In this document: positions 1 to 64,000 of the stretch, one piece after another
Layout of the letters: every line of letters begins with the position of its first letter
Numbering within the stretch: position 1 is the stretch's first letter
Assembly: GCF_002250505.1 (NCBI RefSeq)
Contig: NZ_NJGY01000002.1
Coordinates: forward strand, 99,878-163,877
Direction: 5' to 3'
DNA: 64,000 bases
Source: Janthinobacterium sp. PC23-8
GTDB taxonomy: Bacteria; Pseudomonadota; Gammaproteobacteria; Burkholderiales; Burkholderiaceae_D
Program-made: the position numbers and the translations under genes
The notes under the pieces: model-generated
What the model saw: the letters and a program-made list of their open reading frames with translations, nothing else
Database searches by the model: none
Told to the model about the DNA's origin: nothing

Positions 1-82
1 CACGCTACTCCCGATATCGCAGCAGGCGATTCATGATATGGTGCGCGTTCAGGAAGCCGCGCTTGGCGTAGAGGAGCAGCAG

Positions 83-463
83 ATGTTTGGCAAAGCAAAA
101 AATCTCAGGCAAGACTGGGCAAGGCAGGCAAAAGCATACGAGAAGACCTATACGGACGACAGTTTCCGGGACAAGGTGATCAGGTTCGCCAAAACTGCCG
201 GGCGGGAAGTCATCGAAAAGGCGCTGTGGCTGTATTACGCCGCGCAGCAACCGAATACGCCCGTATGGGCCAGGACGGCCATTTACGGCGCGCTCGGCTA
301 CTTCATTTCACCGATCGATGCGATTCCCGATATCACGCCGGTGATCGGCTATGTCGATGACCTGGCCGTGCTGGCCGCCGCCGTGGCGACGGTGGCGACC
401 TATATCACGGCCGACGTCAAGCTGCGCGCCGCCGAAAAACTGCAGGGCTGGTTTGGCGCCTGA
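83..463 (+). CDS. DUF1232 (YkvA-like) small membrane-associated protein
   Basis: A 126-residue protein. The central segment YGALGYFISPIDAIPD followed by GYVDDLAVL is the DUF1232 signature, a short hydrophobic hairpin whose function is not established. The N-terminal 60 residues are charged and probably cytoplasmic. I chose the ATG at 83 because GAGGAG at 71-76 sits six bases upstream; an in-frame ATG at 38 has no ribosome site and would add 15 unrelated residues. It is convergent with the next small gene, with only two bases between them. The family call is secure, the role unknown. Confidence 0.85.
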   Translation: MFGKAKNLRQDWARQAKAYEKTYTDDSFRDKVIRFAKTAGREVIEKALWLYYAAQQPNTPVWARTAIYGALGYFISPIDAIPDITPVIGYVDDLAVLAAAVATVATYITADVKLRAAEKLQGWFGA

Positions 464-465
464 GC

Positions 466-621
466 TCAGGGGGGCGGCTGTCCCTTGACGGCGTTGCGGT
501 ATTTTTGCCTGGCGATCGCCTTTTTTAGCTCCTCGCTGGCGATATTCCAGGCCTTGATGCGTGCTTTTTCGCTTTTGCTGCGTTGCTGGGCGATATCTTT
601 GTTGCCGATACGGTTGGTCAT
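466..621 (-). CDS. Small basic hypothetical protein (51 aa)
   Basis: A 51-residue, Lys/Arg/Gln-rich protein with no signal peptide or membrane segment (ends in a PPP tail). On the minus strand GAGGAG lies six bases before the ATG at 621, a strong ribosome site that marks this as a real short gene inside a longer open frame. The frame extends upstream to 864, but that part has no start with a ribosome site and overlaps the serine hydrolase gene. No family recognised. The composition suggests an intrinsically flexible or nucleic-acid-associated peptide, which is only a guess. Confidence 0.6.
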   Translation of the reverse strand: MTNRIGNKDIAQQRSKSEKARIKAWNIASEELKKAIARQKYRNAVKGQPPP

Positions 622-715
622 GCCGGTCTCCTCGATGGTTTTGTATGACCGTTCCAGCATACGTCCCTGGCAGTTCGCCACCGTGCGGGCGCCCACATTG
701 TGGCGCCACGCAAGC

Positions 716-1894
716 CTACTTTTTGACTGTCTCGTTGGCGCGCGCCAGCAGGCGCTGCACGACTTCCTTCTGGAAGCTGCGGAACTCGCGGTCGGCGCTG
801 ATGTTGGAAAACGCCAGCACCGCCGTCTTGCTGGCCGTATCGACGCAGACGATGGATGCGGCACCCGGGTCGCCGCCGGTTTGGGTGGCCAGTTGCATGC
901 CGTCGAGGTCGCGCAGCACCCACGCCAGCGCCTGGCGCGCCTGCGGATCGGCGGCGGCCATGCTGACCGGCTGCGGTTCCAGGAAGGCCTTGACGGTTTC
1001 CTCTTTCAGGTAGCGGTGGCCCTTGACCATGCCGCCATTGCTGAATATGGCCAGGAAGCGGGCAAAATCATGGGCCGAGCTGCGCAAGAGGCCGGCCGGC
1101 CAGTCAGGATAGCCGACCGGCGGCAGCACTTGCAGTCCCGGGTCCTTGTCCTTGTAGGGCTGGGCCACCACCGTGCCGCGCGGCAGGCCGGCCAGTTTCC
1201 AGGCCGTGTCATCCATATCCAGCGGCGCGAACAGGTGCTCTTGCGAATACGCATCGAGTCCTTCGGGGTTCAGGCGTCCTACCAGGTAGCCAAGCAGCGC
1301 GATGCCGACATTGCTGTTGCGCCATTGCGTGCCGGGACGGCCGGCAAACGACAGGTCGGCGTCATACCAGCCGCCGCCGCGCGACAGATAGCCCTTCAAG
1401 AAGTCGCGCAAGGGCAGGCGCGGATCGCCTTCGACGGAAAACGCAGGGGTTTTTTCGTAGACAGCATCGGAAATGCCCGAGGTATGCGTCAGCAGATGGC
1501 GAAACGTGATCGGCACATCGGGATATTTAGGATGGATCAGCGGAAAGTCCAGATGGGGCGCCACCTTGTCGTCGAGCTGGAACAGGCCTTGCTCGTGCAG
1601 CATCATGATGGCGGTGGCCGTGACGACCTTGCTGACCGAGGCGATATGAAAAGCGGTGTTGGCGTCGGCTGCCTGCTCTTCCTCGATATTGGCCATGCCA
1701 TAGCCCCGCGCAAAGATGGTCTTGTCGCCGCGCACGATGGCTACGCTCATGGCCGGCGTTTCGGTGCGTGCCAAACCGTCGCGCATGAAGGCGTCAAAGG
1801 CGGTTTCCCAGGCTGTGTCGGCCGGATTGGTGGCGCAACCGGTTTGCAGCAGGGCCAGTGCGATACCCAACCCCAGTACGCTTCGTCGTTTCAT
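716..1894 (-). CDS. Serine hydrolase lipoprotein, beta-lactamase/class C PBP-like
   Basis: A 392-residue protein. Residues 1-20 form a lipoprotein signal ending in LLQTGC, so it is probably anchored in the periplasm. The SxxK catalytic motif is Ser86-Val-Ser-Lys89. The segment at residues 188-202 (PGTQWRNSNVGIALLG) aligns with the second family motif, normally YxN, but Asn193 stands where the catalytic Tyr is expected. A TGGDPG stretch near residue 345 corresponds to the HxG/KTG region. The family includes esterases, D-aminopeptidases and beta-lactamases; the substrate cannot be told here. The altered second motif makes lactamase activity less likely. It stands alone, convergent with the small gene at 466. 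Confidence 0.82.
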   Translation of the reverse strand: MKRRSVLGLGIALALLQTGCATNPADTAWETAFDAFMRDGLARTETPAMSVAIVRGDKTIFARGYGMANIEEEQAADANTAFHIASVSKVVTATAIMMLHEQGLFQLDDKVAPHLDFPLIHPKYPDVPITFRHLLTHTSGISDAVYEKTPAFSVEGDPRLPLRDFLKGYLSRGGGWYDADLSFAGRPGTQWRNSNVGIALLGYLVGRLNPEGLDAYSQEHLFAPLDMDDTAWKLAGLPRGTVVAQPYKDKDPGLQVLPPVGYPDWPAGLLRSSAHDFARFLAIFSNGGMVKGHRYLKEETVKAFLEPQPVSMAAADPQARQALAWVLRDLDGMQLATQTGGDPGAASIVCVDTASKTAVLAFSNISADREFRSFQKEVVQRLLARANETVKK

Positions 1895-1949
1895 GTCTAT
1901 TATCTTTCTGAGCTCAAATCACGCCCGGCGCAGGCGTTTTAACGTTTTA

Positions 1950-1978
1950 GTTATCTTATCTTAACAATATTTTCTCAA
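1950..1978 (-). promoter_or_regulatory. Candidate sigma70 promoter for the serine hydrolase
   Basis: Read on the minus strand, TTGAGA (1978-1973) and GATAAC (1955-1950) are separated by 17 bases, 55 bases before the ATG at 1894. The -35 box matches 5 of 6 consensus bases and the -10 box 4 of 6. The surrounding 60 bases are strikingly AT-rich for this genome. This is pattern matching only. Confidence 0.4.
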
Positions 1979-2029
1979 AAAGCAGTGCCGATTGACAAAA
2001 CATTGCTGTGTAGCAATCAGGTCTGGCCT

Positions 2030-3325
2030 TTATTCGCGCCAATAGCGCTTCAGCAAGGGCGTGACGCTGATGCCGTGGGCCACAATCGACACCATCACCA
2101 CCACCATGGTGATATGGCTCAGTTCGCGTGCCAGGCCGGGCGGCAGGCCGTGATTGATGGCGTAGCACAGGTAATACACGGAGCCGATGCCGCGCACGCC
2201 GAACCAGGCGACCATGCCGCGCAGGCGCAGGCCGGTGTTTGAACCCAGCATGCCCAGCAGAACGCTCACGGGGCGCGCTACCAGGAGCAGAAACAGCGCC
2301 ATGCCCAGCGAGCGCATGGTCCAGGCCGACTCGCTGACGGCGCCGCCGAGCAGCAGCACCAGCGTCAGTTCGGACAAATGTTCCAGGTGTTCCTTGAATA
2401 CCAGCGACTCGGCGCTGACGGTGAGCGGTGTTTGCGACGCCTGCGGCTTGACGGCCGACCCGGCATGCACTTCTTCGGCCTGCAGCAGGCCCTGCTGGTC
2501 TTGCGGCGCGCCGGCCAGGCGCAGTTCCGTCTGGCGCAGCGCCACGCCGGCAAAGAACACGGCCAGGAAGCCCCAGGCCTGCAGCCAGGTGCTCACGCCA
2601 TAGACGACGGCGATCAGGCCCAGCCCGACCAGGTCGTCCAGCACTTCGTGCTTCGGGTCTTTGCCGCGCAACTGCCAGCCCAGCGTCGCCAGCAGCGCGC
2701 CGCCGGCCACGCCCAGCGCGATCGCCGCAGCGCTGGCCCACAATAAATCGCGCCACAGCCAGGTCCATCCCGTGTTGCCGACCTCTTGATAGCCGAGCAG
2801 GCCCAGTCCCAGCATCACAAAGGGAAAGGCGCTGCCGTCGTTCATGCCCGCTTCGCAGGTGAGCGTAAAGCGCAACTGGTCGCTGTCGCCGGGGCGGCGC
2901 ACTTGCACATCGGTGGCCAGCACCGGGTCGGTCGGCGCGAGGATGGCGCCGATCAACATGCCGGCGCCCAGCGGCAAGTCGAGCACCAGGCAGGCAAAGG
3001 CGGCAACCATGCCGACCGAAATGGCCATCGACAGCCAGGCCAGGCGCAGCGAGGGCAGCCAGCGCGCCAGGCTGAACGGCACCGGCATCTTGACGCCGGC
3101 CGAAAACAGGGAAATGAGCACGGCGATTTCGGTCAGGGTTTCGAGCAGCGGCGCCTGTTCCACCACGTCCAGCGCGAACAGGTCCAGCAGCATGGGGCCG
3201 ACGATCAGCCCCACGCCCAGGTAGGCAATCGACGAGGTGAAGGGCAGGCGGGCGATGCTGGTGGCGGCCAGGCCGCGCGCCAGCATCAGGCAGCCGATCA
3301 GGATGAACCAGGCGGTGGTGCTCAT
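2030..3325 (-). CDS. CPA1-type cation:proton antiporter
   Basis: A 431-residue polytopic inner-membrane protein with about a dozen hydrophobic segments. The motif GAILAPTDPVLATDVQV (about residues 125-141) is the conserved ion-binding helix of the NhaP/CPA1 family, with the two Asp residues expected. A hydrophilic loop near residues 290-315 lies between membrane halves. It should exchange H+ for Na+ or K+, but the ion cannot be deduced. AAGGAAAG precedes the ATG at 3325 at normal distance. It lies 54 bases downstream of the MscS gene on the same strand, so the two probably form an osmotic/ion homeostasis operon. Confidence 0.85.
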   Translation of the reverse strand: MSTTAWFILIGCLMLARGLAATSIARLPFTSSIAYLGVGLIVGPMLLDLFALDVVEQAPLLETLTEIAVLISLFSAGVKMPVPFSLARWLPSLRLAWLSMAISVGMVAAFACLVLDLPLGAGMLIGAILAPTDPVLATDVQVRRPGDSDQLRFTLTCEAGMNDGSAFPFVMLGLGLLGYQEVGNTGWTWLWRDLLWASAAAIALGVAGGALLATLGWQLRGKDPKHEVLDDLVGLGLIAVVYGVSTWLQAWGFLAVFFAGVALRQTELRLAGAPQDQQGLLQAEEVHAGSAVKPQASQTPLTVSAESLVFKEHLEHLSELTLVLLLGGAVSESAWTMRSLGMALFLLLVARPVSVLLGMLGSNTGLRLRGMVAWFGVRGIGSVYYLCYAINHGLPPGLARELSHITMVVVMVSIVAHGISVTPLLKRYWRE

Positions 3326-3379
3326 GTGGGCTTTCCTTCAGGCTGGGCGTGGTCGCAGTGCCGCTTGCGCCTGTGCAGC

Positions 3380-4531
3380 TTACACCCTGGCGCCCGGCGC
3401 GCCGTCGATTACCGTATCGAGCGCGTCGGGCCGGTTGATGACCTTCGCCGCAGTGGTGGCGTTGAGGTCCACCGGATCGATCGAGGAGCGCAGGCGCGGC
3501 AAGCCTTCCGGATAGTGCCTGGCCACATAGGCCAGGATCTCTTCGCGGATAATGCAGCGCAATTCGAACGCATCGCCCGAATTGTTGGCGCTGATCAGGA
3601 AACGCAGCTGCATGGCGCGGTCGGTGGCGTCCGTTACCTGCACCTTGCACACGCGCTGGTCCCACAGGGGCGATGCCTGGCAGATGCGGTCCAGTTCGGC
3701 GCGCAGCGGCTCGACCGGCACGCTGAAGTCCAGCCACAGGAACACGGTGCCGAGGATGGTCGACGAACTGTGGGTCCAGTTTTCGAACGGGTTTTCGATA
3801 AACCAGGTCAGCGGCACGATCATGCGGCGCTCGTCCCAGATGCGCACCACCACATAGGTGCCCTTGATTTCCTCGACCCGGCCCCATTCGCCATTGACGA
3901 TCAGCACGTCGTCGATGCGGATCGGCTGCGAGAAGGCAATCTGCAGGCCGGCGATGAAGTTGCCCAGCACGGGCCGGGCGGCAATACCGGCCACCAGGCC
4001 GGCCACGCCGGCCGAAGCGAGCAAGCTGGCGCCGATCTGGCGCGCGCCGGGCAAGGTCAGCAGAATAAAGGACAGGCCGAGGATGACGACGATGGCGTGC
4101 GCGCTGCGCGTGAGCACGCGCGCCTGCGTGATCAGGCGGCGCGCGCGCAGGTTGTCGGCCACGTCGACCGGATTGATTTGCGCGATCGTCAGGCTCAGCG
4201 CATCGATGCATTTCATGGCCAGCCAGGTCAGCGCGACGATCAGCGCCACGCTGGCCAGGTGCGACAGCCCGAGCAGGCCCGGCGTATCGGCGGGCGCGCC
4301 GGCCAGCACGATGCGCAGGCCGAACACGATCAGGCACATCTGGCTGGCCCGGAACGCCACGCGGGTGGCGTTGGTGGTGAACGGGCGGCCATTGGCCAGG
4401 CGCTTGAGCACGCTGATGCCGGCGTGGTGCAGGGCCATGGCGATCACGGAGGCGATGATGGCGCTGAACAACACGGTGACTGCGGATGCGAGCCGTCCTC
4501 CCATCAAGGAATGGTAGGTGGTGAGATCCAT
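3380..4531 (-). CDS. MscS-family mechanosensitive ion channel
   Basis: A 383-residue inner-membrane protein. Four N-terminal hydrophobic helices (residues 15-150) are followed by a Gly/Ala-rich pore helix (GASLLASAGVAGLVAGIAA) and then the MscS beta domain (FSQPIRIDDVLIVNGEWGRVEEI). The C-terminal cytoplasmic part is about 190 residues. AAGGAG lies nine bases before the ATG at 4531. Such channels release solutes on hypo-osmotic shock. It precedes the cation antiporter and is divergent from the trehalose-type operon, so both directions carry osmotic functions. The 236 bases between this gene and the otsA-like gene hold the two divergent promoters; I see no further gene there. Confidence 0.88.
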   Translation of the reverse strand: MDLTTYHSLMGGRLASAVTVLFSAIIASVIAMALHHAGISVLKRLANGRPFTTNATRVAFRASQMCLIVFGLRIVLAGAPADTPGLLGLSHLASVALIVALTWLAMKCIDALSLTIAQINPVDVADNLRARRLITQARVLTRSAHAIVVILGLSFILLTLPGARQIGASLLASAGVAGLVAGIAARPVLGNFIAGLQIAFSQPIRIDDVLIVNGEWGRVEEIKGTYVVVRIWDERRMIVPLTWFIENPFENWTHSSSTILGTVFLWLDFSVPVEPLRAELDRICQASPLWDQRVCKVQVTDATDRAMQLRFLISANNSGDAFELRCIIREEILAYVARHYPEGLPRLRSSIDPVDLNATTAAKVINRPDALDTVIDGAPGARV

Positions 4532-4770
4532 GGGCTAAAACTCCTTGTAACTAAGAAAATAAATTGCAGCAAATGTTTATTTTATAGCCTTTGCCACGGC
4601 CGGGGCGTGCGTAGCCTAACGGACAAGCCGTTTCCCATGGGAGATACTGCCTCACCTCGCAATGCGCGCTGTTCATGGAATTGATGTTTCATTAAAGAAA
4701 CCAACAGAACGGCGCCATTTGAAAAATATTGGCATACTTGCCATGCTTTTAGCTTCTGCAAAGGAAAATG

Positions 4771-7068
4771 ATGATTTTAAGATCGCTCAGAATGTCCTTG
4801 CGTTTCATTCTGCCTCTCGCACTGGTGCTGGGACTGTTCGCGTATATCGTGGTCCCCTTGCTCGATAACATTACCTTGCGCTGGTATGTGCGCGACCTCG
4901 ACAGCCGCGCCGAATTGCTCGCTGGAACCTTGCGCCCATCGCTGACGCAATATCTGCCCGCCCAGGACACCGCCCGCATCGATGAACTGTTCCAGGGCGC
5001 CACGCGCGACGAACGCCTCGTCGCGCTGGGCTTTTGCGACAATGCAGGCAAACTCGTCTACAAAACGGCCCAGTATCCGGCCTCGATCGGCTGCTGGACC
5101 ACGCCGACCTCGGGCGGCCTGTACAAGTCCTTGGCGCAATTGCCGCAAGGCCAGGTGCACCTGAGCGAAACGCCCGTCATGAGCGACGCCCAGCAATTGG
5201 GCCGCCTGGTGCTGGTGCAGGACATGAGCTTTGTCGAGCGCCGCAACACCGATACCAAGCGCTTTATCTTCGCCTTCCTGGCCGTGCTGGCGGTGGTGAT
5301 TTCCCTGATGACCGTGTTCGTGGCGCACCTGAGCTGGCGCGGCTGGCTGGCCGCCGTCAAGGACGTGCTGCGCGGCGAGTTGCTGCCCAAGAAGAACGTT
5401 GCCGCACCGACCGACGCCACGCCGGCCGCCCTGATCGCCCCCGCGCCAGCGGAAATGCAGCCACTGATCGGCGACCTGCGCGAATTGCTGCAGGAATACC
5501 ACCTGGAACGCCAGGGTGAAAACAATGGCTGGACTTCGGAATGGACGCCGGAAAAACTGCGCGGCCTGCTCGAAGCGGACCTCGCTGGCGACCAGGTGCT
5601 GGTGGTGTCGAACCGCGAGCCGTATATCCACACCAAAACCGACGACGGCAGCATCAAGGTGCAGCGCCCGGCCAGTGGCCTGGTGACCGCCGTCGAAGCG
5701 GTGATGCGCGCCTGTTCGGGCACCTGGATCGCCCACGGCGCCGGCTCGGCCGACCGCGAGACGGTGGACAAGCTCGACCATGTAGCCGTACCGCCGGACA
5801 ACCCCAGCTATACCTTGCGCCGCGTCTGGCTGACGGAAGAGGAAGAGCAGGGCTACTACTATGGCTTCGCCAACGAAGGCATGTGGCCGCTGTGCCATAT
5901 TGCCCACGTGCGCCCCGTGTTCCGCTCGTCGGACTGGGATCAGTATGTGAAGGTGAATCGCCGCTTTGCCGAGGCCGTCATCGCCGAAGCGAAGACCGAC
6001 AACCCGGTGGTGCTGGTGCAGGATTATCACTTTGCCCTGCTGCCGCGCATGGTGCGCGAAGCGTTGCCGAAAGCGACCATTATTACGTTCTGGCATATCC
6101 CCTGGCCGAACTCGGAGTCCTTCGGCATTTGCCCATGGCGCGAGGAAATTCTCGACGGCTTGCTGGGCAGCACCATCCTGGGCTTTCATACGCCGTTCCA
6201 CCGCAAGAATTTCCTGGAAACCGTGGACCGCTACCTGGAAACGCGCATCGAGCCGGAAGCGTCGACCATTTCCTATGGCGGCGAGATGACGCAAGTCGAG
6301 GATTACCCGATTTCCATCGCCTGGCCCGAGGAAGACCCGAACCTGCCGGACGTGGCCTCTTGCCGCGCCGACATCCGCGCCGCCATCGGCGTGCCGGCCG
6401 ACCATTTGCTGGGCATCGGCGTCGACCGCCTCGATTACACCAAGGGTATCGTCGAGCGCTTTCAGGCCGTCGAACGCATGCTCGAGCAGCAGCCGGGCAT
6501 GGTGGGGCACTTCACGTTTATCCAGATCGCCGCACCGAGCCGCGCCTCGCTTGACGAGTACCAGAGTTTCGACACCCGCGTGCGCAAGATGGTCGAGCGC
6601 ATCAACCGCCGCTTCGGCAGCGGCGATTACGTACCGATCCTGCTCAAGGCAGAGCATCACGGACAGGACGCGCTGCAGCGTTTCTTCCGCGCCGCCGAAG
6701 TGTGCATGGTGACCAGTCTGCACGACGGCATGAACCTGGTGGCCAAGGAATTCATTGCCTCGCGCGATGACGAAATGGGCGTGCTGGTGCTGTCGCAGTT
6801 CACGGGCGCCGCGCGTGAATTGCACGAAGCGCTGATCATCAACCCTTACCATATCGAGCAGGGCGCCGAAGCCCTGTACCGTGGCCTGGTGATGCCGCCG
6901 GTGGAACAGCGCGAACGCATGAAGAGCATGCGCGCGCGCGTGAAGCACTTCAATGTGTACCGCTGGGCCGGCCGCATGCTGCTGGACGCTTCGCGCCTGC
7001 GCCAGCGCGACAAGGTGATGACCAAGATCGACGCTCACCGCCGCCTGAGCCGGCGCAAGGGGGTTTGA
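4771..7068 (+). CDS. otsA: Trehalose-6-phosphate synthase with membrane sensor-like N-terminus
   Basis: A 765-residue protein, about 290 residues longer than classic OtsA. Two hydrophobic helices (about residues 9-30 and 168-190) flank a periplasmic segment of about 135 residues, followed by a HAMP-like linker. The GT20 domain starts near residue 280 with VLVVSNREP and includes [34 protein letters not shown] and [13 protein letters not shown]. These are the sugar-nucleotide and glucose-6-phosphate binding landmarks of the family. The predicted reaction is UDP-glucose plus glucose-6-phosphate to trehalose-6-phosphate. AAGGA at 4761-4765 fits the ATG at 4771 better than the one at 4768. One base overlap with the otsB-like gene supports the pathway. 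A related acceptor sugar cannot be excluded. Confidence 0.85.
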
Positions 7069-7853
7069 TGGCGGTCACGACAGACACCCTGAGCGACGAC
7101 AGCGCGCTGCTGGCGGGCTTGCTCGATACCGCCGGCTGCGCGATTTTCCTGGACTTTGACGGCACCCTGGTCGACCTGGCGCCCACGCCCGACGGCGTGC
7201 GCCTGGAAGCGGGCGTGGCCGAGGCGCTGGCGCTGCTGTCCCGGCGCCACAATGGCGCGCTGGCGATTATTTCCGGCCGGCCCGTGGCGCAGATCGACGC
7301 CATGCTCTCGCCGCTGGTGTTGCCGGTAGCCGGCGTGCATGGCGTGGAGCGGCGCGGCGTCGATGGCCAGTTGCGCCTGGCGGCCACGCCGGACGTCTCG
7401 CCCGTGCTGGCGCGCGCCCAGGCGCTGGCCGCGCTGTACCCCGGTTTGCTGGTGGAACAGAAGCGCGGCGCCGTGGCCCTGCATTACCGGCTGGCGCCGC
7501 AATGGCAGGAGTTGTGCGTGCGGGAAATGACGGACGCGGTGCAAGCGTGCCCCGGTATTTTGCTGTTGCATGGCAAAATGGTGCTTGAAGCCAAGCCGGC
7601 TGCCACCGACAAGGGCGGCGCGATTGCCGCCTTCATGCAGGAAGCACCGTTTGCAGGCAGGCGTGCCGTGTTCGCCGGCGATGACACCACCGACGAAGCC
7701 GGCTTTGCCTTCGTGGAACAGGCAGGCGGGCAGGGCGTCAAGGTGGGTGGCGGCGCCAGCGCCGCCTCGCTGCGCCTGTCCAGTCCGGCCGCCCTGCGCG
7801 TGGTGCTGTTGCACGCCGCCGTGCTGGCCGCATCCCCCAATCTCAAGGAGTAG
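7068..7853 (+). CDS. otsB: Trehalose-6-phosphate phosphatase (HAD superfamily)
   Basis: A 261-residue cytoplasmic HAD phosphatase. Motif I is DFDGTLVDLAPTPDGV near residue 27, whose first Asp is the nucleophile. The later GDDTTDEAGF supplies the Mg2+-binding acids. KGGAIAAFM lies between them as in OtsB. The ATG at 7068 overlaps the preceding TGA (TGATG), and AAGGGGG upstream is the ribosome site. It should dephosphorylate the product of the upstream synthase. The next gene follows three bases later, so otsA-otsB-GH15 is one transcript. Confidence 0.9.
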   Translation: MAVTTDTLSDDSALLAGLLDTAGCAIFLDFDGTLVDLAPTPDGVRLEAGVAEALALLSRRHNGALAIISGRPVAQIDAMLSPLVLPVAGVHGVERRGVDGQLRLAATPDVSPVLARAQALAALYPGLLVEQKRGAVALHYRLAPQWQELCVREMTDAVQACPGILLLHGKMVLEAKPAATDKGGAIAAFMQEAPFAGRRAVFAGDDTTDEAGFAFVEQAGGQGVKVGGGASAASLRLSSPAALRVVLLHAAVLAASPNLKE

Positions 7854-7856
7854 CCG

Positions 7857-9698
7857 ATGACGACAGCCTATGAAACACCGAGCGGCGCCGCTGCGCCCGC
7901 GCCCAGCATGCCGCCGGCCCAGGCCAGCCTCAATTGTGGCGTGGTGGGCAATTGCGCCTTCAGCGCCCTGATCGACCAGGCCGGCCAGGTCGTTTGGTCT
8001 TGCCTGCCCCGTTTCGACGGCGATCCGGTCTTCAACACCTTGCTCGACGACACAGAAAACGGCAGCGTGTGGGGCATCGATATTGAAAACCATGCGCGCA
8101 CCGAGCAGTTCTATGAACCGAACACGGCAGTGCTGCGCACGCGTTTGTACGATACCGACGGGCGCGGCGTGGAAATCACCGATTTCGCTCCGCGTTTCCT
8201 CAGTCGCGACCGCATGTTCCGCCCGCTGATGCTGATCCGCCGCGTGCGCCCGCTCGACCGCGCCGTGCGCATCCGCGTGCGCCTGCGTCCCCGTTTCGAC
8301 TGGGGCAAACTGGCGCCGCAGATCACCCAGGGCAGCCACCATATCCGCTATGTGGGCCCGGAGCAGACCTTGCGCCTGAACACCGATGTGTCATTGAACT
8401 ATGTGCTGAGCGAATCGTATTTTGTGCTCGACAAGACCGCCAACTTCCTGCTGGGGCCGGACGAGACCCTGGCCGGCGGCATCGACGAGACGGCGCGCAT
8501 CTTTGAAAAGGACACCATCAACTACTGGCGCACCTATACGCGCCGCCTGGCCGTGCCGCTGGAATGGCAGGACGTGGTGATCCGTGCCGCGATTACATTG
8601 AAACTCTCCTTGTACGAAGACACCGGCGCCATCATCGCCGCCATGACCACCAGCATTCCCGAAGCGCCCGGCAGCAGCCGCAACTGGGATTACCGCTACT
8701 GCTGGCTGCGCGACGCCTTCTTTGTCGTGCGCGCACTGAACAGCCTGTCGGAAGTGGGCACCATGGAGGAATACCTGCGCTGGCTGACCAATATTGTCGC
8801 CAGGTCCAAGGGTGGCCATATCCAGCCCTTGTACGGTATCGGCCTGGAAGAATCGTTGCCGGAATCCCTGGTCGAGCACCTGCCCGGCTATCGCGGCAAT
8901 GGCCCCGTGCGCGTGGGCAACCAGGCGCAGGAACATTTCCAGCATGATGTCTACGGCAATATCGTGCTGGGCGCCGCGCAAGCTTTTCTGGACCACCGCC
9001 TGTTCCACCGCGCCGGCAAGGCCGAATTCACGGCGCTCGAAGCGGTCGGCGAGCAGGCCTTCAAGCTGCACGCGGAACCGGACGCCGGCATGTGGGAGCT
9101 GCGCACGCGCGCCCGCGTCCATACCTCGTCGATGCTGATGAGCTGGGCGGCCTGCGACAGGTTGGCTAAGGTCGCGCACAAGCTGGAGCTGCCCGAGCGG
9201 GCCGAACACTGGCAAAGCCGCGCCTTTCTCATCCGCGAGCGCCTGCTGAAGGAAGCCTGGAGCGAAGAGCGCCAGGCCTTCGCCGAAAGCCTGGGCGGGC
9301 GCGACCTCGATGCGTCGGTCTTGCTGATGGCCGAAGTCAATTTTATCGACCCGATGGACCCGCGCTTTATCGCCACCGTCGATGCGCTGGAAGCGTCCTT
9401 GTGCGACGGCCCCTACATGCGCCGCTACGAAGCGCCGGACGACTTCGGCAAGCCGGAAACGGCCTTCAATATCTGCACCTTCTGGCGCATCGACGCGCTG
9501 GCCCGCATCGGCAGGAAGGACGAGGCGCGCCAGATCTTCGAAACCATGCTGATGGCGCGCAACCACCTGGGCCTGCTGTCGGAAGATACGCATCCGGTAA
9601 CGGGCGAAATGTGGGGCAACTTCCCGCAGACCTATTCGATGGTGGGGCTGATCAATTGCGCCGTGAGGTTATCGGCGCCTTGGGATAGTGCAATCTGA
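7857..9698 (+). CDS. Glycoside hydrolase family 15 (glucoamylase/trehalase-like)
   Basis: A 613-residue protein without a signal peptide. After a Pro/Ala-rich start it begins with NCGVVGNCAFSALID, the N-terminal beta-domain opening of GH15. The alpha/alpha-barrel carries RNWDYRYCWLRDAFFVVRAL, then LPGYRGNGPVRVGNQAQEH and finally PETAFNICTFWRIDAL, which hold the expected catalytic Glu residues. Family members hydrolyse alpha-glucosides, including trehalose in actinobacteria. Its place directly after otsB suggests intracellular trehalose or glucan turnover. The C-terminus (QTYSMVGLINCAVRLS) is family-typical, so the gene is intact even though its last 67 bases overlap a receptor remnant on the other strand. 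Confidence 0.85.
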   Translation: MTTAYETPSGAAAPAPSMPPAQASLNCGVVGNCAFSALIDQAGQVVWSCLPRFDGDPVFNTLLDDTENGSVWGIDIENHARTEQFYEPNTAVLRTRLYDTDGRGVEITDFAPRFLSRDRMFRPLMLIRRVRPLDRAVRIRVRLRPRFDWGKLAPQITQGSHHIRYVGPEQTLRLNTDVSLNYVLSESYFVLDKTANFLLGPDETLAGGIDETARIFEKDTINYWRTYTRRLAVPLEWQDVVIRAAITLKLSLYEDTGAIIAAMTTSIPEAPGSSRNWDYRYCWLRDAFFVVRALNSLSEVGTMEEYLRWLTNIVARSKGGHIQPLYGIGLEESLPESLVEHLPGYRGNGPVRVGNQAQEHFQHDVYGNIVLGAAQAFLDHRLFHRAGKAEFTALEAVGEQAFKLHAEPDAGMWELRTRARVHTSSMLMSWAACDRLAKVAHKLELPERAEHWQSRAFLIRERLLKEAWSEERQAFAESLGGRDLDASVLLMAEVNFIDPMDPRFIATVDALEASLCDGPYMRRYEAPDDFGKPETAFNICTFWRIDALARIGRKDEARQIFETMLMARNHLGLLSEDTHPVTGEMWGNFPQTYSMVGLINCAVRLSAPWDSAI

Positions 9699-10042
9699 CG
9701 GGCTGTGCGGTCGCTGCCGGCCGGCAGCTTGAACACGCTGACCAGTTTCATCAGTTGCACCGTCTGCTGCTCCAGCGATCCCGCCGCCGCTGCCGCTTCC
9801 TCGACCAGCGCGGCATTTTGCTGTGTCACGCCATCCATATCGGACATGGCTGCGTTGATCTGGCTGATGCCAGCGTCCTGCTCGCCCGCCGCGACGCTGA
9901 TTTTGCCCATCAGTTCGGTCATGCGGGCGATGCTGGTGACGACTTCGGCGATCGTGGCGCCGGCCTGGCCGACGATCTTGCCGCCGGCTTCGACCTGCGC
10001 CACCGACGCGCCGATCAGCACTTTGATCTCTTTGGCTGCGCT
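9632..10042 (-). pseudogene. 3' remnant of a methyl-accepting chemotaxis protein
   Basis: Reading leftward from about 10042, the minus strand encodes AAKEIKVLIG, GQAGATIAEVVTSI, MTELMGKISVAAGEQDAGI, NAAMSDMDGVTQQNAALVEE and AGSLEQQ. This is the distal signalling coiled coil and C-terminal tail of an MCP. Only about the last 135 residues remain. The sensor, HAMP and central hairpin are missing, and upstream of 10042 homology stops abruptly at a transposase fragment on the opposite strand. The open frame continues to 10213 but its N-terminal 57 residues are unrelated. It is therefore a truncated, non-functional gene. Its stop at 9632 falls inside the 3' end of the GH15 gene. Confidence 0.82.
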
Positions 10043-10251
10043 TGTTGACAAAGAAGAAGATGCCAGCCTCGCCGCCCACCTTGAACGAGATCGTCCGCCT
10101 GATCGCCCAAGTCGGCGGCTTCCTCTGCCGGAAAAGCGATGGAGAACCCGGCGTCCAAACCATCTGGTGCGGATTGAGTCAAGTTCACGCCGCAGCCGAA
10201 ACATTACGCGCACTGCGCGATGGGCTTGGCTGACTTATGTATAACGCGATA
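10043..10251 (+). mobile_element. IS4-family transposase 3' remnant with putative right end
   Basis: The plus strand encodes PPTLNEIVRLIAQVGGFL and KSDGEPGVQTIWCGL before a TGA at 10231-10233. These are the closing residues typical of Tn5/IS50-type IS4-family transposases. No catalytic DDE part is present. Just after the stop, ACTTATGTATAA (10233-10244) resembles the terminal repeat core of IS50-like elements (ACTTGTGTATAA), suggesting the right end is close to 10251. The left boundary abuts the chemotaxis receptor remnant. I infer an insertion followed by a deletion that removed most of the element and most of the receptor gene. Confidence 0.7.
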
Positions 10252-10409
10252 TGAGTTAAACCTACAAGAAGGTGAGCCGCTGGCACTTACATCGCGGGGT
10301 AAAGTCAACGTTTAGTGGTGTTTTTAGTACACGCCGAGCGTCAACACTATCCGTGCCGCTTGGGCCGCTCACGGGTAAAAAGGATTGCTGGAATATTTTT
10401 TGGAATAAT

Positions 10410-10439
10410 TTGTGCTCATTTTTGGTGTTGGGTGATAAT
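10410..10439 (+). promoter_or_regulatory. Candidate promoter of the AT-rich insert
   Basis: TTGTGC (10410-10415) and GATAAT (10434-10439) are 18 bases apart, 35 bases before the ATG at 10474, in a stretch much richer in A and T than the flanking genome. The next start site would fall between 10445 and 10450. No clear operator palindrome was found here. Sequence match only. Confidence 0.4.
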
Positions 10440-10473
10440 ATGACGTCATTGATCACTTGCGAAGGTACGAATC

Positions 10474-11088
10474 ATGCCCATTCTGGACCAAACTGCAGCC
10501 GACCGTGCGATAGAGCCATTCAAGCAAGACTTTATCCACATTTTTCAGACGGCTTGGAAGGATTGGAGAGAATCTGCGATCGCGCCTCAGATGCAGGACA
10601 AAAGAGTCCGGGCGAATAATGTCTGGAACCAGTTGTTGTCACATGCGAAGCGTCGCTTTGATGGAATGGAAGGCATTCGAGTCGAGACTAAGAAACCTTG
10701 GACTGGTGTACTAATAGATGGAAGCATTTTCGTACGTATGAAGCTGGCGAATCAAAAGCTGTTATCACGGAACTATCCAACTAAAAGTGCTCTTGCTTTT
10801 GTCGATCAGAATCAAGAGCTATTCGGTGAGGGTATTTCGCGTGCTGAACTGGTCTACTTGCTCGATGAATCTGAAACGGAAATCGAGCGAATTGTACTTT
10901 TGCAGCGTCACAAAAATAGTGTCGTGTGGATGATCGATATTCTTGGCGAGGCACCGATGAGTCAAAATGTTTTCCCGTTTGCAGAACCACCCATGCCGCA
11001 TACTGGCGGCGATATAGCAAAACGCATTATTAAACCTAAACACAAGATTGAAGATGAAAAGCACGAAGTTTCAAATGGTGCGCAATAG
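10474..11088 (+). CDS. Unrecognised protein, first gene of the XRE-ImmA/PIN-like module
   Basis: A 204-residue cytoplasmic protein with no signal peptide or membrane helix. Residues 1-75 look mainly helical (Trp/Lys/Gln-rich). A middle part with strand-like segments (GVLIDGSIFVRMKLANQK, RAELVYLLDE, IERIVLLQR, NSVVWMIDILGE) suggests a mixed alpha/beta fold. The last 30 residues are a Lys/Glu-rich tail. I do not recognise the family. GAAGG precedes the ATG at 10474. It overlaps the XRE-ImmA gene by 35 bases, which points to translational coupling and a shared function. Base composition and frequent TTA, ATA and AGA codons differ from the flanking genes, a sign of transfer. Confidence 0.7.
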   Translation: MPILDQTAADRAIEPFKQDFIHIFQTAWKDWRESAIAPQMQDKRVRANNVWNQLLSHAKRRFDGMEGIRVETKKPWTGVLIDGSIFVRMKLANQKLLSRNYPTKSALAFVDQNQELFGEGISRAELVYLLDESETEIERIVLLQRHKNSVVWMIDILGEAPMSQNVFPFAEPPMPHTGGDIAKRIIKPKHKIEDEKHEVSNGAQ

Positions 11089-12154
11089 CAATTTTTTCAG
11101 AAATGAATTGATTGGTTTACGACGTAGGATGTTGTCGTTGAGCCAGGCTGAGCTTTCAGCGCGTTCAGGTATTACTCAAGGAACGCTTTCGAAGGTAGAG
11201 CAAGGAATTAAGGAGGTAAATGACGACCTAGTTACGCGCCTTGCCGTGGCTTTGGAGTGTCCCGAAACGTTTTTCTATCAAGCAGAACGTGAGTATGGAC
11301 CACCAATGAGCGCACACGCCATGTTCAGAAAGAAGGCGACGATTGGTCAGAAAGTACTAGATAGGGTTATCGCTGAATTGAATGTAAGGATAGGTCATCT
11401 TCGTAAATTTTTGAGCGCGGTGGAGTTTAGTCCAGAATTGCCTTTTCCGACCTATGATGTTGAAGACTTTCATGGCGATATTGGGGCTATTGCCGACAGC
11501 GTCAGGCGCGCTTGGCTAGTTCCTCGCGGTCCCTTGCGTTCGCTTACTGAGTATGCTGAGCGTGCCGGTGTTCTAGTTATTCACTGTGACATGGAGGCGG
11601 CGAAGATTGACGGTGTAAGCTATCGAATTCCTGGATTGCCGCCAATTGTTTTCCTCAACCGAAATCAGCCAGCTGACCGGTTACGCTTTAGTCTTGCTCA
11701 CGAAATAGGTCACTTAGTAATGCATTCCTATCCAAATCCTAACATGGAGCAGGAAGCAAATCAGTTTGCATCGTCGCTGTTGATGCCGGCCTCTGACATC
11801 GGACCGGAGTTGCAAGGGCTGACCATCGAGAAGGCTGCATACATGAAACCATTGTGGAAGGTGTCAATGGCCGCTATGATTTATCGTGCTGCCGAGCTCA
11901 ATAAGATTGACCGTTACAAAGCCGAGTATCTATGGCGCCAGATGGCCACTCGCGGCTTTCGTATGCGTGAGCCACAAGCCGTAGATTTCCCGCCAGAGCA
12001 GACAAGTTTGATAGAAGCTCTTGTTGATAATTTAATGAAAGAGTTAGGGTACACACCACGGGAATTGTCAGAATTGCTTCATTTGCATTACGATGAACTG
12101 GCTCTTATGTACCGGATACAGGTCGCCCCAGTCGGCTTACGCGTCGTTAAATAA
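11054..12154 (+). CDS. XRE-type HTH protein fused to ImmA/IrrE zinc metallopeptidase
   Basis: A 366-residue two-domain protein. Residues 15-70 are a helix-turn-helix of the Cro/CI type (QAELSARSGITQGTLSKVEQG). The ImmA/IrrE domain follows, with the zinc site HEIGH at residues 216-220 and the third ligand region MEQEANQFASSLLMP, Glu234 being the likely ligand. Relatives cleave repressors (ImmA on ICEBs1, IrrE/PprI on DdrO) or act as antitoxins. Here the enzyme and DNA-binding parts are in one chain. Start choice is uncertain: ATG 11054 overlaps the previous gene by 35 bases, ATG 11075 by 14, and neither has a strong ribosome site. It lies between an unknown gene and a PIN-like nuclease candidate. 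Confidence 0.85.
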   Translation: MKSTKFQMVRNSNFFRNELIGLRRRMLSLSQAELSARSGITQGTLSKVEQGIKEVNDDLVTRLAVALECPETFFYQAEREYGPPMSAHAMFRKKATIGQKVLDRVIAELNVRIGHLRKFLSAVEFSPELPFPTYDVEDFHGDIGAIADSVRRAWLVPRGPLRSLTEYAERAGVLVIHCDMEAAKIDGVSYRIPGLPPIVFLNRNQPADRLRFSLAHEIGHLVMHSYPNPNMEQEANQFASSLLMPASDIGPELQGLTIEKAAYMKPLWKVSMAAMIYRAAELNKIDRYKAEYLWRQMATRGFRMREPQAVDFPPEQTSLIEALVDNLMKELGYTPRELSELLHLHYDELALMYRIQVAPVGLRVVK

Positions 12155-12276
12155 TCGAGAGTAATCGAGATTTTTGACTGCCTAAGGTATGACTGACACA
12201 ACACTATTGGTAAGGTTTTATTAAGTTTGGAAGAATTATAAATCGAAAATTGCCTGTGGAGCTTAATAAGAAACGA

Positions 12277-13383
12277 ATGCTCAATAAAAACGAAATTCTT
12301 AAGAGTATTGAGCGTCATCGCGCTCAACCTGCAATATCGTTGCAGCAATATTATTATTCACTTCAAAAAGAATTAGTTGCTGGAATTATAGGTAAGCGGC
12401 GATTATATTTGGATACAAAATACTGGGTAATTTTACGCGACGCGGCGATGGGTCGGCCAAAAAGTCCGATCCACACGGAAATTCTAGATGTGTTACGCGA
12501 CTTGGTGCGTACGGGTGCCGCCATATGCCCCTTGAGCGATACCGCTTATATCGAAACAATGCAACAAAATGACCCAACAACACGACGAGCAACTGCTGCT
12601 TTAATGGATGAACTGAGTAGTGGCGTTGCCATCGCAACTGAACAAACTCGAGCGCGCGGAGAGCTACTTAATTTTGTTGCTAGCCCTGAGTTAGATGTAA
12701 GCCATTTCAGCGAAAAAATTTGGGTGAAAACTAGTTTCGTGTTGGGCGAAAATTTCCCAGAAATTAAAGGCTTGGATATGAAGGCTAGCTTGTTAGCTCA
12801 GAAGTCTTTCGTTGATCTCATGTGGCATCAGACTGTGGTTGACTTCGCGGAACAGGAGGTTGACCGGAATTCATTGCCATTTCAATCCACTGCTGCCAAA
12901 ATCAATGAAAATATGGTTGCATTTGCTCATGAAATTAGAAGTTTCAAACAGGCAGCGGAAGCCGAGTTTGGAGGCTGTGTGAAAATTTTTGATCGGACCA
13001 TGACAAAAACCGCGTTGACTGAAAAAGGATTTGCGAGCGCTAAGGAGGAAGAAATTGACAAGTTTCAGGAGTGCATACAGCGAGGTTTGTACAACGTCAT
13101 GCGACTTCGTCCTAATGTCATGCTGAAGCGAGTACCTACCTTATTTATTTATGCAATGTGTCACGCTGCCACTCGATGGGATAAGGCGAGAAAAGTGAAT
13201 AGTCATTGGTTATTAGATATTCACCATGCTTGTGCCGGTCTTGCGTATCATGACGTGATGTTCACGGAGCATCCACTGCGTGTACTTCTTCAAAGTGGAA
13301 ATATGCAAATGGACAAAAAATTTTCCACTCCAGTTCTTTCAGAAGAAAAAGATATTCTTCACTATTTACGATCGATTAGATAA
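12277..13383 (+). CDS. Large PIN-like domain protein (candidate RNase)
   Basis: A 368-residue cytoplasmic protein. RRLYLDTKYWVIL (Asp46) resembles the first strand and acid of PIN-like nucleases. PLSDTAYIE (Asp88/Glu93) could give the second acid. HWLLDIHHACAGLAYHDVMFTEHPLRVLL (Asp314, Asp326) resembles the last two acids with the typical D-x-x-H-x-A spacing. About 200 mostly helical residues lie between the halves, more than in VapC-type toxins. The function as a metal-dependent RNase is inferred from these motifs only. No strong ribosome site: ATG 12277 was chosen, and TTG 12250 or GTG 12256 in frame are alternatives. It follows the XRE-ImmA gene by 122 bases, on the same strand and with the same AT-rich composition. 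Confidence 0.65.
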   Translation: MLNKNEILKSIERHRAQPAISLQQYYYSLQKELVAGIIGKRRLYLDTKYWVILRDAAMGRPKSPIHTEILDVLRDLVRTGAAICPLSDTAYIETMQQNDPTTRRATAALMDELSSGVAIATEQTRARGELLNFVASPELDVSHFSEKIWVKTSFVLGENFPEIKGLDMKASLLAQKSFVDLMWHQTVVDFAEQEVDRNSLPFQSTAAKINENMVAFAHEIRSFKQAAEAEFGGCVKIFDRTMTKTALTEKGFASAKEEEIDKFQECIQRGLYNVMRLRPNVMLKRVPTLFIYAMCHAATRWDKARKVNSHWLLDIHHACAGLAYHDVMFTEHPLRVLLQSGNMQMDKKFSTPVLSEEKDILHYLRSIR

Positions 13384-13489
13384 TGTTGGTCGAAATTTTT
13401 TTAAAATTTGTTTTATGAATGAGAAAAATTGACTTGAGAGAGCTAATGATGTCAGGCAAATTTTTGATATCCGCTTTATAGTAACGTAA

Positions 13490-14413
13490 TTAAGTATAGT
13501 TGCAATCTTCGCCACGGCCATACAACCTGCACTCGGCTGCCAGCGCCAGCAAATTCGCGTCGCGCTCGCGGCTGCTCAGCATCAGCAATGTGATTTGCTG
13601 GTGCGAGCCGTAGCGTTCGTCCAGCGAAATCAATTCGATGCGCGAGCTGAAGGCGCGCACCCTTCCCGGCAGCAGGCTGTAGCCGATGCCGCCGCTGACC
13701 AAATTAATCAGTGAAAAGATGTCGCCGACCCGCATCGCCGTGTCCGGCACGAAGCCGGCCAGCTCGAACGCATGGTTGAAGCTTTGCGAGGTGACAAAAC
13801 CCTCGCTGAGGGTGACGAATTTTTCGTCGCGCAGCGCCTGCAGGTCGACTGACGTTTGTCCCGCATAGGGTGAATTCAATGGCGCGGCAAGATACACATC
13901 ATCCTGGAACAGCGGCACCGATACCAGCCCCGCAGGGTGTTCCTGTTCCTGCACGCCGATAATGATGGCATCTAACCTTCCGTCGGCCAGGCTTTGCAGC
14001 AGTTCGCGGTTCGAGCCCAGCGTCAGGTCGATATCGAGGCCTGGCCGGCGCAGCTTTAACGCAATCACCAGTTGCGGGATGCAGTGCAGGGTCAATGAAT
14101 ACAGCGAGCCGATCTTTAGCCGCACCGGATTGATGCCCGACATTTCGCGCACCTTGCGCACGCCTTCCTCGCATTCGGCCAAGGCGCGGCGCGCCGATTC
14201 GGCAAAGGCATAGGCCGCATGCAGCGGGATCAGGTTGCGTCCCTCGCGCTTGAACAGCGGGCAGCGCAAACCGTCTTCCAGTGTATGCAGGGCGCGGTGC
14301 ACGCTGACGGTGCTCTGACCCAGGGCATCGGCTACCCGTGCCAGATTATTAAGCTCCATAAAGCTCAGGAACACTTCCAGTTTTTTCAGCGTGATTTCTT
14401 CATTGATGGCCAT
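13490..14413 (-). CDS. mdcR: LysR-family regulator of the malonate decarboxylase operon
   Basis: A 307-residue LysR-type regulator. The winged HTH is in residues 9-68 (LEVFLSFMELNNLARVADAL, then STVSVHRALHTLEDGL). The co-inducer domain starts near residue 95 and contains LADGRLDAIIIGV. It is transcribed divergently from mdcA across a 120-base gap holding a palindromic operator. This arrangement matches mdcR of Klebsiella and Pseudomonas, where the protein activates mdc genes in response to malonate. The assignment rests on family plus position. It marks the end of the AT-rich insert, since GC content returns to normal here. Confidence 0.85.
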   Translation of the reverse strand: MAINEEITLKKLEVFLSFMELNNLARVADALGQSTVSVHRALHTLEDGLRCPLFKREGRNLIPLHAAYAFAESARRALAECEEGVRKVREMSGINPVRLKIGSLYSLTLHCIPQLVIALKLRRPGLDIDLTLGSNRELLQSLADGRLDAIIIGVQEQEHPAGLVSVPLFQDDVYLAAPLNSPYAGQTSVDLQALRDEKFVTLSEGFVTSQSFNHAFELAGFVPDTAMRVGDIFSLINLVSGGIGYSLLPGRVRAFSSRIELISLDERYGSHQQITLLMLSSRERDANLLALAAECRLYGRGEDCNYT

Positions 14414-14434
14414 GGAGTACCGTGAATATCGTTA

Positions 14435-14459
14435 GTTCATTAACCTGAGGGTAATGAAC
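14435..14459. promoter_or_regulatory. Palindromic operator, candidate MdcR site
   Basis: GTTCATTA (14435-14442) and TAATGAAC (14452-14459) are perfect 8-base inverted arms around a 9-base centre, in the gap between mdcR and mdcA. The centre lies about 60 bases before the predicted mdcA transcription start, the usual place for the recognition site of a LysR activator. The arms contain the T-N11-A type symmetry of this family. Confidence 0.65.
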
Positions 14460-14470
14460 ATGGTAGCAGC

Positions 14471-14500
14471 TTGATTGTAGCGGCACCGCCTTTTCACTAT
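14471..14500 (+). promoter_or_regulatory. Candidate mdcA promoter
   Basis: TTGATT (14471-14476) and CACTAT (14495-14500) are 18 bases apart, placing the start of transcription near 14507, 27 bases before the mdcA ATG. The -10 box is weak, as expected for a promoter that needs an activator. Confidence 0.4.
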
Positions 14501-14533
14501 CTTGGAGACTCGATAGCTAAGAGGGGAGGCAAT

Positions 14534-16204
14534 ATGTCAACCGCCACACAGGCGCCACCGCAGCGAAAGCGGTGGGATACCCGCCGCACAGAGAAGCGCC
14601 GGCGCCTCGATGCCGTGCGCCATTTTGCGAACGGACCGGTGCTGCAACAGGGCGATATGGTGGCCGTGCTGGAAGCCTTGCTGGCGCCCGGTGACCGGGT
14701 CGTCCTGGAAGGCAATAACCAGAAGCAGGCGGACTTCCTGGCCCGCATGCTGGCCAGGGTCGATCCGGACAAGATCAACCATCTGCACCTGATCATGCCC
14801 AGCGTCAGCCTGCCCGAGCACCTGGACCTGTTCGAACGCGGCATCGCCAGGAAACTCGATTTCTCGTTTGCCGGCACGCAAAGCCTGCGCATCGCCCAGT
14901 TCCTGCAGGATGGCCTGCTGGAAGTGGGCGCCATCCACACCTATATCGAATTGTATGCGCGCCTGTTCGTCGACCTGACGCCCAACGTCGTGATGGTGGC
15001 CGGCTATATGGCCGACCGCCAGGGCAATCTGTACACGGGCCCCAGCACCGAGGATACGCCGACCCTGGTCGAAGCGGCGGCCTTCCGCGACGGCATCGTG
15101 ATCGCGCAAGTGAACCGGATCGTCGACGATGTCAGCGATTTGCCCAGGGTCGACGTGCCCGGCTCGTGGATCGACTTCGTGGTCGAAGCGGACAAGCCGT
15201 TTTTTATCGAACCCTTGTTTACCCGCGACCCGCGCGTGATCAAGCCGGTGCATGTGCTGATGGCGATGATGGCGATTCGCGGCGTGTATGAAAAACACCA
15301 GGTGCAGTCGCTCAATCACGGCATCGGCTTCAATACCGCCGCCATCGAACTGATACTGCCCACCTATGGCGAGAAGCTTGGCCTGAAGGGCAAGATCTGC
15401 CGCAACTGGGTGCTCAATCCGCATCCGACCCTGATTCCGGCCATCGAGACGGGCTGGGTCGAGAGCGTGCACTGCTTCGGCGCCGAACTGGGCATGGAAG
15501 GCTATGCGGCGGCGCGGCCCGACGTGTTCTTTACGGGCCGCGACGGTTCGATGCGCTCGAACCGCGCGCTATGCCAGCTGGCCGGCCAGTATGCGGTCGA
15601 CCTGTTTATCGGCGCCACCCTGCAGATGGACGGCGTGGGCAACTCGTCCACCGTCACCAACGGCCGGCTGGCCGGCTTTGGCGGCGCGCCCAATATGGGC
15701 CACGACCCGCACGGCCGGCGCCATGCTACCCCGGCCTGGCTGGACCTGATCGAGACCGACGATCCGCTCGCGCGCGGCAGGAAGCTGGTGGTGCAGATGG
15801 TCGAAACGTTCCAGGACGGCGGCCAGCCGACCATTGTCGAATCGCTCGATGCGGTGGCCGTGGGCAAGGCCAGCGGCATGCCGCTGGCGCCCGTGATGAT
15901 CTATGGCGACGACGTGACCCATGTGCTGACGGAAGAAGGCATCGCCTATCTGTACAAGGCACGCTCGCTCGACGAACGCAAGGCCATGCTGGCGGCCGTC
16001 GCCGGTGTGACGCCGATCGGCCTGCGCCACGACCCGAAAACCACGGCAAAACTGCGCAGCGACGGCCTGATCGCGCTGCCCGAGGATATCGGCGTGCAGC
16101 GCGGCGAGGCAAGCCGCTCGCTGCTGGCCGCAAAAAGCATCGCCGACCTGGTCGAATGGTCCGACGGCCTGTATCAACCGCCCGCCAAATTCAGGAGCTG
16201 GTAA
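14534..16204 (+). CDS. mdcA: Malonate decarboxylase alpha subunit (acetyl-ACP:malonate ACP transferase)
   Basis: A 556-residue cytoplasmic protein of the CoA-transferase-like MdcA family. It exchanges acetyl for malonyl on the acyl-carrier subunit, the first step of malonate breakdown. Recognisable stretches are VRHFANGPVLQQGDMVAVLEA near the N-terminus, VDLTPNVVMVAGYMADRQGN mid-protein, and GFGGAPNMGHDPHGRRH further on. GAGGGGAGG lies just before the ATG at 14534; an upstream in-frame start at 14471 has none and would overlap the promoter. Length matches the family. The stop overlaps mdcB by one base (TAATG). Confidence 0.95.
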   Translation: MSTATQAPPQRKRWDTRRTEKRRRLDAVRHFANGPVLQQGDMVAVLEALLAPGDRVVLEGNNQKQADFLARMLARVDPDKINHLHLIMPSVSLPEHLDLFERGIARKLDFSFAGTQSLRIAQFLQDGLLEVGAIHTYIELYARLFVDLTPNVVMVAGYMADRQGNLYTGPSTEDTPTLVEAAAFRDGIVIAQVNRIVDDVSDLPRVDVPGSWIDFVVEADKPFFIEPLFTRDPRVIKPVHVLMAMMAIRGVYEKHQVQSLNHGIGFNTAAIELILPTYGEKLGLKGKICRNWVLNPHPTLIPAIETGWVESVHCFGAELGMEGYAAARPDVFFTGRDGSMRSNRALCQLAGQYAVDLFIGATLQMDGVGNSSTVTNGRLAGFGGAPNMGHDPHGRRHATPAWLDLIETDDPLARGRKLVVQMVETFQDGGQPTIVESLDAVAVGKASGMPLAPVMIYGDDVTHVLTEEGIAYLYKARSLDERKAMLAAVAGVTPIGLRHDPKTTAKLRSDGLIALPEDIGVQRGEASRSLLAAKSIADLVEWSDGLYQPPAKFRSW

Positions 16205-17064
16205 TGAACACAATAACGACGAAAACCACTTCATTGGCGCGCCAGGTGCTGCAGGCGCTGCTCGACGAAGTGACCCTGACGCCCAAACCCGGCCTGGTCG
16301 ACCTGCGCAGCCGTGGTGCGCACCAGGACTTGAACTGGGCCTTGATGTGCCACTCGGCCTGCGCGCTGCAACCGGTATTCCAGGCCATGGCCGATGCTGG
16401 TGCGGCAATCGACGATGACGACGCCCTGCGCCAGCGCATCGGCGCCATCGGCCGCGACGGCGAGGCGGTGATGATGGCAGCCACTGGTGGCGTCAATACC
16501 CATCGCGGCGCGATCTGGGCGCTGGGCCTCCTGGCGACGGCGGCGGCGCAGCTCGACGCGCGTGGTGACTCGCTGGCACCGCAAGCCGTGGCGGCGCGGG
16601 CCGGCGCCCTGGCGCGCCTGACGGACCGTGGCGCACCTGGCGCGACCGGCAACAAGGGCGAACTGGCCTGCCGCCAGTACAGGGTAGGCGGCGCGCGCGG
16701 CCAGGCCCGGGCCGGTTTTCCGCTTGTTCTTGACGCTGGCTTGCCGGCCTTGCGTGCCGCGCGTGCGCGCGGCGACAACGAAACCACGGCGCGCCTGAAC
16801 GCCTTGCTGGCGATTGTCGCCAGCCTGGACGACACCTGCGTGCTGTCGCGCGGCGGCGTGGATGCCTTGCTGGTGGTGCAAGCGGGCGCGGCAACGGTGC
16901 TGGCGGCCGGCGGCGCCGGCACCCGGGCCGGCACCCGGGCGCTGCTGGCGCTGGAAGCGGCGATGCTGGAACTGAATGTCTCGCCGGGCGGCGCGGCCGA
17001 CTTGCTGGCGGCGACCCTGTTTCTCGATAGCCTGGAAGAAGGAGAGCAACATGGAAAAGCGTGA
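16204..17064 (+). CDS. mdcB: Triphosphoribosyl-dephospho-CoA synthase
   Basis: A 286-residue protein of the CitG/MdcB family. It makes 2'-(5''-triphosphoribosyl)-3'-dephospho-CoA from ATP and dephospho-CoA, the precursor of the prosthetic group of the carrier subunit. Visible signatures are LTPKPGLVDLRSRGAHQDL at residues 25-43, GGVNTHRGAIWALGLL, and DDTCVLSRGGVDAL near the C-terminus. AGGAG precedes the ATG at 16204, which shares one base with the mdcA stop. The 3' end overlaps mdcC by 14 bases. Confidence 0.93.
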   Translation: MNTITTKTTSLARQVLQALLDEVTLTPKPGLVDLRSRGAHQDLNWALMCHSACALQPVFQAMADAGAAIDDDDALRQRIGAIGRDGEAVMMAATGGVNTHRGAIWALGLLATAAAQLDARGDSLAPQAVAARAGALARLTDRGAPGATGNKGELACRQYRVGGARGQARAGFPLVLDAGLPALRAARARGDNETTARLNALLAIVASLDDTCVLSRGGVDALLVVQAGAATVLAAGGAGTRAGTRALLALEAAMLELNVSPGGAADLLAATLFLDSLEEGEQHGKA

Positions 17065-17359
17065 CTATACCTTTCCCGCCGGGCAGCCGGCGGCAGGGCG
17101 GGCGCTGGCCGGCGTGGTCGGCTCGGGCGACCTCGAAGTGCTGCTGCAGCCGGGCAGCGCTGGCGTGACGCGCATCGTGGTCAACACCTCGGTCGACGGC
17201 AAGGGGGCAGTGTGGGATGCGCTGCTGGCGCGCGTGTTTACGGGCGAGCCGCTGCCGGCGGCCAGCATCGTCATCAACGACTGCGGCGCCACGCCGGGCG
17301 TGGTGCGCCTGCGCATCGAACAGGCTTATGAAGATATCCAGCCGGAGGGCCAGCCATGA
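17051..17359 (+). CDS. mdcC: Malonate decarboxylase acyl carrier subunit (delta)
   Basis: A 102-residue acyl carrier protein. Ser25 in VVGSGDLEVLL sits at the position that carries the phosphoribosyl-dephospho-CoA arm in Klebsiella MdcC. The rest (VVNTSVDGKGAVWDALLAR, ASIVINDCGATPGVV) is family-typical. GGAGAG lies just before the ATG at 17051. It overlaps mdcB upstream by 14 bases and mdcD by four (ATGA), so subunit synthesis is probably coupled. Confidence 0.93.
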   Translation: MEKRDYTFPAGQPAAGRALAGVVGSGDLEVLLQPGSAGVTRIVVNTSVDGKGAVWDALLARVFTGEPLPAASIVINDCGATPGVVRLRIEQAYEDIQPEGQP

Positions 17360-18219
17360 GCAGCATCGAACAACTTTTGCAGCGCGACAGTTTTATCGAA
17401 CGCGGCGCGCGCAGCCGGGCCAAAGCCCTGCTGGACGCGGGCAGCATGCGCGAACTGCTCGACCCGTTCTGCGGCCTCGCTTCGCCATGGCTGCCGCAGC
17501 AGGGCGTGACCGCCCAGGCTGACGACGGCGTGGTGGTGGCCAAGGGCCTGTTCGACGGCCAGCCGGCCGTGGTGCTGGCCATCGAAGGCGGCTACCAGGG
17601 CGGCAGCATGGGCGAAGTCGGTGGCGCAAAAATCGCCGGCGCGCTGGAACTGGCGGCGCGCGACAACCGCCATGGCGTGCCGACGCGCGCCGTGATCCTG
17701 TTCGAAACGGGCGGCGTGCGCCTGCAGGAAGCCAACCTGGGCCTGGCCGCGATTGCCGAGATCCAGGCCGCCATCGTCGACCTGCGCCGCTACCAGCCGG
17801 TGATCGGCATCACGGCCGGCACGGTCGGCTGCTACGGCGGCATGTCGATTGCGGCGGGCCTGTGCAGCTATCTGGTGGTCACGCGCGAAGCGCGGCTGGG
17901 CTTGAATGGCCCTGCCGTGATCGAGCAGGAGGCGGGCGTGGAGGAATTCGATTCGCGCAACAAACCGTTTATCTGGAGCCTGACGGGCGGCGAGCAGCGC
18001 TTTTGCACGGGCCTGGCCGACGCTTACGTCGAGGACGACACGGCGCAGATCCGCGCCACGGTGGCCGGGCTGTTCCTGCGCGGCGTACCGCGCCAGCACC
18101 GCAGCGAGCAAGCGGAGCAATTCCTGGCGCGCCTGCTTGAAATCGACGCCACCATGCAAGCCACGCCAGAGGCCGTGCGCGGCATCTATCGCAACGACAG
18201 CAAAGGAGATGCCTCATGA
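17356..18219 (+). CDS. mdcD: Malonate decarboxylase beta subunit
   Basis: A 287-residue carboxyltransferase-like subunit (crotonase superfamily). Together with the gamma subunit it decarboxylates malonyl-S-ACP to acetyl-S-ACP. Recognisable stretches are GGYQGGSMGEVGGAKIAGAL (about residues 76-95), FETGGVRLQEANLGL and GLNGPAVIEQEAG. No biotin carrier gene is present, consistent with the soluble biotin-independent enzyme. It starts in the mdcC stop and ends in an ATGA overlap with mdcE. Confidence 0.94.
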   Translation: MSSIEQLLQRDSFIERGARSRAKALLDAGSMRELLDPFCGLASPWLPQQGVTAQADDGVVVAKGLFDGQPAVVLAIEGGYQGGSMGEVGGAKIAGALELAARDNRHGVPTRAVILFETGGVRLQEANLGLAAIAEIQAAIVDLRRYQPVIGITAGTVGCYGGMSIAAGLCSYLVVTREARLGLNGPAVIEQEAGVEEFDSRNKPFIWSLTGGEQRFCTGLADAYVEDDTAQIRATVAGLFLRGVPRQHRSEQAEQFLARLLEIDATMQATPEAVRGIYRNDSKGDAS

Positions 18220-19028
18220 ACCACGCGACAGACAATAGCCGCGGCGCCGTCTGGCTGGCGGCCCTGACGGGCGACGCCACGGCGCTGCCCGACTATCCGC
18301 CGTCGGTGCGGGTAGTCGACGCGCCGCTGGCAGGCGAGACGGCGCGCTATCTCGCCGTGCTGCCCGACCCCGGCAACCGTTTTACGCGCGCCCGCACGGG
18401 CGAAATCGGCCTGGTCGAAGGCTGGCAGCTGGCGCGCGCGGTGCAGCAGGCGGTGCTGGAAGACCGCGATCTGCCCGTAAAACGGCCGATTGTCGCCGTG
18501 ATCGACGTCGCCAGCCAGGCCTATGGCCGGCGCGAGGAAGCCTATGGCATCCACCAGGCGCTGGCCGGCGCGGCGGGTGCGTATGCCCAAGCGCGGCTGG
18601 CCGGCCATCCCGTGATCGGCCTGATCGTCGGCAAGGCCATGTCGGGCGCTTTCCTGGCGCACGGCTACCAGGCCAACCGCCTGATCGCGCTCGACGATCC
18701 GCAGGTAATGGTGCATGCCATGGGCAAGGCCTCGGCCGCGCGCATCACCTTGCGCACGGTGGAAGCGCTCGAAGCGCTGGCAGCGACCATCGCGCCGATG
18801 GCCTATGACGTCAAGAACTACGCCACGCTGGGCCTGCTGTGGCGGACGTTGACGGTGGCGCAGCCCGATGCGCCGTCAAACGGGGACGTGGCGCAGGTGG
18901 CCGCCAGTTTGCAGGCGGCCCTCGGCGATATTCGTCTTGACCCCGAGCGGGGCCTGGCAAGCCGGCTCGGTGCGCCGCATCGCCAGGCCTCGGCGAAAGT
19001 ACGGGAGGTGTTGCGGCAGCAGTGGTAA
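18216..19028 (+). CDS. mdcE: Malonate decarboxylase gamma subunit
   Basis: A 270-residue partner of MdcD. The segment VIDVASQAYGRREEAYGIHQ followed by GHPVIGLIVGKAMSGAFLAHG is characteristic of MdcE. It acts in the cytosolic decarboxylase complex. AAAGGAG precedes the ATG, and the gene overlaps mdcD by four bases. The C-terminal tail (GAPHRQASAKVREVL) is intact. A 61-base gap separates it from the transporter genes. Confidence 0.94.
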   Translation: MNHATDNSRGAVWLAALTGDATALPDYPPSVRVVDAPLAGETARYLAVLPDPGNRFTRARTGEIGLVEGWQLARAVQQAVLEDRDLPVKRPIVAVIDVASQAYGRREEAYGIHQALAGAAGAYAQARLAGHPVIGLIVGKAMSGAFLAHGYQANRLIALDDPQVMVHAMGKASAARITLRTVEALEALAATIAPMAYDVKNYATLGLLWRTLTVAQPDAPSNGDVAQVAASLQAALGDIRLDPERGLASRLGAPHRQASAKVREVLRQQW

Positions 19029-19089
19029 GCGTATTGGTAGCAAAAGAGAAGACAGCCTAGTCATTCCATTCCCATAAAGGAGACACACC

Positions 19090-19497
19090 ATGATCATTTA
19101 CGGAACCGCATTACTGGCCTTGTGCCATTTGCTCGGCATTTTCCTCGGCGACCTGCTCGGGCAACTGATGGGCGTGAAAACCAATGTCGGCGGGGTTGGC
19201 ATCGCCATGCTGCTGCTGATCTGCGCGCGGCTGTATATGCAGCGGCGCGCATGGCTGCCGCAGATGACCGAACGCGGCGTCGAATACTGGGGCGCCATGT
19301 ATATTCCGGTGGTGGTCGCCATGGCGGCCCAGCAGGATGTGGTGGCGGCGCTGCGCGGCGGGCCGGTGGCGGTGCTCGCTGCCATCGGCTCGGTGGTCAT
19401 ATGCGCCGGCGTCATTTCCCTGATCAACCGTGCTGAAAATCCCGCCTCGGTCGCTGCCGCCGAAGCATCCATGCCCAAGGAGCCGCGTCATGCTTGA
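19090..19497 (+). CDS. madL: Malonate transporter subunit MadL
   Basis: A 135-residue inner-membrane protein with about four hydrophobic segments. The start (YGTALLALCHLLGIFLGDLL) and KTNVGGVGIAMLLLI are typical of MadL, the small subunit of the Na+-dependent malonate carrier first described in Malonomonas. AAGGAGACACACC precedes the ATG. It overlaps madM by eight bases, and the two work as one transporter. Confidence 0.93.
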   Translation: MIIYGTALLALCHLLGIFLGDLLGQLMGVKTNVGGVGIAMLLLICARLYMQRRAWLPQMTERGVEYWGAMYIPVVVAMAAQQDVVAALRGGPVAVLAAIGSVVICAGVISLINRAENPASVAAAEASMPKEPRHA

Positions 19498-20254
19498 GAT
19501 CTTTGAAAAAGCCGCCATTCATAACGGCCTGGTGACCGCGTTCGCCTTTGTCGGCCTGATCATGCTGCTGTCGGTGGCGCTGTCCAGATACCTGACCATG
19601 GGCCGCGTGCACGGCTCGGCGATCGCCATTGTGATCGGCCTGGGGCTGGCCTATTGGGGCGGCGTGCATAGCGGCGGCCACAAGGGCCTGGCCGATCTGT
19701 CGCTGTTCGGCGGCATCGGCCTGATGGGCGGCGCCATGCTGCGCGACTTCGCCATCGTTGCCACGGCTTTCGAAGTGCAGGCCACCGAGGCGCGCAAGGC
19801 GGGCCTGATCGGCGTGGTGGCGCTGATGCTGGGCGTGGTGCTGCCGTTCCTGGTCGGCGCGAGCGTCGCGTATGCCTTTGGTTATTCCGACGCCGTCAGC
19901 ATGACCACCATCGGCGCCGGCGCCGTCACCTATATCGTGGGCCCGGTCACGGGCGCGGCCATCGGCGCGACGTCCGACGTGATGGCGCTCAGCATCGCCG
20001 CAGGTCTTATCAAGGCCATCCTGGTGATGGTGGGCACGCCGGCTGCCGCGCGCTTCCTGCGCCTGAAAACACCGCGCTCGGCAATGGTGTTCGGCGGCCT
20101 GGCCGGCACTGTTTCCGGCGTGTCGGCCGGTCTTGCCGCCACTGACCGCCGGCTGGTGCCGTATGGCGCGCTGGTGGCGACGTTCCATACGGGCCTTGGC
20201 TGTTTGCTGGGGCCGTCGCTGCTGTTCTTTGCCGTCAAGGCGGTGGTGGCCTGA
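19490..20254 (+). CDS. madM: Malonate transporter subunit MadM
   Basis: A 254-residue membrane protein with about eight hydrophobic helices (for example AFAFVGLIMLLSVALSRYL and LIGVVALMLGVVLPFLVGA). It is the large subunit of the MadLM malonate:Na+ importer. AAGGAG precedes the ATG at 19490; an in-frame start at 19430 would overlap madL by 68 bases without a ribosome site. The stop overlaps mdcG by one base. Having the importer between mdcE and mdcG differs from Pseudomonas, where I expect it after mdcH. Confidence 0.92.
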   Translation: MLEIFEKAAIHNGLVTAFAFVGLIMLLSVALSRYLTMGRVHGSAIAIVIGLGLAYWGGVHSGGHKGLADLSLFGGIGLMGGAMLRDFAIVATAFEVQATEARKAGLIGVVALMLGVVLPFLVGASVAYAFGYSDAVSMTTIGAGAVTYIVGPVTGAAIGATSDVMALSIAAGLIKAILVMVGTPAAARFLRLKTPRSAMVFGGLAGTVSGVSAGLAATDRRLVPYGALVATFHTGLGCLLGPSLLFFAVKAVVA

Positions 20255-20853
20255 TGCACGGCTACCGGGCGCATGATCTGCTTTGGGTCGATGCGGTGAC
20301 GGCAGCACCGCCGTGGGCAAGCCAGGAATGGTTGCGACAAGCGCCGCTGGTCGTGCGCCGCGCCGCGACTGCTCCGTACCGTATCCCGGTAGGCATGCGG
20401 GGCCAGCTGCGCAGCGAGCGCCATGCTTGCGAGATCGAGGCGGCCAACATTTTGCGTTGCGTGACGCCGGAGATGCTGGCGGCCGTGCCGTTCGACGGTG
20501 GGGCTTGCGCTGCGCTGTCCGCCCTGCGCACGGTGGCGCCGCTGCTGGACGCCACCGGCTGGGCCTGGGGGCCGACCGGCGGCGTCGGCTTTGCGCTGGC
20601 CACAGGTTTACCCGTGCTGCGCGAAGATAGCGACCTGGACCTGGTGCTGCGTTTGCCGGCGCCACCCGATGCGGCGCAGACCGAGGCGCTGCGAACGATT
20701 GCCACCGCCGTCACCACTTGCCGGCTCGACCTGCAGATCGACACCGGCCATGGCGGTTTTGCCTGGGCCGAATGGGCCGCCGGACGCTCGAAGATCCTGT
20801 TGAAAACGAACCGGGGGCCACTGCTGACGGCCACGCCATGGGAGCCTCTATGA
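20254..20853 (+). CDS. mdcG: Malonate decarboxylase holo-ACP synthase (phosphoribosyl-dephospho-CoA transferase)
   Basis: A 199-residue nucleotidyltransferase-like enzyme that attaches the MdcB product to Ser25 of MdcC. REDSDLDLVLRLP (about residues 125-137) carries the metal-binding Asp residues of the fold. IPVGMRGQLRSER near residue 48 is conserved in MdcG. It begins at the madM stop (TGATG). The stop lies inside a 14-base tandem duplication that separates it from mdcH. Confidence 0.9.
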   Translation: MHGYRAHDLLWVDAVTAAPPWASQEWLRQAPLVVRRAATAPYRIPVGMRGQLRSERHACEIEAANILRCVTPEMLAAVPFDGGACAALSALRTVAPLLDATGWAWGPTGGVGFALATGLPVLREDSDLDLVLRLPAPPDAAQTEALRTIATAVTTCRLDLQIDTGHGGFAWAEWAAGRSKILLKTNRGPLLTATPWEPL

Positions 20854-20876
20854 GCGTGATGTTATGAGCGTGTTGT
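20849..20876 (+). repeat. 14-base tandem duplication at the mdcG/mdcH junction
   Basis: TATGAGCGTGATGT (20849-20862) is followed at once by TATGAGCGTGTTGT (20863-20876), 13 of 14 bases identical. It creates a decoy ATG at 20850 with a five-codon frame whose TGA overlaps the true mdcH start at 20864. Removing one copy would restore a four-base ATGA overlap of mdcG with mdcH, the junction style used at other places in this operon. Confidence 0.85.
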
Positions 20877-21799
20877 ATACCTTTCCCGGGCAGGGCGCCC
20901 AGCGCGCCGGCATGCTCCATGCGCTGCCGGACGACGCGGCGGTGGCTGCGACCGTGGCGCAAGCGGCCGAGACGCTGGGTAGCGATCCCCTGTTGCTCGA
21001 TACAGAGTCCGCGCTCGCTTCGACGCGGGCCGCCCAACTGTGCCTGCTGATCGCCGGCGTGGCGATGGCGCGCTCGCTGGCGGCGCATGGCGCCGTGCCC
21101 GCGATGGTGGCCGGTTTTTCCATCGGCGAGTATGCGGCGGCGGTGGTGGCCGGCGCCCTCGATTTTGCCGACGCCGTGCATCTGGTGGCGCGGCGCGGCC
21201 AGCTGATGGAGCAAGCCTACCCCAGCGGCCATGGCATGGCGGCGATTATCGGTCTCGACAGCGCGCAACTCGAAGCATTGGTGGCCAAGGTCCACAGCGC
21301 TGCCACACCCGTCCATATCGCCAACCTGAACGCGCGGCGGCAGATCGCCATCGCCGGCAGCGACGCCGGGCTGCAGGCCGTGATGGCGCTGGCCTTGGCC
21401 AACGGCGCCAGCAGGGCCGAACGGCTGGCCGTCAGCGTGCCCTCGCATAGCCCGCTGTTCGATGCTGCCGCGCAGCAACTGCAGGCGGCCTTCGAGAACG
21501 TCACCGTGCGCCGGCCGCAACTGGTGTATTTGAGCAGCAGCGCGGCGCGCGCCCTGTTCGACCCGGAGCGCATCGGCGACAGCCTGGCTTTCAATATGGC
21601 GCGGCGCGTGCATTGGGTCGATACCGTGCGCCTGGCCTGGGAAAGGGGCGCGCGGCTGGCCGTGGAAATGCCACCCGGCAGCGTCCTGACGCGTTTGACG
21701 GCGCCCGAGTTTGGCGATGGCGTGGCGATGTCCTGCGATGGCAACCGCATCGAGAACATTTTGACGATGGTGAGCAAGGTGGGCGGCGGATCGCGATGA
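20864..21799 (+). CDS. mdcH: Malonyl-CoA:ACP transacylase of malonate decarboxylase
   Basis: A 311-residue FabD-like acyltransferase. YTFPGQGAQRAGML opens the protein, the nucleophile Ser is in GFSIGEYAAA (about residue 87), and the catalytic His is in SVPSHSPLF. It loads the first malonyl group onto the carrier subunit to start the cycle. It is the last gene of the operon and converges with the diguanylate cyclase gene 60 bases further on. No strong hairpin terminator was noticed between them. Confidence 0.92.
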   Translation: MSVLYTFPGQGAQRAGMLHALPDDAAVAATVAQAAETLGSDPLLLDTESALASTRAAQLCLLIAGVAMARSLAAHGAVPAMVAGFSIGEYAAAVVAGALDFADAVHLVARRGQLMEQAYPSGHGMAAIIGLDSAQLEALVAKVHSAATPVHIANLNARRQIAIAGSDAGLQAVMALALANGASRAERLAVSVPSHSPLFDAAAQQLQAAFENVTVRRPQLVYLSSSAARALFDPERIGDSLAFNMARRVHWVDTVRLAWERGARLAVEMPPGSVLTRLTAPEFGDGVAMSCDGNRIENILTMVSKVGGGSR

Positions 21800-21859
21800 T
21801 ATTCGTATGCACGAGCTTGACGCCGAGCCAATGGCCCGCAGGCGGATCGTCGGCTGCCG

Positions 21860-23527
21860 CTACGGCATCGACGGACCAGCCGGATCGGGGAATCCGGCAC
21901 TTCTGCCGAGCTGCTTGACGGTATAGCCGTTGCGCCCGGACCGTTTGGTGTCATATAACGCCGCATCCGCGTGCTGTAGCAGGACACCAAGCTGGGGCGG
22001 CGGCGGCCGCGTCACGACAAGCCCGATGCTGGTCGTGACCGCCAACTGAAGCCCGTTGTAGTCGAACGGGAATCGGATTGCCCGAAGAATGTTTTCAGCC
22101 ACGCTGGCTATCGATTCTGCTGATTCGACACGCCCTATCAAAACCACGAACTCGTCGCCTGCCAGCCTGAACGCCTGGTCGGTTGATCTCAGGCTTTCTT
22201 TCAGGCGCCTGGCAAACTCCTGAAGTACCGCGTCGCCGGCAGCGTGACCATGCGTGTCGTTGATGGTCTTGAAGTGATCAATGTCCAGGAAACCGATCGC
22301 AAGCAGATGATTCGTGATATTGGCTTGCTCAGCTGCCACTTCGATTTCTTGCTCGAACTGCCGGCGATTTCCAAGGCCGGTTAACGAATCTGTCTGGCTC
22401 AGGGCTCTCAGCCGCTGCTCCGCGGCCTCTCGCTTCACCGACAAGGAATGAAATGCACGGCCCAGCGCGCCAACTTCATCTTGACGATCCAGGTCCAGCA
22501 CATCGATGCTGGCTTTTTCGTGTTCAACCGCGTAAACGTGTTGGTGCAACGCTTTCAGTGGCCTGATGAGGCGTTCTATCGTTGCCCAGCCAACCGTGCC
22601 TGCCACAAAACCGATCGCGATCGTTGCGATCCAGGCGAACCGCCGTGCCCTGGCAATTCCTGCGAATGCTTCTGCTGCCGGATAGACCGAGCCCAGAACC
22701 CATTGAGGATGCTGCATCTGTTTGTAGGCCAGGATGCCAGGCACCCCTGTTTTACTTTCGGCCAAAGTCCATCCTTCCCAGCCGTCCATCGCTGACTTGG
22801 TGGCGTCAACAACCTTTCCAGCTTCCTTGTTCACGTTATGCGTCAGCCGGGATCGGTCCGGGTGATGCAAAATCATCCCTTTTCTGCTGATCGCAAACAG
22901 ATATCCGGTGGAGCCTGCACCAAGACCTTTGATTTTCCCGAAAAACACAGGATCGGACAAGTCGATACTGCCGGCGAGCACCTGCTCCACGTCACCCTGA
23001 CTGCCCAACAGCGGCTCGGTAATCAAGACAACTGGACGCTCGGAAAGGCGGCTCACAAACGGTTGCGAGATGACACCGCGTTTTGTCCTCAAGGTATCGA
23101 TCAAATATTCCCTGTTATCGTAAGGCCCCCGTCCCACGTTAGCCGGCGTTATCAGATCAGCCTTGACCCATCCATGGGAGTCCAGGATCGCAACGTTCGA
23201 GAACGACGAGCGCAGATTCGGGTGGCGCTCCAACAGCGCCTGCAGAGACTCTTTCCTGTTACGAGCGGGTGCCTGAATTTCTTCAGCGATGATGCGGAGA
23301 ACGACTTGTTTGTTGACAAGTTCGGCTTCAAGATGCGAGGCCGCACTTTTTAGCAGGCCATACTGTTGCCGGCCCGTTGTATCTATCGCATCACGGTAGG
23401 CGATCTCCAGGGCGACTGCGGCTACTAGCGTGCTCGACAGCGCGACGAGTACGACGACTGCAACAGTCAGGCGCCCCTTGAGAGACGAAGGAAGTATCGC
23501 AAAGTCAAATGAAAAGCGTTTGCCCAT
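21860..23527 (-). CDS. Membrane diguanylate cyclase (dCACHE-HAMP-GGDEF)
   Basis: A 555-residue protein. A hydrophobic helix at about residues 15-40 and another near 320 flank a periplasmic double-CACHE sensor. A HAMP-like linker follows, and then the GGDEF domain (LTGLGNRRQFEQEIE, FLDIDHFKTINDTHGHAAGD). The active-site loop reads AGDEF instead of GGDEF, a tolerated variant. RSTD lies five residues before it, a canonical RxxD inhibitory site, so the enzyme is probably active and product-inhibited. The start at ATG 23527 is my choice by protein layout; the open frame extends to 23686 with unrelated residues. The ligand is unknown. Confidence 0.85.
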   Translation of the reverse strand: MGKRFSFDFAILPSSLKGRLTVAVVVLVALSSTLVAAVALEIAYRDAIDTTGRQQYGLLKSAASHLEAELVNKQVVLRIIAEEIQAPARNRKESLQALLERHPNLRSSFSNVAILDSHGWVKADLITPANVGRGPYDNREYLIDTLRTKRGVISQPFVSRLSERPVVLITEPLLGSQGDVEQVLAGSIDLSDPVFFGKIKGLGAGSTGYLFAISRKGMILHHPDRSRLTHNVNKEAGKVVDATKSAMDGWEGWTLAESKTGVPGILAYKQMQHPQWVLGSVYPAAEAFAGIARARRFAWIATIAIGFVAGTVGWATIERLIRPLKALHQHVYAVEHEKASIDVLDLDRQDEVGALGRAFHSLSVKREAAEQRLRALSQTDSLTGLGNRRQFEQEIEVAAEQANITNHLLAIGFLDIDHFKTINDTHGHAAGDAVLQEFARRLKESLRSTDQAFRLAGDEFVVLIGRVESAESIASVAENILRAIRFPFDYNGLQLAVTTSIGLVVTRPPPPQLGVLLQHADAALYDTKRSGRNGYTVKQLGRSAGFPDPAGPSMP

Positions 23528-23692
23528 GTGCACGGCTGTCACTGTGTTCAGGTCAGTATCACCTATTGTATCGACAGTATGCCAAGCTTGGCCAAGCTCC
23601 GTCGCACGCTGGCAAAGCATCAGCTCGCCAAACGCGCATTTACAAAGTGCATGGCCAGGCGGGTGACCGCCATGGCACGTCGCCACAGTGCA

Positions 23693-26023
23693 TTACAGTC
23701 GTCCCGTCAACCCCAGCTGGAACCCCCGGCCCGGCAAGGGCGCGATATATTTCAGTGGCGAATTGTGCGGCCGGGCTTCCTGGTCGAGCAGGTTGGCGGC
23801 GCTGACAAACACCTCGATCTGCTTCACGCCGGAATTGCTCAACTGGAAGGCGCGGCTCAGTTGCAAGTTCACCAGGGTGTAGCCGTCGAGCGGCACTTCC
23901 TCGCCCACGCTCCTGCCCAGGTACTTCTGCCGGTCGTAGCGGGTGCCTGACGCGCTCGCTTTCCAGCCCTGGTTTTCCCACTGCAGGTTGGCGCCGTAGC
24001 GGTTGGTCGGCATATTGGGCAGGTATTCGCCGTCGTTGTGGGCGCGCAGCGAGTCGGGCTTGTCGGCCTTATTCTTGACCAGGTCGGCGAAGGCAGAGAG
24101 GTTCAGCTTGCCGCAGGCACCCAGTTCCAGCGCCTGCGACACATCGAGCTCGAAGCCCCTGAGCGTGGTATCGGTCTGTTTCCAGTATTTCAAGGGCAGG
24201 CGGTTGGCCGTTTGCAGTCCCGAGGTGCCAAGGTAGAGGTAGTTGGCGTACTTCATCACATAAGCCGTCGCCGACGCCTTGAAGCCGTGATAGCCGAATA
24301 GCCCGGTCAGTTCGGTGTTCCTGGCACGTTCCGCCTTCAGGTTCTGGTTTCCTTCTTCCTGGGTCATGATGGAATAGTGGCGATTGCTGGCGTACAGCTC
24401 GTTGACCTCGGGCGCGCGCTGCGAGGACGAGTAGCGCAGCTTCGCGCCAAACAAGCGGCCCAGTTCGGTCGATGCGCCCACGTTATAGCTGTTCAGGCTG
24501 AAGTCGCGCTCTTCGAGCCTGGCGTTACTGGCGTTGCGCGAGGTCTTGAAAGCGCTGTTCCTGATAGCGTTGTCCACTTTTTCATGGCGCAAGCCGGCAT
24601 CGAACGAGGCCCAGTCGAAGTCCAGGTTTTGCTTGACGAACAGGGCGCGGTTGGTGGTATCCACATCGGGCAGGTACCGCTGCGTGCCGCTGCCGGCGAT
24701 CTGCCTGGCGCGGTAGGACAGGCCCCACAGGCCGCTCAAGGGGCCGGCGCGCCGCTGTGCCAGCAGCAGTTCGGCCTGGTTGGTGTCGAACTGGTAATCG
24801 TTCGCCGTGGCTGAGCCGAGGCGTTCTCCCGACGCATTGTTCAGCCGGGATACGCGCAGCTGCGCGCTTTCCAGCAACGCCACCGGCTCGAGCAGCTTGG
24901 CCTCCAGCGCATATTTGTCCTGCTTGATCACCACGCCGACCGGCTGCGGCTGCTCAGGATTCGCGCCGAAGGACTTGTTCTCCATCGAAAAGCCGGGTAC
25001 GCCGTACTTGCTTTCCTTGGCGTCGACGCTGGCGGCGACATAGCCCTGGTCAAAAAAATAGGTCGAACCGATCGCAGCATGGTTATTGCTGGACTGGCTG
25101 TTGCCCAGCGTGCCGTGGTAGTCGGGCGTGACGTCGTTGCTGATCTTGTTCTGCACCGTTTTTGGCGTGCCTGGCACATAAGCGGGGTTGGCGGGATTGA
25201 CCCAGGTCTTGCCCTGCCACACCGAGGTCGGCTTGTTGGTATAAAAGGAAAAATCGCCGTCGGCCCAGTCCGGGTTTTGCTTGATGAACTGTTCGATATA
25301 CGGCTGCGAGCTTTTATTGTAGACCTGCTGTATCCGGGCCTCTTTCTGGCAACTGTCGGCGAGAAAGGTGTTCACGCCACCGTTGGCCGGGAACAGCCCG
25401 CTGTTGCAGACCGACGCCTTGCTGTTGCCGGGAATATCGTACTGGCCGATCTTCTGGAACGACAACTGCACATTGGTCGAGAAGCGCTGCTGGTCGTTGA
25501 AGTTCAGGCGCAGGCCCTGGGCGTTGGTGTCGTTGAATCCTTTGCGCAGGACCAGTTCGACTTCCTTTTCCCGCGCTTCCATCTTCCTGGAAATGAGCCC
25601 TGAATCGACGTCGACGCTGCCGCCGATGGCATTGCCGCCGAAACGCACGCTGTCGGATGATTTGTTGACGGTGGCGCTACGCACGAACAGCGGATCGAAA
25701 GGGATATTGATATCGCCGCTGAGCGCATTCATGCCGAGGATGGACTGGCCGTCTTCGAGGATCTGCACGCGGCTGCCGGACAGGCTGCGAATGACCGGCG
25801 CGCCGGCGTTCGGCCCGAAGGCGCTGTTTTGCACGCCCGAAACCTGTTCCAGCATGGCGCCCAGCGTTTTGTTCTGCGCTTGCCTGTTGTCGACAACGGC
25901 GACGCTGTCGATGGTCGTGGGCCGGTCTGCCTTGATATTGATGGTCTGCAGGGTGGTCTCGTCGGCTGCATAAGCGTGTGAAAAAGTGGACAGGATGGCG
26001 GCTGCAAGGGCGTGATGGCGCAT
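23693..26023 (-). CDS. TonB-dependent outer membrane receptor, ZnuD-like metal type
   Basis: A 776-residue receptor with a signal peptide ending SHAYA after residue 19. The plug domain has GAMLEQVSGVQ, GAPVIRSLSGSRVQILEDG and GGNAIGGSVDVDSG. The 22-strand barrel ends in a typical aromatic/hydrophobic C-terminus (GRGFQLGLTGRL). Short landmarks shared with the ZnuD group (QYDIPG, SKYGVPGFS, APVIR without a typical siderophore plug) suggest a metal or metal-complex substrate. It lacks the His-rich loops of neisserial ZnuD. A Cys pair (ASVCNSG and ADSCQKE) may tie an outer loop. Upstream lie three TGCAA-N5-TTGCA repeats. The start at 26023 gives a proper signal peptide, although the ribosome site is weak. 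Confidence 0.85.
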   Translation of the reverse strand: MRHHALAAAILSTFSHAYAADETTLQTINIKADRPTTIDSVAVVDNRQAQNKTLGAMLEQVSGVQNSAFGPNAGAPVIRSLSGSRVQILEDGQSILGMNALSGDINIPFDPLFVRSATVNKSSDSVRFGGNAIGGSVDVDSGLISRKMEAREKEVELVLRKGFNDTNAQGLRLNFNDQQRFSTNVQLSFQKIGQYDIPGNSKASVCNSGLFPANGGVNTFLADSCQKEARIQQVYNKSSQPYIEQFIKQNPDWADGDFSFYTNKPTSVWQGKTWVNPANPAYVPGTPKTVQNKISNDVTPDYHGTLGNSQSSNNHAAIGSTYFFDQGYVAASVDAKESKYGVPGFSMENKSFGANPEQPQPVGVVIKQDKYALEAKLLEPVALLESAQLRVSRLNNASGERLGSATANDYQFDTNQAELLLAQRRAGPLSGLWGLSYRARQIAGSGTQRYLPDVDTTNRALFVKQNLDFDWASFDAGLRHEKVDNAIRNSAFKTSRNASNARLEERDFSLNSYNVGASTELGRLFGAKLRYSSSQRAPEVNELYASNRHYSIMTQEEGNQNLKAERARNTELTGLFGYHGFKASATAYVMKYANYLYLGTSGLQTANRLPLKYWKQTDTTLRGFELDVSQALELGACGKLNLSAFADLVKNKADKPDSLRAHNDGEYLPNMPTNRYGANLQWENQGWKASASGTRYDRQKYLGRSVGEEVPLDGYTLVNLQLSRAFQLSNSGVKQIEVFVSAANLLDQEARPHNSPLKYIAPLPGRGFQLGLTGRL

Positions 26024-26062
26024 TGATGACTCTGGATAGTGGAGGAGTGGAAACTGGATAAA

Positions 26063-26077
26063 TGCAATTGTGTTGCA
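26063..26077. promoter_or_regulatory. Operator-like TGCAA-N5-TTGCA repeat 1
   Basis: TGCAATTGTGTTGCA lies 40 bases before the TonB receptor start. It is one of three 15-base copies with TGCAA and TTGCA arms in this gap, so it looks like a binding site of a dimeric regulator near the receptor promoter. A metal-responsive Fur-family protein is a reasonable guess. Confidence 0.5.
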
Positions 26078-26101
26078 CTTCGGGCGCAATGGTAGGTGAT
26101 G

Positions 26102-26127
26102 TGCAATATTATTGCAAGATAATTGCA
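26102..26127. promoter_or_regulatory. Operator-like TGCAA-N5-TTGCA repeats 2 and 3 (overlapping)
   Basis: TGCAATATTATTGCA (26102-26116) is a perfect 15-base palindrome. It shares TGCA with TGCAAGATAATTGCA (26113-26127). The paired, overlapping arrangement upstream of an outer-membrane receptor is typical of metal-uptake repression. The regulator gene is not in the window. Confidence 0.55.
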
Positions 26128-26283
26128 TTTAATGATTTTCCACGCAACGGGCAACGAGCAGCAAGCCGCTGGCCGTGGCCTGCAGACCTTGCCCGCCATC
26201 ACTTGCCCCATGTTAAGATGCCACCGAAGGCCTGGGCCAAGGGCCACGGCTATTTCTGACAGTCCATATAAAGCGAGACCGGC

Positions 26284-27114
26284 ATGCGTATCGAGCAGCG
26301 CAACAATATCCGCATCAACGAAGCCGTGTCGCCTGCGGATGGCGCCAACACGGCGACCATCGTCTTCGCGCATGGTTTCGGCTGCGACCAGACCATGTGG
26401 CGCTATCTGGAGCCGATGTTCCGTGACCGCTACCGCACCGTGCTGTTCGACCTGGTCGGCTGCGGCAACTCGGATTTGTCGGCCTATGATTTCGACAGCT
26501 ACACCAGTCTGCATGCGCACGCCGGCGATCTGCTGCAAGTGATCAAGGCGGTGGGCGATGGCCCGGTGATCTGCATCGGCCACTCGGTCAGTTCCATGAC
26601 GGCCCTGCTGGCCTCGATCGCCGAACCGCAGCGCTTTGCCGCGCAGATCATGCTGGCGCCGTCGCCATGCTATATCGACGACCCTGACAGTAATTACCAT
26701 GGCGGCTTTTCGCGCGCCGATATCGACGACCTGCTCGGCGCCATGGACAGCAATTACCTGGGCTGGGCCGGCACCATGGCGCCGGCCATCATGGGTGCGC
26801 CCGAGCAGCCGGCGCTGGGCCAGGAGCTGGCGCACAGCTTTTGCCGCACCGATCCGACTATCGCCCTGCATTTTGCACGCACCACCTTCTTGTCCGACCA
26901 TAGAGCCGACCTGCCGCGCAACACCACGCCGGCGCTGATCGTGCAATGCGATGACGACTTCATCGCACCGATGCCGGTCGGCGACTACCTGCGCGCCCAT
27001 CTGCCGCATAGCACCTTGCAGGTGATCGAGAACATGGGCCATTGCCCGCACATGAGCGCGCCGCAAGCCTGCCATGCGCCGATCCGCGCCTTTCTCGATG
27101 GCCTCCATCTCTGA
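26284..27114 (+). CDS. RsbQ-like alpha/beta hydrolase
   Basis: A 276-residue cytoplasmic alpha/beta hydrolase. The oxyanion region is FAHGFGCDQTMWR (residues 28-40). The nucleophile is Ser101 in CIGHSVSSM, the acid probably Asp225 in VQCDDDFIAP, and the base His253 in GHCPHMSAP. These motifs match the RsbQ/KAI2/D14 group rather than ordinary esterases. In Bacillus, RsbQ activates the PAS phosphatase RsbP under energy stress, presumably via a small hydrophobic ligand. Here the downstream gene, 14 bases away, is a PAS histidine kinase, so the hydrolase is likely its input partner. The ligand is unknown. Confidence 0.82.
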   Translation: MRIEQRNNIRINEAVSPADGANTATIVFAHGFGCDQTMWRYLEPMFRDRYRTVLFDLVGCGNSDLSAYDFDSYTSLHAHAGDLLQVIKAVGDGPVICIGHSVSSMTALLASIAEPQRFAAQIMLAPSPCYIDDPDSNYHGGFSRADIDDLLGAMDSNYLGWAGTMAPAIMGAPEQPALGQELAHSFCRTDPTIALHFARTTFLSDHRADLPRNTTPALIVQCDDDFIAPMPVGDYLRAHLPHSTLQVIENMGHCPHMSAPQACHAPIRAFLDGLHL

Positions 27115-27128
27115 AGCGACGCCGTACC

Positions 27129-28673
27129 GTGAGCTTCCTGCCTGATGTCGAAACCCTGTTCCAGCACGCCGCCTGCGGCTTGCTGCTGTGCGCCGCCGAT
27201 GGCGTCATTCTCAAGGCCAATTGGACGTTTTGCGGCTGGCTGGGCTACGCCGAGCACGAACTGGTCGGCAAAAAAACGTTGTCGGACCTGCTGACCATCG
27301 GCGGGCGCGTGTTTCACCAGACTCACTGGCGCCCGCTGATGCAGCTGCAGGGCAGCGTGGCCGAGGTGCTGCTCGACGTGCGCCCGAGCCAGGGCGAAAA
27401 AATACCGATGCTGTTCAACGCCGTGCGGCGCAGGCATGGCGAGGCGCAGTACGACGAGATCGCCGTGTTTGTCGCCACCGACCGCCGCAAGTACGAACAG
27501 CATCTGCAACTGGCGCGCAGCGACGCCAGCGCCCTCAATGCGAAGCTGGCACAAGCCGACCGGCGCAAGGACGAATTCCTGGCGACCCTGGCCCATGAGC
27601 TGCGCAATCCGCTCGCGCCCATGCGCAATGTGCTTGAAGTACTGAACCTGGCGCAGCTCGACGATCCGCAACTGGACCGGGCGCGCGAGGTGCTGGGGCG
27701 CCAGCTCAGGCATATGACCCATCTGGTGGACGACCTGATGGAAGTGTCGCGCATCACCCAGGGCCGGCTGGAACTGCGCCGGCAAAGCGTGCAACTGGCG
27801 CCGGTGCTGGACATGGCGCTGCACAGCGTGGCGGCCCTGGCGGCCCAGGCCGGCCACACGGTGCGAGTAGAGCAGCCCCATGACCCCATCTGGCTCGATG
27901 CCGACGCCACGCGGCTGTCGCAGATGATTGCCAACCTGCTCACCAATGCCGTCAAGTACACGCCGGCCAACGGCCATATCTGGCTCACCGTCGCGCGCGG
28001 CGCTGAAGACGTGATCATCACCGTGCGCGATACCGGCATCGGCATCGCGCCCGAACATCTGGCGACGGTGTTCGACATGTTCTCGCAGCTCGAGCCGGCA
28101 CTGTCGCGCGCGCAGGGCGGGTTGGGCATCGGCCTGGCGCTGGTGCGCGGCCTGGCGCAGCTGCATGGCGGCAGCGTCTGTGCCCGCAGCGCAGGCGTGG
28201 GGCAGGGCAGCGAATTCGAATTGCGCCTGCCGTTGCCGGCCACGCCGCCAGTGATCGCCGCGCCGCCGGCCCGGCGCCAGCCGCAGCCCGGCGAGCGCGC
28301 CGGCAAGGTGCTGGTGATCGACGACAATGCCGATGCCGCCGACACCCTGGCGATGGCGCTCGAGATGCTCGGCTATGGCGTCGGCACGGTCTACGATGGT
28401 CCGTCCGGCCTCACCCTGGCCGCCGCCTTCGAACCCGATGTGGTGCTGCTCGATATCGGCCTGCCGCACATGAATGGCTACGAGGTGGCGCGCCAGCTGC
28501 GCGAGCTGCCTTGCGGGCGCGATGCGATTCTGGTGGCGGTGACCGGCTGGGGCCAGGACAAGGATCGCCAGCTGGCATCGGAGGCGGGCTTTGACCTGCA
28601 CCTGACCAAGCCGGTCGACTTCGCCGAGCTCGACACGGTATTGCAAAAGATGCTGGCCGCCAGGCCAGCCTGA
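27129..28673 (+). CDS. PAS hybrid histidine kinase with receiver domain
   Basis: A 514-residue soluble protein. A PAS domain occupies residues 5-125 (NWTFCGWLGYAEHELVGK, VFHQTHWRPLMQLQGSVAEV) and resembles PAS domains found beside RsbQ proteins. The HisKA domain has His156 in LAHELRNPLAPM. The ATPase domain shows NLLTNAVKYTP, DTGIGIAPE and GGLGIGLALV. The C-terminal receiver has VIDDNADAADT with phospho-acceptor Asp442 (VVLLDIGLP). No output domain is fused, so a phosphorelay partner must exist elsewhere. I chose GTG 27129 because it falls right after the hydrolase stop; the open frame extends into the hydrolase gene. The ribosome site is weak, so coupling to the upstream gene is likely. Confidence 0.85.
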   Translation: MSFLPDVETLFQHAACGLLLCAADGVILKANWTFCGWLGYAEHELVGKKTLSDLLTIGGRVFHQTHWRPLMQLQGSVAEVLLDVRPSQGEKIPMLFNAVRRRHGEAQYDEIAVFVATDRRKYEQHLQLARSDASALNAKLAQADRRKDEFLATLAHELRNPLAPMRNVLEVLNLAQLDDPQLDRAREVLGRQLRHMTHLVDDLMEVSRITQGRLELRRQSVQLAPVLDMALHSVAALAAQAGHTVRVEQPHDPIWLDADATRLSQMIANLLTNAVKYTPANGHIWLTVARGAEDVIITVRDTGIGIAPEHLATVFDMFSQLEPALSRAQGGLGIGLALVRGLAQLHGGSVCARSAGVGQGSEFELRLPLPATPPVIAAPPARRQPQPGERAGKVLVIDDNADAADTLAMALEMLGYGVGTVYDGPSGLTLAAAFEPDVVLLDIGLPHMNGYEVARQLRELPCGRDAILVAVTGWGQDKDRQLASEAGFDLHLTKPVDFAELDTVLQKMLAARPA

Positions 28674-28689
28674 ATCACCTTACAACTAT

Positions 28690-29601
28690 ATGTCGCCAGA
28701 TAAAACCGCATTGCAGCAACGCCTGCCGCCCCGTATTGCCATTCCAGTAACTCCAGAAGCAGCGCTCGCCAAAAAGCAGGCGCGCGAACAGAAAGACGCG
28801 CAGGTGCGCGGCGTGGCGTCCATCGCCACCATGCGCGAGGCGATCAGGCGCGCCGCGCGCACCTTGCCGGCAATCACCGAAGTGCCACGCGTAGGGCCAC
28901 AGGATGCCGCCCGTTTTCGCGCGCTGGCCATGCAAGGCCTGCCTTTGCTGATGACTGGCGCGGCGAAACGCTGGCCCTTGTGCCAGCTCACGCCGCACAC
29001 CCTGCGCGAGCGCTACAGCCATTTGCCGGTGCGCGCGCGCGTGGGCGACTATATCAATACCGCGTTCGCGCCCGACCGCGCCATGCAGGACATGTCGATG
29101 GTCGAATACCTGGATCTGGTGGCGCAGGGCGTGCATGATTTGCCACCCTATCTGGGCAACCTGGAACTGCGCGAACTGAACCGCCTGTGCCACTGGCCCG
29201 CGTATTTCGACAAGATCGGCCCGCCGCGCTACTGGCTGGGTCCGGCCGGCACCGTCACGCCGCTGCACTGCGACTACGACGACAATCTGTTCGCGCAAGT
29301 ATGGGGCAGCAAGCGCATCATCTTGTCGCCGCCGCATCACGACGAATTTTTGTATCCGCGCGAAGCGAACGCCATTCTGTTCGGTTCGCCGTTCGACCCG
29401 GAAGCGCCCGACTACGAACGCTTTCCGCTGGCGCGCCAGGCCACCATGATCACATGCATGGTGGAACCGGGCGACATGCTGTACGTGCCGGCCGGCTGGT
29501 ACCACCAGGTGCGCTCGCTGGCGTTTTCGCTGTCGTCGAACCGCTGGGCCAGGGCCGTGCCGTTTGCCTTGCGTGGCGACGCAGCCTGTACGGACTGCTG
29601 A
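28690..29601 (+). CDS. Cupin_8/JmjC-like 2-oxoglutarate oxygenase family protein
   Basis: A 303-residue protein. After a basic, Ala/Arg-rich N-terminus (about 60 residues) comes a JmjC-like cupin. TPLHCDYDDNLFAQVWGSKR provides the HxD iron ligands, and GDMLYVPAGWYHQVRSL the distal His. Bacterial members include protein hydroxylases acting on ribosomal proteins or other targets; the substrate is unknown. The 16-base gap after the kinase gene suggests it is the third gene of that operon. ATG at 28690 has no obvious strong ribosome site. Confidence 0.75.
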   Translation: MSPDKTALQQRLPPRIAIPVTPEAALAKKQAREQKDAQVRGVASIATMREAIRRAARTLPAITEVPRVGPQDAARFRALAMQGLPLLMTGAAKRWPLCQLTPHTLRERYSHLPVRARVGDYINTAFAPDRAMQDMSMVEYLDLVAQGVHDLPPYLGNLELRELNRLCHWPAYFDKIGPPRYWLGPAGTVTPLHCDYDDNLFAQVWGSKRIILSPPHHDEFLYPREANAILFGSPFDPEAPDYERFPLARQATMITCMVEPGDMLYVPAGWYHQVRSLAFSLSSNRWARAVPFALRGDAACTDC

Positions 29602-29787
29602 GGATCCGGTGCACATGACGTTCCGCAGACTTGCCCATGCTCAAACCGTCCATCTGGCCAGCTGCGGCCATCCTGAGCGGGCATGCCTGGGATTTTGGCG
29701 GGGATAGGCCTGTCACGATGAACAGGACCTCAGAAGCCATCGTGGGCTGGATGACCGCCTGCAGCCTGATCCGATCCGCCTGAGCAA

Positions 29788-31005
29788 TTACGCCGGCTGC
29801 ACACCGGCCAGATTGCGGCTGCGGTTTTCCACCATTACCGAGATGCCCAGCACCACGATACCGCCGCAGGCCAGCAGGGCGCCGACCCAGCCGGTCGACT
29901 GCAGGCCCGCGCCCATGGCAATCGCCATGCCGCCGGCCCAGGCGCCGAGGGCGTTGGCGATATTGAAGGCCGAGTGGTTCAGGGCGGCTGCCACGGTCTG
30001 CGCGTCGCCGGCCACGTCCATCAGGCGGGTCTGCACGGCCGGGGCGACGGCGATGCCGGCGCCGATGGCGAACAGGTTGATCGCCGTCAGCCAGACATTG
30101 GTGGTGGTGTAGCTGAAGGCGATCAGGGCCACCACGTTCCATACCAGCACGCCGAAGATGGTCCACAGGCGCGAGCGGTCGGCCAGCCAGCCGCCGACCA
30201 TATTGCCCACCGTCATGCCGATACCGATCACGGCCAGCAGGATCGAGATCACCAGCGGCGACACCTTGGTAATTTCCGTCAGGGTAGGCGTAATAAAGGT
30301 ATAGACGGCAAACATGCCGCCGAAGCCGATCGCCACCATCAGCAGGGTCAGCCACACTTGCAGGCGGCGGAACACGCCCAGTTCACGGCGCGGGCTCGAG
30401 TCGCCTGCCGCCACTGTCGGCACGAATATGCGCATCATCAGCATCGTCAGCAGGCCCAGCGCGGCGACCAGCAAGAAGGCCGGGCGCCAGCCCATGGTCT
30501 GGCCGATGTAGGTGGCCAGCGGCACGCCGAAGATATTGGCCACCGTCAGGCCCATCAGCACGCGGGCGACGGCCTGGCCGCGCCGGTCCGGTTCGGCCAT
30601 GGCGGCGGCGACCAGCGCCGCCACGCCAAAGAAGGCGCCGTGCGGGATGCCGGCGATAAAGCGGGCCACCACCAGCATGCCGTAGTTCGGTGCGATCGCG
30701 CTCAGGAGGTTGCCGCCGGCGAACATCAGCATCAGGCAGATCAACATCAGGCGGCGCGGCATGCGGGCGAGAAAAATCGTGATCAGCGGCGCGCCGACCA
30801 CCACGCCCAGCGCATAGGCGCTGATCATATGGCTCATTTCCGGCAGGGTCGCGCCCAGGTCGTTGGCCACCACGGGCAAAATGCTCATGGAGGCGAATTC
30901 GCCGGTGCCGATCGCCAGGCCGCCGATGGCCAGGGCCAGGTCGGCATAGCCAGCGCCAAAAGGCGCATTAACGCGCGGAATGAATGAGTCTGCGGAAGCG
31001 TGCAT
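29788..31005 (-). CDS. MFS transporter, DHA1/AraJ-like exporter
   Basis: A 405-residue inner-membrane protein with twelve predicted helices. The first helix GLAIGTGEFASMSILPVVA and the loop RMPRRLMLICL are typical of the DHA1 drug/sugar exporter family. MAEPDRRGQAVARVLMGLTVA and GWRPAFLLVAALGLL fit the family motif C region. The substrate cannot be predicted. The 186 bases between its stop and the cupin gene show no further gene. It is divergent from the DUF421 gene across 302 bases. Confidence 0.85.
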   Translation of the reverse strand: MHASADSFIPRVNAPFGAGYADLALAIGGLAIGTGEFASMSILPVVANDLGATLPEMSHMISAYALGVVVGAPLITIFLARMPRRLMLICLMLMFAGGNLLSAIAPNYGMLVVARFIAGIPHGAFFGVAALVAAAMAEPDRRGQAVARVLMGLTVANIFGVPLATYIGQTMGWRPAFLLVAALGLLTMLMMRIFVPTVAAGDSSPRRELGVFRRLQVWLTLLMVAIGFGGMFAVYTFITPTLTEITKVSPLVISILLAVIGIGMTVGNMVGGWLADRSRLWTIFGVLVWNVVALIAFSYTTTNVWLTAINLFAIGAGIAVAPAVQTRLMDVAGDAQTVAAALNHSAFNIANALGAWAGGMAIAMGAGLQSTGWVGALLACGGIVVLGISVMVENRSRNLAGVQPA

Positions 31006-31307
31006 GTTCTAAGGTTCGGTAAGGTGGAGACGGGAGGAGAGACGCGCGCCAGTGTTCAGGCTGCCCATAGCCGTTATTGTATTGGATACCGGCCGGCTCT
31101 GCAGGCGGCAGCGTAAAAATGCTGCGCTGCACACCACAGCTGGCAAGGGGGAATACGCCGTTTCGCATGCACAGCAGTATATTGCTGTCGCAATATTGAG
31201 CATTTTATGTCGCCTGGCGTGCTGCGGTGCAAGCCGGCATCAACGGTGCGACGGACCAGGCATGAAAAGGCGTATAAATATGCCAAGCTTGTTTGGGGAG
31301 GCTGGCC
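31006..31307. other. Divergent intergenic region between MFS and DUF421 genes
   Basis: 302 bases without a convincing gene. It must hold the promoters of both flanking genes. The only clear element is the palindrome at 31179-31196. Open frames crossing it have no ribosome site and no recognisable protein. Confidence 0.6.
31179..31196. promoter_or_regulatory. Palindrome ATATTGC-N4-GCAATAT, candidate operator
   Basis: Perfect 7-base arms (31179-31185 and 31190-31196) around TGTC, in the gap between the exporter and the DUF421 gene. The size and symmetry suit a TetR or MarR dimer, but no such regulator gene is adjacent. The half-sites share TTGC/GCAA with the receptor operators at 26.1 kb in a different arrangement. 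Confidence 0.4.
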
Positions 31308-31655
31308 ATGTTCGAACTCGATGTACCCTGGTGGGAGTTGGTGTCGCGCGCCGCGCTCGTGTATATCGCGCTGCTGCTGATGATGCGCATGACGGGCAAG
31401 CGGACGGTGGGGCAATTTACGCCGTTCGACCTGCTGGTGGTAATGCTGCTGAGCGAAGCGGTGTCCAATTCGCTGTCCGGTGGCGACGATTTGGTCCCGG
31501 GCGGGCTGCTGCTGGCCTTGACCTTGCTGAGCCTGAACATGCTCATTGCCGTGCTGACGTCGCGCAGTCGCAAGATCGCCGAGCTGATCCCGCTGGTCGA
31601 CATGAAATGCGCGTTCCTGGAAGCGGATGGCAAGATTACCATCCTGCAAAAGTAG
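31308..31655 (+). CDS. DUF421 (YetF-like) membrane protein with internal deletion
   Basis: A 115-residue protein. Three hydrophobic helices (residues 10-90) carry the DUF421 landmark GKRTVGQFTPFDLLVVMLLSE. The C-terminus MKCAFLEADGKITI is the end of the family's soluble domain. Between them, RSRKIAELI (to residue 94) joins directly to PLVDMKC. Full-length relatives of about 150-170 residues have about 45-50 more residues here. The reading frame is kept, so this is an in-frame deletion and the product may be defective. GGGGAGG precedes the ATG at 31308. Confidence 0.75.
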   Translation: MFELDVPWWELVSRAALVYIALLLMMRMTGKRTVGQFTPFDLLVVMLLSEAVSNSLSGGDDLVPGGLLLALTLLSLNMLIAVLTSRSRKIAELIPLVDMKCAFLEADGKITILQK

Positions 31656-31659
31656 CTTG

Positions 31660-32145
31660 TCAGATCGTCGTGCGGTGCCGCAGATACAGCGGCATCCACC
31701 ACCACATGGCTATGATCAGCACGGCAATGATGGCGCAGGCAACGATGCCGGCCACATGGCCGAACACTTCCGAGATCACCAGATTGGTGCCCAGCGTAAA
31801 GGCGAAGGCCAGCGCCATGGCGCCGGCCATCATGATGCGGTCGGCCACGCGCTTGAAACGCTCGCGGTCGTTCAGGGGCCGCATGACGCGGTGCTGGATG
31901 GCGGGCGCGCTCAGCAGCACCAGGCTGGTCATCGACAGAAAGAAAGTCGCCAGGAAAACGATCTTTTCTGCCTGCACGATTTTCGCAAAGCCGCCGTTGA
32001 ACGGCAGGATGATCAGAAAGGCCGTCAGCATCTGCGCGCCCGGCAGCAGGATGCGCAGTTCGCTGAGCAGGTCGGACAGGTCGCCGCTGTCGCTGGCGTC
32101 CTGTTGCTCCTTCTGATCGCGCTCGGGATTGATATTATTTACCAT
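31660..32145 (-). CDS. DUF6328 four-helix membrane protein
   Basis: A 161-residue protein. An acidic, Gln-rich start (about 30 residues) precedes ELRILLPGAQMLTAFLIILP and three more hydrophobic helices. The loop QHRVMRPLNDRERFKR is typical of the DUF6328 family, whose function is unknown. ATG 32145 lacks a good ribosome site but is the only start that excludes residues antisense to the neighbouring gene. It converges with the DUF421 gene, four bases between stops. Confidence 0.72.
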   Translation of the reverse strand: MVNNINPERDQKEQQDASDSGDLSDLLSELRILLPGAQMLTAFLIILPFNGGFAKIVQAEKIVFLATFFLSMTSLVLLSAPAIQHRVMRPLNDRERFKRVADRIMMAGAMALAFAFTLGTNLVISEVFGHVAGIVACAIIAVLIIAMWWWMPLYLRHRTTI

Positions 32146-32218
32146 ATTGCAATCATTCAATGCTATAAAACGCCAGTCTGGCGCGGATCGGCGGGCGCGA
32201 CTGTTTGCGCGCGCACGT

Positions 32219-32950
32219 TCAGAACCACTGCCGCCAGCGCTGCGGCGTGCGCAAGGCGTACTCGCGCAGGCGCTGCAAGGGATTCGAGACCATCGCCTGC
32301 CGGCTGTGCGTGCCGTCGTGGCCGCAGTTGCCGCAGTAGTGGCGCCGGTGTGGTTCGACGGCGAACTCGCCCAGGTCAAGGTGCGGATGGCCGCAGCGGC
32401 GGCAGTCGCTGCAGCCCAGGGGTACTGCTTCGCGCAGCGCCCGCACATAGGCCGCAACGGCCGGCGGCGTGATATTGATCTGCAAGATGGACGGGTGAAA
32501 CAGGCCGGGCAGGGAAGCGCAGTCGATCGCCAGCGCCCTCGCGGTGCGCGCCAGCAGGGCGCCGCCAGCGTCGGCCCTGGCCTGCAAATGCAGCAGGCCG
32601 TCCTCGCCCAGGGTGAGGCTGCTTGCGTGATGGCTGGCAGGGTCGAATACTTCCGGATACAGCACATAGCCCATGGCTTCGCCCTGCAGCTTGCACTGCC
32701 GCCGGCCCGTTGCGGCCAGTTGCGCCAGGTCGGCCTTGACGCCCCAGTAGCATTGATGGGCGCGGCACCACTGGCGCGCCGCGCCGTTGCGAAACTTGCC
32801 GGCCTCGACCAGTTGGCATTCGACGGTGGCGTCCGTTCCCGCACCCGCCTGGAAGTGGCCGGTAATGGCTGGCGTGGTGACGGCGATATGGCCAACGGTG
32901 GCCGGCAAGGGCCAGCTGATGCCGGGCAAGGTCAGCGCGGGCATCGCCAT
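32219..32950 (-). CDS. Hypothetical protein with C-terminal zinc-ribbon-like cysteines
   Basis: A 243-residue protein of unrecognised family. The N-terminal 180 residues look beta-rich. Residues near 185-220 carry CSDCRRCGHPHLD and HYCGNCGHDGTHS, two Cys/His clusters that could bind one or two zinc ions. The ATG at 32950 overlaps the stop of a 23-codon frame with a strong ribosome site (see next entry), so translation is probably coupled. A longer start at 33028 would have its ribosome site touching the ATG and is unlikely. Nothing in the surroundings indicates a role. Confidence 0.6.
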   Translation of the reverse strand: MAMPALTLPGISWPLPATVGHIAVTTPAITGHFQAGAGTDATVECQLVEAGKFRNGAARQWCRAHQCYWGVKADLAQLAATGRRQCKLQGEAMGYVLYPEVFDPASHHASSLTLGEDGLLHLQARADAGGALLARTARALAIDCASLPGLFHPSILQINITPPAVAAYVRALREAVPLGCSDCRRCGHPHLDLGEFAVEPHRRHYCGNCGHDGTHSRQAMVSNPLQRLREYALRTPQRWRQWF

Positions 32951-33021
32951 CAGCGGCGCTCCCTGGGCGCAATCGAGCCGTCCCGGCGCTGCAAGACAAA
33001 GTCGGCGATGGTAGTAGCCAT
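32950..33021 (-). CDS. 23-residue leader-like frame upstream of the zinc-ribbon-like gene
   Basis: The minus strand has GGAGG seven bases before an ATG at 33021. The frame encodes a short peptide starting MATTIADFVLQRR and ending in REREER-like basic residues (APRERR). Its TGA overlaps the ATG of the next gene (TGATG). Either it is a small coupled peptide or the N-terminus of the downstream protein was separated by a frameshift. No attenuator hairpin was seen. Confidence 0.35.
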   Translation of the reverse strand: MATTIADFVLQRRDGSIAPRERR

Positions 33022-33176
33022 GGCGCATCCTCCGGGGAGCAGGGTAAAAAAACCATCATAGTAGGTTCTCAAGCGGCATGGCGCACGGGCAGGCAGAACG
33101 GCGCCGCCAGACACAGTACAATCATGCGTGGCAGGGGCGTTCCCTGCCTGCACACTGGACAGACAAAGGGGAAAAC

Positions 33177-33596
33177 ATGGGATTGTTCGATCAACTGGCA
33201 GGACAGGCCATCGATATGCTGGGCAGCCAGGGCGCCAGAGCGGGCGGCCAGTCTGACTTGCTGGCCAGCGTGATGGACCTGATTAACCAGCATGGCGGCT
33301 TGCAGGGGCTGCTGCAGAAATTCCAGGAAAGCGGCTTGCAGGAGCAGGTGGCCAGCTGGATCGGCACCGGCGTGAACGCTCAGGTTTCCGGCGAGCAGGT
33401 GCAGGGCGCGCTGGGCGCGGACACCATCGGCCAGATCGCGGCAAAACTGGGCATGGCACCCGAGGCGGCCTCGGGCGGCCTGGCCGCGCTGTTGCCGCAA
33501 CTGATCGATCACCTGACGCCGAACGGGCAGGTGCCGGAAGGCAATGACCTGATGGCGCAGGGGTTGAATTTACTGAAGGGCAAGTTTTTCGGTTAA
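33177..33596 (+). CDS. YidB-like (DUF937) protein
   Basis: A 139-residue soluble protein. MGLFDQLAGQAIDML opens it. INQHGGLQGLLQKFQESGL and GTGVNAQVSGEQVQGALG are the conserved core of the YidB/DUF937 family. GGLAALLPQLIDHLTPNGQVP closes it. Function unknown; some relatives are abundant in biofilms. AAAGGGG precedes the ATG at 33177. The stop lies five bases from the stop of the lacI-type gene. Confidence 0.85.
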   Translation: MGLFDQLAGQAIDMLGSQGARAGGQSDLLASVMDLINQHGGLQGLLQKFQESGLQEQVASWIGTGVNAQVSGEQVQGALGADTIGQIAAKLGMAPEAASGGLAALLPQLIDHLTPNGQVPEGNDLMAQGLNLLKGKFFG

Positions 33597-33600
33597 GCCA

Positions 33601-34704
33601 TCAAGCCGCCGCGCGCATGGCCTGGCGCTGGCCCGGGTAGCCGGGCGCGCCCGTCAAGCGCGCCGTGCTGCCTTCGATCAGGCACGATACATAGCGCCGC
33701 CGTTCGGCCGCGCCGGGCCGGCCTTCCATCAGGGTAACGAGCATGGCGACGGCGTCGGCCGCCATTTTTTGCGTCGGCTGGCGCAAGGTGGTCACGTCGT
33801 AGCTGAGCCAGCCCGAGGCGTCGAGCGCGTCGAAGCCTGCCACCGACATGTTCAACGGCACTTGTATGCCCAGCAGGTGGCGCGCCGTGTCGAGGCAGCC
33901 GATGGCCATGATGTCGTTGCCGCAGATAACCGCGTCCGGCACCCGGCCCAGGCGGTCGATAATCTTGCGCAGGCCCTGGCCGCCGCTGGCGTAGTCATAA
34001 TTACCGCTGACCACCACCGGCGCCGGCAAGCCCAGCTCCAGCAAACGCTCGACCATGCCCGACTTGCGTTCCTGCGCCGTCGTCGAGTCGCCGGGGCCGT
34101 CGATCATGGCGAACTGGCGGTGGCCGGCCTCGGCCAGGCGCGACACGAGCAGGCGGGCCGCTTCGGCCTGGTCGCACAGCACCGCGTGCACGTCATGGCC
34201 GCGCGGGCAGCGGTTGTACAGCACCAGCGGCACCTCGCGGCGGGCAAATTCGGCCAGTTGCTCGTCAGACAGCCAGGCCGCGACGATGGCGCCGTCGACC
34301 TGGTATTGCCAGACGTCGCACAGCACCTTGCCGACATCGGTCTCGCGTTCCAGTGTAAACAGCAGCAAACGTTTGCCCTGGCGCGCGATCTGCTCGCTGA
34401 GCTCGGACAGCTCCTGCGGATAATACCGGTTGGCCAGGTTGGACACGATCACCGCCACCAAGTTGGAGCGGCGCGTCGACAGGCTGCGCGCGGCCGCGTT
34501 GGGAATGTAGTCGAGCGCGGCGGCGGCCCGCATCACCTTGGCCTGGGTGGCGGGCGAAACGCTGGCGCCCGGCTGGAAGCTGCGCGACACGGCCGACTGC
34601 GACACGCCGGCCAGCAGCGCCACATCATAGGAGGTGACGCGGCGCGCGCCGCCATTCACTGTGCCACTGAAGGCGCGGCTGTCAATGATCGTCTTTTTTC
34701 GCAT
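33601..34704 (-). CDS. LacI-family transcriptional regulator
   Basis: A 367-residue regulator. The HTH is at residues 22-66 (TSYDVALLAGVSQSAVSRSF), followed by the hinge LDYIPNAAARSLSTRRSN. The periplasmic-binding-protein-like effector domain spans residues 80-345. DNA contacts and dimer motifs look intact. No sugar transport or catabolic genes are next to it, so the target is unknown. ATG 34704 was preferred over an upstream frame of 67 basic residues that has no family match. Confidence 0.85.
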   Translation of the reverse strand: MRKKTIIDSRAFSGTVNGGARRVTSYDVALLAGVSQSAVSRSFQPGASVSPATQAKVMRAAAALDYIPNAAARSLSTRRSNLVAVIVSNLANRYYPQELSELSEQIARQGKRLLLFTLERETDVGKVLCDVWQYQVDGAIVAAWLSDEQLAEFARREVPLVLYNRCPRGHDVHAVLCDQAEAARLLVSRLAEAGHRQFAMIDGPGDSTTAQERKSGMVERLLELGLPAPVVVSGNYDYASGGQGLRKIIDRLGRVPDAVICGNDIMAIGCLDTARHLLGIQVPLNMSVAGFDALDASGWLSYDVTTLRQPTQKMAADAVAMLVTLMEGRPGAAERRRYVSCLIEGSTARLTGAPGYPGQRQAMRAAA

Positions 34705-34873
34705 GGTATCCTGGCTCGCCACCTGTCTCGGGGTAGTCTTGCGGTCCTGGCCGCCACGTGACGGAGCGGCCAGGTCGGACGACGAGCATAGCGCAGAAGA
34801 TTGTTTATTGGCAAGACTGATTCTTGTGAATGTGGCAAACATGTTGCGGGCAACGTGCCGGCGCCGCCGGCGT

Positions 34874-36898
34874 TTATTGCGCGCTGTCGCACGGACCTGT
34901 GCCATAGGGACTGGTTTGCCCCGGCGGCGGCACGCGGCGCACGCTGAAGTCCGTGGACAGGGTGGGCAGCGTCAGTTCCGTGGTCGATGTCGCTTCCGTG
35001 CCGGTGACGCTGCCGCGCACGCTCAATGCCACCTGCACCCAGGAACCATAGTTGCGCGGATAGCTGATGGTGAGCGTGGCCAGGCCCAGCGCATCGGTCT
35101 GGCCGCTGGCGCTGACGCTGAGGGGAATGCCGGGCTCGAACACACCGTTGCCGTTCAGGTCATAGGCCGTATTGAAGATGCCGTTGCGCAACACATCCTC
35201 GTTGGCGCAACTGTAGCGCGGCAGTGCCAGGCGCCAGACGCCCGTGTCGGGAAACTCCTGCTTGTCCGCTTCCCATACGAAATAGCCCTTGCCGTAGCGG
35301 CTGGGCCAGCCGGCCGCGGTGATGGCCACGCCGGGAACCGCATTGCCGGCGCTGTCGGAGACGAACACGGCGATATCCTTTTGCAGCACGCTGGGGGAAT
35401 ATTCGCGCACGTTGTTACCGGTGCCAAACTTGATCGACAGCGCTTTTTTTGCCACCGTCAGGCGCACCTGCGCGGTCGCGGTGGCCTCGGTGGCGCCGTC
35501 GATGCTGGCCTGGATCAGCACGCCGTCGCGTCCGCTGTCGAGCGGACCGGCCACATAGGCGGCGCGCGCCAGTCCGCTTGAGTCGGTCAGCACGCGCCCC
35601 GTTTGCCGCAAATAGCCGCCGCTGGGGTCGCTCAAAATGGTAAACAGCACCGGCGCATGCTTGACCGGATTGTTGGCGGCGCCATCGCGCACGACGGCGC
35701 TGAGGGTACTGGCGTTGTCGGTGGCGCCAAGGGTATTGGCTCCCAGCACGGCCGGATCGGCCTGCACGCCGAGCTTGCTGGCAGAGCTCAGCTGGGCGAC
35801 GAATTCCAGCCGCGTTTGCGCCGTGGGGCCGCCGGCGACCGCCGCCGTAATGGTCGCCACGCCCGCGTTGGCCGAGCGCACATAGCTGGTCGGCAGCTTG
35901 CCATTGTCAAAGGCCAGGCTGGACGGCAAGGCCAGGCTGCAGGCGCTGTCCGCATACAAGGTGCCGCGCGACGTCGACAGGCTGGCGCTGCCGCTGCGCG
36001 CCACGCCGCCCGATTCATAGCGCACATCGATGGCCTGGCACGCCATCGCCGGCACTTCCTGCGGCAGTTCGGCGCCATTGGCGTCCAGGCCCACGGCGGG
36101 ACTGACGCGCAGTTCGCCGCCAGCCACCGTGTAGGCGTGCGAGACCGCAGCGCCGAGGGCGCTGGCCGACACGGCGCTATTGCCCGGCGCGCCTGCGGCC
36201 AGGCGCAGCACCAGCTGGCCTTGCGCATTGCTGAGCGCCGCCGCGCCATCTTTCACCATCAGGGCCGTCGCGCCATTGCCGGCATAGCTGATGGCCGCGC
36301 CGCTGACGGGCTGGCGCGCCGAGTCGCGCACGGTCACAGTCAGGTCCGCCTGCTGGCCCGTGGTCAACAAGGACGGGCCGCTCAGTTCCACGGTGCTGCC
36401 GGTGACCGCCACCGTTGCGCTGGCGGCTTGGGCGCCGACGGTGGCCGTGACCTTGATGCTGCGATTGTGTTTGTCGCCACCGGTGCCGAGCACGGCGCGC
36501 GCCTGGCCGTTCTTGTCGGTGACGGTGTCGACGCCGCCCAGAATGCCGGAGTCGGCGGCAAAGGCGATCTTGGCGTTTGGCAACGCCAGGTTGGCCGCGT
36601 CCTTGACCAGCGCGGTGACGCTCACTTCGCTGCCGGCTGCGCCGTTTGACGCCAGTTCGGCGCTGGAAAAGACCAGCCGCACGGAACTGGCCAGGCTGGC
36701 CGGATCGGGCGTGACGGGGGTGACAGGCGTGGTGACGGGCGGAATCACCGGATCGGGCCGGGTGCCGCCGCAACCGACCGTGCTTTGCAAGGCGCAGCCA
36801 CTGACGCTCTGGGGATCGGTGGAACCGCCCCCGCAGGCAGCAAGCAGTATCATCAGGAACAGGGGCAAAGCGTAGCGGCTCGGTCGGCTCGGGGTCAC
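34874..36898 (-). CDS. Surface/periplasmic lipoprotein with bacterial Ig-like (Big_1) repeats
   Basis: A 674-residue protein. The signal ends in MILLAAC (Cys22), so it is a lipoprotein. A Pro/Thr linker (residues 48-65) leads to tandem invasin-type Ig modules with the recurring pattern VTDKNGQARA, SNAQGQLVLRL, DSSGLARAAY and TDALGLATLT. That gives about four or five modules. GTG at 36898 is used: GGAG lies at good distance on the minus strand. Similar large lipoproteins are frequent in Oxalobacteraceae; adhesion or structural roles are inferred only. It stands alone. Confidence 0.78.
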   Translation of the reverse strand: MTPSRPSRYALPLFLMILLAACGGGSTDPQSVSGCALQSTVGCGGTRPDPVIPPVTTPVTPVTPDPASLASSVRLVFSSAELASNGAAGSEVSVTALVKDAANLALPNAKIAFAADSGILGGVDTVTDKNGQARAVLGTGGDKHNRSIKVTATVGAQAASATVAVTGSTVELSGPSLLTTGQQADLTVTVRDSARQPVSGAAISYAGNGATALMVKDGAAALSNAQGQLVLRLAAGAPGNSAVSASALGAAVSHAYTVAGGELRVSPAVGLDANGAELPQEVPAMACQAIDVRYESGGVARSGSASLSTSRGTLYADSACSLALPSSLAFDNGKLPTSYVRSANAGVATITAAVAGGPTAQTRLEFVAQLSSASKLGVQADPAVLGANTLGATDNASTLSAVVRDGAANNPVKHAPVLFTILSDPSGGYLRQTGRVLTDSSGLARAAYVAGPLDSGRDGVLIQASIDGATEATATAQVRLTVAKKALSIKFGTGNNVREYSPSVLQKDIAVFVSDSAGNAVPGVAITAAGWPSRYGKGYFVWEADKQEFPDTGVWRLALPRYSCANEDVLRNGIFNTAYDLNGNGVFEPGIPLSVSASGQTDALGLATLTISYPRNYGSWVQVALSVRGSVTGTEATSTTELTLPTLSTDFSVRRVPPPGQTSPYGTGPCDSAQ

Positions 36899-37076
36899 GG
36901 CGGTCTCCAGGAACGGTCTAGTTGCTTAACGTTAATTTCCTAAGAGTAGCTTTTGCTGACAGTAGGTCCTTGATGCAGAGCAAGCTTGCCCGCCAAGCCG
37001 GCAGCCCGCTTATTTTTCTGGTGCAAGAGGCTGCTATCTGGTAGCATAACGCCCCTTTATTCAGGGAAGGGTCGAC

Positions 37077-38327
37077 ATGGCCAACGCTTGCGGCGTCGAT
37101 TTCGGTACGTCAAATTCCACGGTAGGCTGGGCGCGTCCCGGGCAGAGCACCATGCTCAGCCTGGAAGACGGCAAGACTACCCTGCCGTCGGTGGTGTTCT
37201 TCAATGCGGAAGATGAAGAAGTGAGCTTTGGCCGGGCCGCCCTGGCCGGCTACCTGGCCGGCTACGAAGGCAGGCTGATGCGCTCGCTCAAAAGCCTGCT
37301 GGGCACCAGCCTGATCGACGGCCAGACGGAAGTGGGCGGCCGCGCCATTCCGTTTCGCTTGTTGCTGTCGCAATTTATCGGTGAGGTGAAAAAGCGCGCC
37401 GAGCAGTCGGCCGGCCGCGAATTCAACTCGGCCGTGTTTGGCCGCCCCGTCTTCTTTATCGACGACAACGCCCAGGCCGACCAGCTGGCGCAGGACACCC
37501 TGGCCGAGGTGGCGCGTTCGGTCGGCTTCAAGGACGTGGCTTTCCAGTTCGAGCCGATCGCCGCCGCCTTCGATTACGAGTCGCAGATCGAGCGCGAAGA
37601 GCTGGTGCTGATCGCCGACATCGGCGGCGGCACTTCGGACTTCTCGCTGGTGCGTCTGTCGCCCGAACGCGCCAGGAAAACCGAGCGCCGCGACGATATC
37701 CTGGCCACCGGCGGCGTGCATATCGGCGGCACCGACTTCGATAAATACCTGAGTCTGTCGTCGGTGATGCCGCTGCTCGGCTATGGCAGCCGCCTGAACA
37801 ACAATAGCGAAGTGCCGTCCAGCTACTATTTCAACCTGGCTACCTGGCATACCATCAACCTGGCTTATACCAAGAAGATCTGGGTGCAGCTGGCCGATGT
37901 ATGCCGCGATGCGCGAGAGCAAGACAAGGTGAAACGCCTGCAAAAGCTGATCGACGAGCGCGCCGGGCACTGGCTGGCGATGAAGGTGGAAGAAGGCAAG
38001 ATCGCGCTGTCCGACGCGCAGGAAGTGCAACTCGAGCTGGACCGCCTGTCGCCGGCACAAAGCCTGTTGCTCAAACGCAGCCAGTTTGACGAAGCCATCG
38101 GCCACCTGTGCGGCAGCGTGGAAGACACTGTGCTGCGCCTGCTGCGCGACGCCGGCGTGGCGCCGGAAGCGGTCGACACCGTGTTCTTCACGGGTGGCTC
38201 GAGCGGCGTCGGCCTGCTGCGTGAAAAAATCGCCGCCCTGGTGCCGTCGGCGCGCAAGGTGGAAGGTGATCTGTTCGGCAGTATTGGTGCCGGTCTGGCG
38301 CTCGACGCAGTGCGCAAGTTCGGTTAA
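37077..38327 (+). CDS. yegD: Hsp70-family chaperone-like protein, YegD type
   Basis: A 416-residue protein with only the Hsp70/actin ATPase fold. Phosphate-1 is GVDFGTSNSTVGW (residues 6-18), phosphate-2 is VLIADIGGGTSDFSLV, and the adenosine motif is VFFTGGSSGVGLL. A helical insert lies at residues 270-345. The substrate-binding domain of DnaK is absent, as in E. coli YegD. Client and role unknown. AGGGAAGGG lies near the ATG. It is followed 35 bases later by an exonuclease gene, probably the same transcript. Confidence 0.85.
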   Translation: MANACGVDFGTSNSTVGWARPGQSTMLSLEDGKTTLPSVVFFNAEDEEVSFGRAALAGYLAGYEGRLMRSLKSLLGTSLIDGQTEVGGRAIPFRLLLSQFIGEVKKRAEQSAGREFNSAVFGRPVFFIDDNAQADQLAQDTLAEVARSVGFKDVAFQFEPIAAAFDYESQIEREELVLIADIGGGTSDFSLVRLSPERARKTERRDDILATGGVHIGGTDFDKYLSLSSVMPLLGYGSRLNNNSEVPSSYYFNLATWHTINLAYTKKIWVQLADVCRDAREQDKVKRLQKLIDERAGHWLAMKVEEGKIALSDAQEVQLELDRLSPAQSLLLKRSQFDEAIGHLCGSVEDTVLRLLRDAGVAPEAVDTVFFTGGSSGVGLLREKIAALVPSARKVEGDLFGSIGAGLALDAVRKFG

Positions 38328-38362
38328 GCTGTTCCACCGCCGCCACCGAGAAAGCCCGCCAG

Positions 38363-38992
38363 ATGAATGTGTTTGAGCAACCGATTGTCATGATCGACTT
38401 TGAGACTACCGGTTTGTCGCCCGACATGGGCGACCGCATCACGGAAGTGGCGGCACTGCGCATCGAAGGCGGCCGGATCACCGACCGCTATGTCAGCCTG
38501 ATCAATTGCAATGCGCGCATCCCGTCGTTCATCACGGGCCTGACGGGCATTACGCAAGCCATGCTTGACCGGGCGCCGCCAGTGGCCGAGGTGGTGCCGC
38601 AGTTGCTGGAATTTATCGGCAACGACGCCTTGTCGGCCCATAACGCCAGCTTCGATGAAAAATTCCTGCGCGCCGAGAGCGCCCGGCTGGACCTGGCGCC
38701 CGCGCACCGTTCGCTGGTGTGCTCCCTGAAACTGTCGCGCCGCGTGTTTCCAGGCCTGTCGAGCTACAAGCTCGGTTTGCTGTCCGGCCAGCTGGGCATC
38801 GCTTTCAAGAGCGCGGCGCACAGGGCCGAGTCCGATGCGGAAGTGGCGGCCCAGGTGCTGCTCCATATCGGCCGCCATTTGCGCAGCAATTACGGCATCG
38901 ATGGCGTCGACGCCGACCTGCTGGTGGCGCTCAACAAGTTGGCCGCCGCCAAGGTGCCGCAGTTCCTGCTGAAACATCCGGCAAGGCGCTGA
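38363..38992 (+). CDS. DnaQ-like 3'-5' exonuclease (DEDDh)
   Basis: A 209-residue protein with the three exonuclease motifs: DFETTGLSP (Exo I), SAHNASFDEKFL (Exo II) and HRAESDAEVAAQ (Exo III with the His-x4-Asp of DEDDh enzymes). It is a stand-alone epsilon-like or RNase-T-like nuclease rather than the polymerase III subunit, judging by its size and location. It likely trims DNA or RNA 3' ends. ATG 38363 follows a Gly/Arg-rich stretch without a strong ribosome site. Confidence 0.85.
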   Translation: MNVFEQPIVMIDFETTGLSPDMGDRITEVAALRIEGGRITDRYVSLINCNARIPSFITGLTGITQAMLDRAPPVAEVVPQLLEFIGNDALSAHNASFDEKFLRAESARLDLAPAHRSLVCSLKLSRRVFPGLSSYKLGLLSGQLGIAFKSAAHRAESDAEVAAQVLLHIGRHLRSNYGIDGVDADLLVALNKLAAAKVPQFLLKHPARR

Positions 38993-39201
38993 TTCAGGCG
39001 CTAACTCAGGCGTCGACCCTGCCCCCCATCCGAAGCGGACTCATCAAAGCGATGTAATTTTATTATTGCCTTTGAGTTCGCTCAAGCCTGCCAGTTCCCC
39101 GGAATTTACAATGCAATCCATCAGCGATGTTGCCGTTGTGTGCTGCCGTGCCTGGCGGCCTGGCGGCCTGGCGTCATGGCAGGGCGAGCGAGGAGGCGCA
39201 C

Positions 39202-40581
39202 ATGGACAAACACCATACTGCCAGGGACAGCCACCAGGCCTATATCTGGTTCCGCACGGCGGCCGAGCAAGGTAACGCCTATGCGCAGTTCAACCTCGGC
39301 CTGATGTATAAAAAGGGCGAGGGCGTCAGGCAGGATGACGCGCGCGCCTTTATCTGGCTGCGCCTGGCCGCGCTGCAGGGGCTGGCGTTTGCGCAAAATC
39401 ATCTGGGGGCCATGTATTACCACGGCCGCGGCGTGACGCAAAGCGATGAGGAAGCGGTACAGTGGTTTTTGCGCGCGGCGAACCAGGGCGACGCCTCGGC
39501 CCAGCAGAACCTGGGGCAGATGTACCGCAAGGGGCGCGGCGTGCTGCAAAGCGACGAGCTGGCGCTGGCCTGGTTTTACCGCGCCTCGGAGCAAGGCGTG
39601 GCCAGCGCCCAATCCTTGCTGGGCGAAGCCTATGCCCAGGGCCTGGGCGCAAAAAGGAACGATGCGCTGGCGCTGGCCTGGTTCCGCAAGGCCGCGCTGC
39701 AGGGCGACGCCCAGGCCCAGCTGAACCTGGGCCTTGCTTACCAGCGCGGCCACGGCGTGATGCAAAGCGACACCCAGGCCGTGGCCTGGTTTCGCCAGGC
39801 GGCCGCGCAAGGCCTGGCCGTGGCGCAGCGTCAGCTGGGCGTGGCCTATGGCAAAGGCGCAGGCGTGGCGCTCGATCAGCTGCGCGCCTACGCCTGGCTG
39901 CTGCGCGCGGCCGAGCAGGACGACGCCGACGCCCAGTTCAGCCTGGGCTTGATGCTGGCGCGCGGCCACGGTGTAGACCAGGACGAGGCGAGCGCCGTGG
40001 CCTGGTACCGCCGCGCCGCCCGCCAGGGCCATTGCTCGGCGCAATACAACCTGGGCGGCATGCTGGCCGGCGGGCGCGGCGTGGCGCGCAATGTGCGCGA
40101 GGCCGTCGAATGGTATGGCAAGGCGGCCGGGCAGGGCGCCGCGAACGCGCAGTTCAACCTGGGCGTGCTGTATGCCAACGGCCAGGGCGTGGCGTACGAT
40201 CCGGCGCGCGCCGTGCGCTGGTACCGCAAGGCCGCCGACCAGGGCGACGCCAGTGCCCAGAACAACCTGGGCGTGATGTATGCAAACGGCCACGGCGTGC
40301 CGCAGGACGACGACATGGCCGTGCACTGGTATGCGCGCGCGGCCGAGCAGGGCCACGCCCTGGCCCAGTACAACCTGGGCAGCATGTACAACAGCGGGCG
40401 TGGCGTGCCGAAAGACCCGGTGCGCTCCTACATGTGGGTGGCGCTGGCAGCCGAGAGCGGCGACAGCACGGCCGGCGGCGCCGTCGCCGGCTACGCCCGC
40501 AAGCTGTCCACCGACGACCTGGGCAAGGCCCACGCGCTGACCCGGCAATGGAAGCGCGCGCGGGCGCCAGCGTCCGATTGA
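39202..40581 (+). CDS. Sel1-repeat (TPR-like) protein, 11 repeats
   Basis: A 459-residue protein made almost entirely of about eleven Sel1 repeats of 36 residues, each with the pattern A-x-Q-G-x-A-x-A-Q-x-x-L-G and a G-x-G-V turn. They are arrayed from residue 15 to about 440. AGGAGG at 39191-39196 selects the ATG at 39202, giving no signal peptide; an upstream start at 39127 would add a weakly hydrophobic stretch and has no ribosome site. Such solenoids bind protein partners. The repeats are well conserved at the DNA level, so recombination-prone. Partner unknown. Confidence 0.85.
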   Translation: MDKHHTARDSHQAYIWFRTAAEQGNAYAQFNLGLMYKKGEGVRQDDARAFIWLRLAALQGLAFAQNHLGAMYYHGRGVTQSDEEAVQWFLRAANQGDASAQQNLGQMYRKGRGVLQSDELALAWFYRASEQGVASAQSLLGEAYAQGLGAKRNDALALAWFRKAALQGDAQAQLNLGLAYQRGHGVMQSDTQAVAWFRQAAAQGLAVAQRQLGVAYGKGAGVALDQLRAYAWLLRAAEQDDADAQFSLGLMLARGHGVDQDEASAVAWYRRAARQGHCSAQYNLGGMLAGGRGVARNVREAVEWYGKAAGQGAANAQFNLGVLYANGQGVAYDPARAVRWYRKAADQGDASAQNNLGVMYANGHGVPQDDDMAVHWYARAAEQGHALAQYNLGSMYNSGRGVPKDPVRSYMWVALAAESGDSTAGGAVAGYARKLSTDDLGKAHALTRQWKRARAPASD

Positions 40582-40638
40582 GTGGCTCCGGCAACTACCG
40601 GGTGCTGGCGGCAACAGATTTACCGATCTGGCAAGGAT

Positions 40639-42531
40639 TCAAGCCGCATCGGGGCGCGGCAGCGCGGCCTGGCGCCGGTCCAGGAACAGGCTGTTGCCGT
40701 GGATTTTCTTGGCTTGCCGCTTCGCTTCGGCCGCCTGCGTGGCGATCTGGTGGTGGGTGTAATACTGGTGCGCCGACACCTTGATCACGCCTAACGACAA
40801 GCTGATCAATGAATAAAACACTTTTTTCCCCTGCCGGTCTTCGGTGATATAGCCGCCGCGTGCGCAGTCGTCCATGCTGTAGAACGCCAGGATGGCGGCC
40901 GCGAAGTCGTTCAGCATGGCCTCGCAGCGCGTCTCCCAGTCCTCGCTCTGGAACAGGATCATGAAATCGTCGCCGCCGATATGGCCGATGAAGTCGCGGT
41001 TCGGATCGCAATGGCTGCTGAGGATTTCCCCGGTCAGCTGGATCACGTCGTCGCCCTTGCGGTAGCCGTAGACGTCGTTGAACGGTTTGAAATGGTCGAG
41101 GTCGCAATAGCAGACCCAGAAGCGGGCAGCGCTGTGCAGCAGGCGGTCGATATGCTCGTTGATCGGCACATTGCCCGGCAATTGCGTGAGCGGATTGGCG
41201 TAGCGGGCCGCGTTGATCTGCATCTGCGTGATTTCGCGCATCAGGTCGTGCCCCGTGCCCATGCCCATATAGCGGCCGTTCTCGGTAATGATAAAGCCGT
41301 TGTACAGGTGGTGGGCGTCCGATTGCGCCATGGTGTAGCTCAGTTCCTGCAAGCTCGTTTCATGGTCGGCGATCAGGGGCTTGCTATCCATAAACACCCG
41401 GCATGATTTCTTGCCATACAGTTCGCGCTGGTAGGGGCGGGCAAAGTGGTCGATCATGTCGAAGCGGCTGATCAGGCCCAGCGGCACGCCGTCGTCCACC
41501 ACGGGAATGATCATGAGCTTGGGTTCCTTCATGAAGATCTCGTAGACCTCGTTGTTGTTTTTTGCTGGCGAGATCGACGATACGCGGTGCAGCAGCTTGC
41601 GGATGCTGACGCCATTTTTTTCCAGGCTGCTGCGCTGCGGATACACGGCCACGCCGTGGCGCCCCAGCGCCTGCACCACCTCGGCCGGCAGCGTGCGCGC
41701 CGGCACGGCATGCGGCCGGCCCAGGTGGTAACCCTGGCCGAACGCCACGCCCAGATCGCGCAGCACCAGCAATTCCGCCTGCGCCTCGATGCCTTCGGCG
41801 ATCACCAGCGTGCCCGATTTTTCGGCGATCTCCTGGATCGAGCGCACGAACTGCAGTTTGATGGGGTCGCTATTGATGCCCTGGATAAAATGCATGTCGA
41901 TCTTCACGTACTCGGGCCGCAGTTCCGACCACAGGCGCAGGCTGGAAAATCCTTCGCCCAGGTCGTCGATGGCGATCTGGAAGCCCATGTTGCGGTAGTG
42001 TAGTACCGCTTCGCGCATCAGCTCGTAGTCATAGGTGGGCTGGTTTTCCGTCAGTTCGATGATCACGCGCTCCGGATTGATGCCGATCTGCGCGATGTAT
42101 TCCAGGGTTTCGCCATGGCGCGCATTGCGCAGCAGCAAGCATTCCGGGCTAACGTTGAGAAACAGCTTGCCTGGCAGATTCAGTTCCGCAAAGCGTTCGA
42201 GCACCACCTGCCGGCACAGATGTTCCACTTCCAGCGTCAGGCCGCAGGCGCGCGCCACCTTGAACAGATTCATCGGCGCATGCAGCGGGCTGTCGGACGG
42301 ACCCCGTATCAGTCCCTCGTAGCCGATGATGTCGCCGCTGGCCATCTGGATGATGGGCTGGAACAGGGCGGTCAGCTTGCGTCCGGCGAGAATGTCGTGC
42401 AATACATCGTCGGCTTCGACTGTCATGGGAAGCGGGAGGGGGGCAGGGGCTGGCGGTTTCAGATAGGCCACATTCGCAGGGAACGCTGGGTCCGGAATGG
42501 ACATGGCGGAAGGCAGGGCGAATCTGTGCAT
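40639..42531 (-). CDS. EAL-CBS-GGDEF c-di-GMP signalling protein
   Basis: A soluble protein of about 630 residues. The EAL domain comes first: YEGLIRG (ExL-like signature), FLNVSPECLL, IIELTEN, IDDLGEGFSSL, KIDMHFIQG and AEGIEAQAEL, with the metal acids present. A pair of CBS modules follows (about residues 300-420). GGDEF is last (CDLDHFKPFNDVYGYRKGD, then HIGGDDF). Both catalytic halves look competent; the CBS pair may bind an adenine nucleotide. The start is uncertain: ATG 42531 and 42504 both lack a clear ribosome site, and the open frame extends to 42666. No membrane helix after the chosen start. Confidence 0.8.
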   Translation of the reverse strand: MHRFALPSAMSIPDPAFPANVAYLKPPAPAPLPLPMTVEADDVLHDILAGRKLTALFQPIIQMASGDIIGYEGLIRGPSDSPLHAPMNLFKVARACGLTLEVEHLCRQVVLERFAELNLPGKLFLNVSPECLLLRNARHGETLEYIAQIGINPERVIIELTENQPTYDYELMREAVLHYRNMGFQIAIDDLGEGFSSLRLWSELRPEYVKIDMHFIQGINSDPIKLQFVRSIQEIAEKSGTLVIAEGIEAQAELLVLRDLGVAFGQGYHLGRPHAVPARTLPAEVVQALGRHGVAVYPQRSSLEKNGVSIRKLLHRVSSISPAKNNNEVYEIFMKEPKLMIIPVVDDGVPLGLISRFDMIDHFARPYQRELYGKKSCRVFMDSKPLIADHETSLQELSYTMAQSDAHHLYNGFIITENGRYMGMGTGHDLMREITQMQINAARYANPLTQLPGNVPINEHIDRLLHSAARFWVCYCDLDHFKPFNDVYGYRKGDDVIQLTGEILSSHCDPNRDFIGHIGGDDFMILFQSEDWETRCEAMLNDFAAAILAFYSMDDCARGGYITEDRQGKKVFYSLISLSLGVIKVSAHQYYTHHQIATQAAEAKRQAKKIHGNSLFLDRRQAALPRPDAA

Positions 42532-42749
42532 GGCGGAAGGTGGTGCGTCGGTAGTGGCACGGCCACCGGACGGGCCATGATCATGTTGGCTATAGTAAAT
42601 ATGTTTTATGACAGCTTGATGAAATGCCCAAATAAAAGATGGAGAAAGGCCGGCATAACTGTGCATTAAAAGTTGCGATACGCGCTATGATTTAAGTTGG
42701 CGAAAGTCAACATGGCAGGCTGGCAGCCTCCCTTCTTAGACATCCAACA

Positions 42750-44951
<2,202 letters not shown>

Positions 44952-44963
44952 GGCCAGCAATGT

Positions 44964-45000
44964 GTCGGATTACGCGGGGCTTGCGCCCCGCTGATCCGAC
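44964..45000. terminator. Strong inverted repeat between convergent genes (REP-like hairpin)
   Basis: Outer arms GTCGGAT (44964-44970) and ATCCGAC (44994-45000) enclose inner arms GCGGGGC (44974-44980) and GCCCCGC (44985-44991). It lies 12 bases after the oligopeptidase stop and touches the stop of the last gene of the minus-strand operon. Without a T tract it may be a bidirectional terminator or one copy of a dispersed REP-like element. Similar GTCGGAT/ATCCGAC hairpins occur widely in Betaproteobacteria. Confidence 0.6.
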
Positions 45001-45870
45001 CTACGCTGGCGCTATCCTGGCCAGCACACCTTTCCCGAATGCCGCCTGATACGGCAAATCCTTGCGCTGCGCATAGCCGATATAGCAGTCGCACTTGAAG
45101 CGCGGGCAGCTGCGCTCCTGCAGGATATCGGCCAGCTCACTGTCGTACAGATTGCCCAGCCGCTCAGGCACAAAATGGCAGCGCGCCAGTTCGCCGTCGC
45201 CGTCGACCGACAGCGCCGTCTCGCCGGCGAAGCAGCCCTTGCCGCGCGACGGCGCCGGGCGCCGGCTTTGCGCGAACCATGGGTCGATGTCATCGAGCCA
45301 GGCCAGGTCTCCGGCAGCGTAGTAGCCTGGGCCGCGCCGGTCATAGGCGTTCAGCCACAGGTAGACGTGCTTCGGCAACGCTGCGCGCAGCGCTGCAATG
45401 GCGCCGTAGTGTTCATGCAGGGCCACCACGCCGACCGAATAACGCACGCCCATTGTGTCCAGGCGCGCGCAGCGTTCGAGAAAGCGCCTGATCGTGGTCT
45501 GGCCCGGGTGGAAGGTGCACCACAGGCCGATCTTTTCCAGGCCATCCATGCCATCGAGCCAGTTTAATGGGCCGGACAGATTGGTCTGCAGCGCCACCTG
45601 TTGCACATGGCGCAGGGCCGCCAGGTTCTGCATGGCGCTGCGGTAGTGGCGCCGCACCAGCGCTTCGCCCCACGGTGTAAACAGCACGCCGATGGGGCGC
45701 GCCTGTTGCGCCACCCAGGCCGTAAAACGCGCCACCTCGCGCGCGTCGCGGGCCAGCGCGGCGCGGCTGTCCTGCTTCTTGGCAAACGGGCAGTAGCCGC
45801 AGGCGTAGTTGCAGCTGGCCAGCGTGCCCCGGTAGAGCAGCGACAACATGGTTTGCCGCGCCGTCAGCAC
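45001..45870 (-). CDS. STM4011-family radical SAM protein
   Basis: A 289-residue radical SAM enzyme. The cluster motif is Cys20-x3-Cys24-x2-Cys27 (ASCNYACGYCPF). A C-terminal Cys set (GKGCFAGE, ARCHFVP, SCPRFKCDCYIGYA) resembles the auxiliary-cluster SPASM/twitch region of peptide-modifying enzymes. It is the last gene of a five-gene operon and overlaps the previous gene by seven bases. Start is GTG 45870; an ATG at 45849 is possible. The reaction is unknown. SPASM-like enzymes usually act on peptides or proteins, which guides the hypothesis for the cluster. Confidence 0.85.
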   Translation of the reverse strand: MLTARQTMLSLLYRGTLASCNYACGYCPFAKKQDSRAALARDAREVARFTAWVAQQARPIGVLFTPWGEALVRRHYRSAMQNLAALRHVQQVALQTNLSGPLNWLDGMDGLEKIGLWCTFHPGQTTIRRFLERCARLDTMGVRYSVGVVALHEHYGAIAALRAALPKHVYLWLNAYDRRGPGYYAAGDLAWLDDIDPWFAQSRRPAPSRGKGCFAGETALSVDGDGELARCHFVPERLGNLYDSELADILQERSCPRFKCDCYIGYAQRKDLPYQAAFGKGVLARIAPA

Positions 45871-47240
45871 GCCTGGCCGCTGTCGGCCATCAGCGCGCGC
45901 ACCGTGCTTGACGCCAGCCAGGGGCCGATGGTGTCGGCGTAGGAATATCCCCGGTCATTGAGGCGCAGCAGTGGGCCTTGCTGCGTGACCAGTTCCAGTG
46001 CAAACAGCTCGGCCAGTTGCGGCAGGTCCGCCAGGCAGTCGCTGCCAAAGCGGGCCGTGTAGGCGTCAAGGTCGAGACCCGGATCGGTCAGCAGCGACTG
46101 GATCACGTAGCGGCGGCGCTGGTCTTCCTCTCCCAGCAGATAGCCGTGTTCGGCCTGCGCGAAGCGCGCCTCGTCCAGCGCCAGGTAGTTGTCGATAATG
46201 CCGATGGTCTGCGTGCGCGCCACCGCGTACTGGCTCGAATAATGCAGGCGCGAGGTGTAGGAACGCGCGCCCGCGCCCAGGCCCACCATGCCGTCGTTCT
46301 GGCAGCAGTAGGACGGGCCGGCGTCGCCTGGTGCATGCGGTGCGCGGAACATGCGCATCGATACCTGCACATAGCCCCGGGCGCGCAGGTGCTCGCGCGC
46401 GGCCGCATACAGCATCAAACGGCTGTCGCCGTCGCGCGCCAGCATGATGGGGTTGAGGCTGCCGGCGCCCTTGCGGTGCGCGATCTTGCCCAGGCCCGTC
46501 TGCTCGCGCACGTAGAGCGGATACAGATAGATCTCTTCGGGCTGGAACGCCAGCGCGCTGTCGATCGAGGCCAGCAGGCTGGCCACCGTCTGGCCGGCGA
46601 TGCCGTAGATCAGGTCCAGATTTAAGGTCGGAAAACCCGCTTCGCGTATCAGGGCAATCGCCTGGCGCACGGTGGCGTTCTGCTGCGGGCGCGCCAGCGC
46701 GCGCATCTCGCCGGCGGCAAAGCTCTGGATGCCCAGGCTGACCCGGTCGATGCCGTGCGCGCGGCATACCGCCAGGCGTTGCGCCGTAATGGTTTCGGGC
46801 GAAGCCTCGATGCCGGCGGGTGTGGCCTGCAGGTCGATGCCAAGGATGTCGCGCGCGCCGCACAGCAGGGTGTCCAGTTGCGCCGCCGACAGATAGGTCG
46901 GCGTGCCGCCGCCGAGCGCGAAGCGGGCAAAGCGGCGCTCGCCCAGCGCGCCGTCCATGGCGCGCATCTGCACCAGCACCTGCTGCACATAGCGCTCGAC
47001 CATCTCGGCGCTGGGCCGCGCCATGGCGAACAGATTGCAAAAGCCGCAGCGCATTTCGCAGAACGGGATATGGATATAGGCAAACAGGGCCGAGCGGTCC
47101 TGCTGCGCCCAGATCGGCGCCAGCGGCGTCGCTGGCAAGCTGCGGTAGGCCGCCTTGTGCGGATAGGAATAGGAATACGCCTGGTAGGGCGTATGGCGCA
47201 TGCGCTGCGCCAGCGTGCCCGGCTGTTCGGATGGATTCAC
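45864..47240 (-). CDS. STM4012-family radical SAM protein, HemN-like
   Basis: A 458-residue enzyme of the HemN/coproporphyrinogen dehydrogenase-like group. The cluster motif is Cys61-x3-Cys65-x2-Cys68 (HIPFCEMRCGFCNL), followed by ALGGGTPTYLSAAQL and SLGIQSFAAGEMRAL, all HemN-type landmarks. It is not HemN itself: context is a conserved cluster without haem genes, and the C-terminal winged-helix region diverges. HemN-like proteins include haem chaperones, methyltransferases and cyclopropanases. Four-base overlap with the upstream hydrolase gene. Confidence 0.85.
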   Translation of the reverse strand: MNPSEQPGTLAQRMRHTPYQAYSYSYPHKAAYRSLPATPLAPIWAQQDRSALFAYIHIPFCEMRCGFCNLFAMARPSAEMVERYVQQVLVQMRAMDGALGERRFARFALGGGTPTYLSAAQLDTLLCGARDILGIDLQATPAGIEASPETITAQRLAVCRAHGIDRVSLGIQSFAAGEMRALARPQQNATVRQAIALIREAGFPTLNLDLIYGIAGQTVASLLASIDSALAFQPEEIYLYPLYVREQTGLGKIAHRKGAGSLNPIMLARDGDSRLMLYAAAREHLRARGYVQVSMRMFRAPHAPGDAGPSYCCQNDGMVGLGAGARSYTSRLHYSSQYAVARTQTIGIIDNYLALDEARFAQAEHGYLLGEEDQRRRYVIQSLLTDPGLDLDAYTARFGSDCLADLPQLAELFALELVTQQGPLLRLNDRGYSYADTIGPWLASSTVRALMADSGQAC

Positions 47241-48085
47241 GGTGCGGCTCCCTGGGAATGCGGTGGTGGGGATGGAATGAAAAAATGCGCGTAGGGTACG
47301 TTCCAGACGCGGTCGTGCGCCACGCGGTGGCCCCGGTAACCGTCTTCGCCATAGGCGCTGCCGTGGTCGGAGCAGACGATGGCAAAGGTGGGCGCGCGCG
47401 CGGCGCAGGCGGCAAACAGCGGCGCCAGGGCGCCGTCCACATAGCGCAGCGCGGCTGCATGGCTGTCGAGATTATCAAAACGGCAGCCCGGCAGGTACGC
47501 GCGGTTCGGCGCATGCAGGGCCGCCACATTGATGAACAAAAAGGTGCGCCGGGCGTTTTCGGCCAGCAGCCGGGTCGCCAGCGCTACCTGTTTTTCGGTC
47601 GAATGGCGGCCGGCCACGCCCATGGCCGCGCTCCAGTGGCTTTCCTGGAACAGCGCCGGCAGCACACGGCCCAAGGCAGTCTGTTGATTGAAAAAACCCA
47701 CGCCGCCGATGCAGATGGTGCGGTAGCCGCGCGCGGCAAGCGCTTCGGGAATGCTCGCTTCTGCAAAGGCAAAGGCGCGCGGTGAGGTCGTCTCGCTGCC
47801 GGCAAAGGCGCTGGCGAACAGGCGCGGGTGGCGCCCGGGCGCCGCCGGGGTGGGCAAGAAGCCGGCAAAGAAGGCCTGGTGCGCGGCATAGGTAAAGGTG
47901 GCCGGCGAGTGGCGCTGGTCCCAGCCCGTGGCCGGCAAAAAGCGCCCCAGCACCGGCAGCTCACCCGCCTCGAACAGCGCCTGCGCCACGTCATAGCGCA
48001 AGGTGTCGAGCGTGACGAAGACGATATCGTGGCTGCCCACGATGGCGTTCATGTCGGGGATGGCGAATTTACTGGACTCAGGCAT
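47237..48085 (-). CDS. STM4013/SEN3800-family hydrolase (alkaline phosphatase superfamily)
   Basis: A 282-residue metal-dependent hydrolase. VFVTLDTLRYDVA supplies the first metal Asp, and VCSDHGSAYGEDGYRGHRVAHD supplies the later Asp-His pair and His ligands. In SPATFTYAAHQAFF a Thr or Ser stands at the nucleophile position instead of the Cys/Ser of formylglycine sulfatases, so phosphodiesterase or phosphatase chemistry is more likely than sulfate removal. No signal peptide, so it acts in the cytosol like its operon partners. It overlaps the STM4014-like gene by eight bases. Confidence 0.82.
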   Translation of the reverse strand: MPESSKFAIPDMNAIVGSHDIVFVTLDTLRYDVAQALFEAGELPVLGRFLPATGWDQRHSPATFTYAAHQAFFAGFLPTPAAPGRHPRLFASAFAGSETTSPRAFAFAEASIPEALAARGYRTICIGGVGFFNQQTALGRVLPALFQESHWSAAMGVAGRHSTEKQVALATRLLAENARRTFLFINVAALHAPNRAYLPGCRFDNLDSHAAALRYVDGALAPLFAACAARAPTFAIVCSDHGSAYGEDGYRGHRVAHDRVWNVPYAHFFIPSPPPHSQGAAP

Positions 48086-49166
48086 GGCGGTTCAAGCTGT
48101 GCAGCTGCGCCGCATAGGTATCGCGCTCCTGCCACAACAGGCCAGGCAGCAGGTCGCCAAAGGCGTTCGCTTCGAGCACATGGGCCTGGCCGCGCCGCAC
48201 AACCAGGTCGTAGCCGGCCACGCCGCTGGCAGGAAAGGCGCGCGCCGCCTGCAGCGCGGTGGCCTCCAGCACCGCCAGGTCGGCCTGGTTCAGCAAGGTG
48301 GCGACGTCACCGCGCTGGTTATCCAGGTGCAGATTGGTCATCATTTGCCTGCCCAGGCGCGCTACCCGGTGCGCCGGCTGGCCGTCAATGGCCACCACGC
48401 GCAGGTCGTAATGGCTGTCGCCGCAGCGCGGCTTGGCCAGCCAGGCCTCGGCGTACAGTTCCTGCGCGGCCAGCGCGTCGACCAGGGCGGCGATATCGGC
48501 GTCGCTTTCATGGCGCGCGATGCGCTTGACGTTGAACAGACGGGTTTCTCCGTGAATGTGCACGATGCTGGCCGAAGTCGTTGCCTGCTGGCGCCCGGTT
48601 TTATTCCTGCGGTAGGCCACCACACCCGAGCCCGACGAGCCATAGCGCGGTTTCAGATAGACCCGGTCCAGGCCATGCTGGCGCAGCAGCGACTGCAGAT
48701 GGTCGTAGCCATGCACCGTCCCGAGCAGGGCGGGCGTGGGTACGCCATGTTCGGCCAGGTGGCGCTGGCAAGCCAGTTTGTCGGTCATCAGGGTAATTTC
48801 GGCCGGGGCATTGACGACATGGGCGCGGGGCCGGGCGGCGAGCTGGATGGACAGACGTTCCATTGCCTTTGCAAAACCGGCAAACCAGGCATCCATCGCC
48901 AGCAGTTCGCCATGTTCGGGGGCACGCACGGGCGCGCGGTCCAGCAACTGGCAGCCAAGGCGCAGCAGTTGCAGATGCGCCAGCGGGTCGTCGCCCGGCG
49001 GCTCGATCTTGAACCGGCAGGGCTGCCCGAACGCGGCGTCAAGCAAGGCCGGATCGGCCAGCCAGTCGCGCCATTCGAGCAGGCGCGCTGGCGGCAGGTC
49101 AAGCTGCGCGCGCGCCGCCTGCAGCAGGCGCACACGCTTGCTGCCTTTGGTGGCCAGCAACAGCAT
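48078..49166 (-). CDS. STM4014-family protein, ATP-grasp-like
   Basis: A 362-residue protein. The C-terminal two-thirds resemble an ATP-grasp ligase: LMTDKLACQRHLAEHGVPTP starts the fold, VYLKPRYGSSGSGVV holds the nucleotide-binding Lys and Gly loop, and VAGYDLVVRRGQAHVLEANAFGD ends with the metal-binding Glu/Asn. Such enzymes join an activated carboxylate to an amine or thiol, often on peptides (RimK, RiPP ligases). The N-terminal 110 residues are unassigned. It begins six bases after the STM4015-like stop. Confidence 0.8.
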   Translation of the reverse strand: MLLLATKGSKRVRLLQAARAQLDLPPARLLEWRDWLADPALLDAAFGQPCRFKIEPPGDDPLAHLQLLRLGCQLLDRAPVRAPEHGELLAMDAWFAGFAKAMERLSIQLAARPRAHVVNAPAEITLMTDKLACQRHLAEHGVPTPALLGTVHGYDHLQSLLRQHGLDRVYLKPRYGSSGSGVVAYRRNKTGRQQATTSASIVHIHGETRLFNVKRIARHESDADIAALVDALAAQELYAEAWLAKPRCGDSHYDLRVVAIDGQPAHRVARLGRQMMTNLHLDNQRGDVATLLNQADLAVLEATALQAARAFPASGVAGYDLVVRRGQAHVLEANAFGDLLPGLLWQERDTYAAQLHSLNRHA

Positions 49167-49172
49167 CAGGAG

Positions 49173-50099
49173 CTATTCGCCGACCGCGACATAGCGATAG
49201 ACTTCGCCATCGTCCTCGTCGTCTTCCTGGGGATCGTCCAGCACCACTTCGAACGGCAATGCCTTGAGTTTTTCCTGGTTCGCTGCCGAGACATAGTGAT
49301 GCGACAGGTCCAGGCGCGTCAAGTTGCCCAGCTGCGTGCCCTGCAGCAGCGCTTCGGCGCCGACGTCGCCCAGGGTGCCCAGCGACAGGTCCAGCGTGGT
49401 GATGGTGGCCAGCAGCGCTTCGTTGGCCAGCCAGGCGGCCAGCTCGTCGGCGATCTGCGCGTCGCGCAGACCCAGGTAGCGCAAGCTCGGCGTGGCCAGC
49501 TGCGCCAGCACCTTCCGGTATAGCGCGACGTCGCCGGAAAAACCGTAGTCGTCGGTGCCCAGCCACAGTTCCAGGTGTTCCAGCTTCGGCATGCTCGACT
49601 CGCAGAGGGCCTGGGCGATTTTCTGGTCCAGACCACCGGACTCGATGGTGAACTTGCGCAGGTTCTGGTGCGCGAACGCCTCGAGGGTCAATTCATTGCC
49701 GCCACGGATGCGCAGCTCTTCCAGTTGCGGGAAGGCGTCCAGCAGCGGCTTGTAGCTGCCTTGCACGATCCACGAGATTTCGCATTCCTCGTACGTCATG
49801 TCGCCGATAAACAGGGCGCGCAGCTTCGGCAACTGCGGCGCATGGCTGACCAGCGCGGCGATCACCGCGTCGGCGCCCGCTTCGTACGGCTCGCCCCACA
49901 TGCCGATGATCAGCGCCTCCAGGGTGGACTTGTCGGCCTTTTCCAGGAAGCCGGCGATCAGCTCCGGCATCTTGCGCTCGTCATCGTATTCCAGCGACAA
50001 ACGATACACCACGTCCGGTGCAGGATCGAAGGCGGTCTCCGGGTCGTACTGCACGACTTTTTTATGGTGGAAGGTGGTGGTGCTGTCGGAAATGGTCAT
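49173..50099 (-). CDS. STM4015-family protein with leucine-rich-repeat-like domain
   Basis: A 308-residue cytoplasmic protein and first gene of the operon. Residues 85-280 contain repeats such as QLEELRIRGGNELTLEAF, KLEHLELWLG, SLRYLGLRDAQIADELAAWL, TLDLSLGTLGDVGAEALLQG and LTRLDLSHHYVS, typical of bacterial LRR proteins. The end is an acidic linker (DDPQEDDEDD) and a short terminal peptide VYRYVAVGE. The repeats suggest a binding scaffold. The isolated tail could be a modification site for the cluster enzymes, which is my inference. GGAG precedes ATG 50099 by eight bases. Confidence 0.85.
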   Translation of the reverse strand: MTISDSTTTFHHKKVVQYDPETAFDPAPDVVYRLSLEYDDERKMPELIAGFLEKADKSTLEALIIGMWGEPYEAGADAVIAALVSHAPQLPKLRALFIGDMTYEECEISWIVQGSYKPLLDAFPQLEELRIRGGNELTLEAFAHQNLRKFTIESGGLDQKIAQALCESSMPKLEHLELWLGTDDYGFSGDVALYRKVLAQLATPSLRYLGLRDAQIADELAAWLANEALLATITTLDLSLGTLGDVGAEALLQGTQLGNLTRLDLSHHYVSAANQEKLKALPFEVVLDDPQEDDEDDGEVYRYVAVGE

Positions 50100-50190
50100 T
50101 GCTGAGGCTCCATGAAAGGCATTGGAAATCTTGTCTGTTCCAAAATCTTAGCATGGGTGTAACAGCGTCAGTCGCACTGCTGAAAAGCAA

Positions 50191-50766
50191 TTATCTGTGG
50201 ATGACGACCAGCAAAGCCTTGCCTTCGGTCTTGCCCAGATTGCGTATCGTATGCGGCAAGTCGGCCGGATAGCGCGCCGTGCCGCCATTCTTGACTTTTT
50301 TCTTCGCCGTCCCCACTTCCAGTTCCAGGTTGCCGTGCAGCACGGTCAGATGCTCGGTGGTGCCGGGGTCGTGCGGCTGGGAGGCCAGCTCGCCGCCCGG
50401 CGCCAGGGTCACCTCATACCATTCGTATTTGCCGGCCAGTTCCATCGGCCCCAGGATGCGCAGCACATAGCCGGCATGGTCGCCGGGCAGGGTGGGGGTC
50501 TCGTGGGCGTCGGTGACGCGGATGGTCTCCACGGCTTTTTCCGCGCTCGACAGCAATTCGCCGATCTGCACGCCCAGGGCGTTGGCCAGGCGCCAGGTAA
50601 TGGCGATGGTCGGGTTGGCTTTTTCGCGTTCGATCTGCGACAGCATGGACTTCGACACGCCCGCGATGCGCGACAAATCCTCCAGTGTCAGGCCGCGCGC
50701 CAGGCGCAAGCGTTGCAAGGTGGCGCCGACTTCGGGCGGGGAGTTGGTCGAAACACTGGTTTTCAT
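50191..50766 (-). CDS. XRE-family regulator with cupin domain
   Basis: A 191-residue regulator. The HTH is at residues 15-70 (LRLARGLTLEDLSRIAGVSK, then SMLSQIEREKANPT). A cupin sensor domain follows (SQPHDPGTTEHLTVLHGNLE). Such proteins usually control neighbouring amino-acid or amine catabolism. It is divergent from kbl-tdh, with a large inverted repeat in the 212-base gap. The start could be ATG 50766 or 50790; neither has a strong ribosome site. Confidence 0.82.
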   Translation of the reverse strand: MKTSVSTNSPPEVGATLQRLRLARGLTLEDLSRIAGVSKSMLSQIEREKANPTIAITWRLANALGVQIGELLSSAEKAVETIRVTDAHETPTLPGDHAGYVLRILGPMELAGKYEWYEVTLAPGGELASQPHDPGTTEHLTVLHGNLELEVGTAKKKVKNGGTARYPADLPHTIRNLGKTEGKALLVVIHR

Positions 50767-50803
50767 CGGCAGTTGGCTTGCATAGTTCAACAGGTTTGGG
50801 TAA

Positions 50804-50841
50804 TATCCACTATATTGAATTTTAGTTCGACATAGTGGATT
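50804..50841. promoter_or_regulatory. Inverted-repeat operator between XRE-cupin gene and kbl
   Basis: Left arm TATCCACTATATTGAA (50804-50819) and right arm TTCGACATAGTGGATT (50826-50841) are inverted copies matching at 13 of 16 positions, with perfect ATCCACTAT/ATAGTGGAT cores. They are separated by six bases. The site lies 38 bases upstream of the XRE-cupin start and 137 before kbl, suiting control of both directions by the divergent regulator. Confidence 0.65.
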
Positions 50842-50978
50842 TCAGGGCTGATTCAGGAAATGCGTATCAGCTGTACACTGAACCCTGAACAGCGCCCCAC
50901 GGTACAGCATGCGGCGCACAGCGGTCAAGCGGCGGCTTTTCCCTATGGCGGCAACCCAACACGGACACAAGGATCATC

Positions 50979-52205
50979 ATGAGCGAGCAAGCGAAGAACA
51001 CCTTTTTCAGCGGTCTGCAACAGAACCTCGATCAACTGCGCCAGCAGGGCTTGTACAAGAGCGAGCGCGTGATCGCCTCGCGCCAGGGCGCTGAAGTGGT
51101 GTGCGACGATGGCCGCACCCTGATCAATATGTGCGCCAATAACTACCTGGGCCTGTCGGGCGACCTGCAGACCCAGCAGGCGTCGATTGCCGCCACCGAA
51201 CAATACGGCTATGGCCTGTCGTCGGTGCGTTTCATTTGTGGCACGCAAACCGTGCACAAGGAACTGGAGCAGGCCATTTCCAGCTTCCTCGGCACCGAAG
51301 ACACAATACTGTACGCGGCCGCCTTTGACGCCAACGGCGGCGTGTTCGAGCCGCTGTTCGATGAAAACGACGCCATTATCTCCGACGCGCTGAATCACGC
51401 TTCGATCATCGACGGCATCCGCCTGTGCAAGGCCGGCCGCTACCGCTACCTGCATAACGACATGGCCGACCTCGAAGTGCAGCTGCAGGCCGCCGTTGCC
51501 GCCGGCAAGCGCCACAAGGTGATCGTTACCGACGGCGTGTTCTCGATGGACGGCACCATCGCGCAGCTCGACAAGATCTGCGACCTGGCCGACCAATACG
51601 GCGCGCTGGTGATGATCGACGAATGCCATGCCTCCGGCTTCATGGGCGCGACGGGCCGCGGCACGCATGAACACCACCATGTGATGGGCCGCATCGACAT
51701 CATCACGGGTACGTTGGGCAAGGCCCTGGGCGGCGCCATGGGCGGCTTTACGTCGGCCCGAAAGGAAGTGATCGACACCCTGCGCCAGAAGTCGCGTCCG
51801 TATCTGTTCTCGAACACCCTGGCGCCCTCGATCGCCGGCGCCTCGCTCTCAGTGCTGCAGCGCCTGGCCAAATCGACCGAACTGCGCGACCGCCTGCACG
51901 AAAATACGGCGTTTTTCCGCAGCGAGATCGAGCGCATCGGCTTTACCATCAAGCCGGGCACGCATCCGGTGGTTCCCGTGATGCTGTTCGACGCGCCGGT
52001 GGCGCAACGATTTGCCGCCCGCCTGTATGAACTGGGCGTGCTGGTGACGGGCTTTTTCTATCCGGTGGTGCCGATGGGCCAGGCGCGCGTGCGCGTGCAG
52101 CTGTCGGCCGCCCATACCCGCGAACAGCTGGTCGCCGTGCTGGCCGCTTTCGAGCAGGCCGGCAAGGAACTGGGCCTGATCCAGGCCACCACGAGCAATC
52201 AATAA
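50979..52205 (+). CDS. kbl: Glycine C-acetyltransferase (2-amino-3-ketobutyrate CoA ligase)
   Basis: A 408-residue PLP enzyme of the alpha-oxoamine synthase family. [24 protein letters not shown]-like [31 protein letters not shown], and [15 protein letters not shown] (PLP Lys) are the expected landmarks. It splits 2-amino-3-oxobutyrate with CoA to glycine and acetyl-CoA. ACAAGGATC lies close to the ATG. Located 21 bases before tdh, so the two complete threonine breakdown. Confidence 0.94.
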
Positions 52206-52226
52206 CAACAATACCGGGAAAACAGC

Positions 52227-53192
52227 ATGGAACGCATTTTAGTCATCGGCGCAAACGGCCAGATCGGCAGTGAACTGGTCGGCGCCCTGGCGCGGCAGCA
52301 CGGCGCGGACAACGTCATCGCCAGCGATATCGGCGCCAGCAACGTCTACGACGCCAAGCGCTATGCGCAGCTGAACGTGCTCGACAAGGACGGCCTGGCA
52401 AGCATCATCGCCAGTGAAAACATCACCCAGGTGTACCAGCTGGCGGCGATGCTGTCGGCCACCGGCGAAGCGGCGCCATTGAAGGCCTGGAGCCTGAACA
52501 TGGATGGCCTGCTCAATATCCTGGAACTGGCGCGCGAGCGCGGCGCGGCGGGCAAGCCATTGCGCATCTTCTGGCCGTCGTCGATCGCCGCCTTCGGCCC
52601 GAACACGCCGCAGGTCAATACGCCGCAGATGACGGTGATGGACCCGACTTCGATGTACGGCATCAGCAAGCTGGCCGGCGAGCGCCTGTGCGAGTACTAC
52701 CATGCCAAATATGGCGTCGACGTGCGCAGCATCCGCTACCCCGGCATCATCAGCTACAAGTCGCCTCCGGGCGGCGGCACCACCGATTACGCGATCGCCA
52801 TCTTCCATGCGGCCCTGCGCGGCGAGCGCTATGACTGCTTCCTGAATGCGGCCACCACCTTGCCGATGATTTACATGCCCGACGCCATCCGCGCCACCAT
52901 CGAACTGATGGACGCGCCGGCGGCAAGCATCAAGATCCGCTCTTCGTACAACGTGGCCGGCGTGTCGTTCAACCCCGGGCAGCTGGCCGCCGCCATCAGC
53001 GCCAAAGTGCCAGGTTTTGCCATCAGCTACGCGCCCGACAGCCGCCAGGCGATTGCCGACAGCTGGCCGCAAAGCCTGGACGACAGCACGGCGCATGCCG
53101 ACTGGGGCTGGAAGGCGAAGATCGGCGTCGATGAGATGGTGGCCGACATGCTGGCCCATGTCGATGTCGGCCAGCCGGCCAAGGCGGCCTGA
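52227..53192 (+). CDS. tdh: L-threonine 3-dehydrogenase, epimerase-type (SDR)
   Basis: A 321-residue extended short-chain dehydrogenase. VIGANGQIGSELV is the NAD-binding Gly motif, and SMYGISKLAGERLCEYY holds the catalytic Tyr-x3-Lys. It is the short epimerase-like form of threonine dehydrogenase, not the zinc enzyme of E. coli. It oxidises threonine to 2-amino-3-oxobutyrate, the substrate of the preceding gene product. CCGGGAAAACAGC is a weak ribosome site. Confidence 0.9.
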   Translation: MERILVIGANGQIGSELVGALARQHGADNVIASDIGASNVYDAKRYAQLNVLDKDGLASIIASENITQVYQLAAMLSATGEAAPLKAWSLNMDGLLNILELARERGAAGKPLRIFWPSSIAAFGPNTPQVNTPQMTVMDPTSMYGISKLAGERLCEYYHAKYGVDVRSIRYPGIISYKSPPGGGTTDYAIAIFHAALRGERYDCFLNAATTLPMIYMPDAIRATIELMDAPAASIKIRSSYNVAGVSFNPGQLAAAISAKVPGFAISYAPDSRQAIADSWPQSLDDSTAHADWGWKAKIGVDEMVADMLAHVDVGQPAKAA

Positions 53193-53239
53193 GTTTTAAC
53201 CGTACTACCACCATAAAAATACCAGCAAAGAGACATGCC

Positions 53240-54640
53240 ATGGATATGAGCGTATTTGACCTGTTCAAGATCGGCATCGGGCCGTCGAGTTCCCACACGG
53301 TGGGGCCGATGGTGGCGGCGCGGCGTTTTCTGCTCGATTTTCAGGTCCAATACGGTTGCCTCGATCATGTCGTCGGCGTGGAGGTGGCCCTGTATGGCTC
53401 GCTGGCGCTGACCGGCGTGGGCCATGCCACCGACAAGGCCGTGATTTTAGGGCTGATGGGCGAAACGCCGCAGGACGTCGCGCCCGACGCCGTCGACGCC
53501 AGGCTGGCGGCCGTCGAGGCGGCAGGCACGCTGCATTTGCTGGGCGCCCACGCCGTGCCGTTTGCTGCGGCGACAAGCCTGTTGTGGCACAAGAGCGAGT
53601 CCCTGCCCGAGCATCCGAACGGCATGCGCTTTACCCTGAAGCTGGTTGACGGCACGCGCGTCGACAAGGTGTATTACTCGATCGGCGGCGGCTTTATCCG
53701 CGAAGCGGGCGAAGTGCCGGCACCGGCGGCGGCCGGTGCCCAGGCGGTATTCCCGTTCGATACCATGGAGCAACTGCTGGCCCATGGCGTGGCGAGCAGC
53801 CTGTCGATTCCCGAGATGCTGCGCGCGAACGAGTGCGTGCGGCGCAGCGACGATGAATTGAACCAGGGCCTGGACCGTATCTGGCACGTGATGCGCGATT
53901 GCATTGCGCATGGCCTGCAGGCCACCGGCAAGCTGCCCGGCGGCCTGGATGTGAAACGCCGCGCGGCCAAGCTGTGGCGCCAGGCGCAGGATGCCAAGGC
54001 GTCCGACAACCGCGCCAATGACCTGCCGCACGACGCCGTGCACCTGGTCAGCCTGTATGCGATGGCCGTCAACGAAGAAAACGCGGCTGGTGGCAGGGTG
54101 GTGACGGCGCCCACCAATGGCGCGGCCGGCATCATTCCCGCCGTGCTGCGCTACTACGCCGAGGATTGCCGTCCCAGCGATCCGGTCGGCGGCGTGCGCC
54201 GTTTCATGCTGACGGCCGCGGCGATCGGCATGCTGTGCAAGCGCAATGCCTCGATCTCGGGCGCCGAAGTGGGTTGCCAGGGCGAAGTGGGGGTGGCCTG
54301 CGCGATGGCGGCGGCAGGCCTGGTGGCGGCCCTGGGCGGCACCAACGAACAGATCGAGAACGCGGCCGAAATCGGCATCGAACATCATCTGGGCATGACC
54401 TGCGACCCGATCGGCGGCCTGGTGCAGATTCCCTGCATCGAGCGCAACGGCATGGGCGCCGTGAAAGCCATCACCGCCGCCTCGCTGGCCCTGAACGGCG
54501 ACGGCACGCATTTCGTCAGCCTCGACGAAGTGATCGAAACCATGCGCCAGACGGGGGCGGACATGCAGGACAAGTACAAGGAAACGTCGCTCGGCGGCCT
54601 GGCGATCCACGTCATCACCGTCAATCACGCAGCTTGCTGA
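53240..54640 (+). CDS. sdaA: L-serine ammonia-lyase (iron-sulfur, single chain)
   Basis: A 466-residue enzyme converting serine to pyruvate and ammonia. DLFKIGIGPSSSHTVGPM opens the beta part. The alpha part has the iron-sulfur Cys residues in MLCKRNASISGAEVGCQGEVG and GMTCDPIGGLVQIPC, and GGRVVTAPTNGAAGI. ATG 53240 was taken, with 53246 also possible. It is 47 bases after tdh, so glycine formed there can feed serine and then pyruvate. Probably part of the same regulon as kbl-tdh. Confidence 0.94.
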   Translation: MDMSVFDLFKIGIGPSSSHTVGPMVAARRFLLDFQVQYGCLDHVVGVEVALYGSLALTGVGHATDKAVILGLMGETPQDVAPDAVDARLAAVEAAGTLHLLGAHAVPFAAATSLLWHKSESLPEHPNGMRFTLKLVDGTRVDKVYYSIGGGFIREAGEVPAPAAAGAQAVFPFDTMEQLLAHGVASSLSIPEMLRANECVRRSDDELNQGLDRIWHVMRDCIAHGLQATGKLPGGLDVKRRAAKLWRQAQDAKASDNRANDLPHDAVHLVSLYAMAVNEENAAGGRVVTAPTNGAAGIIPAVLRYYAEDCRPSDPVGGVRRFMLTAAAIGMLCKRNASISGAEVGCQGEVGVACAMAAAGLVAALGGTNEQIENAAEIGIEHHLGMTCDPIGGLVQIPCIERNGMGAVKAITAASLALNGDGTHFVSLDEVIETMRQTGADMQDKYKETSLGGLAIHVITVNHAAC

Positions 54641-54646
54641 ACACCC

Positions 54647-55387
54647 TCACTCTTCCTCGAACAACTGCTCCAGCCGCCGCGGATAATTGTTCAGAAAATC
54701 GCGCGTCACCGCATAGTGTTCGGTGTCCTCATACGCCACCTCGTGAATGCCGCCGCCTGTAAACATGTAGATCTTCGCATGCGGGTAGGCCAGCAGAATC
54801 GGCGAGTGGGTGGCGATGATCAGCTGCGAATCGTCCTGCACCAGCTGGTGGATCACCGACAGCGCCGCCAGCTGGCGGCTCGGCGACAGCGCCGCCTCGG
54901 GTTCGTCGAGCAGATACAGTCCTTGTCCGCGCAGCTTGTTGAGCATGGTGGCCATGAAGGCTTCGCCGTGCGACTGCGCGTGCAGCGACTTGCCGCCGTA
55001 GCTGCCCAGGTATTCCGGCATCTCGTCCATATAGCTGGCGACGTTGAAAAAGCTCTCGGCGCGCAGGAAATAGCTGTCGTTCGGCTTCTTGTAGCTTTTG
55101 CCGAGGCGCAGGTGCTCGTGCAAGCCCGAGACCTGGTCCGATACGCCCGTGATGCGCACGCTGCGCGTGCCGCCATCCTTGCCGAAGCCCAGGCCCACGG
55201 CCAGCGCTTCGAGCATGGTTGACTTGCCGCTGCCGTTCTCGCCGACGAAAAACGTCACGTCGCGGTGAAAGTCCATTTGCACGAAGTCGCGGATGGCCGG
55301 AATGGTGAACGGATAGCGTTCGAGGTCGGCCACCGTGTCAGGCCGCAGCGCCGCGCTTTGCAGGTAGGGTTTCTTGTTGATGGTCAT
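54647..55387 (-). CDS. AAA/ABC-type ATPase (stand-alone)
   Basis: A 246-residue soluble ATPase. Walker A is FFVGENGSGKSTML (residues 50-63), the signature region is near SHGEAFMATML, Walker B is GLYLLDEPEAALSP, and the switch His is in IATHSPILL. There is no membrane partner gene, and the layout resembles stand-alone SMC/RecF-like or DUF2813-type ATPases rather than transporters. GGGAG precedes the ATG at 55387. Function unknown. It converges with sdaA and is divergent from thrC. Confidence 0.82.
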   Translation of the reverse strand: MTINKKPYLQSAALRPDTVADLERYPFTIPAIRDFVQMDFHRDVTFFVGENGSGKSTMLEALAVGLGFGKDGGTRSVRITGVSDQVSGLHEHLRLGKSYKKPNDSYFLRAESFFNVASYMDEMPEYLGSYGGKSLHAQSHGEAFMATMLNKLRGQGLYLLDEPEAALSPSRQLAALSVIHQLVQDDSQLIIATHSPILLAYPHAKIYMFTGGGIHEVAYEDTEHYAVTRDFLNNYPRRLEQLFEEE

Positions 55388-55520
55388 GGTGTCTCCCGGG
55401 GCAAGCCTATATTGGGCGGATGCAAGCGAGTGTGGCGCAAATTGCACCTCGGCGCCACTGTGGGCAAGCGGTTTCTTGACCTGAGGCCGCGTGCGATGGC
55501 GCGAGTCAGGCCGCTGGCAC

Positions 55521-55526
55521 TATAAT
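55521..55526 (+). promoter_or_regulatory. Consensus -10 element upstream of thrC
   Basis: TATAAT at 55521-55526 lies 60 bases before the thrC ATG in a GC-rich context. A matching -35 box is not evident 17 bases upstream, so the promoter is only partly recognisable. Confidence 0.4.
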
Positions 55527-55586
55527 ATCGGCTCGTATGCCATTCATTTCACCGCTCTCAGCTCAGCTCAACTGGACTCTACTCTC

Positions 55587-57077
55587 ATGCACTATGTGTC
55601 TACCCGCGCTGACCAAGCGCCATCGCAATCGCAGCAGCCGCAGCAATTTTCCGACATTCTCCTGGGTGGCCTGGCCCCCGATGGCGGACTGTATCTTCCT
55701 GAACACTACCCGCAAGTCAGCGGTGCCGAGCTCGACGCCTGGCGCACATTGTCGTATGCCGACCTGGCATTCGAAATCCTGAAAAAGTTCGCCACCGATA
55801 TCCCGCAAGCGGACTTGAAGGCGCTGACCGCGAAAACCTATACCAAGGCGGTTTACCGCAATGCCCGCGCCGGCGAAAACGCCGCCGACATCACGCCGCT
55901 GCGCGTGCTCGAAGAAAACCTCGTCAAGGGCGGTTCGACCACCCTGATCCTGCAGGCGCTGTCGAACGGCCCGACCCTGGCCTTCAAGGACATGGCGATG
56001 CAGTTGCTGGGCAATCTGTTCGAATACACGCTGGCCAAGACCGGCGCCGAACTCAATATCTTTGGCGCCACCTCCGGCGACACCGGCAGCGCCGCCGAAT
56101 ACGCGATGCGCGGCAAGCGGGGCATCCGCGTCTTCATGCTGTCGCCGCACAAGAAGATGAGCGCCTTCCAGACCGCGCAGATGTTCAGCCTGCAAGACCC
56201 GAACATCCACAATATCGCCGTCAAAGGCGTGTTCGACGACTGCCAGGATATGGTGAAGGCGGTCTCGAACGACCTGCCGTACAAGGCCAGGCAAAAGATC
56301 GGCACCGTCAATTCGATCAACTGGGCGCGCGTGGTGGCCCAGGTCGTGTATTACTTCCGCGGCTACCTGGCGGCGACCACCAGCAACGACCAGAAGGTGT
56401 CGTTTACGGTGCCGTCGGGTAACTTCGGCAATATCTGCGCCGGTCATATCGCCCGCATGATGGGCTTGCCGATCTCGAAACTGGTGGCCGCCACCAACGA
56501 GAATGACGTGCTCGACGAATTCTTCCGCACCGGCGTGTACCGCGTGCGCAAGTCGTCCGAAACCTACCACACCAGCAGCCCGTCGATGGATATCTCCAAG
56601 GCCTCGAACTTCGAGCGCTTTGTGTACGACCTGGTGGGCCGCGACGGCGCGCGCGTCAAAGCCCTGTTCGCCAAGGTCGACACGCATGGCGGCTTTGACC
56701 TGTCGGGCAAACCGGGCAGCGACGGCGACGAATTCAGGCAAGTTGCCAGGTACGGCTTCGAGTCGGGCAAATCGACCCACAAGGACCGCCTCGATACCAT
56801 CCGCGACGTCGCCGATGACTACGGCATTACCATCGACACCCACACGGCCGACGGCATCAAGGTGGCGCGCGAACACCTGGAGGTCAACGTGCCGATGATC
56901 GTGCTCGAGACCGCCCTGGCGGCCAAGTTCAACGAAACCATCCTCGACGCGCTGGGCGTGGACGCCGAACGCCCGGCCGGCTTCGAGAACATCGAAGACC
57001 TGCCGCAAAAGTTCGCGGTGATGGATACCGATGTAGCAAAAATGCAGGCGTATATCGCCGCCCATACGGGACTGTGA
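55587..57077 (+). CDS. thrC: Threonine synthase
   Basis: A 496-residue PLP enzyme converting O-phosphohomoserine to threonine. It starts MHYVSTRA, has FSDILLGGLAPDGGLYLPE, the PLP Lys in LAFKDMAMQLLG, GATSGDTGSAAEYAM for phosphate binding, and VPSGNFGNICAG. The longer frame from 55491 adds residues with no family match, so ATG 55587 is used. No homoserine dehydrogenase gene is adjacent, unlike many Betaproteobacteria. The stop overlaps moeA by one base. Confidence 0.94.
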   Translation: MHYVSTRADQAPSQSQQPQQFSDILLGGLAPDGGLYLPEHYPQVSGAELDAWRTLSYADLAFEILKKFATDIPQADLKALTAKTYTKAVYRNARAGENAADITPLRVLEENLVKGGSTTLILQALSNGPTLAFKDMAMQLLGNLFEYTLAKTGAELNIFGATSGDTGSAAEYAMRGKRGIRVFMLSPHKKMSAFQTAQMFSLQDPNIHNIAVKGVFDDCQDMVKAVSNDLPYKARQKIGTVNSINWARVVAQVVYYFRGYLAATTSNDQKVSFTVPSGNFGNICAGHIARMMGLPISKLVAATNENDVLDEFFRTGVYRVRKSSETYHTSSPSMDISKASNFERFVYDLVGRDGARVKALFAKVDTHGGFDLSGKPGSDGDEFRQVARYGFESGKSTHKDRLDTIRDVADDYGITIDTHTADGIKVAREHLEVNVPMIVLETALAAKFNETILDALGVDAERPAGFENIEDLPQKFAVMDTDVAKMQAYIAAHTGL

Positions 57078-58300
57078 TGGCGGACGGTACGCAACGCAAA
57101 ACCATGCTGGCGGTGGCCGAGGCGCAAGCCTTCATGGCCGCCGCCGCCAGGCCGGTGCTTGAGGTGCAACTGGTCGACACCCTGCACGCCAACGGCCGCG
57201 TGCTGGCCGTGGCGCAAACGTCCACGCTGAACGTGCCCGAGCGCGACAACACGCAGATGGATGGCTATGCCGTGCGTGCGTTTGACTGCGCCGGCGGCGC
57301 GGCCAGCTTGCCCGTGTCGCAACGCATTGCGGCCGGCCATGTGGGCCAACCCCTGCTGCCGGGGACGGCGGCGCGCATCTTTACGGGCGCCCTGATGCCG
57401 ACTGGTGCCGACTGTGTGGTGATGCAGGAGCAGTGTGTCCTGAACGACGGCGTGGTCACCGTCAACCATGCGCCGCAGGCGGGCGAATGGGTGCGCCGCC
57501 AGGGCGAGGATATCCGCGCCGGCAGCGTGATCCTGGAAGCGGGCCGGCGCTTGCGCAGCCAGGAGATGGGCCTGGCTGCCTCGGTCGGGCTGGCGCGGCT
57601 GCCGGTGCTGCGCAAGTTGCGCGTGGCGCTGTTTTCCACCGGCGACGAGCTGGCCATGCCGGGCCAGCCCTTGCCACCGGGTGCGGTCTACAACTCGAAC
57701 CGTTTCATGCTGCGTGGCCTGCTGGAAAACCTGGGCTGCGAGATCGACGACCTGGGCATTGTGCCCGATACGCTGGCCGCAACGCGCGCCGTGCTGCGCC
57801 AGGCGGCGCAGGGCAGCGATCTGATCGTCACCTCGGGCGGCGTGTCGGTCGGCGAGGAAGACCATATCAAGCCGGCGGTGGAAGCGGAAGGGCGGCTCAA
57901 CATGTGGCAGATCGCCGTCAAGCCCGGTAAACCGCTGGCGTTTGGCGAAGTCGGGCAGGCTTTTTTTGTCGGCCTGCCCGGCAATCCGGTGTCGAGCTTT
58001 GTCACCTTCTTGCTGTTCGTGCGCCCGTTCATCCTGCGCCTGCAGGGTGTCACTGGCAATGTGGCGCCGCGCGGCTACCCGCTGCCGGCCGCTTTCGAGC
58101 GCATCAAGGCCGACCGGCGCAACGAGTTCCTGCGCGCGAAAATCAACGACGACGGCGCGCTGGAACTGTTTGCCAACCAGAGTTCGGGCGTGCTTACTTC
58201 CACCGTGTGGGGCGACGGCCTGATCGACTGCCCGCCGGGCCTGTCGATCGCGCGCGGCGACCTGCTGAGGTTTATTCCGTTTAACGAATTGTTGTACTAA
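57077..58300 (+). CDS. moeA: Molybdopterin molybdotransferase
   Basis: A 407-residue enzyme that inserts molybdate into adenylated molybdopterin. QMDGYAVRAFD (residues 55-65) and IFTGALMPTGADCVVMQEQ are the N-terminal landmarks. VTSGGVSVGEEDHIKPAV and GLPGNPVSSFVTF belong to the MoaB/MogA-like domain. ATG 57077 overlaps the thrC stop (TGATG), so it is translated from the same message. The next gene is moaD, ten bases on. Confidence 0.92.
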   Translation: MADGTQRKTMLAVAEAQAFMAAAARPVLEVQLVDTLHANGRVLAVAQTSTLNVPERDNTQMDGYAVRAFDCAGGAASLPVSQRIAAGHVGQPLLPGTAARIFTGALMPTGADCVVMQEQCVLNDGVVTVNHAPQAGEWVRRQGEDIRAGSVILEAGRRLRSQEMGLAASVGLARLPVLRKLRVALFSTGDELAMPGQPLPPGAVYNSNRFMLRGLLENLGCEIDDLGIVPDTLAATRAVLRQAAQGSDLIVTSGGVSVGEEDHIKPAVEAEGRLNMWQIAVKPGKPLAFGEVGQAFFVGLPGNPVSSFVTFLLFVRPFILRLQGVTGNVAPRGYPLPAAFERIKADRRNEFLRAKINDDGALELFANQSSGVLTSTVWGDGLIDCPPGLSIARGDLLRFIPFNELLY

Positions 58301-58310
58301 GGAGCAGGGT

Positions 58311-58568
58311 TTGAAGATACAGTTGCGTTTTTTCGCCAGCGTGCGCGAGCTGGTCGGTGCCGGTCAGGAAGTGCTGGAGCTGCCGCAGGCCGCCATCACC
58401 GTCGGCGAGCTGCGCGCCGTGCTGGTGGCGCGCGGCGGCAACTGGGCCGAGGCGCTGGGCGAAGGCCGGCTGCTGCGCATGGCGCACCAGCAGCTGATGT
58501 GCAAGGCCGATACCCTGGTGGCCGATGGCGATGAAGTGGCGTTTTTCCCGCCCGTGACGGGCGGATAA
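58311..58568 (+). CDS. moaD: Molybdopterin synthase sulfur carrier subunit
   Basis: An 85-residue ubiquitin-like protein ending in Pro-Pro-Val-Thr-Gly-Gly. The terminal Gly-Gly is activated and thiocarboxylated for dithiolene formation. KIQLRFFASVRELVG starts the fold. The start codon is TTG at 58311, with AAGGAG seven bases before it. No moaE partner follows in the window; the next gene is on the other strand. Confidence 0.92.
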   Translation: MKIQLRFFASVRELVGAGQEVLELPQAAITVGELRAVLVARGGNWAEALGEGRLLRMAHQQLMCKADTLVADGDEVAFFPPVTGG

Positions 58569-58570
58569 TT

Positions 58571-58798
58571 TTACTGGCGCGGCTTGACCGCGTCGCTGCA
58601 GCTGGCGCAGGCAATGGCCTTGCGAAAACGCCAGTATTTGGAACCGATAAAGATGGCCGAGGCGATCAGCGACCAGGCCAGCGCGCTGAGGATGTCTGCG
58701 CTGCTGGTGGTGCCCTTGCTGTATTCGACCACGGTCAGGATGATGAACAAGATGCCGCTGGCCAGCAAATAGCGGGAAATCCAGAAACCTGCGCCCAT
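58571..58798 (-). CDS. Small two-helix membrane protein
   Basis: A 75-residue protein with hydrophobic helices at about residues 6-24 and 37-55 and a short Cys-containing tail (ACASCSDAV). AAGGAG lies six bases before the ATG at 58798; an upstream in-frame ATG at 58822 has none. It converges with moaD, two bases between stops. No family recognised. Confidence 0.7.
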   Translation of the reverse strand: MGAGFWISRYLLASGILFIILTVVEYSKGTTSSADILSALAWSLIASAIFIGSKYWRFRKAIACASCSDAVKPRQ

Positions 58799-58927
58799 GT
58801 CACTCTCCTTTTGTATCGTCATAAAAGCGGTTGGTCACGGCAGTATGCACTAATTTGCCGCTTTGTCGCCATGCAGTGGCCAGATCTCGACTAAAATGCC
58901 GGGGTTTTCACCGCCGTCTTGCTGCCC

Positions 58928-60175
58928 ATGCCTTCTGTTCCTCCTACTGTTTTTCGTGTCGCCGTGATCGGCGGCGGCCCCGCCGGGCTGATGGCCGCGC
59001 AGGCCGCAGCGAGCAGCGGCGCCCAGGTCGCGCTGTTCGATGCAATGCCCTCGGTCGGCCGCAAATTCCTGCTGGCCGGGCGCGGCGGCATGAATATCAC
59101 GCATGCGGAATGCTACCAGAGCTTTGTCACGCGCTACGGCCGCCAGTCGCACCGACTGCGCCCCGCGCTCGACCAGTTCGGTCCGCAGCAGGTGCGCGAC
59201 TGGGTGCATGGCCTGGGCATCGAGACGTTCGTGGGGTCGTCAAACCGCGTCTTTCCCACCGACATGAAGGCCGCGCCCTTGCTGCGCGCCTGGCTGCACC
59301 GGCTCAAGGAAAGCGGCGTGCAATTTCATATGCGCCACCGCTGGACGGGATGGCGGGATGGCCAGCTGGCTTTCGACACGCCCGACGGATTACGCCTGCT
59401 GGCGTTCGACGCCGTGATCCTGGCGCTCGGCGGCGGCAGCTGGGCCAGGCTCGGTTCGGACGGCGCCTGGGTGCCGCTGTTGCAGGCGCAGGGCGTGGCG
59501 GTGCAACCGTTGGTGCCGGCCAATTGCGGCTTCGATGTGGACTGGAGCGAACATTTCAGCCGCCGCCACGCGGGCGAGCCCTTGACGACTGTTGCCATCA
59601 CCGCCATGGATATCGACGGCTTGAAGGTCAGGCGGCAAGGCCAGTTCGTGATCACGGCGGGCGGCGTCGAGGGCAGCCTGATCTACGCCTTGTCGGGCGC
59701 GCTGCGCGAGCAGATTGCGCGTGACGGCAGCACCACCATCTGGCTCGACCTGGCGCCCGACCACAGCGGCGAGCGGGTGTTCGACGAAGTGACGCGCCCG
59801 CGCGGCGCGCGCTCGATGTCCAGCCATCTGCAAAGCCGGCTCGGCATCAAGGGCGTGAAGTCAGGCCTGCTTCGCGAATGCATCAGCGCCGTCGATTTTG
59901 CCGACCCTGAAAAACTGGCGCGCGCCATCAAGCTGCTGCCGGTGACCCTGATTCGCCCGCGCCCCATCGACGAAGCCATCAGCAGCGCCGGTGGCGTCGC
60001 CTTTGACGGCATTGACGGCAGCATGCTGCGCGCCATGCCCGGCGTGTTCGTGGCCGGTGAAATGCTGGACTGGGAAGCACCGACGGGCGGCTATCTGCTG
60101 ACGGCTTGCCTGGCAGGGGGCAAGGCGGCGGGGGAGCAGGCCGTGGCGTGGCTGAAAGCATCCCTTTCCCCCTAA
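58928..60175 (+). CDS. TIGR03862/HI0933-family flavoprotein
   Basis: A 415-residue FAD-binding protein. VAVIGGGPAGLMAAQAAA is the dinucleotide motif, VGRKFLLAGRGGMNITHAE is the family signature, VILALGGGSWARLGSDG follows, and FVAGEMLDWEAPTGGYLL closes the FAD site. HI0933/YhiN-type proteins are oxidoreductases of unsettled function; related BaiN acts on bile acids in gut bacteria. ATG 58928 is used. It stands alone, followed by the large palindrome. Confidence 0.88.
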   Translation: MPSVPPTVFRVAVIGGGPAGLMAAQAAASSGAQVALFDAMPSVGRKFLLAGRGGMNITHAECYQSFVTRYGRQSHRLRPALDQFGPQQVRDWVHGLGIETFVGSSNRVFPTDMKAAPLLRAWLHRLKESGVQFHMRHRWTGWRDGQLAFDTPDGLRLLAFDAVILALGGGSWARLGSDGAWVPLLQAQGVAVQPLVPANCGFDVDWSEHFSRRHAGEPLTTVAITAMDIDGLKVRRQGQFVITAGGVEGSLIYALSGALREQIARDGSTTIWLDLAPDHSGERVFDEVTRPRGARSMSSHLQSRLGIKGVKSGLLRECISAVDFADPEKLARAIKLLPVTLIRPRPIDEAISSAGGVAFDGIDGSMLRAMPGVFVAGEMLDWEAPTGGYLLTACLAGGKAAGEQAVAWLKASLSP

Positions 60176-60207
60176 TATTATTGACAGTAAAAAATTTCAT
60201 GAGCTCA

Positions 60208-60252
60208 TATCGTGTCTCGCTATATCGATATCCGATATAGCGAGACACGATA
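60208..60252. promoter_or_regulatory. 45-base perfect palindrome, candidate PadR operator
   Basis: Arms 60208-60227 and 60233-60252 are perfect 20-base inverted copies around five bases (ATATC). The inner half of each arm is CTATATCG/CGATATAG and the outer half ATCGTGTC/GACACGAT. It lies 11 bases before the ATG of a truncated padR, so it would cover the ribosome site (AGGAGG) and the promoter, as an autorepression site would. Confidence 0.75.
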
Positions 60253-60263
60253 CAGGAGGCTGC

Positions 60264-60393
60264 ATGGAAAATATCGATTTTTCACTTTACCTGCCATTGT
60301 CCGAGGCGACTTTCTACGTACTGGTTTGCTTGCGGGAACCGTTGCATGGTTACGCCATCATGCAGAAAGTTGACGCGCTCAGCGAAGGCAGCG
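60264..60393 (+). pseudogene. Truncated PadR-family regulator (N-terminus only)
   Basis: The first 43 codons encode LPLSEATFYVLVCLREPLHG and YAIMQKVDALSEGSV, the first helices of a PadR winged helix. The usual continuation into the recognition helix and wing is missing. After about 60393 the sequence changes to another gene's tail in a different frame. AGGAGG before the ATG is intact. The open frame continues to 60596 but with unrelated residues. Confidence 0.75.
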
Positions 60394-60496
60394 TAGTGGA
60401 CGTTGCTGGCGCAAGCCGGTCATCAATGGCAAGACGCCGGAAATTTTCACGGATGCGGCTTCGAAAGTGCGCAAGTCTATTATCGAGCAAAAATAG
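60394..60496 (+). pseudogene. 3' tail of an unidentified gene joined to padR
   Basis: In the +2 frame relative to padR, 60422-60496 encodes INGKTPEIFTDAASKVRKS then IIEQK and a TAG. It reads like the amphipathic C-terminus of a real protein rather than random coding. No start belongs to it. Together with the cut padR it marks the join of a deletion whose lost segment covered the rest of both genes. Confidence 0.45.
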
Positions 60497-60608
60497 CGCT
60501 CAACAGAACCATGGAAAAACCGATGGCACCGATGGACAGACTGACCACGCAGATCACTGTCATGGCATGTTTCGGCTCAATAAATTGATTTTTTAGCCAA
60601 GTTGTCAT
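60480..60608 (-). CDS. Small single-helix membrane protein (42 aa)
   Basis: A 42-residue peptide: polar N-terminus MTTWLKNQFIEPKHA, then one hydrophobic helix (TVICVVSLSIGAIGF and VLLSAIF), ending AR. AGGAGG lies eight bases before the ATG at 60608, one of the best ribosome sites in the window. It follows the 142-residue membrane protein gene by 29 bases on the same strand, so they are probably cotranscribed. Too short for usual gene calls. Function unknown. Confidence 0.6.
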   Translation of the reverse strand: MTTWLKNQFIEPKHAMTVICVVSLSIGAIGFSMVLLSAIFAR

Positions 60609-60637
60609 GGTTGGTTCCTCCTGGAAATTCCTGCTTC

Positions 60638-61066
60638 TCATGACTTTAACAGGCCATAGTGTAGCACGCTGTAGGCAGCACCAGACAACAATGTCAGTAC
60701 GAGAGAGGTGGCGAGTGCCTGATAGTGTTTGTGCCAGCTATTCCACCTCACCGCTTTGATTTTTGTCGGAAATACTGCACCACCGGCTGCAATAACTGCC
60801 GAGGCTGCCAGCAAAAAAACAAAGCCACCATTGAGCCAATGGACCGTGTTTCCTGACACCAGCGGACCTTCCGTACCTGGCACAGCGATTTCATACATGG
60901 CCAGTGCACAGAAGGCGAGGGAGCCCCAGCACAGTTGGCCATCTTTCACTGGTGCCAGCAGGTGTTTTTCGCTTTCGCTGACGGGTAATGGCAAGCGCTG
61001 CAAGACCAGCATGCCCAGAACGGGAGCAATTAACGGTATCAGTATGCTGGCGACAAACCAGCCCAC
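60638..61066 (-). CDS. Four-helix membrane protein of unknown function
   Basis: A 142-residue protein with hydrophobic helices at about residues 2-22, 45-65, 80-100 and 115-135 (for example GWFVASILIPLIAPVLGML). GTG 61066 is chosen because AAGGAG lies six bases upstream on the minus strand; the in-frame ATG at 61147 has no ribosome site. Base composition is less GC-rich than the neighbours. No family recognised. Confidence 0.65.
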   Translation of the reverse strand: MGWFVASILIPLIAPVLGMLVLQRLPLPVSESEKHLLAPVKDGQLCWGSLAFCALAMYEIAVPGTEGPLVSGNTVHWLNGGFVFLLAASAVIAAGGAVFPTKIKAVRWNSWHKHYQALATSLVLTLLSGAAYSVLHYGLLKS

Positions 61067-61172
61067 AGCAGTCTCCTTCTGCGATGTCGCCAGTATAGGA
61101 CTTGATACCCGTGATTTAGCCGCCTGCAAACGCGTCACTACGCGCATTATTGTGCAGGAACAGGACTTGCCA

Positions 61173-61979
61173 TCAATGCCAGGTAATTTCCCCCGACCCC
61201 GTGCGCTGGGCGTCGCGCTGGCGCGGGTTGCCGTGCACGTGGATGTCGCCGCTGCCGCGCAGGGTCAGTCTGGCGGTGTCGCGCACAAAGACGGTGCTCT
61301 GGCCCGAGCCTTGCAGGCTGACGGTGGCCGTGTCGGACGCCAGGTGCTCGGCGTCGATATCGCCTGAGCCGCTCAGCTCGGCGTTGAGCATTCTGGTATT
61401 GCCGCTGGCGCTGATGCGGCCCGAGCCGATCATGTCCAGTGTCACCTGTTCGCTGTTGCCGCCGTTGATGTCGAGGTTGCCGCTGCCGTTGACGCTCGCT
61501 TCGACCGCTTTGTAGCGTCCCGTAAAACTGATATCGCCCGAGCCGGCCAGTTCCAGGGTGAACTTGTCGCCACTGAAACCGGTGATGCGGCTGTTGCCCG
61601 TGCCGTGCACTTCGACGCCGGTCAGCGCCGGCAGCACCAGCTCGACCTGCAGCGGCTGGCGGTGGTGGAACAGCATGCCTTTCGGGCCGATATGCAGGGT
61701 GGTGCCATCGATGGTGGTGTCGACGTTGGCCAGCAGGCGCTGCTCGCCGCTCACTTTCAGGGACGCCGTGGCGCCGCGGCGCAGGGTCAGGTCGATCGGG
61801 CCGTTCAGGTCCACATGCGTGACGGCAGCGGAAATGGGGCGGGTGTCGGCACGCACGGCGCGCCCGGCTGAACTGCTGGGGTTGCTGATGCCCTTGGCGC
61901 GCAGGGCGGTATAGGACAGGGCGATCAGCACCAGCGCCAGCAGGAACATGGACAGGCCGACTTTGAACAGGCGTTTCAT
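61173..61979 (-). CDS. DUF2807 (head GIN domain) protein, membrane-anchored
   Basis: A 268-residue protein. An N-terminal hydrophobic anchor (residues 5-25) is followed by a right-handed beta-helix-like domain with recurring GSGDI, GSGNL, GSGRI and GSGQS turns, typical of DUF2807. It probably faces the periplasm. Function unknown. GGAGA precedes the ATG at 61979. It is 11 bases downstream of the DUF1700 gene, a pairing common in bacteria and often accompanied by a PadR regulator. Confidence 0.85.
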   Translation of the reverse strand: MKRLFKVGLSMFLLALVLIALSYTALRAKGISNPSSSAGRAVRADTRPISAAVTHVDLNGPIDLTLRRGATASLKVSGEQRLLANVDTTIDGTTLHIGPKGMLFHHRQPLQVELVLPALTGVEVHGTGNSRITGFSGDKFTLELAGSGDISFTGRYKAVEASVNGSGNLDINGGNSEQVTLDMIGSGRISASGNTRMLNAELSGSGDIDAEHLASDTATVSLQGSGQSTVFVRDTARLTLRGSGDIHVHGNPRQRDAQRTGSGEITWH

Positions 61980-61990
61980 GGCGCGTCTCC

Positions 61991-62773
61991 TTAATGACCT
62001 TTGAGCAGGGAAATATTCATCGCGATATAGCGCCGGATGCCGATCAGGGTGTAGCGGGTAACGACCAGGCTGAGCAGGAACAGCGCGATGCCACCGAGCA
62101 CCATGCCCATGCCGAACAGGGTTTGCGTGGTGCGCGCGTCCTGGTCGAGGCCAGTATAGATATGGATGCCGCTGCCGGCGAGCGCTTCGGCACGTTCGAT
62201 CACGCGTGACGACGGCGACGGCAATTTATCCTGTATCGCCTCGACCGGGCCGGGCAGGTGATCGATTTCGATGCCGGTGTCGCCGATGGTAATGCGGGTT
62301 TGTCGTTGGTCATCGCCTGGGCCGCCATCGTCGTCATGGATCAGCATGTAGCGCAAGGGGCCATCGAGCAGCAATTCATTGGCGCCCGACAGGCCGCTGG
62401 CGGTGATCGCGATGCCGGCCAGGTAGAAGCACAGGCCCACGGCATACAAGGTGGCCAGCAGCGCCGCATAGACGGCAGCCGGGATCACCATGAACAGATT
62501 GAAGATGGCCAGGCCCGCCAGCGAAACGAGCAGGCGCAGCAGGTTGACGGGAGTTTTCTTCTGCTCGAACGCGCGGCGCTGGGTGTTGGCGCGCAGGGTG
62601 AGGGCGATTTTTTTCGGCTCGCCCAGGTCGTGTGCGATTTCATCAAAGCTGCGCCCGGCCGCCCGGCCTTGGTTGAAGCGCTGTTCGTAATACGCGATGG
62701 TCCTGGCGACCAGCTCTGGCGGCAAGCCGGCCAGCGCGCGCCGCAGCGCATCGAGATAGTCTTGTTGAGGCAT
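61991..62773 (-). CDS. DUF1700 membrane protein
   Basis: A 260-residue protein. Residues 1-60 are the DUF1700 cytoplasmic part (YLDALRRALAGLPPELV, then FDEIAHDLGEPKKIAL). Three or four hydrophobic helices follow (for example LLRLLVSLAGLAIFNLFMV and TLFGMGMVLGGIALFLLSL), with an extracytoplasmic segment between. AGGAAAC precedes ATG 62773; the longer frame to 63100 has no family match. Likely works with the DUF2807 protein. Role unknown. Confidence 0.85.
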   Translation of the reverse strand: MPQQDYLDALRRALAGLPPELVARTIAYYEQRFNQGRAAGRSFDEIAHDLGEPKKIALTLRANTQRRAFEQKKTPVNLLRLLVSLAGLAIFNLFMVIPAAVYAALLATLYAVGLCFYLAGIAITASGLSGANELLLDGPLRYMLIHDDDGGPGDDQRQTRITIGDTGIEIDHLPGPVEAIQDKLPSPSSRVIERAEALAGSGIHIYTGLDQDARTTQTLFGMGMVLGGIALFLLSLVVTRYTLIGIRRYIAMNISLLKGH

Positions 62774-62811
62774 GATGTTTCCTGTGCGTTCCGTTTCCAC
62801 TGTCTGGCGGC

Positions 62812-62973
62812 CTAGCCCAGCGCCGGCAGCAGCATGCTGGCCTGGCTCAGCATCAAGGGCGCGTGTTGCGCCGCAGGGCCTTGCGGGGTGCCGGCCACGA
62901 TCGCCAACGCCAGCGCCACGAAGCCCAGCAGCAGCACGGTTTTGCAAGCGGTTTTGAATGGCGTGGTGTTCAT
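62812..62973 (-). CDS. 53-residue small membrane peptide upstream of DUF1700
   Basis: A 53-residue frame: MNTTPFKTACKTVLLL, then a hydrophobic helix (GFVALALAIVAG) and a C-terminal part PLMLSQASMLLPALG. AGGAA lies before the ATG at 62973 at normal distance, and the TAG at 62812 is 38 bases before the DUF1700 start. It could be a signal-peptide-like exported peptide or single-pass membrane peptide of the DUF1700-DUF2807 operon. Short for standard gene calls. Confidence 0.55.
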   Translation of the reverse strand: MNTTPFKTACKTVLLLGFVALALAIVAGTPQGPAAQHAPLMLSQASMLLPALG

Positions 62974-63090
62974 GGTAGTTCCTGTCGTCATATCGTTGGT
63001 GGCTGCAAGTGCTGCTGGCCGATGATATGACTGTATCCAAACGGCTCGCTACGCACCAGTAAAGTGCGACAGGCTGCACAATTGCAGGGG

Positions 63091-64000
63091 TCAGCGACAC
63101 ATGGGGACGATATGCGGTGACGCTTTCGACGCATGCGCCTTGATCTGGCTCACGAGACTGGCCGCCTGCACGCCGCTGCGCACGGCCGCCTCGATGGTGG
63201 CCGGATAGTCGCCGGCCGTGTAGTCGCCGGCCAGCACCAGGCCAGCCAGGCCGGTGGCGTTAGCTGGGCGCAGCAAATCGGGCGTGCAGGCAAAGGTGGC
63301 GCGTTTTTCGGTAATCACTTGCGTCCAGACCGGCTGGGCCAGTTGCGGCATGCCCAACACCTGCGCCAGCTGTGCGGCCACGGCGTGCGCCAGGGCGGCA
63401 TGGCCTTGCGCGGCGGCATCAGCTGATGCGCTGATCACTACCGCCAGCAAGCCCGCTTGCCGCGCGTCGAGCTGGCCGCGGTCGAACACGAACTGGCCCC
63501 AGTGCGCCCGTGCCGGTGCGTCGACCAGCGCGTAAAAGGGCAACTCCAGGCGCAAGGCGGCATCGTAGCGCAGGTAGCAGGTGCTGATCGCCTCATAGGT
63601 AAAAGCCTGCAGTTGGGCAACTATTTCATTGACGGACGGGGCGCCTGTGCTGGACAGCAGGATGGCGGCCTGGCTGCTGGATGTGGCCAGCACCACGCGG
63701 TCGTATTGTTCCGCGCTGCCCAGCTGCCAGCGGCCATCGGGCAGCGCATGCAGGGATTCCACCTTGGCGCCCGGCTTGACCAGCCCGCCATGGTTTGTCA
63801 CGTAACGGGCGGCCGCTTCGGGAAACAGCGCGCTCAGATTGGCTTTGGGGATCAGCATGTCCGAGGCGCTGCGGCGGCGCGCGCCCAGGCTGTCGCGCAA
63901 CACGTTGACGAAGACCCTGGCCGAGGCCCGTTCCGGCGGCGTATTCAGGGCCGCCAGACACAGCGGGCGCCACATCAGCGCAATCAGGCGGTCGGTCTGG
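63091..64000 (-). CDS. hpnE: Hydroxysqualene dehydroxylase, C-terminal part (runs off window)
   Basis: The last 302 residues of an FAD-dependent amine-oxidase-like enzyme. ARVFVNVLRDSLGARR, DMLIPKANLSALFPEAAARY, DRVVLATSSSQAAILL and GLVLAGDYTAGDYPATIEAAV match HpnE, which makes squalene from hydroxysqualene in hopanoid and carotenoid-like pathways. The N-terminal FAD motif and start lie beyond position 64000. Partner genes hpnC/hpnD would be expected next to it outside the window. The 117 bases after its stop show no gene. Confidence 0.85.
   Translation of the reverse strand, partial: QTDRLIALMWRPLCLAALNTPPERASARVFVNVLRDSLGARRRSASDMLIPKANLSALFPEAAARYVTNHGGLVKPGAKVESLHALPDGRWQLGSAEQYDRVVLATSSSQAAILLSSTGAPSVNEIVAQLQAFTYEAISTCYLRYDAALRLELPFYALVDAPARAHWGQFVFDRGQLDARQAGLLAVVISASADAAAQGHAALAHAVAAQLAQVLGMPQLAQPVWTQVITEKRATFACTPDLLRPANATGLAGLVLAGDYTAGDYPATIEAAVRSGVQAASLVSQIKAHASKASPHIVPMCR

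Follow-up and report, generated by a model that had tools for sequence, protein, structure and literature searches.

The operon and its surroundings

The stretch of DNA analysed here (the window, 64,000 nucleotides) comes from a Janthinobacterium sp. PC23-8 assembly of 6.39 Mb. It contains a run of five genes on the minus strand, listed from STM4015 to STM4011.

49173..50099, minus strand: STM4015 family leucine-rich repeat (LRR) protein, proposed carrier or substrate (308 residues; NF038076, 340.7 bits, cut-off 275)
48078..49166, minus strand: STM4014 family ATP-grasp protein, proposed ligase acting on the STM4015 terminal Glu (362 residues; NF038074, 331.9 bits, cut-off 175)
47237..48085, minus strand: STM4013/SEN3800 family hydrolase of the alkaline-phosphatase superfamily (282 residues; NF038075, 394.4 bits, cut-off 250)
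45864..47240, minus strand: STM4012 family HemN-like radical SAM protein (458 residues; NF006067, 566.4 bits, cut-off 380)
45001..45870, minus strand: STM4011 family radical SAM protein with a SPASM-like C-terminal part (289 residues; NF038073, 361.3 bits, cut-off 200)
49176..49238, minus strand: acidic C-terminal tail of STM4015, residues 288-308, ending in the invariant Glu308 (codon 49176-49178)

All five proteins exceed the curated NCBIfam cut-offs, and the window holds a member of each family in the usual gene order. From STM4015 to STM4011 the spacings are +6, -8, -4 and -7 bases, and GC at the third codon position is 0.80-0.85 across the five frames. A promoter scan of 44900-50300 found no sigma-70-like promoter. 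The operon is established at the level of sequence: open reading frames, NCBIfam scores and spacings of 4 to 8 bases bear out an earlier note, which had described five minus-strand genes with gaps or overlaps of at most eight bases.

The same note had called these families named but without an assigned pathway, and our survey agrees. NCBIfam names them without a function, and in the literature searched (most subscription papers lay outside it, so absence is unproven) we found neither a function for the STM4015 to STM4011 families nor a stated carrier role. Family members appear in a table of genes tested for positive selection in one part of PMC2784778, and in a sigma-54 binding-site table in one part of PMC3844500.

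The gene set had further been interpreted as a toolkit for RiPP-like or cofactor maturation, possibly with an overlooked short precursor gene. Part of this stands, since a ligase, two radical SAM enzymes and a hydrolase of the alkaline-phosphatase superfamily fit work on a protein or peptide. A classical RiPP pathway does not, since it is the C-terminal Glu of the LRR protein that is indicated. With no gap inside the operon longer than 6 bases and 91 bases upstream, there is no room for a short precursor, and a separate precursor gene in the window operon was therefore ruled out. The operon thus lacks the separate short precursor gene that defines a classical RiPP.

Distribution and gene order

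An STM4011 alignment was scanned against one genome per species for about 85,000 species. This gave at least 592 pattern matches, of which at least 558 were relatives, so the pathway is common. The best 80 of these at least 558 relatives were taken and belong to Beta-, Gamma- and Alphaproteobacteria, Planctomycetota, Actinomycetota, Deinococcales, relatives of Akkermansia and others; among the matches listed, the closest were from Janthinobacterium. Plasmid records gave 13 matches, and the 12 examined come from Deinococcus, Methylobacterium, Streptomyces, Embleya, Nonomuraea, Paenibacillus, Bacteroides and Salmonella. Together, the window, the 12 plasmid loci and the 80 genome loci comprise the 93 loci examined. 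E. coli genomes gave no match at the DNA level. Searches of the window's class with STM4015 and of its phylum with STM4011 returned mostly weak background, with hits above the cut-off in 2 of 369 and 1 of 398 genomes, respectively, the window's own included in each case.

STM4011 is present in all 93 loci, STM4012 in 92, STM4013 in 87, STM4015 in 85 and STM4014 in 83, and all five genes lie above our score limits in 81. The order STM4015 (one or more copies)-4014-4013-4012-4011 on one strand is found in 76 of these 81 complete loci; the five exceptions are mixed strands (L047, L082, L095), a rearranged planctomycete locus (L079) and split frames (L091). The shared five-gene order is far above chance. 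Two or more STM4015 hits occur in 26 of the 93 loci, the split-frame locus L091 being counted among them. For four of the eight loci that lack STM4015 the whole genome was searched, which located the gene elsewhere in three (L078, L084, L102) and returned no match in the fourth, a metagenome-assembled genome (L083).

Two accessory proteins, recognised as a pair from annotated plasmid records, recur near the operon: a small protein of about 100 residues (40 of 93 loci) and a DUF6745 protein (39 of 93). A Methylobacterium DUF6745 query found no match in the window's genome, a weak negative for want of a positive control. Blind clustering of neighbouring open reading frames was dominated by shadow frames of the five genes and yielded no further partners.

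STM4015 ends in an invariant glutamate

The window STM4015 has LRR Pfam matches and two cysteines in its 308 residues, and its sequence closes with YRYVAVGE. Glu is the residue directly before the stop codon in all 114 complete relatives counted, that is, uncut proteins scoring 190 bits or more, which have 110 distinct 30-residue tails. As a control, we counted Glu as the last residue of the enzymes at the same loci and found 1 of 84 for STM4014, 4 of 86 for STM4013, 1 of 90 for STM4012 and 1 of 94 for STM4011. Ten alignment columns hold the same residue in 99% of rows or more, the terminal Glu among them, and a set of 51 STM4015 sequences has 12 invariant columns that again include it. The preceding positions show preferences only: among the 110 tails, Arg at -7 in 89, Tyr at -6 in 86, Val at -3 in 96 and Ser, Gly or Ala at -2 in 103. 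The last 25 residues carry a mean net charge of -6.3, which is below zero in 110 of 114 proteins. The invariance of the terminal Glu is thus established among the complete relatives compared.

Hits below 190 bits, or cut by an end, were left out of this count. Several of these also end in Glu: L026 and L035 (the same protein), a 157-bit piece in L091, a 100-bit remnant in L094 and the protein of L079. Others do not; a 131-bit split-frame piece in L091 ends in Ser, and of the five LRR proteins of L075 four end in Glu and one in Arg. Hits in L010, L027 and L028, cut proteins of the LRR background, were left out as well. An earlier tally of 115 of 115 had included L005, a duplicate of L034.

A solved structure exists for a full-length relative, the uncharacterised Bacteroides fragilis protein Q64V53 (2ra8, E 2.8e-73), which by its name was expressed without its pathway. 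The alignment with STM4015 reaches Glu at residue 354 of 362, and the eight residues beyond it are probably a purification tag; we found no paper naming 2ra8 in the literature searched. The AlphaFold model of STM4015 has a mean pLDDT of 95.9, with a mean of 90 over the last eight residues. A free, disordered tail is therefore not supported by the model, which predicts an ordered one.

We used a diverged class of LRR proteins as a control. The planctomycete loci L075 and L079 encode LRR proteins of 441-540 residues with weak STM4015-model scores (46-63 bits). Four tandem LRR proteins of L075 and one of L079 end in Glu; the Arg-ending fifth of L075 lies beyond STM4014 and adjoins it. A model was built from these five diverged Glu-ending bodies with their last 30 residues removed, and run over the open reading frames of L075, L079 and 40 further stretches. 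It gave 56 hits. All eight that scored 247 bits or more end in Glu, namely the five seeds and three non-seeds (L173, L203, L204), and the next hit scored 142. Among the other 48, nine end in Glu, including true STM4015 proteins (L200, L208). In a background set of 41 LRR proteins with weak STM4015 scores, from stretches hand-chosen out of a longer list rather than all of it, the L173, L203 and L204 proteins end in Glu, as do 4 of the 38 others. The diverged class points the same way, with the terminal Glu retained on a strongly diverged body.

The Glu might instead be purely structural or serve recognition, capping the LRR or binding a partner while itself unmodified, with the enzymes acting on a free small molecule. 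The predicted order of the tail agrees with such a role. So does the finding that both accessory proteins have a conserved last residue, Asp for the small protein (39 of 39) and Thr for DUF6745 (35 of 38). However, the Glu is kept on an LRR body of different size, and relatives of the adjoining ligase use a terminal Glu. We give this explanation a small chance.

STM4014 is distantly related to LysX and RimK

A profile of 46 STM4014 sequences was searched against the PDB. The top two hits were LysX entries and the next three were entries for S6 glutamate ligase or S6 modification protein (25-27 bits, E 2.5e-5 to 7.7e-5), followed by biotin carboxylase at 24 bits. The RimK-family model matched 29 of the 46 members and the LysX model 15. 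The window STM4014 lies below both curated cut-offs (33.1 of 143.4 bits for RimK, 22.0 of 275.6 bits for LysX), a PDB search with this single sequence found neither LysX nor RimK, and its best Pfam match is ATPgrasp_ST. Conserved residues include K172, E332 and N334. Profile comparison establishes the kinship as a distant one and the catalytic residues as conserved; STM4014 would hence be the right kind of enzyme for using a terminal Glu.

The most economical reading has STM4014 acting at the STM4015 terminal Glu, and we consider it reasonably probable. STM4015 itself is then the likely substrate of the pathway, a point that is new here, and its terminal Glu is a fairly well supported candidate for the loading site.

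An invariant terminal Glu would also suit a protein tag, for which Pup, joined to proteins through its own terminal Glu, is a precedent; STM4015 would then be attached to other proteins in the same way. A body of about 34 kDa is unlikely as a tag, however, and two radical SAM enzymes and a hydrolase would go unexplained, which makes this proposal very improbable.

The hydrolase and the radical SAM enzymes

STM4013 has a Sulfatase Pfam match and STM4011 a SPASM match, and sulfatase maturases carry SPASM. On this basis STM4013 could be a sulfatase and STM4011 the radical SAM maturase that makes its formylglycine. The formylglycine-type sulfatase motif is C/S-x-P-S-R, whereas STM4013 has Thr (T65 in the window, the likely nucleophile) at this place in 86 of 86 relatives. 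It aligns with the Thr that serves as nucleophile in the NPP phosphodiesterases. The sulfatase and maturase pairing was therefore rejected, and we regard it as close to refuted.

The STM4012 profile matches HemN (1olt) over most of its length and also the methyltransferase NocN (9p2u). The window protein scored 136 bits against the HemN family cut-off of 324.95, and its assignment as an oxygen-independent coproporphyrinogen III oxidase was rejected because of this. In STM4011 eight cysteines are kept in the relatives counted, three of them the radical SAM cysteines. When its C-terminal part was compared with the PDB, the one match was SkfB (22 bits, E 0.00067), which matures the sporulation killing factor. 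A Bacteroides plasmid encodes STM4011 as a fusion with a HAD hydrolase, and in a Salmonella plasmid a HAD gene comes after it, which suggests that the substrate of the pathway carries a phosphate. STM4011, STM4012 and STM4013 fit work on a tethered group, and the exact chemistry is not fixed by them.

The same matches bear on a RiPP-like maturation of the tail, in which the radical SAM enzymes would cross-link, decarboxylate or methylate tail residues and the ATP-grasp enzyme would make an intramolecular bond. STM4012 resembles HemN and STM4011 the sactipeptide maturase SkfB, the tail has its preferred Arg, Tyr and Val, and Glu bears a propionate side chain, the group on which HemN chemistry acts. 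However, no tail residue besides the Glu is invariant, so a fixed cross-link partner is missing, and the diverged class has a different tail. Maturation of this kind appears improbable.

A proposed carrier pathway

We propose that STM4015 is a carrier, or scaffold, whose leucine-rich body would be recognised by the pathway enzymes and whose acidic tail presents the terminal Glu. STM4014 would use ATP to activate a carboxylate of this Glu and couple it to an amino group on a small molecule or an amino acid. The SPASM-like STM4011 and the HemN-like STM4012 would then alter the attached group, STM4013 would cleave a phosphoester on it, and a peptidase encoded elsewhere would free the product. We infer the ligation itself, the carboxylate used, the substrate, the order of steps and the release. 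Taken as a whole, a pathway that both builds on STM4015 and releases its product has, in our judgement, about an even chance of being correct.

The carrier proposal is supported by the terminal Glu, which is universal among the complete relatives, rare in the four enzymes and preceded by a variable tail, and by the retrieval of LysX and RimK, which use a terminal Glu, with the STM4014 profile. The acidity of the tail, the SkfB match of STM4011 and the loci with two or more STM4015 hits lend further support. Against it stand the predicted order of the tail, unlike a free arm; the position of STM4014 far below the RimK and LysX cut-offs, together with the single-sequence and Pfam results; the conserved last residues of the two accessory proteins; and the Arg-ending LRR protein next to STM4014 in L075. 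In addition, NCBIfam and Pfam identify no peptidase among the five genes.

The modified STM4015 could itself be the finished product, with a cofactor-like group built on the terminal Glu or tail and used by the LRR protein, and nothing released. The missing peptidase and the ordered tail would both be accommodated, and STM4015 is large and folded; 1 of 51 members has a WGR domain. However, STM4015 proteins differ greatly in size and body and have only the terminus in common, as would be expected of carriers more than of enzymes that hold a cofactor at a dedicated site. We view a finished, protein-bound product as rather unlikely.

Comparison with known systems

In the LysW system, as described in a part of PMC10433800, LysX forms a bond between the gamma-carboxyl of Glu54, the C-terminal residue of LysW, and the alpha-aminoadipate amino group; LysW has Zn-binding cysteines, and the EDWGE tail is recognised by the GSWGR motif of LysX-type ligases. 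Like LysW/ArgW, STM4015 has an acidic tail whose last residue is an invariant Glu, and like LysX/ArgX, STM4014 is an ATP-grasp enzyme, with a distant relationship to LysX and RimK. The systems differ in that STM4015 lacks the EDWGE motif and is an LRR protein of about 300 residues rather than a small zinc-cysteine body, and the kinase, reductase and aminotransferase of the LysW/ArgW pathway are replaced by radical SAM tailoring enzymes. By analogy, the STM4015 system may work like an amino-group carrier system, and it is not a member of that family, since both the EDWGE motif and the zinc body are absent.

With RimK, which adds an amino acid to the terminal Glu of ribosomal protein S6, the system would have in common a folded protein modified at its C-terminus by an ATP-grasp enzyme, and RimK is among the best PDB hits; the differences are the score of STM4014 far below the RimK cut-off, another substrate protein and the radical SAM partners. 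Pearlins share building on the C-terminus of a carrier and, in one case, radical SAM tailoring (part of PMC9303977). They are short carrier peptides served by a tRNA-dependent PEARL ligase, whereas the operon pairs an ATP-grasp enzyme with a folded LRR protein, and no PEARL ligase is found among its five genes. Electrostatic contacts with the acidic carrier matter in carrier systems of the LysW kind, according to part of PMC9303977. Mean net charges here are -29.6 for STM4015, +3.1 for STM4014, +1.6 for STM4011, -5.0 for STM4013 and -7.7 for STM4012; with the last two acidic on average, attraction to an acidic carrier is not general. Overall, the comparison points to a carrier loaded at a terminal Glu, as in LysW/LysX and S6/RimK, as the closest logic, rather than a classical RiPP.

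The operon may represent a third type of ribosomal carrier system, next to those of amino-group carrier proteins and pearlins. In it, LRR proteins of variable size, sometimes in tandem, would offer an invariant C-terminal Glu for a LysX/RimK-like ligase to load with a building block, and a hydrolase and the pair of radical SAM enzymes would turn this block into a small molecule or cofactor; we rate this as possible, at somewhat less than an even chance. The pathway is common and occurs in several phyla, and no function for it was found in the literature searched. Naming one residue as the loading site narrows the question to a single mass-spectrometry experiment. If the proposal is true, a large folded LRR protein would join the short list of ribosomal carriers for small-molecule building, and would offer a handle for fishing out the product of the pathway.

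Accessory genes and flanks of the operon

A DUF6745 protein is encoded near the operon in 39 of the 93 loci, and a small protein of approximately 100 residues in 40 of 93. Loci in which this pair adjoins the operon include L036, L037, L038, L044, L045 and L046, among others. The last residue of the small protein is Asp in every member counted (39/39), and the three members tested had no Pfam match. In the window, the flanking genes gave no sign of belonging to the pathway, as judged from their translations.

Window 42750-44951 and 50191-53192: flanking genes

By the look of the translations, we take these to include a prolyl oligopeptidase-like gene oriented toward the operon, a helix-turn-helix/cupin regulator-like gene and a gene pair resembling a threonine-degradation pair.

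Atypical operons

The Bacteroides finegoldii plasmid locus, L040, carries a gene fusion.

L040:7965-9530: STM4011 fused to a HAD hydrolase

No STM4012 was detected in this locus, and STM4013 is represented by a mere 70-bit piece. In Prescottella defluvii (L091), the operon appears to be either decaying or affected by sequencing errors, since STM4015, STM4013 and STM4012 are each split over two frames.

Relatives of the LRR protein

An STM4015 relative has an experimentally solved structure (PDB 2ra8); a literature search found no paper naming this entry. Diverged LRR proteins ending in Glu are encoded at the following loci.

L075:9723-15432 (planctomycete MAG): four tandem LRR proteins, between STM4011 and STM4014
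L203:3912-5186: LRR protein, C-terminal end YLHEGDFE
L204:1318-2499: LRR protein, C-terminal end HLWYGDME

All four tandem proteins terminate in Glu, with tails that differ from those of STM4015. The L203 and L204 proteins, which have no operon gene nearby within the fetched stretches, possess tails resembling those from L075 and L079, another planctomycete locus.
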